This document shows positions 1 through 28,602 of a DNA stretch of 28,602 nucleotides, piece by piece. Source of the DNA: a virus. The stretch is from the IMG/VR virus record IMGVR_UViG_3300042354_000005, positions 1-28,602 of that record. One strand, 5' to 3'. The position numbers and the translations under genes were made by a program. Position 1 is the stretch's first letter. Each line of letters starts with the position of its first letter. The notes under the pieces were generated by a model, which did no database searches, was not told the origin of the DNA, and worked only from the letters and a program-made list of their open reading frames with translations.

Positions 1-127
1 GCAAGAGATAGAAGTTTCCAAAGACGGAAACAAGTGTATACTGATTCTGACGATGCAATGGGTAGGCAAATTAAGCTTATGAAAGCTCAAGGTAAAGACA
101 CTACTGATTTAGAGAGAGCAAGATTAA
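1..127. repeat. 127-bp terminal direct repeat, left copy (circular closure)
   Basis: The first 127 bases, beginning GCAAGAGATAGAAGTTTCC, are identical to bases 28476-28602. The open reading frame entering at position 1 is the in-frame continuation of the one leaving at the right end. The repeat is therefore best read as an overlap of a circular or circularly permuted genome, not as a biological terminal repeat. A length of exactly 127 fits an assembler k-mer overlap. Confidence 0.95.
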
Positions 128-1668
128 AAGCTGCGATATCATATCAAACAGGACTGACAAACGAAACCTTTGCAATTCAACAACAACTAAAAGCAAAAAA
201 TGAATTAACAGTTGCAGAGTTAAGAGCTAGTGCTTTAGCCACAGGTGACTATACAGCTTGGAATAAATTTGAAAAAGAAATGGCTGCTACTATGGCTGCT
301 AATGCTAAGGCTAATGCAGCTGCTAATACTGCTAGATTAAATTCAATAAATGACTTAGCTGTATTTGAGCAGGAGTTGATAAATGATAAAAAAAAGGCGG
401 CTGATGATGAAGCAAAAGAAGCTGCAAAAGATAGAGAGAAAGCTAACAACGAAAGTAAGGCGGCTAATGCAACTAATGTAGCAGATAGATTAGCATCTTC
501 GAGAAAGATTAGGGATGGAGAAATAAGAATAATGGCTGAAGGTTTGGAGAAAGAGGAGGCTATAATTATGGAGAAATTCAAAAGAGAAAGAGAAGATATA
601 GCATCTAATACTAAATTAAAAGCAAAAGAGAAAATAACACTAACTGAACAAGCGGATAAGGAAGAGGCGGCACAACTTGAAGCAAAAAGAATAGCTGTTA
701 AAGACCTTGAGAAAAAGAATATGATTGCAGTTGAAGGTGAACTAGCACAGCTTAGATTAGATGCTATGGCAGAAGGCGCTGAAAAGGAATTGATAATACA
801 AAATGAAAAGTATAAAAAACTTAGAGATGCAGCCAACGCTGACACTAGATTAACACAGGAACAACTAAAAGAAAAGCTAGACCTTTATAACACTATGCAG
901 ATACAGGAAGAAACTGCAAGGATGAAAGATAAGGTAAAGGCTGCAAGTGATTTATTAACCGAGCTTACCACCACAGAAGAAGAAAAAAGACTAGCAGAAC
1001 TAGAAGCCAAATATGTTAAAGACCAAGAGATGGCAATGGGTAATCAAAAGGCTTTAGAGATATTAGAGGCAAATCACAAAAAAGCTCTTGCGGACATCAA
1101 TACAGAGGCACAATTAAAACAAATAGCAGAAGACCAAAAGACTAGAGATGCTAAACTAGCCTTTGCAAAAGATACAGTTGATGGCCTTACCGGTCTAGGT
1201 AATTTGCTTATCAAAGACCAAAAGAAACTTGAGAAATTTAATAAAGCTTCTGCTCTTATTCAAATAGGTATAGATACGGCTAAAGCAATTAGTGCTTTGG
1301 TAGCTAATTCACAGGCTAACCCTATGAATAGTTTAACAGCAGGTGCAGCCGGAATAGCTCAATTTGCTACAGGAATTATTCAGATTGCTACTAATGTTGC
1401 TAAGGCCAAACAAATACTTACATCACCGGGAGCTACTCCAAGCGGTGGCGGTGGTGGAGGCGGTGGAGATACAGGAGGAGGAACTTCTGCAGCTACAGCT
1501 TTACCACAATCTGCTCAATTATTTGGAAGCGCAAATACAGGTGGAAGCTTTAGTGCAGGTGGTGGCTCTAGTAGCTCATCAATGACAGTAACAGCAGTAG
1601 TAAGTGAAACACAGGTAACATCAGTACAAGATAAAATAAACAGAATAAATAAATCAGCAGAACTATGA
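1..1668 (+). CDS. Tail tape-measure protein, C-terminal part (gene spans the contig junction)
   Basis: This is the continuation of the gene that starts at 27828; joined across the 127-bp overlap it encodes about 771 residues, and position 1 is roughly residue 217. The segment is almost entirely charged, alanine- and lysine-rich helix with long heptad-like coiled-coil stretches, as expected for a rod that sets tail length. Near the end there is an alanine/isoleucine-rich amphipathic region, then a glycine run (about positions 1440-1490) and a Ser/Gly-rich tail. The stop overlaps the next gene's start (ATGA at 1665). No peptidase or lysozyme domain is visible. The tape-measure role is inferred from composition, length and place among tail genes. 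Confidence 0.85.
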   Translation, partial: ARDRSFQRRKQVYTDSDDAMGRQIKLMKAQGKDTTDLERARLKAAISYQTGLTNETFAIQQQLKAKNELTVAELRASALATGDYTAWNKFEKEMAATMAANAKANAAANTARLNSINDLAVFEQELINDKKKAADDEAKEAAKDREKANNESKAANATNVADRLASSRKIRDGEIRIMAEGLEKEEAIIMEKFKREREDIASNTKLKAKEKITLTEQADKEEAAQLEAKRIAVKDLEKKNMIAVEGELAQLRLDAMAEGAEKELIIQNEKYKKLRDAANADTRLTQEQLKEKLDLYNTMQIQEETARMKDKVKAASDLLTELTTTEEEKRLAELEAKYVKDQEMAMGNQKALEILEANHKKALADINTEAQLKQIAEDQKTRDAKLAFAKDTVDGLTGLGNLLIKDQKKLEKFNKASALIQIGIDTAKAISALVANSQANPMNSLTAGAAGIAQFATGIIQIATNVAKAKQILTSPGATPSGGGGGGGGDTGGGTSAATALPQSAQLFGSANTGGSFSAGGGSSSSSMTVTAVVSETQVTSVQDKINRINKSAEL

Positions 1669-2099
1669 ATTCACTACAAGCAATAACAAACCACATAACA
1701 GCATTCTATACAGCACATAAGCAAGTATTCAAAGTAGGATGCGATTTCAAAGAGCAACTTTATAACTTTGCTACTCAAGACGAGAAATATCCACTTGTTT
1801 ATATTGTCCCTAGCAATGTATTACCAACTGAAAACACGACAGAATTCAGTTTTGATATTTATTGTTTTGACATAATCCAAAAAGATAGAGCGAATATCAT
1901 AACCATTCTAAGCGATACACAACAGATATTAAATGACTTGTATATATATTATATGGATAGCAATGATTATAGCTTTGACGTAGTAGGTGTTCCTATATTT
2001 GCACCTTTAAACAATGACCTGCTAGATTATGCAGCCGGATGGCAAATGTCAATTACATTAACTGTAAATGATTGGACTGATTGCGCTGTCCCAATCTAA
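1665..2099 (+). CDS. Putative tail terminator / tail completion protein
   Basis: A 144-residue soluble protein whose ATG overlaps the tape-measure stop by four bases, implying translational coupling. It has no signal peptide or membrane segment. The pattern of an N-terminal helix followed by beta strands (YPLVYIVPSN, FSFDIYCFDI, WQMSITLTVND) and the size of about 140 residues fit the tail-terminator (lambda gpU-like) or minor tail proteins that cap the tail tube. It sits next to the gp10-like protein at 2825. The function is inferred from fold pattern and neighbourhood; I do not recognise a diagnostic motif. Confidence 0.5.
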   Translation: MNSLQAITNHITAFYTAHKQVFKVGCDFKEQLYNFATQDEKYPLVYIVPSNVLPTENTTEFSFDIYCFDIIQKDRANIITILSDTQQILNDLYIYYMDSNDYSFDVVGVPIFAPLNNDLLDYAAGWQMSITLTVNDWTDCAVPI

Positions 2100-2128
2100 A
2101 CAAATTACTTTATTAATATAATATAGGT
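2100..2128 (+). promoter_or_regulatory. Late promoter-like motif, copy 1
   Basis: ACAAAT at 2100-2105 is followed after 13 bases by TAATATAGGT at 2119-2128, which directly abuts the ATG at 2129. The same two-part arrangement occurs at four other late genes. AGG lies only one base from the start codon, too close for an ordinary Shine-Dalgarno site, so a promoter role is favoured. Confidence 0.55.
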
Positions 2129-2821
2129 ATGGCTAATGGATGGTGGGGTGATTGGAGACCCTCTTTACCTGCTCACACAGGAGACTTACAACCAACAGAT
2201 TTGATAGAGTGTACTTCCATTATAGGAGGACTTCCTGTCAATACTGCTATTACAGGTACTCAAATCATAGCAGCTGCTAGTGGTGGTAGTGCTGTATGGG
2301 GAGCTATCACAGGAACGCTATCTGCTCAGACTGATTTGAAAAATGCATTAAATACTAAGCCAACAAATAAGTTAGTTGTAGGGTCTAATATTACAGGCAC
2401 AACAGCACTAGCTATTAGTGCAAATGCCTTACTACCTGCTAATACTTTAGTAGTGGGTAAGCCTTGTATGATACATTTAAAAGCAAGAGGCAGAAGAGTA
2501 TTAGGAACTAATGCAACTATCACAATTGGTATGTATAGAAATACAAGCATAGCAACAGCAGGTGGCACATTTATAGGTTCAATCACTATGACTACTATAA
2601 ATACTTTTGCTATGATTGAAAGGCATTTGTTTTGGGATGGTGTAGCTAATGTATCAGTACAAACACCCGGCACTTTAGTAAGTGATTTAATTAATAATGG
2701 AACTTTTACTACTAGTGTTATTAACCCTGCAGTAGATAACTACTTTCTATATACTATTCAATTAGCCAATGCTTTAGATACAGGTCAAATGCAATGGGGC
2801 TTATACATATTATACATTTAA
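2129..2821 (+). CDS. Putative tail fibre / receptor-binding-type structural protein
   Basis: A 230-residue protein beginning MANGWWGDWRPSLP. Around residues 55-75 it carries the sequence WGAITGTLSAQTDLKNAL, which matches the short 'W-G-x-I-T-G-T-L-S-x-Q-T-D-L' linker often seen in phage tail fibres. The C-terminal 130 residues are dominated by predicted beta strands rich in Thr, Ile and Val, fitting a jelly-roll-like trimeric head. It has its own upstream late motif. It could instead be a capsid decoration protein; the fibre reading is supported only by the linker motif and the beta-rich C-terminus. Confidence 0.5.
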   Translation: MANGWWGDWRPSLPAHTGDLQPTDLIECTSIIGGLPVNTAITGTQIIAAASGGSAVWGAITGTLSAQTDLKNALNTKPTNKLVVGSNITGTTALAISANALLPANTLVVGKPCMIHLKARGRRVLGTNATITIGMYRNTSIATAGGTFIGSITMTTINTFAMIERHLFWDGVANVSVQTPGTLVSDLINNGTFTTSVINPAVDNYFLYTIQLANALDTGQMQWGLYILYI

Positions 2822-2824
2822 CTA

Positions 2825-3280
2825 ATGGGTAGATACGCAAACACAGGAGAATTTAACGTACTATATCCTACTCGTAGGAGGATGGCTACTATATTAAAAC
2901 GAATTATACGAGATGACATTATTAATCCAACAGGAAGTACACTAGTAGATAGTATTCGAATCAATGCAAAGATAACAGGCTTTGAAGTTTTAGAGATTCA
3001 AATCGTAGCAGCTTACTATTTTATATTTCTTAACAATGGGGCTTTCTTATGGAATGAGGGCAGAATTGTACCAAGGGAATTTGTAGAAAAATTTACATAT
3101 GAATTAGATAGTGCAGGAATAACAAAAGAAATTTATTCTCAATATGTTGAATGGTTAACTACAAAATATAAGATTTTAGACGTTGCTCCAATACTAGAAA
3201 AAGACCAAAAATTGGTGTATACATTTGAAGCATTATTTGCTCCGCCTGACTTTATTCAAGGTGTTCCACTAAGAGTTTAA
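2825..3280 (+). CDS. Putative head-tail connector / HK97 gp10-like neck protein
   Basis: A 151-residue protein starting three bases after the previous stop. The central part, with a TGSTLVDSIRI segment followed by beta strands and a YYFIFLNNGAF segment, resembles the HK97 gp10-like family, where 'TG.L..SI' precedes a 'Y..F.E.G' motif. That family forms the neck between head and tail. The C-terminus is Pro-rich (APPDFIQGVPLRV). It is the last plus-strand gene before the reverse-strand cassette. The assignment is by motif resemblance and context. Confidence 0.45.
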   Translation: MGRYANTGEFNVLYPTRRRMATILKRIIRDDIINPTGSTLVDSIRINAKITGFEVLEIQIVAAYYFIFLNNGAFLWNEGRIVPREFVEKFTYELDSAGITKEIYSQYVEWLTTKYKILDVAPILEKDQKLVYTFEALFAPPDFIQGVPLRV

Positions 3281-3421
3281 CTTTTAAATTTGAGGCTCTA
3301 CACCCTTGATGTTTATTGAGTTTTTCATTATCTTTAGTTTTAGGTATAATCTATCGTCAAAGTATTAAAGTCTCTTAAATCGCTTTAAAATTATATTTAA
3401 ATGCATTTGTGATTTTGGTGA
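3281..3421. other. Convergent intergenic gap, no gene seen
   Basis: This 141-base AT-rich stretch separates the convergent ends of the gp10-like gene (plus) and the tail chaperone gene (minus). I see no strong hairpin-plus-T-run terminator and no open reading frame of note. Confidence 0.6.
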
Positions 3422-4159
3422 TTATATCTCTAATTCTTTTTTCATACCCATCATATTGAAGACATAAGTAAGGGGAAGGCCTCCAATTTTATCGCTTTTT
3501 GTAAGGTCATTATTACACAATCCGTAAATCATTCTTTCCCAAGACCACTTAGAATCTTTCTTATTTTCCTCTTCCTCTTTTAATTCTTCCGGAGTTAATT
3601 CTGCTTTCTCTTCCGGAGTTAATTCCGGTAGCTCTTCGCCTTGAAATAAGTTTTGGTAAGTCTTTAAAAAGTTTTCTCTGAACTTTAAGAACTCGCTAAT
3701 GATTCCATAAACATCTGTAATTGGAAGGTCTAGAAATTTGTCAGCTCTGATAGTACAATCGTATTCATAAGGCTCAATAATTTCTTCACCCCATTCATTA
3801 ATCTTTGTTTGTCTATATAGAATGCCACAAATATTTGCAAGATTAGAAATGTAGTTATTTGTAAAATAATAATCTAAATCAATGTACTCATAAAGACAAA
3901 GTTTATTAAATGGCTTTACCTTCATACCTATAAGCTCTGACTTGTATTTATTAGATGGCTGAGATAACGCCCATTTGCATTCTTTAACTATCTTAAACAT
4001 CTCATCTACATCAAGATTATCAATCACGTCAGTAGGCTCATTACATATAATAGAAAGTACTTCAGTATTATAGTAATAAGCACCCTGTTCTTTGTCTATC
4101 TCAGATATCTCAATAAATTGTTCAACTGTTATTTCACTCCACTTCTTGGGTAGGTACAT
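3422..4159 (-). CDS. Putative tail-assembly chaperone, longer partner
   Basis: A 245-residue acidic soluble protein on the minus strand. It starts MYLPKKWSEITVEQFIEISEI, and its opening 'W-x-E-I-T-V-E-Q-F' element is shared with the gene upstream of it (E-E-L-T-I-E-Q-F), so the two appear to be paralogous at the N-terminus. Residues about 175-205 are a very acidic, Glu/Pro-rich linker (ELTPEEKAELTPEEL), followed by a WSWERMIYGL segment. Pairs like this, with one longer and one shorter overlapping gene, are the usual tail-tube and tape-measure chaperones (gpG/gpGT type). Its start lies inside the end of the upstream gene (26-base overlap), so coupled translation is likely. Confidence 0.5.
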   Translation of the reverse strand: MYLPKKWSEITVEQFIEISEIDKEQGAYYYNTEVLSIICNEPTDVIDNLDVDEMFKIVKECKWALSQPSNKYKSELIGMKVKPFNKLCLYEYIDLDYYFTNNYISNLANICGILYRQTKINEWGEEIIEPYEYDCTIRADKFLDLPITDVYGIISEFLKFRENFLKTYQNLFQGEELPELTPEEKAELTPEELKEEEENKKDSKWSWERMIYGLCNNDLTKSDKIGGLPLTYVFNMMGMKKELEI

Positions 4160-4676
4160 TCTCTATTTGTTTTTTAATCTTATTAGCTACGAACATAATG
4201 TAAGGGATGCAAATCTCTGCTTTCAATTTTCTTATGTGCTTAGATTTAAGCTTAAGATGTGCCTCAGAGTAATGTTCAGCTGTTGTTAGATGGTCAGCCT
4301 TAAACATTACAGCCATCATATCAGAAATATAACCCTTTTGCTTATGAATAGCTATCTTTTCTATGAGCTTTGTCTCTCGAACTGTTAACTTTAACTCAGC
4401 AGTATAGGTGAATCCGTCTAATTCTAAAACTCCTACAGGCTCAATATCACCCATTGCCTCGGGAACGGTGTTAAATTCTTTTACAATATCAATAAAATCT
4501 GCAATATCAAAGTCAAAAAATTCCTTTTCAGGGATTCCTAGATACTCAAATATCTGTAAATGTCTATCAACAGGGTCAATTTCTTTATTGTTGTTGATAT
4601 CTGTAATCGATTCAAATTGTTCGATTGTTAATTCCTCAATTCTGTTGGGAATCTCCCTTCCTAAAATAGTTACCAT
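4134..4676 (-). CDS. Putative tail-assembly chaperone, shorter partner
   Basis: A 180-residue soluble protein on the minus strand and the upstream member of a two-gene unit. Its N-terminal IEELTIEQFESITDI parallels the start of the following gene. The middle has an acidic 'FDFDIADFIDIVKEF' helix, and the C-terminal half is basic and helical (HLKLKSKHIRKLKAEI). The stop overlaps the next gene by 26 bases in another frame. It is the only gene pair on the reverse strand. A tail-chaperone role is inferred from the paired overlapping architecture and location near capsid and tail genes; no catalytic motif is seen. Confidence 0.5.
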   Translation of the reverse strand: MVTILGREIPNRIEELTIEQFESITDINNNKEIDPVDRHLQIFEYLGIPEKEFFDFDIADFIDIVKEFNTVPEAMGDIEPVGVLELDGFTYTAELKLTVRETKLIEKIAIHKQKGYISDMMAVMFKADHLTTAEHYSEAHLKLKSKHIRKLKAEICIPYIMFVANKIKKQIENVPTQEVE

Positions 4677-4689
4677 AGTTAATTTTTTT

Positions 4690-4718
4690 ACAAATATATG
4701 AATTATTATAATATAGGT
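4690..4718 (+). promoter_or_regulatory. Late promoter-like motif, copy 2
   Basis: ACAAAT at 4690-4695, a 13-base spacer, then TAATATAGGT at 4709-4718, abutting the ATG at 4719 of the protease gene. It has the same spacing as copy 1. Confidence 0.55.
4691..4698 (-). promoter_or_regulatory. Host-type -7 element for the reverse chaperone genes
   Basis: On the minus strand this reads TATATTTG, matching the Bacteroidota -7 consensus TAnnTTTG. It lies about 14 bases upstream of the ATG at 4676. A TTTG exists upstream but at 24 bases rather than 19-21, so the -33 part is weak. It overlaps the ACAAAT half of the divergent plus-strand late motif. Confidence 0.4.
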
Positions 4719-5678
4719 ATGGCAAAAGATAATTTACCTGTATACAAAATCACGATTGACCCCGAATACGCTGAAAATGGGGAGGATTTAGGCATTGAAC
4801 AAATAGCCTTTACCTCAACACCGGCCATTAAAGTAATGGGGTTAGCTTTCAATAGTCAAGTTAAGCCAATGATTTTCACGGACGATTTAAAATATCGTAT
4901 CGTAGCACCTGCTCTAATCCCTATGGAAATCTACCGAAAGGATGACGAGGACGGTAAGGAATATTTCGTGAAATTTACTATTGAGGAGATTGAAAAAATT
5001 CATTCCAAATTTATGAAAGATATGTCTAACAAAGACTTATTCAATCTAGAACACGATACAGATAAAACAGTCCCGGCTTATGTTTTGGAAGCTTGGATTG
5101 TGGATACTCCAAAGGAAGATAAGGCATACTCATCATTCAACATAGAAGTTCCGGAAGGGACTCTTATGGTAACAGCACAGGTAACCGACAAAGAATACTA
5201 TAATCAATTAGTAGCAGATGGTCAAGTTGGTTTTTCAATCGAAGGATATCTAGGTATGAAATTAAAAGAAGAGAAACAATTAAAACTAAATAATATGAAT
5301 AAATTACCGGATGGTGAACACTTAATTGACGGCAAAATCTACGTTGTTGTTGATGGTGAAATCACTGAAATTAGAGAAAAAGAAGAGGAAGTAGTAGTAG
5401 AAGAGGAAGCAATGGCTGACACAGTAGTTGAAGAGGAAGTTGTGGAAGAGGAAACAATGGCAGTTGACCCTACAATGGATGCTGAAGCTATACTAGAAAT
5501 AGTTCGCCCATTAATTACAGAACAAGTTGATGCACTAGTTGCTATGATAGCTGACCTTAAAAATCAGTTAGAAGAATCATTAGTTACTGAAACAGAAGAA
5601 GAGGTTATGGAAGAGGCTGTAGCGTTAAGCGTACAACAAAGACTTAGTATATTTAATAAATTTAACAATAACAAATAA
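4719..5678 (+). CDS. XkdF-like prohead protease with fused acidic scaffold domain
   Basis: A 319-residue protein. An in-frame ATG exists at 4698, but the start at 4719 is chosen because the conserved late motif ends exactly there. Residues about 10-180 resemble the XkdF/S78-type prohead protease: the NLEHD segment, LEAWIVDTPKEDKAY, and a GQVGFSIEGYL strand with the probable catalytic Ser. After a linker (LPDGEHLIDGKIYVVVDG) comes a highly acidic Glu/Val-rich region and a final coiled coil, typical of a scaffold that fills the procapsid and is then digested. It lies immediately upstream of the major capsid gene, as expected. Protease assignment is from family resemblance; the catalytic triad was not proven. 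Confidence 0.75.
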   Translation: MAKDNLPVYKITIDPEYAENGEDLGIEQIAFTSTPAIKVMGLAFNSQVKPMIFTDDLKYRIVAPALIPMEIYRKDDEDGKEYFVKFTIEEIEKIHSKFMKDMSNKDLFNLEHDTDKTVPAYVLEAWIVDTPKEDKAYSSFNIEVPEGTLMVTAQVTDKEYYNQLVADGQVGFSIEGYLGMKLKEEKQLKLNNMNKLPDGEHLIDGKIYVVVDGEITEIREKEEEVVVEEEAMADTVVEEEVVEEETMAVDPTMDAEAILEIVRPLITEQVDALVAMIADLKNQLEESLVTETEEEVMEEAVALSVQQRLSIFNKFNNNK

Positions 5679-5689
5679 AACAACAAACA

Positions 5690-6616
5690 ATGAGAAAATT
5701 AAAATTTGATTTAGTTAATGGTGCAGGGGCAACTCTTACACCAAATGCAGAGAGCTTTTACGCTCAAGCTTACCTAGGAAACAGCGAAATCGTTGATAAC
5801 TTCCGTACACTACCGGGTGTAAAATTTGAGGTTAAAATTGGTACTGTTACTTTTGGTGACATTTTACAACCTTCAACCTGTGCTTTTACTGCACCTACAG
5901 ATACTTTGAGTGCAAAATCGATGTCGGTGTGTGCCTTAAGCAGCATGGCGCAGGTGTGTCAATTTGATTTGGAGCAGTCTTTTGTTTCTTTGCAAATGGC
6001 TCAAGGTTCTAACGGAGATTTTTCCGTTGCATCTTTTATGTCATTCTATTGGTCAGAAATGGCTAACTCTATCAATGGTTCTATTGAGTCATTAAGATGG
6101 CAAGGTGATAGCTCTTTGCTTCCTGCTAATCCACTTTCTTTATGTGATGGTTACGAAGTACAATTGGGTGCAGTTGGTTCAGGTGTTATCCCTTACTCTA
6201 TGACACCTACGCCTACTTTTGCTCAGTTATTAACTGACTTAGAGGCTGCATTTGCTTTAGTACCTGCTAACATTGCATCTCGTACTGCTGACTTGCGTAT
6301 CTTTTTACCTACTCAATTAGTTAACATCTACCGATTAGGTGTAGCTTCAGGTAACACTAATGCATATATCACTCAAGATTTATCTTTAACTTACTTAGGT
6401 ATCAAAATAGTTCTTTGCCCGGGTATGTCAAATGACCATTTGGTAATTACTTTAAAGGATAATTTAGTTTATTTATTCGATGGTGAAGGTGACCCAAGCG
6501 ACTTGAGAGCGGTTAACTTAGCAGATACAGTTGCTGAGCCTTACATCCGTACTCGTGCAAATATGAAAATTGGTTTTAACTTTGTTAATCCACAAGATAT
6601 CGTATACGGTTCTTAA
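5690..6616 (+). CDS. Major capsid protein (HK97 fold, probable)
   Basis: A 308-residue protein following the protease by 11 bases. It has no signal peptide. Features matching HK97-fold capsid proteins of Bacteroidota phages are an N-terminal arm, a central region with FSVASFMSFYWSEMANSING (spine-helix-like), and a C-terminal YLGIKIVLCPGMSNDHLVITLKDNLVY segment followed by an acidic loop and IRTRANMKIGFNFVNPQDIVYGS. The codon mix is richer in C-ending codons than its neighbours, suggesting high expression. Length and position next to the protease/scaffold support the call strongly. Confidence 0.8.
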   Translation: MRKLKFDLVNGAGATLTPNAESFYAQAYLGNSEIVDNFRTLPGVKFEVKIGTVTFGDILQPSTCAFTAPTDTLSAKSMSVCALSSMAQVCQFDLEQSFVSLQMAQGSNGDFSVASFMSFYWSEMANSINGSIESLRWQGDSSLLPANPLSLCDGYEVQLGAVGSGVIPYSMTPTPTFAQLLTDLEAAFALVPANIASRTADLRIFLPTQLVNIYRLGVASGNTNAYITQDLSLTYLGIKIVLCPGMSNDHLVITLKDNLVYLFDGEGDPSDLRAVNLADTVAEPYIRTRANMKIGFNFVNPQDIVYGS

Positions 6617-6637
6617 TTATTCTTAATATTCACTCAT

Positions 6638-6657
6638 AGAGGGGGGTAACCCCCTTT
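6638..6657 (+). promoter_or_regulatory. Hairpin with GNRA-type loop after the capsid gene
   Basis: AGAGGGGG and CCCCCTTT can pair in an 8-bp stem (one G-T pair) closed by the tetraloop GTAA. It lies 21 bases after the capsid stop and 17 bases before the next start. No T-run follows, so it may be an mRNA stabiliser or processing site or a partial terminator instead of a full terminator. Confidence 0.6.
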
Positions 6658-6674
6658 ATATAAAACTTAAAAAT

Positions 6675-7214
6675 ATGCCAACTTGTCAAGCCTTAGAGGC
6701 GATTTTAAAAAGTTGCGATTCAAATTCAGGGGGAATCTATGGAATATGGATTAACCAACAGGATGAAATCGCATCTATTACACCAACTGACCCATCTGCA
6801 GGTTTAGGATGGGACATTACTGCTATCACTTTAGCAGGTACTACTTTATTTGAAAACTATTTTATCCGTAGAAACACTTCTAGCTTTACAGAAGAGGCTG
6901 CTATTGACTTAATCAATGGCTCATCTTATGTTACTGCTACAATCAACTTAATGTTTCAACGACGTGAGGCTGATAAATCAAGAGCTATCAAGATTCTTGG
7001 CTCGGGTCAACAATATTTAACTGCTGTAGTATTAGATGCTAACGGAAAATATTGGTACTTCCCATACTTACAAGTTACAGGTGTAGCTGAAGGTTCGGGA
7101 ACAGCCCGTGCGGATGGTTCTAAGTACGCCGTTACTCTACTTTCGGAAGTGGAATATTTGGCCTATGAGGTCAATATGACCCCTGTAGCTTTAGCTGCTA
7201 TCGGAATATCTTAA
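6675..7214 (+). CDS. Putative major tail tube protein
   Basis: A 179-residue soluble protein with alternating strand-rich segments (WDITAITLAGTTLFENYFIR, YVTATINLMFQ, YAVTLLSEVEYLAYEV) and no membrane segment. Size and beta-rich composition match phage tail tube proteins. The position just after the capsid gene, with only a hairpin between, and the terminator right after it suggest a highly expressed capsid plus tail-tube unit. It could also be a head decoration or stabilising protein; tube is preferred because no other tube candidate is present. Confidence 0.55.
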   Translation: MPTCQALEAILKSCDSNSGGIYGIWINQQDEIASITPTDPSAGLGWDITAITLAGTTLFENYFIRRNTSSFTEEAAIDLINGSSYVTATINLMFQRREADKSRAIKILGSGQQYLTAVVLDANGKYWYFPYLQVTGVAEGSGTARADGSKYAVTLLSEVEYLAYEVNMTPVALAAIGIS

Positions 7215-7236
7215 TAGACTTAATACGCTTAAAACT

Positions 7237-7263
7237 AGCCCTGCATATTGTGGGGCTTTTTTT
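7237..7263 (+). terminator. Intrinsic terminator after the tail tube gene
   Basis: AGCCCTGC pairs with GTGGGGCT (five Watson-Crick pairs plus wobbles and a closing C-G) around the loop ATATT, followed by seven T residues. It separates the tail tube gene from the next late motif 28 bases downstream. Confidence 0.75.
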
Positions 7264-7271
7264 ATTTCTAA

Positions 7272-7300
7272 ACATTTAAGAGTAGTTATATAATATAGGT
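7272..7300 (+). promoter_or_regulatory. Late promoter-like motif, copy 3
   Basis: ACATTT at 7272-7277, a 13-base spacer, then TAATATAGGT at 7291-7300, abutting the ATG at 7301. It follows an intrinsic terminator, so a new transcript would be expected to start here. Confidence 0.55.
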
Positions 7301-7651
7301 ATGATATATATTGAGCAAGGTGTAATAAATCAAATAGTTTTGACCTTAACAGAGGTGACTACTGTGCCTACTCCTCATTATTTATTTGCTTTTACAAATG
7401 AAATGAATACTACTAGTAGCACTCAGCTATTTACTACTGCAGATTTAAGCTTATGGCCGGAAAGATATAATCTTTTTTCACTTAATGAGCCGGTAGACAT
7501 CACATTATTACAAGGACAATTTACATATCAAATATACGAAAGCTCTACACCTTATATTTTACCTTTAACTATTGCACAATCCACAGGTGTAGTTATAGAA
7601 GAAGGTAGAATGGTAGTTAGTGGAGCAGTAGGCACATCAATATACGATTAA
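7301..7651 (+). CDS. Small structural protein of Bacteroidota phages, function unknown
   Basis: A 116-residue protein with a beta-sandwich-like pattern: MIYIEQGVINQIVLTLTEV, YLFAFTNEMN, SLWPERYNLFSL, FTYQIYES, and a closing GVVIEEGRMVV. This pattern (initial 'I-x-x-G-x-x-N-x-x-x-L-T', then 'Y-L-F-x-F-T-N', then 'P-E-R-Y-N') recurs in virion-associated small proteins of Bacteroidota phages as I recall them. The gene lies two bases before the portal gene. I infer a virion role but cannot name the exact position in the particle. Confidence 0.55.
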   Translation: MIYIEQGVINQIVLTLTEVTTVPTPHYLFAFTNEMNTTSSTQLFTTADLSLWPERYNLFSLNEPVDITLLQGQFTYQIYESSTPYILPLTIAQSTGVVIEEGRMVVSGAVGTSIYD

Positions 7652-7653
7652 TT

Positions 7654-8988
7654 ATGGCTTGGTACAACTTATTTAAAAAAGAAAATAAAACGGCAGAAAT
7701 GGTAGAGGGATATCAATCTTTTTCTACTCCATTCTTACCTGTAGGTAAAGGCGATTTGTCACTACCCTATGTAAATGGTAGATATAGTACCAATATGTGG
7801 GTGAGATTTGGAAACGATAATCTTTTCCCGGAGCTACTTAACCAAATGTATTTTTCTAGTCCATTACACGGAGCAATATGCGACTATAAAACTAACGCTG
7901 TAATTGGTGGTGGTTTCGCTTTAGCTACTGACAAGCTAACAACTCCCGAGAAATTGGAGTTGTATATGTTTGAGAGAAAAACGAAATTAAAACACATAGT
8001 AAAAGCTGTTACTCGTCAGCTAATTGTACACAACAGAATTTACTTTAAACTATGTTTTGATAGCACCAAGAAATTAGTCAAGATTGAAAATATATCACCG
8101 GAAAAAGTAAGGATATCTAGGTTTAAAGATATGTATTACCTGTGTGACGATTGGAGTACCAATATAGAGATTACAAGTATCAAACCTTACCACGTTGCTT
8201 GTTCAGATTATGAACAATTATATTGCTACGAGATTAAGTCTTTGGGTCAAGATTATTATTCCTTACCTCAATACAGCTCGGCACTTAATTTTGCGTTTCT
8301 TTCGGGCGAATTAAGTTTTTTCGCTAAATCTAATATCCAAAACTCAATTTTCCCTAGCTTTGCTATGATGTTTCCAAAACGTCCACAGTCTGAGGAAGAG
8401 AAACATATGATAAAAGAGACGCTTGAGCGATTAAAAGGAGCGTCAAATAGTGGGAAAGCTGTAGCATTTTTTGCTAATAGTCAAGAGCAATTACCAAAGA
8501 TTGAGGCATTGCCAAATAACAATAATGACAAGCTGTTCCAAGAGGCCTCTCAGTTAAACACGGAACAAATTTGCTTTGCTCATACGATTGACCCAATTTT
8601 AATGGGTGTAAGAACTACAGGAAGTCTAGGAGGTGGAGCAGATATTAAACAAGCGTATGTTATATTTGAGAAAAATGTAGTAATGGAGTTAAGAAGTTGC
8701 GTATCTGTAATCTTTAACGAATTATTAACTATTGCTAAGATACCTGCTGAATTTACCATCAATAACTTTCAAATTATTAACGAAAATATTGTTGAGCTTG
8801 AAGGCGACACCTCAAAAACGAATGACGCTTTAAATAGTCTTAGTCCACTAGTAGCTACAAAGGTACTTGAGACAATGACAATTAACGAGGTGAGAGCCTT
8901 AGCATCTTTACCACCAATAGAAGGCGGAGATTTAACACAAAGTGCATCTAATGCTATAGTAGTAACCCCAACAACACCAATTGTATAA
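7654..8988 (+). CDS. Portal protein
   Basis: A 444-residue protein. Residues about 45-75 (VRFGNDNLFPELLNQMYFSSPLHGAICDYKTNAVIGGG) are typical of portal N-terminal domains: a hydrophobic 'NxLFP' start followed by a helix of contacts and a 'K-x-x-x-I-x-G' segment. The middle includes YYSLPQYSSAL and the long stem-helix region with RTTGSLGGGADIKQAY, which fits the ring-forming clip and stem part of portals. The portal forms the dodecameric DNA entry channel and binds TerL. Its stop overlaps the next start by one base (TAATG). It is unusual that it lies downstream of the capsid gene and far from TerL. Confidence 0.75.
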   Translation: MAWYNLFKKENKTAEMVEGYQSFSTPFLPVGKGDLSLPYVNGRYSTNMWVRFGNDNLFPELLNQMYFSSPLHGAICDYKTNAVIGGGFALATDKLTTPEKLELYMFERKTKLKHIVKAVTRQLIVHNRIYFKLCFDSTKKLVKIENISPEKVRISRFKDMYYLCDDWSTNIEITSIKPYHVACSDYEQLYCYEIKSLGQDYYSLPQYSSALNFAFLSGELSFFAKSNIQNSIFPSFAMMFPKRPQSEEEKHMIKETLERLKGASNSGKAVAFFANSQEQLPKIEALPNNNNDKLFQEASQLNTEQICFAHTIDPILMGVRTTGSLGGGADIKQAYVIFEKNVVMELRSCVSVIFNELLTIAKIPAEFTINNFQIINENIVELEGDTSKTNDALNSLSPLVATKVLETMTINEVRALASLPPIEGGDLTQSASNAIVVTPTTPIV

Positions 8989-9554
8989 TGCTATATTTCA
9001 TAACTGAAACATATTTAAAAGTAAACACCCCTATAACGGCTAATGTAGATGTTACAGATGTTACACCTTACATAGCTACTCAGGCAGCTTTAAGGGTACA
9101 GCCAATTTTGGGAACTACTTTCTATAATCATATGTTAACGGCTTACAACGCTCAAACATTAACCCCGGATGAGATTGATTTAGTAGAATTTATTCAACCT
9201 GTTATTGCTTGGAGGTCTGCAGAAGATGCTGTATTTGGTTTGACTTATCAATTAAAAAATAAAGGTTTACAAACTCAATCCGGAGATTACTCTGCTAGTG
9301 TATCTCGTAATGAAGTAGCTTTTGGAATGGAACACTACGCTCAAAAAGCTAGTTTCTTTGAGCAAAGACTTATTAGATGGTTACTTACTAACAAGAATCT
9401 ATTCCCAATATTTATTTCAGCTACAAATACTGATACTGATTTACGCCCAATGTTTAATCATTGCAACTGTATAACACCTTATCAATTAACTTGTACAGGT
9501 TTATGTGGGAACTTTTTAGAGAATGGATATAACAACGCAATTCTTGTAATATGA
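8988..9554 (+). CDS. Putative head-tail adaptor (DUF6712-like)
   Basis: A 188-residue protein beginning MLYFITETYLKVNTPITANV with a helical body, including IATQAALRVQPILGTTFYNHML. That 'I..A...I.P.LG..FY..L' pattern resembles gp6-type adaptors of Bacteroidota phages (DUF6712-like). Immediately after the portal is the usual place for an adaptor that extends the portal ring. The C-terminal 40 residues contain a Cys cluster (NHCNCITPYQLTCTGLCGNF), which could be a metal- or disulphide-stabilised tail. The gene is translationally coupled to portal (TAATG) and overlaps the holin start by four bases. Confidence 0.6.
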   Translation: MLYFITETYLKVNTPITANVDVTDVTPYIATQAALRVQPILGTTFYNHMLTAYNAQTLTPDEIDLVEFIQPVIAWRSAEDAVFGLTYQLKNKGLQTQSGDYSASVSRNEVAFGMEHYAQKASFFEQRLIRWLLTNKNLFPIFISATNTDTDLRPMFNHCNCITPYQLTCTGLCGNFLENGYNNAILVI

Positions 9555-10042
9555 GAATGCAGTTAGCTATCTTATTAACCACAATTAAACAATCAATGAT
9601 GCAACTATTAGCTGTTATTGGCGCTTTCTTTTTACCAATATCCGGCATATTATTTTTAATTGGTTTCGCTATTGTCTTAGATACGCTAACAGGTATTTGG
9701 AAAGCTAAAAAACTCAAGATTCAAATTACATCAAGAAAACTTTCGGCCATTGTATCAAAATTCTTTTTATATGAGGTGGCAGTTATTGGATTCTATCTTA
9801 TAGACTTTTGGATACTTAACGATATAATTTTAAAATTCTTTTCTGTTCCTTTAATGCTTACAAAAATACTTTCACTAGTGCTAGTAAGCATCGAGACCAT
9901 CTCTATTAATGAGAATATAAAAGCAGTAAAAGGGGTGGACATATGGCAAGGCCTTAAAAACCTTTTCGCAAGAGCTAAAGAAATTAAAACGGATTTAAAT
10001 GGAATTAGACATAACGAAGATAGTTCAACACCGACTATCTGA
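9551..10042 (+). CDS. Phage holin (toxin-secretion/lysis holin family)
   Basis: A 163-residue membrane protein with a hydrophobic segment at about residues 17-45 (LLAVIGAFFLPISGILFLIG), then the motif IVLDTLTGIWKAKK, and further hydrophobic segments around 70-115. The D-x-x-T-G-I-x-x-A motif is the hallmark of the PF05105 holin family. Holins permeabilise the inner membrane at the lysis time and release the endolysin. The gene overlaps the amidase by 44 bases, forming a lysis cassette of holin, amidase and spanin. The start codon overlaps the adaptor stop (ATGA). Confidence 0.85.
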   Translation: MRMQLAILLTTIKQSMMQLLAVIGAFFLPISGILFLIGFAIVLDTLTGIWKAKKLKIQITSRKLSAIVSKFFLYEVAVIGFYLIDFWILNDIILKFFSVPLMLTKILSLVLVSIETISINENIKAVKGVDIWQGLKNLFARAKEIKTDLNGIRHNEDSSTPTI

Positions 10043-10646
10043 CAATCAATTTGTAGATGAGCTTACGGACAAAAGACAAATCTATTTGCATCATACTGCA
10101 GGTAATTCTGACGCTGTATCCGTAGCTAAATTTTTCAATCAGAAAGTTGGCAAAGTAGCGACTGCTTTTATCATTGGTGGTAATGGTACAATTGTGCAAT
10201 GCTTTAGCTCTAAAAATTGGGCTTATCACTTAGGACTTAAGCAAGAAGTTTTTGAAGAGATGGGAGTAACTTACCGAAGCTTAGATAGGCTATCTGTAGG
10301 AATAGAAATTTGTAACTATGGACAACTTACAAAAAAGAACGGATACTTTTATAACTATGTAGGAGGGAAGGTAGACTATACACAGGTAACAGAACTACCA
10401 ACTAAATATAAAGGTTATATCTATTGGCAAAAATACACGGATGCACAAATTGAATCCACTAGACAATTGCTAGTCTACCTGTGTAATCAATACAACATTC
10501 CCAAAGATTATTTTGCTAGTATTTTTGACATAGACAAACGAGCTTTGAGAGGAGAGCCGGGAATCTTTACACATAATAGCGTACGTCACGACAAAAGCGA
10601 TATATATCCTTGTCCTCGTATGATTGAAATGTTAAAGGCGTTATAA
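9999..10646 (+). CDS. Endolysin: N-acetylmuramoyl-L-alanine amidase (amidase_2 / PGRP type)
   Basis: A 215-residue protein that cleaves the bond between N-acetylmuramic acid and L-alanine in peptidoglycan. YLHHTAGNSDAVSV at about residues 29-42 gives the first zinc His, WAYHLG follows, LDRLSVGIEICNYG carries the SVGIE motif of type 2 amidases, and THNSVRHDKSDIYPCP at about 191-206 has the second probable zinc His and the K-x-D/C metal/catalytic region. No signal peptide is seen, so export depends on the holin. No separate wall-binding domain is present. The start overlaps the holin by 44 bases, a tight lysis arrangement. Confidence 0.9.
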   Translation: MELDITKIVQHRLSDNQFVDELTDKRQIYLHHTAGNSDAVSVAKFFNQKVGKVATAFIIGGNGTIVQCFSSKNWAYHLGLKQEVFEEMGVTYRSLDRLSVGIEICNYGQLTKKNGYFYNYVGGKVDYTQVTELPTKYKGYIYWQKYTDAQIESTRQLLVYLCNQYNIPKDYFASIFDIDKRALRGEPGIFTHNSVRHDKSDIYPCPRMIEMLKAL

Positions 10647-10669
10647 ATTTAAATTTACTCTTATCCATA

Positions 10670-11116
10670 ATGAAAAAACTACTCGCATTTTTAAGCGTTT
10701 TAACGCTACTTAGTTGTTCCTCCGAACGAATGGCTCAATACCACTATAAGAAAGCTCTTAAACACGGCTTAAAGCTTGTACAAGATAGCGACACTATTCG
10801 TATTACTACTATTGATTCTGTTCCTGTAATAGTAAATGATACTATCATTTGGGAAAAGATAATAACTACAAAGGACTCTGTGCTGTTTTTTAAAAATGTG
10901 TATATTCCTAAGACCCGTTTTCAAACACGAATAGAATATAAGTATAAGACTCAAATATTAAAGCAAGATGTATTAAAATATAAGTACATTTACAAAGAAG
11001 CTAAGATACAAAAAGCAAAAACTAATTGGAGGCTATTCTTTATAGGTTTTATTTGTGGTGTAGCTTTGTTTTTTATCCTGCGATTAATAGACAAATTATA
11101 TAACCCATTTAAATGA
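10670..11116 (+). CDS. Candidate unimolecular spanin (lipoprotein with C-terminal membrane anchor)
   Basis: A 148-residue protein. The N-terminus MKKLLAFLSVLTLLSCSS is a lipoprotein signal with lipobox L-L-S-C and the modified Cys at residue 16. The middle (about 20-117) is charged, beta-leaning then helical. Residues about 120-140 (NWRLFFIGFICGVALFFILR) form a C-terminal transmembrane segment. A protein held to the outer membrane by a lipid and to the inner membrane by a C-terminal segment is the design of a u-spanin (T1 gp11 type), which fuses the membranes in the last step of lysis. It lies just after the amidase gene, where spanins occur. The function is inferred from topology and place. 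Confidence 0.7.
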   Translation: MKKLLAFLSVLTLLSCSSERMAQYHYKKALKHGLKLVQDSDTIRITTIDSVPVIVNDTIIWEKIITTKDSVLFFKNVYIPKTRFQTRIEYKYKTQILKQDVLKYKYIYKEAKIQKAKTNWRLFFIGFICGVALFFILRLIDKLYNPFK

Positions 11117-11889
11117 CTAGAAACAGACTATTTTTCGACATTGAGACTAGTTTTAATGTTGGAATCTTTTGGCGTAGTGGTTACAACTTAACCATTAACC
11201 CGGGTGACATCATTCACGAGAGAGCTATTATATGCATCTGCTATAAATGGGAAGGGGAAGAGGAAGTACACAGCCTTGAATGGGACTCAAAACAATCTGA
11301 TAAGGCAATGCTTAAGAAATTCTTAAAGGTTATGGCTCAAGCAAATGAAATTGTGGCTCACAATGGCGATAGATTTGATATGAAATGGCTAAGGACAAGG
11401 TGCATATTTCACGGCCTAGCTATGCCACCAATTCATAACACCATTGATACACTAAAAGAGGCTAAAAGGTATTTTAATTTTAATTCTAATAAGCTAGACT
11501 ATATTGCTAAATTCTTAGGAGTTGGAGCTAAGATGGACACCGGAGGTCTTGACTTATGGAAAGACATTGTATTTAAGAAATCACCTGAGGCAATGGCTAA
11601 GATGGTAGCTTACTGCCAAATGGATGTAAACGTATTACAGGCTGTATTTGAAAAACTGAATACATACACTCAATCTAAAGTAAACTATGCCGTGTTAAGA
11701 GGTGGTGACAAATACGAATGCCCTCAATGTGGTACTCATAATGTACGTTATAATAAGAAAGTAACCACCACAGCCGGAACAATACATCATTGGCTAGTAT
11801 GTAACCCTTGTGCAAAGTATTTTAAAGTTAATAACAATACATACCAAGATTGGATAAAGGATAAGATTATAAAGAAAAATATTTCCTAG
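11113..11889 (+). CDS. DEDDy-type 3'-5' exonuclease (DnaQ/RNase H fold) with C-terminal zinc ribbon
   Basis: A 258-residue protein. Exo I motif FFDIET at residues 7-12, Exo II HNGDRFD at 83-89, and Exo III YCQMD at 167-171 give the full D-E-D-D set, with the Y-x-x-x-D of the DEDDy class. This resembles the 3'-5' exonuclease of DNA polymerases and the YprB RNase H-like group. A C-terminal zinc ribbon, Cys203/206 and Cys230/233 (ECPQCG, LVCNPC), may bind nucleic acid. The start overlaps the spanin stop (ATGA). It is the last gene before a strong terminator, an odd place for a DNA-metabolism enzyme; it is most likely a late-transcribed exonuclease. Confidence 0.8.
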   Translation: MTRNRLFFDIETSFNVGIFWRSGYNLTINPGDIIHERAIICICYKWEGEEEVHSLEWDSKQSDKAMLKKFLKVMAQANEIVAHNGDRFDMKWLRTRCIFHGLAMPPIHNTIDTLKEAKRYFNFNSNKLDYIAKFLGVGAKMDTGGLDLWKDIVFKKSPEAMAKMVAYCQMDVNVLQAVFEKLNTYTQSKVNYAVLRGGDKYECPQCGTHNVRYNKKVTTTAGTIHHWLVCNPCAKYFKVNNNTYQDWIKDKIIKKNIS

Positions 11890-11918
11890 ATTTGTAACAA
11901 GTTTATTGGTTAGTTAGA

Positions 11919-11957
11919 AGCCCCTGCATCTTTGGTTAGTTTGGCAGGGGTTTTTTT
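11919..11957 (+). terminator. Strong intrinsic terminator closing the late operon
   Basis: CCCCTGC (11921-11927) pairs perfectly with GCAGGGG (11944-11950) around a 16-base loop and is followed by seven T residues. It ends the lysis/exonuclease unit and insulates the following early promoter region. Confidence 0.85.
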
Positions 11958-12332
11958 GTGTCCTAATTTTACAAAGATTTGTGACGGTTTAAACCAACAT
12001 AATAGCTGTAATGGTAGCGTAATGTAAGATATAACTAACATAATAACCCCTTTATGTAAAGTATATTTAAGGTTATATCCTTATTCCTTATGTATAAATT
12101 AAGGCTATTCCTTTACATAATGGTGAAATTAAGTATAAATCACCCTGATTAATTAAATTTCCTTATTTAGAATGATTATAAATTACATATCTAAAATGTA
12201 ATAAAATCAAGGGTTTTAAAAAAAGATTGTAAATAATTTAAAAAAAATGTCAATAAAATTTGGTCAGTAAAATAATGCACTCTATATTTGCGTATAACAA
12301 AACGGAATACTAACCAATTAAAACTAACCAAA
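11958..12332. promoter_or_regulatory. Non-coding early control region with dyad repeats
   Basis: About 375 bases with no credible gene. It holds short inverted copies of TTATGTAAAG (near 12054-12063) and CTTTACATAA (about 12111-12120), a near-palindrome AAGGTTATATCCTT (about 12070-12083), other CCTTAT/AAGG repeats, a GGTGA...TCACC hairpin around 12122-12144, and long A/T runs before the early promoter. This is a plausible operator or origin-linked region; no known binding site was recognised. An upstream TTG at 12288 could extend the next frame but falls inside the promoter. Confidence 0.5.
12259..12290 (+). promoter_or_regulatory. Bacteroidota-type early promoter P1
   Basis: TTTG at 12259-12262, then 20 bases, then TATATTTG at 12283-12290, which matches the -33/-7 consensus TTTG-N19-21-TAnnTTTG of Bacteroidota housekeeping sigma factors. 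It lies about 42 bases ahead of the first early gene and resembles the promoter at 17120 along about 39 bases (29 identical). Confidence 0.75.
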
Positions 12333-12566
12333 ATGAAAGCAGAAATTTTAAAAGCAATATCAGAAAGAAAAATAATTACTATTTATGATTTAAAATTTAA
12401 GTCATTAAAAAATTACGAAGGGGAAATTGAATACAGAATGAACTCATTAAAAAATGTTCAAAAATGGGAAATTTATGAAAATAAAAAAGATTATACAAAG
12501 GCAATAATGCAAAGAGTAAATTATTATACCAAAAAAGGCTTTGCTAATGTAATTGAAATTAATTAA
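12333..12566 (+). CDS. Small early protein of unknown function
   Basis: A 77-residue basic protein (MKAEILKAISERKIITIYDL...) and the first gene behind the early promoter P1. The ATG at 12333 is chosen because it follows the recurring leader AACTAACCAAA; an upstream TTG falls inside the promoter. The sequence alternates strand (IITIYDLKF) and helix, with many Lys/Asn/Tyr, and no recognised motif. Genes at this position are often host-takeover factors, which here is only a suggestion from place. Confidence 0.65.
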   Translation: MKAEILKAISERKIITIYDLKFKSLKNYEGEIEYRMNSLKNVQKWEIYENKKDYTKAIMQRVNYYTKKGFANVIEIN

Positions 12567-12589
12567 TACTAACCTTTAAAAACTAACCA

Positions 12590-12751
12590 ATGAAAAACTT
12601 TATTGAAATCCTTGACTTTCTAGAAGAGCAACAAAAAGCAAATGAGTTGACAACTTACCAATTGCATTTAATAATCCAAACAATGGCTACATTTATCCAC
12701 GATGAAAACCTAAAAGAAATCGAAACAGCCTTTAACATTTTTAAAAACTAA
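12590..12751 (+). CDS. Small early helical protein, unknown
   Basis: A 53-residue protein from the ATG at 12590, directly after the leader AAAAACTAACCA. It begins MKNFIEILDFLEEQQKANEL and is strongly helical and acidic. The stop at 12751 lies three bases before the next gene's ATG. The matched leader sequence, tight spacing and codon use like its neighbours support translation. No function recognised. Confidence 0.55.
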   Translation: MKNFIEILDFLEEQQKANELTTYQLHLIIQTMATFIHDENLKEIETAFNIFKN

Positions 12752-12754
12752 CCT

Positions 12755-12892
12755 ATGAAAACTAAACTAAAAGATTTAATCTATTATTTCACCCCTCTTA
12801 CAGATGAGCATAGAGACATTTTAAGCACCTCGGCCGTGTTTATATTGTTTTGGGTAGGTGTTTACATCACTTGCTTTATTACTAACCTTTAA
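12755..12892 (+). CDS. Small single-span membrane protein, unknown
   Basis: A 45-residue protein with a hydrophilic N-terminal half (KDLIYYFTPLTDEHRDI) and a C-terminal hydrophobic segment at about residues 24-43 (STSAVFILFWVGVYITCFI). It follows the CTAACCT leader three bases after the preceding stop and precedes the next gene by 11 bases, so it belongs to the early operon. It could be a membrane-associated host-interaction peptide, which is speculation. Confidence 0.5.
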   Translation: MKTKLKDLIYYFTPLTDEHRDILSTSAVFILFWVGVYITCFITNL

Positions 12893-12903
12893 AACGCTTT
12901 AAA

Positions 12904-13239
12904 ATGAATTTAACAGAAGACTTACAAATTGAAAAGTACACAGCCTCGTTATGGTATGAGGTAGGAAGAATTGAATTTATACTTGATTTTGAATGGAGCT
13001 TTGTCTCTTTTGATGAGGAAACCAATGAATGCATAGTGGATGTATGGCTAGAAAAGGGTGAGCAATGGCACAACAACATATGCCATCCATTTACACCTGC
13101 AAAAGACGAACTAAAAGAAATAATAACGGCTATAGAGGATAGCATCTTAGAAGACCCTGAGCGATTTGGTGTATGTGAATGGGAGGAAGGTAACCGAGAT
13201 TTTTATAATGACTTAAATAATGATAGAGATGACAGATAA
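12904..13239 (+). CDS. Early acidic protein, unknown
   Basis: A 111-residue protein with a beta-like start (YTASLWYEVGRIEFILDFEWSF), a central IVDVWLEKGEQW segment, and an acidic helical end (DELKEIITAIEDSI, then Asp/Asn-rich). No signal peptide, membrane segment or known catalytic motif. It overlaps the following small gene by 11 bases. This looks like an ordinary early phage protein; the function is not recognised. Confidence 0.6.
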   Translation: MNLTEDLQIEKYTASLWYEVGRIEFILDFEWSFVSFDEETNECIVDVWLEKGEQWHNNICHPFTPAKDELKEIITAIEDSILEDPERFGVCEWEEGNRDFYNDLNNDRDDR

Positions 13240-13393
13240 TACAAGTCCAAGACCAACTAACTTCAGCTTACAGACCAAAATGGATTGGTGGAAAAACAAA
13301 AAGAGCGAAGGAGACAAAGGTGGCAGCTTTAACTTACAGCTTTACCTAGACTACCTCAGCACATTAGATAACCAAATAAAAAAAGACAAATGA
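13229..13393 (+). CDS. Small early protein, unknown
   Basis: A 54-residue protein (MTDNTSPRPTNFSLQTKMDW...), with a WWKNKKSEGDKGG basic centre and a short helical end. The start overlaps the previous gene by 11 bases and the stop overlaps the next ATG (ATGA at 13390). The coupling at both ends supports it as real despite its size. No function recognised. Confidence 0.5.
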   Translation: MTDNTSPRPTNFSLQTKMDWWKNKKSEGDKGGSFNLQLYLDYLSTLDNQIKKDK

Positions 13394-13632
13394 AAACAGC
13401 AGTACAGCAGGTATTCTCTGAACTAGAGGAACTGCACCCCAACTTATTCAATGTGTACACCACAGAAGGTAAAGAGTTTATTAACCACTTTCATAAGTAT
13501 CTAGCAATAGAGAAAGAGCAGATAGAGGAAGCGTATAACGTTGGTTATTATATGAATAAGGATAACTCAATTATGAATTGTGAGGAATACTACGAAGAAA
13601 CCTTTAAACCTGAAAGCAATGAATCAGTATAG
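13390..13632 (+). CDS. Small conserved-looking phage protein, unknown
   Basis: An 80-residue helical acidic protein with the pattern 'F...FHKYLAIEKEQIEEAYNVGYYM...EEYYEETF'. This arrangement (E-K-E-Q-I-x-x-A-Y, then a Y-Y-E-E-T-F end) is familiar from small proteins encoded near replication genes of Bacteroidota phages and prophages. Its role is unknown to me. It is coupled to the previous gene by ATGA. Confidence 0.6.
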   Translation: MKTAVQQVFSELEELHPNLFNVYTTEGKEFINHFHKYLAIEKEQIEEAYNVGYYMNKDNSIMNCEEYYEETFKPESNESV

Positions 13633-13633
13633 G

Positions 13634-13804
13634 ATGATGAGAGTAATAAAACTAATACAGTTTTTACAGGTTAAGCCTAGACCCATTCATTCAATGGCTA
13701 GATACTTAGGAATAAGTACTAGGTCAGTATACAGGTACTTAAAGATGTATGAAGAGATAGGCTATAAATTAGAAAAAATTAACAATAAATATTTAATCAA
13801 ATGA
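13634..13804 (+). CDS. Small helix-turn-helix DNA-binding protein
   Basis: About 56 residues from the ATG at 13634; an in-frame ATG at 13619 would add five residues and overlap the previous gene. RPIHSMARYLGISTRSVYRYLKMYEEIGYKL is a clear winged-helix/HTH_11-type DNA-binding segment ('mArylgiStRsvyRyl'). It could regulate early transcription. The stop overlaps the next small gene by four bases (ATGA at 13801). Confidence 0.65.
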   Translation: MMRVIKLIQFLQVKPRPIHSMARYLGISTRSVYRYLKMYEEIGYKLEKINNKYLIK

Positions 13805-13947
13805 AAAGGTATAAAGTAACTTACAATTATTTCATAGACGGAAAAAAACGAATAGCTATCAGAATACTAGAAGCACTAGATAGAGAACACGCAATAATGC
13901 AAATGGCTATGTGGCCAAAACTAATATTAAAAGTAGAAACATTATGA
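13801..13947 (+). CDS. Very small protein, unknown
   Basis: A 48-residue basic protein starting at the ATGA overlap with the HTH gene. The pattern YKVTYNYFIDGKKRIAIRIL then EALDREHAIMQM suggests a small beta-beta-alpha domain. The stop overlaps the start of the DnaA-like gene (ATGA at 13944). The double coupling supports expression. No function recognised. Confidence 0.5.
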   Translation: MKRYKVTYNYFIDGKKRIAIRILEALDREHAIMQMAMWPKLILKVETL

Positions 13948-14333
13948 TTGAAAGAATAGAACAGATTATCGAAGAACAAAATTTAAGGGAAAAATCAAGA
14001 TACAGGTATTTAGTACACAGGAGATGGTTTTTATTTGGAATCTTGCGTAAACACGGAATAATTTACAAACGAATAGGCGAGATGTTTAACTTAAACCATT
14101 CAACTATTTTATATGGGATGGCAATGGCTGACTTTTACGAGCGCCAAAAAGACGAACTTTACTTACTTGATACGATGGAGCTACAAAAAGAATTTGCCGG
14201 AGTAGAAATAGTATTCCATCAGCGCAATCTTATTGATGACATTCACAATTGCAAATCAATGAATGAACTTTCAGTTATTCAATGTCGATTAAAAAACAAT
14301 CAATACTTAAACTATAACAATTTAAATCATTAA
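13944..14333 (+). CDS. DnaA domain IV-like DNA-binding protein, putative replication protein
   Basis: A 129-residue protein from the ATG at 13944 (ATGA overlap); an in-frame ATG upstream at 13911 is less likely. Residues 38-60, HGIIYKRIGEMFNLNHSTIL, match the DnaA domain IV pattern (IG..F...HST) used to bind DnaA boxes. There is no AAA+ domain, so it would be a stand-alone DNA-binding module. The next gene is a replication protein, so a role at the origin or in control of replication genes is plausible. It could instead be a transcription regulator. Confidence 0.6.
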   Translation: MIERIEQIIEEQNLREKSRYRYLVHRRWFLFGILRKHGIIYKRIGEMFNLNHSTILYGMAMADFYERQKDELYLLDTMELQKEFAGVEIVFHQRNLIDDIHNCKSMNELSVIQCRLKNNQYLNYNNLNH

Positions 14334-14336
14334 GAG

Positions 14337-14987
14337 ATGGCAGAAGATAAAAAAGGTTTTATCCTATATGCTGACCAAAAGGAATTGTTTTCACAACTTC
14401 CGGATGAACTAGCAGGTAAACTTATTAAGCATATAATGGCTTATGTAAACGATGAAGACCCTGTAAGTGAAGATATAGTAATCAACATAGCATTTACACC
14501 CATCAAGCTACAACTTAAAAGAGACCTTATTAAATTTGAGGAAACCAAAGGAAGGAGAAGTATAGCAGGTAAAATAGGAGCTGAAAAGAGATGGCAAACG
14601 ATGGCAAACGATGGCAATCGCATACAAGCTATGGCAAACGATAGCAAACCAAAGCAAACGATAGCAAAAATAGCTGTTAATGATAATGTTAATGTTAAAG
14701 AGAAAGATATATATATATATAGTTTTTTAAATTCTTTAATTGATTACGGCTTTGACAAAGATTTAAGCAAAGAATGGATGAAGGTAAGAAAAGATAAAGG
14801 AGCAACAAATACACTAACAGCATTTAAAGGCTTTGTCAAAGAGGTAGAGAAAAACGGAAACGAGATTAACTTTATTTTACGAACTTGCATAGAGAGAAGT
14901 TGGAAGGGATTCAATAGCGAATGGATTCCAAAAGTATTAACCGAACAAAATAGAGAGCCATCAAAATGGAAAGCACCTTGGAGTTAA
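14337..14987 (+). CDS. DUF6291-type phage replication protein (initiator-like)
   Basis: A 216-residue protein. Residues 1-75 (FILYADQKELFSQLPDELAG ... FTPIKLQLKRDLIKFEETK) fit the DUF6291 N-terminal domain of phage replication proteins. GRRSIAGKIGAEKRWQ leads into a low-complexity part (about 85-111), encoded by a 10-bp phased DNA array, then an acidic/AT-coded linker and a C-terminal helical domain ending SKWKAPWS. The layout is like lambda O: a DNA-binding half, an origin array inside the gene, and a helicase-contacting half. The next gene is the helicase, overlapping by 22 bases. Initiator function is inferred. Confidence 0.7.
   Translation: MAEDKKGFILYADQKELFSQLPDELAGKLIKHIMAYVNDEDPVSEDIVINIAFTPIKLQLKRDLIKFEETKGRRSIAGKIGAEKRWQTMANDGNRIQAMANDSKPKQTIAKIAVNDNVNVKEKDIYIYSFLNSLIDYGFDKDLSKEWMKVRKDKGATNTLTAFKGFVKEVEKNGNEINFILRTCIERSWKGFNSEWIPKVLTEQNREPSKWKAPWS
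14591..14670 (+). repeat. Eight phased decamers, candidate origin iterons
   Basis: Eight consecutive 10-bp units: ATGGCAAACG (14591, 14601, 14631), ATGGCAATCG (14611), ATAGCAAACC (14641), AAAGCAAACG (14651), ATAGCAAAAA (14661), and one diverged unit CATACAAGCT (14621). The 10-base period is not a multiple of three, so the same unit is read in all three frames by the host gene. The array is followed by an AT-rich stretch with a TA run. Confidence 0.75.
14671..14742 (+). other. AT-rich stretch beside the iterons, candidate unwinding element
   Basis: Directly after the decamers come two close copies of TGTTAATG and a run of alternating TA (about 14707-14720), then a T- and A-rich segment, all inside the replication gene. 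This is the expected place and composition for a DNA unwinding element in a lambda-like origin. Confidence 0.5.
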
Positions 14988-15886
14988 ACGGATTCAAAAT
15001 TACAGAGGCCGGTGATGTTATTACTGACCTCTTTAAATATAGAGATACCTACCACCAAAAAGGAAAGTATCTAGGCTTTGCAAAGTTACACGAACATTAT
15101 TCAATGAGTCTTGGTAACTGCACCGATTGGACAGGTTTTCCAATGTCGGGTAAAACACAGGTATTAATGGAATGTCTTATGAACACATCTAAATTCTACG
15201 GATGGAAGCATTTGGTATACTTCCCGGATGTTGGCAGTAATGTCGAAATCATAGCGGATTTAATCAATAAGAAGACCGGTAAGAGCTTTAACCCATTAGA
15301 TAGAAATGTCATTCAAGATAAAGAAATTACTCAAGCCATCGATTGGGTTTTAAATCACTTCAAAGTTTTAACTAAAAAAGACGTAAAAGCAAAACTTACA
15401 CCTGTACAATTTTGGGATATGGCAGTAGAATTAAAAAAACACGGAGAATTACATACGGCATCAATCGATTCTTGGAAGGATTTAAATCACCCCTATAATG
15501 ATTATGGTGGTTACGCTCAATACTTGGAATATGTTTTGCCTTACCGTAACCAAATAGCTGAGGACAATGATTTACACCTGCACACGATTATTCACCCAAA
15601 GTTAACTGAAAAGGAAAACGGAAAACGAAATCCGCCCGTTCCTTACGATTTAAAAGGTGGTAGTGAATGGTTTAACTCGGGCAAATGTATGATAACAGTA
15701 CACAGGCAAGACCCAACTTTTAATCTAGCTGAAATACATTTTAATAAAATAAAGCCAAGAAGTAACGGAAACATTGGAATGATTGAGATATGGTTTGACA
15801 AAGAGAGATTGAGTTATTTTGAACAATCAAGTCCTGCACCAAATGTATACGAGAAAGCATACGCAACTAAACAAATAACTAAATAA
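14966..15886 (+). CDS. Replicative DNA helicase, DnaB/Twinkle-like RecA-fold
   Basis: A 306-residue ATPase that would unwind DNA at the fork. Walker A is GFPMSGKT at residues 57-64; a probable Walker B ends SIDSW at about 166-170 after a hydrophobic strand; a TIIHPKL strand follows; and KGGSEWFNSGKCMITVHRQ matches the DnaB/Twinkle 'G-S-x-x-(I/W)-x-N-x-(A/G)-x-x-x-(I/L)-x-V-x-R' motif. It lacks an N-terminal primase-binding domain, so it is short for a DnaB. The start overlaps the replication protein by 22 bases, pairing initiator with helicase. Confidence 0.8.
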   Translation: MESTLELNGFKITEAGDVITDLFKYRDTYHQKGKYLGFAKLHEHYSMSLGNCTDWTGFPMSGKTQVLMECLMNTSKFYGWKHLVYFPDVGSNVEIIADLINKKTGKSFNPLDRNVIQDKEITQAIDWVLNHFKVLTKKDVKAKLTPVQFWDMAVELKKHGELHTASIDSWKDLNHPYNDYGGYAQYLEYVLPYRNQIAEDNDLHLHTIIHPKLTEKENGKRNPPVPYDLKGGSEWFNSGKCMITVHRQDPTFNLAEIHFNKIKPRSNGNIGMIEIWFDKERLSYFEQSSPAPNVYEKAYATKQITK

Positions 15887-15888
15887 TT

Positions 15889-16173
15889 ATGGAACTACAA
15901 ATTTTAAAATCTAGAGTAATCTTACATAAGACATTGCTTAAACTTAAAGCAAGTCGAGAGGAAATCGAAGAGAAAAACGAACACAGGAAGGACTTGATAA
16001 ATTCTATGCTTGAAACTGAATCAGAACTATCTGAGGTGTTAAGTACATTTATAATATTAGAGAAACAAGCTAGGGAATATTCACAATCATCTTACAGGCT
16101 AGAGAGATTAAATTTGGATTTAAAAGTTGAGAATAAAGAATTACAAAACGAACTTAAAGCAAATAATTTTTGA
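15889..16173 (+). CDS. Coiled-coil protein, unknown
   Basis: A 94-residue protein that is nearly all charged helix with heptad patterns (ILKSRVILHKTLLKLKASRE, LDLKVENKELQNELKAN). It starts two bases after the helicase stop and ends one base before the NinG-like gene. It could be a helicase-associated factor or a dimeric scaffold. No specific motif. Confidence 0.6.
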   Translation: MELQILKSRVILHKTLLKLKASREEIEEKNEHRKDLINSMLETESELSEVLSTFIILEKQAREYSQSSYRLERLNLDLKVENKELQNELKANNF

Positions 16174-16174
16174 T

Positions 16175-16687
16175 ATGAAGAAATGTAAGAATTGCAAAGA
16201 GCCATTCACCCCGGTAAACTTTAACCAAAAATACTGCCTTGAAAAAGAATGTGTTCAGATATGGCTAAAAAGTGAACAAGATAAGCAATGGGTGAAAAAA
16301 AAGAAAGAAATGAAAGAGAAGCTTCAAACAGTACAAGAGCTTCAGAAATTAGCTCAAGTATATTTTAATTCTTTTATAAGAAACCGAGACAGAAATAAAG
16401 GATGTATATCTTGTGGCTCTGCATTGGGTCAAAAATTTGATGCCGGTCATTATTTTTCAAGCGGTGGACACAAAGTAATTACATTCGATGAATCAAACGT
16501 ACACGGCCAATGTGTTTACTGTAATCAATACTTACACGGCAATCTTTTGAACTATCAAATAGGAATACAAAAACGAATAGGAGTAGAAAAATTAATTGAG
16601 CTACAGGGTAAAGCACATCAAACAAAAAAATACACGAGAGAAGAACTAAAAGAAATAATTGAAACATATAAACAAAAAACCAAATGA
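16175..16687 (+). CDS. ninG: NinG/Rap-like recombination protein
   Basis: A 170-residue protein, starting at the ATG one base after the preceding stop; an overlapping in-frame ATG at 16127 is rejected. It has an N-terminal zinc finger (Cys4, Cys7, Cys21, Cys26), a basic helix (KKKKEMKEKLQ), then the NinG core GCISCG...FDAGHYFSSGG...NVHGQCVYCNQ (Cys77, Cys80, His92, Cys113, Cys116) and NLLNYQIG. NinG/Rap of lambdoid phages acts on Holliday junctions and joint molecules in Red recombination. Here it sits in a recombination module with Erf and an exonuclease. The stop overlaps the next start (ATGA). Confidence 0.85.
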   Translation: MKKCKNCKEPFTPVNFNQKYCLEKECVQIWLKSEQDKQWVKKKKEMKEKLQTVQELQKLAQVYFNSFIRNRDRNKGCISCGSALGQKFDAGHYFSSGGHKVITFDESNVHGQCVYCNQYLHGNLLNYQIGIQKRIGVEKLIELQGKAHQTKKYTREELKEIIETYKQKTK

Positions 16688-17094
16688 GATTTGAAACAAA
16701 CAAAGACTTGGATAGAGAATTAAATTGTATTGATTTATTCTGCGATACATTTGATATTACATTTGAAAAGTTAACAGAGAATGACATTGACTTTTGCTTA
16801 TATAAAGACGGAAAAATAATAGCATATGCTGAAGTAAAAGGTAGAAATAGAACTATCTCAGATGCTTACCCATTGCCTATAGCCTGTAGAAAGTTAGTTA
16901 AGCTAGTTGATAAGAAAATTAACCCTATTATTATTTGGGATTGCTATGACGGAATCATTTATGGAAGGTTAGAACAAATCGAAGGTAAAATTAAGATGGG
17001 AGGAAGGAAACCAAGAGACCAATCCACAAATGATATAGAGGCAATGGCTTACTTTGATAAGCAATCAACACTAAAAGAACTATTCAAACAATAA
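16684..17094 (+). CDS. Putative PD-(D/E)XK-type nuclease
   Basis: A 136-residue protein. NDIDFCLYKDGKIIAYAEVKGR (residues 33-54) contains the D (36) ... E-x-K (50-52) arrangement of PD-(D/E)XK nucleases, with hydrophobic strands around it and a basic end (GRKPRDQ). The fold could be a VRR-NUC or Holliday-junction resolvase-like enzyme; the exact class is not clear. It follows NinG by a four-base overlap and probably acts in the same branch-processing step. Nuclease assignment is by motif only. Confidence 0.65.
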   Translation: MRFETNKDLDRELNCIDLFCDTFDITFEKLTENDIDFCLYKDGKIIAYAEVKGRNRTISDAYPLPIACRKLVKLVDKKINPIIIWDCYDGIIYGRLEQIEGKIKMGGRKPRDQSTNDIEAMAYFDKQSTLKELFKQ

Positions 17095-17119
17095 ATTGTT
17101 AATAACTTTTCATTATTAA

Positions 17120-17151
17120 TTAGGTGGGTAAATTAATACTCTTTATATTTG
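17120..17151 (+). promoter_or_regulatory. Bacteroidota-type promoter P2
   Basis: TATATTTG at 17144-17151 matches the -7 consensus, with TTAG at 17120-17123 in the -33 position (20-base spacing). The region shares 29 of 39 bases with P1, and the following gene has the same leader AAAAACTAACCAAA. Confidence 0.7.
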
Positions 17152-17187
17152 ACGATAATTAATTAATAACTATTAAAAACTAACCAA

Positions 17188-17418
17188 ATGAACACACGAG
17201 TTAAACAAATCAAAAATGAAAATGGTACTTTTACTTATTTAGTAAATGATATAATACACACAAAAGAATCTAAAAAAGATTACATATATTTTTTAGATGA
17301 GGTTGGGTCTTTTTCAAATTCTATAAAATCAATTACGTTGACAAAAAATTATTGGTTTAAATATGGGAATAGTAATGTAGATAAAAACAAATTGAACATC
17401 ATTGAAATAGAAAAATAA
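17188..17418 (+). CDS. Single-gene unit: small protein, unknown
   Basis: A 76-residue basic protein (MNTRVKQIKNENGTFTYLVND...) with alternating strands and helices: FTYLVNDIIHTKE, DYIYFLDEVGSF, and SITLTKNYWFKYGN. It is preceded by its own promoter P2 and followed by a weak hairpin with T-run, so it may be a separately controlled gene. No enzyme motif is visible. It has the size and setting of a regulator or host-targeting protein, but nothing in the sequence shows this. Confidence 0.55.
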   Translation: MNTRVKQIKNENGTFTYLVNDIIHTKESKKDYIYFLDEVGSFSNSIKSITLTKNYWFKYGNSNVDKNKLNIIEIEK

Positions 17419-17429
17419 TCAAACAAGGG

Positions 17430-17455
17430 ATGCGTCTTGGGTAACGCACATTTTT
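17430..17455 (+). terminator. Weak terminator-like hairpin
   Basis: TGCGT pairs with ACGCA around an 8-base loop (CTTGGGTA), then five T after three bases. The stem is short, so only partial termination is likely; the recombination genes downstream have no clear promoter of their own, which fits read-through. Confidence 0.4.
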
Positions 17456-17476
17456 AACTAACCAAATAAAAACAAA

Positions 17477-18004
17477 ATGAAACATTTATTTAAATCACTA
17501 GCAGAATTTCAACAGGAAGTTCCTACAATCCACAAAGCAACACAAGGTTTTGGCTACACCTACGCAGATTTACCAAAGATTTTTGAAGTGATTAACCCGC
17601 TACTAAAAAAACACGGCCTTGGATTCACTCAATTGATTAATGGGACTGAATTAGTCACCATCGTCTTTCACGTTGAAACAGGCGAAACAATCGAAAGTAA
17701 AACAGCTATTCCACAGGGAGTACAATTGAAAGGTATGAATGACTTCCAAGTCCTTGGGTCAGCAATTTCCTATTTGCGTAGGTACTGTATTAGTTCGATT
17801 TTGGGGATAGTGAGCGACAAGGATACAGACGCAGGAGGTGAGCAAATCAAAGTTGAAGTAAAAAACGAATCTAAGAAAGTTGCTATTGACGATAAAAGAC
17901 TAGCCAAGGCAATTAAGGCAATAAGCGATGGTGAGTACACTATCAAGGAGTTATTAAACACATTTGAGTTAACACCTGAACAACTTAAAAATATTGCACA
18001 ATGA
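17477..18004 (+). CDS. erf: Erf-family single-strand annealing recombination protein
   Basis: A 175-residue protein that pairs complementary single strands in phage recombination. The Erf pattern is clear: GFGYTYADLPKIFEVINPLL, KKHGLGFTQ, VTIVFHVETGETIES, then GSAISYLRRYCISSILGIVSDKDTD at about 95-120. The C-terminal part (about 130-175) is a variable helical domain. The stop overlaps the following exonuclease start (ATGA), a Red-beta/Red-alpha-like pairing. Confidence 0.9.
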   Translation: MKHLFKSLAEFQQEVPTIHKATQGFGYTYADLPKIFEVINPLLKKHGLGFTQLINGTELVTIVFHVETGETIESKTAIPQGVQLKGMNDFQVLGSAISYLRRYCISSILGIVSDKDTDAGGEQIKVEVKNESKKVAIDDKRLAKAIKAISDGEYTIKELLNTFELTPEQLKNIAQ

Positions 18005-18672
18005 AAATAAGATGCTCCGCTATTGGCAAAATAATGACCTCTCCCAAATCTAAGGGGGAGGTTTTAAGTCAAACAACTAAGACATACTTGCAAGAGTTAG
18101 CTATTGAGGAAATCTACGGCATACGCAAGGAATTTAGCTCACGTTACACCGACAAAGGGAACGAAGTGGAAGACCTTTCAATTGCTTTGTGTAATGATGT
18201 CCTAGACATTGGATTCATATATAAGAACGAGGAACATTTTACAAACGAATGGATTACAGGAACACCGGACGTAAACACGAACGAAATTTTATTAGACGTT
18301 AAAAGTAGTTGGGATGCCACAACATTCCCGTTTTTCGATACCGAACTAAAAAATAAAGACTATCTTTACCAAATGCACGGATATATGTGGTTGACGGGCA
18401 AAGAGGAAAGTCTTTTGTGCTATTGCTTAGTTGACACGCCATTACAAATAGTAGAAGACGAAATAAGACGCGAACATTGGAAAGCAAGTTTAATTGAAGA
18501 AAGTTTAGATTTAAGAGCGTTTGTACAAGCCAAACATACATTCGGACATATACCAAAAGAAAAGCGCTTAAAAGTCTTTAAAATAACAAAAGACGACAAG
18601 GTGATAGAGGATATCAAAACACGAATCGAATTATGCCGGGAATATTACAATGACTTAATACAAAAGTTATGA
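18001..18672 (+). CDS. YqaJ/lambda-exonuclease-like PD-(D/E)XK exonuclease
   Basis: A 223-residue protein. NEVEDLSI (about 54-61) gives the first acidic site, ITGTPD (85-90) the conserved D, ILLDVKSSW (96-104) the D-x-K, and YLYQMHGYMWL (121-131) the Gln-containing helix of lambda-exonuclease-like enzymes. It would resect duplex DNA 5' to 3' to make the 3' overhang loaded by Erf, its coupled partner. The length is typical. The stop overlaps the next ATG (ATGA at 18669). Confidence 0.85.
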   Translation: MKIRCSAIGKIMTSPKSKGEVLSQTTKTYLQELAIEEIYGIRKEFSSRYTDKGNEVEDLSIALCNDVLDIGFIYKNEEHFTNEWITGTPDVNTNEILLDVKSSWDATTFPFFDTELKNKDYLYQMHGYMWLTGKEESLLCYCLVDTPLQIVEDEIRREHWKASLIEESLDLRAFVQAKHTFGHIPKEKRLKVFKITKDDKVIEDIKTRIELCREYYNDLIQKL

Positions 18673-18884
18673 ACATAACCAACGAATCAAGACCAATTAA
18701 AAGTGAGGATACTATTCTTATTTCCGTAATGACTAAATACTACGAGCGTAGTACACAAGGCCAAAAGAAATACGGAACAAATCTAGACAGAAAAGATATT
18801 GATTTAATGGGATGGCTAAACCATTTACAGGAGGAGCTGATGGATGCAACTCTATACATTGAAAAACTAAAAAAAACAATATGA
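18669..18884 (+). CDS. MazG-like or related small phage protein
   Basis: A 71-residue protein with the pattern MTKYYERSTQGQKKYGTNL, then WLNHLQEELMDATLYIEKLK. 'YE.R...GQ.KYG' followed by 'W..H..EEL.D...Y' is familiar from small phage proteins distantly like the MazG/all-alpha nucleotide pyrophosphatases, where E-E-x-x-D binds metal. Activity cannot be claimed because half of the usual metal site is not obvious. It is coupled to neighbours at both ends by ATGA. Confidence 0.5.
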   Translation: MNITNESRPIKSEDTILISVMTKYYERSTQGQKKYGTNLDRKDIDLMGWLNHLQEELMDATLYIEKLKKTI

Positions 18885-18979
18885 TTATACTACTATCAAT
18901 TTTACTAGCTCCGGCAATTGCTTGGGGATGGATAGCCACTATATGGTACATAATAGATTTTTTTAATAATGAACACTAA
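18881..18979 (+). CDS. 32-residue single-span membrane peptide
   Basis: A tiny frame starting at the ATGA overlap with the MazG-like gene: MIILLSILLAPAIAWGWIAT and a hydrophobic run (IWYIIDFF), ending NNEH. It overlaps the SSB-like gene's start by 11 bases. The coupling to both neighbours argues that it is translated. No function can be given. Confidence 0.4.
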   Translation: MIILLSILLAPAIAWGWIATIWYIIDFFNNEH

Positions 18980-19319
18980 ACTAAAACAAATGAAAGTAAC
19001 AGGTAAAATCCACTTTGTTGGAGCAATGAGACAAGTAAGTGACAAATTTAAAAGCAAAGATGTCGTAATATTAACAGACGAGAAGTATCCACAGTACATA
19101 ACCATCCAATTTACACAGGAAAAAACAGAACTAATAAGCCAAAAGAACATAGGCGAACAGGTTGAAGTTAGTATTAATCTACGAGGCCGGGAATGGAAGT
19201 CACCAACAGGAGAGATAAAGTATTTTAATACAATTGAAGGATGGCAAATTAACGCTGTTGAGGGTGCAGTTAGTTTAAAAGAAGTTCCTTTGGATTGTTC
19301 AGACGATTTACCATTCTAA
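18969..19319 (+). CDS. SSB-like OB-fold protein (DUF3127-type)
   Basis: A 116-residue protein; the first ATG (18969) or the Met at residue 8 (18990) may start it. Strands KVTGKIHFVGAMRQVSD, DVVILTDEKYPQYITIQFTQ and GEQVEVSINLRGREWKS fit the DUF3127 OB-fold (K-Y-P-Q-x-I-x-x-x-F and 'RGREW'). It ends CSDDLPF, an acidic tail with terminal Phe like the SSB C-terminus that docks partner proteins. It would protect single-stranded DNA in replication and Erf recombination. SSB function is a well-supported inference. Confidence 0.75.
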   Translation: MNTKLKQMKVTGKIHFVGAMRQVSDKFKSKDVVILTDEKYPQYITIQFTQEKTELISQKNIGEQVEVSINLRGREWKSPTGEIKYFNTIEGWQINAVEGAVSLKEVPLDCSDDLPF

Positions 19320-19329
19320 TAAATGATAA

Positions 19330-19346
19330 GGGGTAAAAGTTACCCC
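19330..19346 (+). other. Perfect 7-bp hairpin after the SSB gene
   Basis: GGGGTAA and TTACCCC pair perfectly around the loop AAG, 11 bases after the stop codon of the SSB-like gene. No T-run follows. It could mark the 3' end of an mRNA by processing or be a weak terminator. Confidence 0.5.
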
Positions 19347-19411
19347 ATTACTTAAATAGAAATGATATACAGCACTAAAATATAATTAACGTACAACATT
19401 AAAATATAGAA

Positions 19412-19807
19412 ATGAAAGCAACAATTAAAGTAGAAAAAGAAGTTGAAATTAAAATGGTTAAAGTTGATGTAGCAGTAAGGTATGATGAGGAAGATATACC
19501 TAACGATTTTCCTTTACGAAAAGGAGATATGTGGTCGGCTATTATCAATATTGACGAAGGTAGAGTATTGGACTGGCCAAAAGGACAAACAGGGCATTTA
19601 AGTATGAAAGTTTGTGATGAAGGTTCATATTTTCTTTTAGATGCAGAAGGTAACACTGTATTGTCAATTGAGCAAGATTATGTACCTAATGCTTTACTTC
19701 CCGGTAAATACGGTGATTATATTGATTTACATATTGGCGAAAATGGATTGATTTCAAATTGGTATAGTCAACCTTCAATTTCGGACTTTATATCTGATGA
19801 GGATTAG
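19412..19807 (+). CDS. Accessory protein of a phage family of unknown function
   Basis: A 131-residue beta-rich acidic protein. The pattern VAVRYDEEDI, LRKGDMWSAIINIDEGRVLDWPKGQTG, KVCDEGSYFLLDAEGNTV, then VPNALLPGKYGDYIDLHIGENGLISNW is one I recognise from conserved uncharacterised phage and prophage proteins ('V.V.VRYWED...DGD.W.P.I....G.I..WP.G..A..HYKVCD.G.Y.L.D..G'). Its function is not known to me. It is followed by a large inverted-repeat element and begins with a 16-bp sequence repeated at the start of the gene downstream, so the gene plus palindrome may have arrived as a unit. Confidence 0.6.
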   Translation: MKATIKVEKEVEIKMVKVDVAVRYDEEDIPNDFPLRKGDMWSAIINIDEGRVLDWPKGQTGHLSMKVCDEGSYFLLDAEGNTVLSIEQDYVPNALLPGKYGDYIDLHIGENGLISNWYSQPSISDFISDED

Positions 19808-19814
19808 GGTCGTA

Positions 19815-19959
19815 GTATTACCGCTAACGTATCGGGGCTTGTAGCAGTAGGGGATTAGAAGCACTACTGTTCGATACACCACTAAAGCTGATTAGAAGTA
19901 CACAGCTTAATTAAAGCACTTCTGCCCCTATTGCTACAAACCCTTGTTAGCGGTAGTAC
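19815..19959. repeat. 145-bp nested inverted-repeat element (attC-like or MITE-like)
   Basis: Outer arms GTATTACCGCTAAC (19815-19828) and GTTAGCGGTAGTAC (19946-19959) pair at 13 of 14. Inner arms GGGCTTGTAGCAGTAGGGG (19835-19853) and CCCCTATTGCTACAAACCC (19925-19943) pair at 17 of 19. Between them is a hairpin AAGCTG...CAGCTT and direct repeats GATTAGAAG at 19853 and 19890. No gene lies inside. The spacing between outer and inner arms is asymmetric (6 versus 2 bases). It begins seven bases after the stop of the accessory gene. Confidence 0.85.
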
Positions 19960-19997
19960 GGTTTAATTTACGAGGGATTAAATTTAAAATTTTCAAA

Positions 19998-20222
19998 ATG
20001 AAAGCAACAATCGAATATAACCTACCGGAAGACCAATTTGAATTTGATTGTGCCTCCAAGTCTTTAAAAATGTTTCACGCATTAAACGAGATAAAGGCAG
20101 AGCTTAGAGCCATTTGGAAGTATGAGGACTTAAAGGATAATGAGTTCGAAATGATTGAGAGAGTAAGAGAAAAGTTCTTTGAAATCTTGCTAGATAACGA
20201 AATAAATCTTGACCTATGCTAA
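19998..20222 (+). CDS. Conserved small phage protein, unknown
   Basis: A 74-residue acidic helical protein, MKATIEYNLPEDQFEFDCAS..., ending DNEINLDLC. This 'MKATI.Y.LPED..EF...' family is common in phages, with the helix KAELRAIWKYEDLK. The in-frame TTG at 19944 lies in the palindrome and is not the start. It overlaps the following HTH gene by seven bases. Function unknown. Confidence 0.65.
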   Translation: MKATIEYNLPEDQFEFDCASKSLKMFHALNEIKAELRAIWKYEDLKDNEFEMIERVREKFFEILLDNEINLDLC

Positions 20223-20434
20223 TAGATGACCATAGCCTTAGAAATCATCTAAGAGATGCATTAAAAACACGGACGAGGAATCAAATAGTGAAAGAGATAC
20301 AGGGGAGAGGAGAAACATTCCATCAATACAACATAGACAGGTTTCTACAGGGTAAAGATGTGAGTCTTGAAACAGCTAAGAAGATTGACAAATACATTTA
20401 CAGAATAAACATATATGATTGTAATTTATTTTAG
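20216..20434 (+). CDS. Small phage HTH DNA-binding protein
   Basis: A 72-residue protein. LRNHLRDALKTRTRNQIVKE, then FHQYNIDRFLQGKDVSLETAKKIDKYI is a lambda-repressor/Cro-like HTH with the 'I.RFL.GK.VSLETA.KID.Y' pattern that I recall for small phage regulators. It lies just before a host-type -7 element and the genes leading to the sigma factor, and could control that switch. The regulatory target is inferred only. Confidence 0.65.
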   Translation: MLIDDHSLRNHLRDALKTRTRNQIVKEIQGRGETFHQYNIDRFLQGKDVSLETAKKIDKYIYRINIYDCNLF

Positions 20435-20442
20435 TACATTTG
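20435..20442 (+). promoter_or_regulatory. Host-type -7 element ahead of the sigma gene cluster
   Basis: TACATTTG matches TAnnTTTG and lies only four bases before the ATG at 20447. No TTTG is found 19-21 bases upstream, so evidence is weak. If used, the transcript would start at or very close to the start codon. Confidence 0.35.
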
Positions 20443-20446
20443 ACGT

Positions 20447-20695
20447 ATGAATTTACTCGCATTAGTTCCTTTGGCTTGGTGGTTTGTTAATTTCGAGCCA
20501 CTTCAAGCTGTGTTTGATTATCTATTTAGGTACAAACCAAATAGCACATTAGCCATACATATCCATTCCGCTTTGGGCTGTATTAAATGTGTGGCTTTTT
20601 GGTTAACCTTGCTTTGCACCTTTGATTTTATACTTGCTTGTCAAGCCTCACTTATTGCTTATATACTAGATGAATGTTTGAACAGGCTGAAATAG
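20447..20695 (+). CDS. Small membrane protein with two or three hydrophobic segments
   Basis: An 82-residue protein. Hydrophobic segments lie at about residues 1-20 (MNLLALVPLAWWFVNF), 40-60 (SALGCIKCVAFWLTLLCTFD) and 62-78 (ILACQASLIAYIL). The CIKCVAFW motif, a Cys pair before a membrane helix, is similar to small membrane proteins seen in Bacteroidota phages. It overlaps the next gene by 22 bases. Possible roles include superinfection exclusion or an accessory to lysis; neither is shown by the sequence. Confidence 0.6.
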   Translation: MNLLALVPLAWWFVNFEPLQAVFDYLFRYKPNSTLAIHIHSALGCIKCVAFWLTLLCTFDFILACQASLIAYILDECLNRLK

Positions 20696-20889
20696 ATTTA
20701 ATCGCAGAGATAGAGTTATTACCCGAGAATATTAGGTACTCAAAACACAGTTGTGTCAGTTTATATAAAATTAGAACGAAGTATGATGGTATACAGCCTA
20801 GGGAATGTTTCTGTGCGTCAGTAAGACGGAGGATTTGGTATAAAGATTTTATGATTTGGTATGAAAAAAGCCTTAGACAACTACATTAG
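20674..20889 (+). CDS. Small protein with CFCASVRRRIWYKDF motif, unknown
   Basis: A 71-residue protein with a basic helix and the block GIQPRECFCASVRRRIWYKDF, followed by a Trp/Tyr-rich end. The C-F-C-A-x-x-R-R-R pattern resembles small proteins located just before sigma-like genes of Bacteroidota phages, as I recall. A nucleic-acid or RNA-polymerase contact is possible. It overlaps both neighbours (22 and 29 bases), implying one transcript with the sigma gene. Confidence 0.55.
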   Translation: MFEQAEIDLIAEIELLPENIRYSKHSCVSLYKIRTKYDGIQPRECFCASVRRRIWYKDFMIWYEKSLRQLH

Positions 20890-21403
20890 TAGGGCTTACC
20901 CCGAGGTGAGAGCTTATACAGCTTATTTTCTATCTAAGATGGGGTTATACATAGACGCTGATACTGTTATCAACAATAGTTACCTACACGTTTTAACAAT
21001 CAACGATAATACAACTGATGAGGATAAGGTTAAGAGCTACCTGTTAAATACAATCAAGTATCAAATTCTTTGGAATACATCAAAGAGCCATAAAGACGAT
21101 AGAATAACAGCCATCGAGGACAAATCAAACGATAGAATGGAAGATGATGAACTAGCAGATAAGATACAGGAGGACAGAAACTACTCTTTTCAAAAGGGAC
21201 TGCTTGAAATCTACCGGTTAAGCCTTACAGATAACGTACAACGAATAGTTTTTGAGGCATACATTGACAAAGGATACACCACATCAAGAGCTTTGGCTAT
21301 TTACTTTGGAATTACCCATACATCTGCTTACTATCTCATCAAAGAGTTAAAACAAAATCTTAACAAATTACAATATAGGTATGAAACCGAGTCAATTTAT
21401 TAG
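20861..21403 (+). CDS. ECF-like RNA polymerase sigma factor, candidate late regulator
   Basis: A 180-residue protein with the two-domain layout of an ECF-type sigma factor. A helical N-terminal part with VINNSYLHVL and KVKSYLLNTIKYQILWNTSK resembles region 2, then an acidic linker (EDKSNDRMEDDELADKI), and a C-terminal GYTTSRALAIYFGITHTSAYYLIKEL helix-turn-helix resembles region 4. Its last 33 bases contain a late promoter-like motif that leads into the packaging genes. Sequence identity to known sigma factors cannot be shown here, so the assignment is an inference, but layout, size and position all fit. Confidence 0.6.
   Translation: MKKALDNYISRAYPEVRAYTAYFLSKMGLYIDADTVINNSYLHVLTINDNTTDEDKVKSYLLNTIKYQILWNTSKSHKDDRITAIEDKSNDRMEDDELADKIQEDRNYSFQKGLLEIYRLSLTDNVQRIVFEAYIDKGYTTSRALAIYFGITHTSAYYLIKELKQNLNKLQYRYETESIY
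21352..21380 (+). promoter_or_regulatory. Late promoter-like motif, copy 4 (start of the late operon)
   Basis: ACAAAA at 21352-21357, a 13-base spacer, then CAATATAGGT at 21371-21380, abutting the ATG at 21381. It lies inside the 3' end of the sigma gene and precedes the packaging genes. Confidence 0.55.
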
Positions 21404-21557
21404 CATAGTATCTTTACTTACAGCCTTGAGTTGTGGTTTAGCTTTATTCACCCTAGATTATGAATGGGCAAGTAGAGCTGCCGGACTATGGATTGCATTC
21501 TATTACACATTTTTAATTTTACTACAATATGAAGACAAAGACGGAACACCTAGGTAA
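21381..21557 (+). CDS. Small two-span membrane protein, first late gene
   Basis: A 58-residue protein, MKPSQFISIVSLLTALSCGL, with hydrophobic segments at about residues 6-24 and 34-49 (GLWIAFYYTFLILLQY). It starts exactly at the late motif and overlaps the end of the sigma gene by 23 bases and the next gene by 29. It could be a small holin-like or inner-membrane protein; no motif decides this. Confidence 0.5.
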   Translation: MKPSQFISIVSLLTALSCGLALFTLDYEWASRAAGLWIAFYYTFLILLQYEDKDGTPR

Positions 21558-21744
21558 GTTCATTACTACCTACAACGGAAATTTTGAGACCTCGTTTACA
21601 GTAACAGAGGAGACAGCTAAAGACCATAAGTATTACACCTCTATAGGTCTAGGTTATTTATTTGAGGAATCAACACCAAAGGCAAAGTACACAGGAGTAG
21701 AAAACAACAAAAAGACGAAAGAAGATGAGACCCAAGTTGATTGA
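21529..21744 (+). CDS. Small protein before TerS, unknown
   Basis: A 71-residue basic, Thr/Lys-rich protein. FITTYNGNFETSFTVTEETA suggests a strand-rich N-terminal half and the end is disordered (NKKTKEDETQVD). It overlaps the preceding membrane protein by 29 bases and the terminase small subunit by 20. Function not recognised. Confidence 0.5.
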   Translation: MKTKTEHLGKFITTYNGNFETSFTVTEETAKDHKYYTSIGLGYLFEESTPKAKYTGVENNKKTKEDETQVD

Positions 21745-22144
21745 ATCACCTGAGAAGTTAATGCAAATATTTGAGGAGTACAAAGCATACTGTTTAGCTA
21801 ACCCAAGAACTAAATGGGTGTTATCTCAAAAGACTGCAGAAATGGTAGCAGAGCCATTGAGAGTACCTTTAACAAATGAGGGGTTTGAGATATTCTGCTA
21901 TAAAAATTACTCAGACGTTCACCATTATTTTGATAACACAGATGGTCGATATTCTGAGTATAGGACAATCTGTTCGCACATAAAGAAGGAAATCCGAAAC
22001 GACCAAATCACAGGAGGAATGGTAGGACAATTTAACCCATCCATCACCCAAAGATTAAACGCTCTTAAAGAACAAACAGATGTGACAAGCGACAATGAAA
22101 AGATTAACTCTATCACAGTTACAATCGTGAAGCCTACCGAGTAA
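21725..22144 (+). CDS. Terminase small subunit (DNA-recognition), putative
   Basis: A 139-residue protein directly upstream of the terminase large subunit. A helical DNA-binding-like N-terminal half (PEKLMQIFEEYKAYCLAN; LTNEGFEIFCYKNYSDVHHY) and a C-terminal GGMVGQFNPSITQRLNALKE segment match phage small subunits that recognise DNA ends ('F..N..IAQRL.GL.E' pattern). The stop is immediately followed by the large-subunit start codon, so the two are co-translated. Confidence 0.75.
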   Translation: MRPKLIESPEKLMQIFEEYKAYCLANPRTKWVLSQKTAEMVAEPLRVPLTNEGFEIFCYKNYSDVHHYFDNTDGRYSEYRTICSHIKKEIRNDQITGGMVGQFNPSITQRLNALKEQTDVTSDNEKINSITVTIVKPTE

Positions 22145-23293
22145 ATGAATATCAAAAGCACAGTCATCTTTGAGAAGAACTATGAGGCTATCGCAGGTGA
22201 CAAACGCTTTATCATAAACGAGGGAGGGTCAAGGTCATCAAAGACGTACAGCCTTTGTCAGTTAATGATTATCTACTGCCTCCAAAATAACAATAAGGTA
22301 GTCAGCGTTATCCGTAAGACATTCCCTGCATTGAGAGCCACAGTACTCCGTGACTTCATAGAGATACTCAAAGACATTGGATTGTATAATCAAGAAGCTC
22401 ACAACAAGTCAGAGCATATATACACCTTTGCCAATGGGTCAATGATTGAATTCTTCTCAGTAGATAATGAGCAGAAGATAAGAGGTCGCAAGAGAGACAT
22501 CGCTTGGATGAATGAGGCTAACGAATTATTCTTTGATGACTACACCCAAATAAATATGAGAACGGAGGACAAGTTAATCTTTGATTACAATCCTTCTGAC
22601 TCTGTCTCGTGGCTGTATGAGCTACCAAAAGACGAAAGCACTCTTATTAAATCTACCTATAGAGATAACCCATTCCTCCCGGAAAGCATCAAGGTACAGA
22701 TAGAAGACCTTAAGCGTACAGATGAGGCACTATACCAAATCTATGCGCTAGGAGAGAAAGCCATAAGCAAGAGTAACATCTATAGCAATTGGTCATTCGT
22801 TACACATAGGCCTAGCAGATTCGTTAAGTATGTATACGGAATTGATTTCGGCTATAACCATCCAACGGCATTGATAAGAGTCTACTATTGTGACAATGAC
22901 ATATACATCGAGCCGGTCATCTACGAGAGTTACCTGACAACTACGATGCTAATAGAAAAGTTAGGCACCCTAGGCATAGAACAAACGGTAACCATCCTAG
23001 CAGATTACTCTAGACCCGAAATAATACAAGAGATGAATACGGCAGGTTATGATGTACAGAATGCTAACAAGGTAGTCAAGAAGGGAATAGACAACTTAAA
23101 GACCTTTGGCGTAATCTGTCAAGATGATAAGGCCATAAGGCGAGAATACGAAAACTACAAATGGAAGAAGATAGGTGACCAAATTCTAGATGAGCCCGTT
23201 AAATTATTTGATGATGCTATGGATGCTATCAGATATGCCACTACTCACATAAGGCAGGAGTACTACACCGATGACTCGTACTATGCATTCTAA
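22145..23293 (+). CDS. terL: Terminase large subunit (packaging ATPase and nuclease)
   Basis: A 382-residue motor that packages DNA into the prohead. The ATPase domain has Walker A GGSRSSKT at residues 27-34, a Walker B-like DIAWMNEAN with Glu at about 124, and FDYNPSD at about 146-152. The nuclease domain has YGIDFGY (Asp234), LADYSRPE (Asp287) and DDAMDAIRYA (Asp356-360), the three acidic metal sites of PBSX/XtmB-type terminases. It is short, lacking a long C-terminal extension, but complete. The start immediately follows TerS; the portal is about 14 kb away on the circle. Confidence 0.92.
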   Translation: MNIKSTVIFEKNYEAIAGDKRFIINEGGSRSSKTYSLCQLMIIYCLQNNNKVVSVIRKTFPALRATVLRDFIEILKDIGLYNQEAHNKSEHIYTFANGSMIEFFSVDNEQKIRGRKRDIAWMNEANELFFDDYTQINMRTEDKLIFDYNPSDSVSWLYELPKDESTLIKSTYRDNPFLPESIKVQIEDLKRTDEALYQIYALGEKAISKSNIYSNWSFVTHRPSRFVKYVYGIDFGYNHPTALIRVYYCDNDIYIEPVIYESYLTTTMLIEKLGTLGIEQTVTILADYSRPEIIQEMNTAGYDVQNANKVVKKGIDNLKTFGVICQDDKAIRREYENYKWKKIGDQILDEPVKLFDDAMDAIRYATTHIRQEYYTDDSYYAF

Positions 23294-23459
23294 CACCTTA
23301 CACAAGATACAAGTCGTACAAGCTTACATACACCATAAGACCGGGCAGAATGTTAGGATAGTCTTTGACAGACCTGAACGTATGCAACAACATCTAATGC
23401 TTTTAGACCAAGCGTATATGGTAGCGATGAATGCCTTTAAAAACACGAACACGAAATAA
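23271..23459 (+). CDS. Small protein overlapping TerL, unknown
   Basis: A 62-residue protein (or 58 from the Met at 23283) that overlaps the TerL end by 23 bases. VQAYIHHKTGQNVRIVFDRP then MQQHLMLLDQAYMVAMNAF forms a small beta-alpha-like domain. No known motif; its place between TerL and the tail gene is like small packaging accessory proteins. Confidence 0.45.
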   Translation: MTRTMHSNTLHKIQVVQAYIHHKTGQNVRIVFDRPERMQQHLMLLDQAYMVAMNAFKNTNTK

Positions 23460-23471
23460 AGTAATATAGGT
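23443..23471 (+). promoter_or_regulatory. Late promoter-like motif, copy 5
   Basis: ACACGA at 23443-23448, a 13-base spacer, then TAATATAGGT at 23462-23471. The ATG follows 12 bases later, at 23483, so this copy has a short leader, unlike the other four. Confidence 0.5.
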
Positions 23472-23482
23472 AAACACAATCA

Positions 23483-24961
23483 ATGGCATTAGTAGCACAA
23501 GCAATTCCTCAAGTAATCGTTCCGGCATATAACCCTGTAAAGTATATCTACAATTCATCTAACGTAGCGCTACAAGGTTTCAAATATATCTATGACATAT
23601 ACGAAAGCGGAACAACGAACAAAATAGCTGAGTACCGGGTCTTGCCTACATTTGGTACAGGTTTCGGTGAGATAGACTTAAGTAAGTTACTACAGGCTAA
23701 GGTAAGCTATGACCTGAATCTTGCTAACACCTCAGCATACAATGCTACGAATAGCCATTACAAATATGATGTAAGGATAGGAGAGGAATATCTAACTACA
23801 ACAACATACGCCTTAGCGCTTACTCAATGGGTAACAGCTCCCTATGCAGGAAGGGTAAGAATAAACGTAGCTAACACATTTGTAGTTGGTGACCAAATCA
23901 ATATCACACAGAACTTACCCGGCCCGACAGCTAACCCAAATTTAGAAGGACTCTTTACGGTGCTAGTAGCTAACCCTGCTTACATCGTAGTAAACAGCTT
24001 ATGGTCTTTGGTAACTAATACACTAACAGGTGGAGCTATTACATATGCAGATGGCCGTAAGACAGTTAACAGGAATCTAGCCTCTGTACTTAATAGATAT
24101 GTATTCAATGGCGCTATTAGATGGACTGAATGGCCAAGCTATAACTTTCAAGACTATATGCTTAATGGAGTCTTTGATAAGTTCCTTACTACCTATCCGG
24201 CAGGTAACAAAAATATGTTCTCTACCTTGTCTCAAGATATGTGGGTAAACTGCATAGCTGCCAATTCACCAACGCCACCGGATACAATGGTCTTTACAAA
24301 TGATGGTGGTAACATCTTTGAGAAGAACGTAACAGCCATTGACCATCTTAGTGGTGTATCTGTAGGAGCTAATAACTTTGGAGCGCTTACGCTTGTCTTT
24401 GGCTCGGGTAACTTGATTGAGCCTAACACGGAATACTATGATTTCCAATATCACAGGAATGGCGTACCTAGTTCAACAAGATATAGAGTAACGCTAGATA
24501 GACGGATTCGCACAACTGAATACAGCATCTTGTTCTTAGATAGAATGGGGTCTTGGGGTAGCTTTGCATTTACTCTTAACAGCTATGAGAAGGGTAACGT
24601 AATGCGAGAAGAGTTTAACCAAGATGTAAAAGGTTTTATCAATGGCTCAAACCATTGGGACTATGAGCTAACAGATAGAGGAATGACTAACACATATGTA
24701 AGCACTGAAACAACTATTGACTTGGCCACTAACTTTATGACGCTAGATATGGCTAACTATTTCACAGAGCTTATATCTTCGCCATTCACATTTGTTAAGC
24801 AGAGCGACTACTCGCTAGATTGTGATGCACCTGTAAGCACAGAATACATAAGCTGTAATATCTTAACAAGCGACTACCAAATATACAATCAAAGGAATAA
24901 GAATCTAATCAAGCAAAACATTACAATCAAGTTAGCTAACAACAACATCGTCAATGGTTAA
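23483..24961 (+). CDS. Putative tail/baseplate protein (492 residues)
   Basis: A beta-rich protein of 492 residues with many tandem-like strand segments (FKYIYDIYESGTTNKIAEYR, YDVRIGEEYLTTTTYALALT). A segment around residues 115-195 (GRVRINVANTFVVGDQINIT, then TLTGGAITYADGRKT) looks like an inserted domain. It has no membrane segment. The place between TerL and the 957-residue tail protein and before the tape measure suggests a distal tail or baseplate role. I cannot name its family. Confidence 0.55.
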   Translation: MALVAQAIPQVIVPAYNPVKYIYNSSNVALQGFKYIYDIYESGTTNKIAEYRVLPTFGTGFGEIDLSKLLQAKVSYDLNLANTSAYNATNSHYKYDVRIGEEYLTTTTYALALTQWVTAPYAGRVRINVANTFVVGDQINITQNLPGPTANPNLEGLFTVLVANPAYIVVNSLWSLVTNTLTGGAITYADGRKTVNRNLASVLNRYVFNGAIRWTEWPSYNFQDYMLNGVFDKFLTTYPAGNKNMFSTLSQDMWVNCIAANSPTPPDTMVFTNDGGNIFEKNVTAIDHLSGVSVGANNFGALTLVFGSGNLIEPNTEYYDFQYHRNGVPSSTRYRVTLDRRIRTTEYSILFLDRMGSWGSFAFTLNSYEKGNVMREEFNQDVKGFINGSNHWDYELTDRGMTNTYVSTETTIDLATNFMTLDMANYFTELISSPFTFVKQSDYSLDCDAPVSTEYISCNILTSDYQIYNQRNKNLIKQNITIKLANNNIVNG

Positions 24962-27827
24962 GATACAATTATCAACAGGATTTTTAGATGTCAAAGAAGG
25001 TACAGCATTCCCTCTTAACTTTCAAGCCGGTGACATACGAGATATAAGCCAAAGGAAGGGAAACTTTTCTAAGACTATTACTTTGACCGGTAGCAAGAAC
25101 AACAACAACTTGCTAAACCATTACTACGATGTAAATATAGTTGAGGGAACATTTAACATAAACGCCATTACTACCTGTGCTGTTATACAAGATGGTATTC
25201 CAATTATGGAAGATTGCTCTTTGCAACTTACAGGAGTAGTTAAGACTCAGTTCACAGATGGCTACGAGGAACAGGTAACTTATGAGGTATTAGTTAAGGA
25301 TAGCAAGGCTGACTTCTTTACAGCCATCGCTAACAAGGAATTAACTGATATAGATTTTAGTGACCTTAACCATACTTATGACGCTTTTAATGTTGTTAAT
25401 AGATTTAGTAACACGGTAGCTAATGGGATAAAGTATTTCTTGCCGGGCAGTGGTGACGCTGTTTACAATACGCAAGAATTTAAACCGGCTATTTTTGCTA
25501 AGACTTATTTAGATAGAATATTCGAGGACGCAGGATTTACATACAGTTGGCCGACAATGTCATACGATAGATTTCAACAATTACTCATACCTTATAACGG
25601 AGGTGTTGATAACTTTGACTACAATGATTATTTAGTTAGGGCAGAACGAACAGGATTAACTATCAATGGAACTAACAACTTACCCGGTGTTACTAACATA
25701 GCACAAATAGCAACTACTCAAACACCTGCTACAAAGATTAACATTACCGGATGGACGGAACTAGATGACATACAGAATATATTTAACCCTGTTACCGGAG
25801 GATACTCTGCACCATTTAACATAAGCTCAGCTAATGCTCAGAGCTACGATTACAATATCACGATGACCTACACCTTGAACTTGGTTAATAGCTCAGGTGT
25901 TACTTGTTTTGGTAGTTTGAACAATGCACCTGCTCCTGTATTCTATCAACCTGCCATTGGTGTTAATGTAACCGGCTTACAAATTATATTTAGTAATCTA
26001 TTTACTAACACAACACCAACAGCGACCTTGTTAGGTGTACAAAATGCTGTTCAAGCTCCTTTGTCTATATTGCCCGGAACAACTCCTATCTTGACTCAAA
26101 CAGTTCAAACGTCTATACCATTAAGTTATAATCAAATCGGTGCAGGTTCTGTATCTACTATTGGTTTAAATGTTAGCCAAAAGATTCCTACTATAAATAA
26201 TAATCCATCTGTTAGAACTTGGAGGAGATTATCGCCATCCGGAACAATTACTTCTACAGGTCAAATAGTGATACAAGCTGTTATTTCTAATATTCAAATT
26301 AGTATTGTACCTAGTAGCAACGTATATGCAATAGGTGGCATAATAGAAATAAATGATTATGTTCCTAAGAAGATAAAGCAAAGCGACTTCATCAAGGGGA
26401 TATTCAATATGTATAACATATACGCCCAAGTTGATAGTACACAGCCTAACAAGTTACTCTTACAAAATAGAGATGATTTCTACGATAGTGGTACAGAGGT
26501 AGATTGGACATACAAGTTAGCAAAAGACCAAGAGCAAAGCTTGTCATTCTTACCGGAGATAACTAGCAAGAAAATAATACTAAGCTACACGGCTGACAAA
26601 GATAATCCAAACACCACTTACACCAACGCCACAAATAATATCTATGGACAAGCAGAAGTTATCTTTGATAATGAGTATGTAAAGGACATAACTACCAAGT
26701 CTGTATTGTTCAGTCCTACACCGGTAATCAAAACACCATTTGGTGCATACGTTCCTATGATTGCAGGTGCAGCTCCCGAAACTAACATAAGGATTTTATA
26801 CGATAAAACCACAGCAGGTCAACCATTAGCTACCTGCGGACAATTCTACATTTATGATTATGGTAGTGTAGGTCAAATCAATCTTACTAGCTATCCACTA
26901 GTAGGCCACTTTGATGACCCATTAACTCCGACCTTTGACATCAACTTTGCCATCTGTGACTTTTACTATTATCAACCTACAAGTTTAACTAGTAACAATC
27001 TTTATAACAGATATTGGCGTCGTACAATGGGACAAATAAACAATGGCAAGATGTTAACTGCTATGTTTAACTTGAAAGAGCCGGATATCCAAGCAATGAA
27101 GTTGAATGATAAGATTCGGATAGACAACTCTTGGTGGAATATAAACAAGATAATTGATTATGATGCAAACGCTAACAAGCTTACTAAGGTAGAATTAATA
27201 AGCATAGATACTGAGATTAACTTCTCGCCATTCACAGGGCCTAATGGCCCGGTAATTCCAAACCCTCCGGCAGGAATAGGCCCTATACAAATGTTAGCTA
27301 TGAGTAGCGTAAACACTACTAGGATGACTACCTCTAATGTATTTGGTAATCAAGCTACAGCTACTGTTGAAGGTAGAGGAAATGTAATAGTTGGTGGAAC
27401 ACGTTCTGTCATCGTAGGGGATAACTATATCGTAAGTGAGAATACTTTAGTAGCTGAAAATTTAATGGTATCTACTTTTAATGGAATAGCTACAGGTATA
27501 GTCCCTAAAATATATATTGCTAATTTAACTCAAGCAGGTATTGCTGACCCAATAGTACAAGTTAAGAATGATAGCTTAGGAGGTGTTACTTGGACAAGAA
27601 CAGGTGTAGGTACATATGAGGGGTACTTAGATGGATTTGAGCCTTCATATATCTCTAGTACAAACGTACCTACGATAATGATTAGCAACGTAAACTTTGA
27701 CGGAGTAATCTCAGCACAATACTCAACAAGCTCTAATACTGTATCCGTAACAACTACTCAAATAGGTGTTGGATTTGTTGATGGATATCTTGATGGAACA
27801 ACAATAGAAATTAAATACTATACATAA
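24954..27827 (+). CDS. Large tail protein, baseplate hub / tail-tip candidate
   Basis: A 957-residue protein overlapping the previous gene by eight bases. The N-terminal part (FPLNFQAGDIRDISQRKGNFSKT) is typical of Bacteroidota phage tail proteins that open with '...LSTGFLDVKEGTAFPLNFQ', followed by long beta-rich stretches. Around residues 785-840 a GNQATATVEGRGNVIVGGTR, SVIVGDNYIVSEN run has the short Val/Ile-Gly spacing of beta-helical head domains, before a final beta-rich end with two GYLDG copies. This suggests a tail tip with a fibre-like C-terminus. Confidence 0.6.
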   Translation: MVKIQLSTGFLDVKEGTAFPLNFQAGDIRDISQRKGNFSKTITLTGSKNNNNLLNHYYDVNIVEGTFNINAITTCAVIQDGIPIMEDCSLQLTGVVKTQFTDGYEEQVTYEVLVKDSKADFFTAIANKELTDIDFSDLNHTYDAFNVVNRFSNTVANGIKYFLPGSGDAVYNTQEFKPAIFAKTYLDRIFEDAGFTYSWPTMSYDRFQQLLIPYNGGVDNFDYNDYLVRAERTGLTINGTNNLPGVTNIAQIATTQTPATKINITGWTELDDIQNIFNPVTGGYSAPFNISSANAQSYDYNITMTYTLNLVNSSGVTCFGSLNNAPAPVFYQPAIGVNVTGLQIIFSNLFTNTTPTATLLGVQNAVQAPLSILPGTTPILTQTVQTSIPLSYNQIGAGSVSTIGLNVSQKIPTINNNPSVRTWRRLSPSGTITSTGQIVIQAVISNIQISIVPSSNVYAIGGIIEINDYVPKKIKQSDFIKGIFNMYNIYAQVDSTQPNKLLLQNRDDFYDSGTEVDWTYKLAKDQEQSLSFLPEITSKKIILSYTADKDNPNTTYTNATNNIYGQAEVIFDNEYVKDITTKSVLFSPTPVIKTPFGAYVPMIAGAAPETNIRILYDKTTAGQPLATCGQFYIYDYGSVGQINLTSYPLVGHFDDPLTPTFDINFAICDFYYYQPTSLTSNNLYNRYWRRTMGQINNGKMLTAMFNLKEPDIQAMKLNDKIRIDNSWWNINKIIDYDANANKLTKVELISIDTEINFSPFTGPNGPVIPNPPAGIGPIQMLAMSSVNTTRMTTSNVFGNQATATVEGRGNVIVGGTRSVIVGDNYIVSENTLVAENLMVSTFNGIATGIVPKIYIANLTQAGIADPIVQVKNDSLGGVTWTRTGVGTYEGYLDGFEPSYISSTNVPTIMISNVNFDGVISAQYSTSSNTVSVTTTQIGVGFVDGYLDGTTIEIKYYT

Positions 27828-28602
27828 ATGAACTCAGTAGAAATACCAATAGTAGTATCCGGCCTTGGAGCTATAAAGGCAGAATTAAAAGCATTAAAAG
27901 GTGAGATAGCCAACGCTACTGACCCGGCAGATATTGCTAGGTTATCACAAGAGGCCGGTGTTCTTAAGGATAAGATATCAGATGCTAATGAAGCTGTTAA
28001 CGTATTTGCTACAGGCTCAAAATTTGAGCAGGTAAGCAATGGATTAGGAGGAATTAAAGACTCGTTAATGAGCCTTGACTTTGAAGAGGCATCTACTAAG
28101 GCTAAGACTCTAGCAATGACTATGAGTAAACTAAACCCAAAAGAAATATTGGGAGGTATGGGTCAATTTGTAACTATGCTAGGAACACTAGGCAGTGCTT
28201 TTGTAAAATTAGGGTTACAAATATTAACAAACCCTTTATTTTTATTGGTAGTAACTATCGTGGCTATTGTAGCTGCTGTTGGTTTTTTCCTAGATAAGAT
28301 AGGGGTGTTAGGAGCTGTGCTAGATTTCTTAATGATTCCAATCAATGCTGTGATAGATGCTTTAAAATGGTTAGGAGATGCACTAGGTTTAACATCATAT
28401 GCTGAAGATGAGGCAGCTGCCAATGCTAAGAAAAATTCAGAAGCTACACTAGCAGAAATCAAAAAGGAAACAGAAGCAAGAGATAGAAGTTTCCAAAGAC
28501 GGAAACAAGTGTATACTGATTCTGACGATGCAATGGGTAGGCAAATTAAGCTTATGAAAGCTCAAGGTAAAGACACTACTGATTTAGAGAGAGCAAGATT
28601 AA
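27828..28602 (+). CDS. Tail tape-measure protein, N-terminal part (continues at position 1)
   Basis: The start of the tape-measure gene, whose ATG directly follows the previous stop. The frame is open to the right edge; 28476-28602 duplicates 1-127, so the protein continues there. The N-terminal ~110 residues are helical (IKAELKALKGEIANATDPAD), then a hydrophobic region at about residues 112-175 (PLFLLVVTIVAIVAAVGFFL) follows, the membrane-spanning part thought to assist DNA entry. After this the long coiled-coil rod begins. It is partial here only because of linearisation. Confidence 0.85.
   Translation, partial: MNSVEIPIVVSGLGAIKAELKALKGEIANATDPADIARLSQEAGVLKDKISDANEAVNVFATGSKFEQVSNGLGGIKDSLMSLDFEEASTKAKTLAMTMSKLNPKEILGGMGQFVTMLGTLGSAFVKLGLQILTNPLFLLVVTIVAIVAAVGFFLDKIGVLGAVLDFLMIPINAVIDALKWLGDALGLTSYAEDEAAANAKKNSEATLAEIKKETEARDRSFQRRKQVYTDSDDAMGRQIKLMKAQGKDTTDLERARL
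28476..28602. repeat. 127-bp terminal direct repeat, right copy (circular closure)
   Basis: Identical to bases 1-127. It lies inside the tape-measure gene, and the frame continues through it. Confidence 0.95.

Follow-up and report, generated by a model that had tools for sequence, protein, structure and literature searches.

The window analysed here is the whole 28,602-nucleotide stretch of record IMGVR_UViG_3300042354_000005, a phage contig of 28.6 kb on which terminase, portal, tail, protease and amidase genes were recognised. On its plus strand a gene of 180 codons (20861-21403), present in 20 of 20 relatives, encodes a protein with the predicted fold of an ECF-like sigma factor. It is followed on the same strand by the first late gene, which encodes 58 amino acids (21381-21557) and whose start codon is adjoined by the candidate promoter P1, and then by the genes for the small (21725-22144; phrog_606, E 3e-12) and large (22145-23293; phrog_2, E 6e-39) terminase subunits. 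The labels early and late were assigned by gene order and function; the sigma gene is the final gene of the early region, and the late genes run from P1 onward. As the tail gene set resumes at the contig start, the late region apparently continues across the contig ends, back to an intrinsic terminator on the plus strand at about 11919-11957 (a stem followed by a T run, -21.5 kcal/mol, z -3.8), which lies past the end of the late region and ahead of the first early promoter.

That promoter, TTTG-N20-TATATTTG at 12259-12290 (plus strand), is of the Bacteroidota sigmaA type, heads the early region and is followed by an ATG 42 nt on. A second host-type TATATTTG element of the early region lies at 17144-17151 (plus strand), 36 nt before its ATG. 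The host-type promoters that a sequence-only reading of this DNA had assigned to the early genes were thus found at these two places, although TAWWTTTG was only weakly enriched in the window as a whole (24 occurrences versus 16.5 expected, a number reached in 5 of 100 shuffles). Together with the TAnnTTTG promoters, the kinship of the terminase and a DUF3127 protein encoded in the record point to a Bacteroidota host: the large terminase has distant kin in Parabacteroides, Bacteroides and Flavobacterium phages, among others, and the DUF3127 family is also annotated in a Flavobacterium phage. The early region also encodes a 140-amino-acid protein (13911-14333, plus strand) with a weak match to the DnaA C-terminal HTH domain (PF08299, E 3e-5) and diverged homologs in most of the 20 relatives.

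Within the sigma gene, ACAAAA-N13-CAATATAGGT was found at 21352-21380 (plus strand), directly before the ATG at 21381, where the sequence-only reading had placed a late motif abutting the first late gene. The four further copies that it had announced were also recovered, as the downstream half TAATATAGGT at 2119-2128, 4709-4718, 7291-7300 and 23462-23471, ahead of the late genes starting at 2129, 4719, 7301 and 23483. The core AATATAGGT occurs five times on the plus strand of the window and never on the minus strand (shuffle mean 0.32), and AATATAGGTATG occurs four times (shuffle mean 0.01). The upstream half fared less well: ACAAAA is exact in the P1 copy only, and we therefore rewrote the -35 half as AAC(A), 21 nt ahead of AATATA, and dropped ACAAAA as an exact element. 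In these terms P1 covers 21351-21380, with AAC at 21351-21353, AATATA at 21372-21377 and GGT up to the ATG. P2 (23442-23471; AAC at 23442-23444) ends 11 nt before its ATG, while the other four sites adjoin theirs directly. P3 (2099-2128; AAC at 2099-2101) adjoins the ATG of a tail-protein-like gene, and P5 (7271-7300; AAC at 7271-7273) that of a gene followed by the portal gene. P4 (4690-4718) has ACAAA at 4690, with TAC where the other sites have AAC, and adjoins the ATG of a head protease-like gene (PF14550); this gene was listed from 4698, and its true start is most likely 4719, right behind the motif. All five sites lie on the plus strand. The early ATGs stand 36-42 nt past the host-type boxes, in contrast to a distance of mostly 0 at the late sites. 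No copy of the site was found directly upstream of the sigma gene, and P1 points away from it, which gives no indication of positive autoregulation.

Two observations concern individual sites. The -35 side of P4, ACAAATATA, reads on the minus strand as TATATTTGT, a host-type box (4691-4698) that faces two conserved minus-strand genes (4676-3422) and is kept in 15 of 21 genomes; the P4 region possibly holds overlapping divergent host and late promoters. A P3-type site with its gene start, MSIPNNWGDWRP, is found near both ends of the contigs G005 (L217, L218; 178 and 28849) and G006 (L219, L220; 88 and 28022), which suggests either that these contigs are terminally redundant or that the gene is duplicated.

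To compare the sites among related phages, we used 20 near-complete genomes of 27-32 kb, which with the window make 21. In each relative, the late motif, or a part of it, is among the 8-mers most common right ahead of start codons. The same five genes carry the sites: P2 in 21 of 21 genomes, P5 in 20, P1 in 18, P4 in 17 and P3 in 16. The spacing of P1 is identical in 18 of the 21. The distance from AAC to AATATA is 21 nt in 38 of 55 sites of clade A, to which the window belongs, and 20 or 22 nt in nine more; it is also 21 nt at all 12 clade B sites and at all seven distinct clade C sites. The two boxes are separated by a spacer without conservation. Across the genomes the gap between site and start codon is usually 0-2 nt, and 42 of the 55 clade A sites adjoin the codon directly; in eight genomes the tail-gene copy stands 10-12 nt short of its ATG.

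P1 spans the codons for LQYRYE near the end of the sigma protein. Among 90 distinct clade A proteins, which are related, so that the counts are not independent, the embedded site uses CAA in 90 of 90 cases, TAT in 180 of 180 (two tyrosines) and AGG in 85 of 90. Elsewhere in these genes, CAA accounts for 41% of glutamine, TAT for 36% of tyrosine and AGG for 46% of arginine codons. These figures show that P1 is under constraint at the DNA level inside the sigma gene. The arginine is replaced by lysine in clade B and by serine in clade C, and each replacement yields exactly the site of its own clade (TATAAGTATG and TATAGTTATG). The sigma genes of clade D are without the embedded site; the 58-amino-acid first late gene, found in 17 of 20 relatives, is missing in all three clade D genomes.

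The bases that follow AATATA differ between the clades and are largely uniform inside any one genome: GGT in clade A, AGT in clade B, GTT in clade C and TATA in clade D. Counted over distinct sites outside the sigma gene, the tail is GGT in 60 of 71 clade A sites (6 GTT, 5 others), AGT in 12 of 12 clade B sites, GTT or GTA in 4 of 4 clade C sites and TAT or TAC in 9 of 15 sites of the remaining clades. In a tree of the sigma protein, built with the C-terminal columns left out, the tail variants cluster by clade. This pattern is what one trans-acting reader would give, with phage phylogeny and a possible change of host as confounders. Since the sites vary in step among related viruses, the proposed late-gene switch is directly testable. 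At residue 67, 62 proteins have Y, and in every one of these cases AATATA is followed by G; another 22 have K or M, and in 21 of them the following base is A or T. We did not adopt this residue as a specificity determinant, as it changed independently very few times and, by the geometry of sigmaE, the variable base lies downstream of the position that this region would be expected to read. It may be that the sigma factor and its five leaderless promoters diverged jointly, giving four or more specificities (GGT, AAGT, GTT and TATA), with one promoter inside the sigma coding end, so that the C-terminal QYRYE, QYKY or QYSYE mirrors the promoter, and with sigma2 residue 67 (Y versus K/M) tracking the base (G versus A/T); we hold this extended reading tentatively, at somewhat less than even chances.

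Sequence comparison gave weak evidence for the identity of the protein. NCBIfam sigma models matched it over nearly its full length (E 3e-4 to 4e-3), all below cut-off, with TIGR02989 at 20.6 bits (cut-off 124.6) and TIGR02937 at 16.8 bits (cut-off 42.9); sigma-70/ECF models are among the top matches for many family members, likewise sub-threshold. Searches of Pfam, PHROGs and PDB sequences with the protein or its alignments returned no usable match, and no Pfam sigma model. A check against ECF profiles, which had been named as a way to confirm the ECF-like assignment, gave no significant match by sequence: profile-profile comparison with 12 ECF sequences was roughly collinear but not significant (probability below 1%), and one of six shuffles outscored it. 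IMG/VR yielded about 280 homologous loci, a number that includes some overlapping fetches of identical contigs. One of them, L151 (IMGVR_UViG_3300044957_000168), is a sigma gene relative on a contig that, at 91.6 kb, is threefold larger than is usual in the group. Among annotated phages, neither the sigma protein nor the head-gene DNA found a match, and distant terminases alone were recovered. The prokaryote genome collection held a single relative, L249 (JAIXRY010000011.1), a 29.6-kb contig in a pond MAG that is probably a misbinned phage. While most early genes are not kept, the sigma gene belongs to the core of the group (20/20 relatives). A 71-amino-acid ORF (20674-20889, plus strand), whose last 29 nt overlap the beginning of the sigma gene, is also present in 20 of 20 relatives, and its product is a possible partner of the sigma factor. 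In a search for an anti-sigma partner, the small neighbouring ORFs at 20447 and 20674 gave no clear Pfam match.

The predicted structure was more informative. From a 39-sequence alignment, AlphaFold2 gave a model (pLDDT 83, pTM 0.41) with two confident helical domains, a predicted sigma2 (residues 1-82 or 1-84, approximately) and a predicted sigma4 (about 106-176), joined by a short linker of low confidence; with the low pTM, the model does not give the orientation of the domains. When this model was compared with the PDB by Foldseek, the best 24 matches were all sigma factors, mostly ECF, and included 9n9q_C, SigL, SigH, E. coli sigmaE, AlgU and SigW. An earlier model, based on a shallow alignment, was of low quality (pLDDT 64), yet ECF sigma factors also ranked first; both models thus bore out the sigma fold that the sequence-only reading had predicted. 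VIA-align gave a Z score of 8.3 for 9n9q_C, a value that is not high among helical proteins. At 2.7 A, 69 residues of the C-terminal domain superposed on region 4 of sigmaE with its -35 DNA, and 80 residues of the N-terminal domain superposed on region 2 of RpoE at 3.5 A. In a viral structure library the nearest relative came first, followed mostly by annotated phage sigma factors, among them the ECF sigma of Cronobacter phage GAP52. The proposed ECF-like identity therefore held by predicted fold, while the evidence from sequence alone stayed weak and sub-threshold; as the scores lie under the curated cut-offs, we call the protein ECF-like by structure and do not enter it as a member of the ECF family.

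Taken together, these results make it likely that a two-domain ECF-like late sigma factor, encoded at the end of the early region, drives leaderless or nearly leaderless late mRNAs from five sites. Early transcription would start at the host-type TAnnTTTG promoters and reach the sigma gene last. Once bound to the core RNA polymerase of the host, the sigma protein would guide the enzyme to five late promoters with the pattern AAC-N18-AATATAGGT. As the first of these is embedded in the 3' coding end of the sigma gene, late transcription of the packaging, tail and head genes would begin at the point where that gene finishes. The -10 part mostly extends right up to the start codon, and late mRNAs are therefore expected to start at the AUG or within 2-3 nt of it. 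With a spacing like that of sigmaE, the start site would lie no more than 2-3 nt from the A of the ATG; the strict sigmaE spacing puts it about 2 nt inside the ATG, which we counted against this explanation. The interpretation is well supported by the comparative and structural evidence; within it, polymerase binding, timing, the start site and the reader of the sites are inferences.

Other explanations of the same sites were considered. The protein could be a sigma-like DNA-binding activator that works with a host sigma factor at the sites, in the manner of ArpU or RinA. Late regulators of this type in other phages are likewise encoded just upstream of the terminase genes, a position that the sigma gene shares, and the sub-threshold matches to sigma profiles would also fit an activator. 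The model, however, has sigma2-like and sigma4-like domains and not an HTH alone, and the -10 part, which is without the host TAnnTTTG box and varies by clade at most sites of a genome, fits a factor that reads the -10 itself. We consider an activator unlikely. It is less probable still that the sites are read by a sigma factor of the host, such as one of its ECFs, that the phage protein does something else and that the drift reflects a change of host. Bacteroidota do have several ECF sigma factors (seven in F. psychrophilum; PMC9723704), and the clades may infect different hosts, but the sigma gene is present in every genome, the embedded site is kept in clades A, B and C, and the ECF-type motif of F. 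psychrophilum has a CGT box, unlike AATATAGGT (PMC9723704).

Since the element adjoins the start codon in most copies, AATATAGGT-ATG could also be a signal for translation carried on the mRNA and not a promoter. Such a signal would hardly account for an AAC box held at a nearly fixed 21 nt across an unconserved spacer, for the tail-gene copy that stands away from its ATG in eight genomes, or for the presence of the element at few late genes only, and we judge this explanation very unlikely indeed. The late sigma factor remains our preferred reading. If it is true, the phages offer a compact pair of sigma factor and promoter, with natural variants, in which a joint change of specificity of the sigma factor and its sites could be tested, and their late mRNAs would be leaderless in a phylum that has no Shine-Dalgarno sequences; in F. 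psychrophilum, 5.5% of mapped mRNAs are leaderless (PMC9723704).

The hallmarks of ECF sigma factors are the presence of sigma2 and sigma4 only, a linker below 50 residues, AAC at -35, CGT at -10, an anti-sigma partner and autoregulation, and the definition was later narrowed to the two domains (PMC8103513). The protein studied here has two predicted domains with a short linker and, if the sites are its targets, AAC stands 20-22 nt before AATATA in most of them; at -10 we found AATATAGGT and its clade variants and no CGT. It resembles E. coli sigmaE, SigW and SigL (group IV ECF) in its predicted two-domain architecture and in the AAC of the -35 element. The spacing of the elements in sigmaE promoters is also close to that of the late sites. 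It differs from these bacterial ECFs in its sub-threshold sequence, in having no recognised anti-sigma partner, in the AATATAGGT that replaces a CGT-type -10, and in a nearest target promoter that faces away from the sigma gene, without autoregulation.

T4 gp55, SPO1 gp28 and gp33-gp34 are phage sigma factors that switch the host polymerase to later genes. As expected of a late sigma factor of the phiEco32 gp36 type, a phage-specific motif is found at five late genes and is conserved in the 20 relatives. Unlike in T4 and SPO1, and by description only, no clamp coupling or co-activator was identified here, although the conserved 71-amino-acid ORF overlaps the sigma start. For Tenacibaculum phage PTm1, which has a Bacteroidota host, the annotated sigma factor (280 aa) gave a weak fold match at rank 29; we know of no defined promoters for it. 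In a literature search that was not exhaustive, we found no description of late-gene control in small Bacteroidota phages.

The closest known case is gp36 of phiEco32, an ECF-family sigma factor of E. coli C3 podophages that recognizes tAATGTATAtA sites (PMC4281155, PMC4331800) and has homologs in SU10, 7-11, GAP52 and Privateer (PMC4281155, PMC4331800, PMC7881722). Both systems would combine a small ECF-like phage sigma factor, AT-rich -10-like sites at late genes and host promoters for early genes. In phiEco32, in contrast to the sites described here, the motif precedes the start point by 6-8 nt and also serves middle genes; here there is an AAC -35 box, the sites adjoin the ATG and the sigma gene itself holds the first one in its 3' end. 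The GAP52 ECF sigma shares about 13% identity with our protein in structural alignment. The kind of switch proposed here is thus known from phiEco32 gp36; new are its occurrence in this phage group, the embedding of a promoter in the sigma gene, the leaderless arrangement and the drift of the sites by clade.
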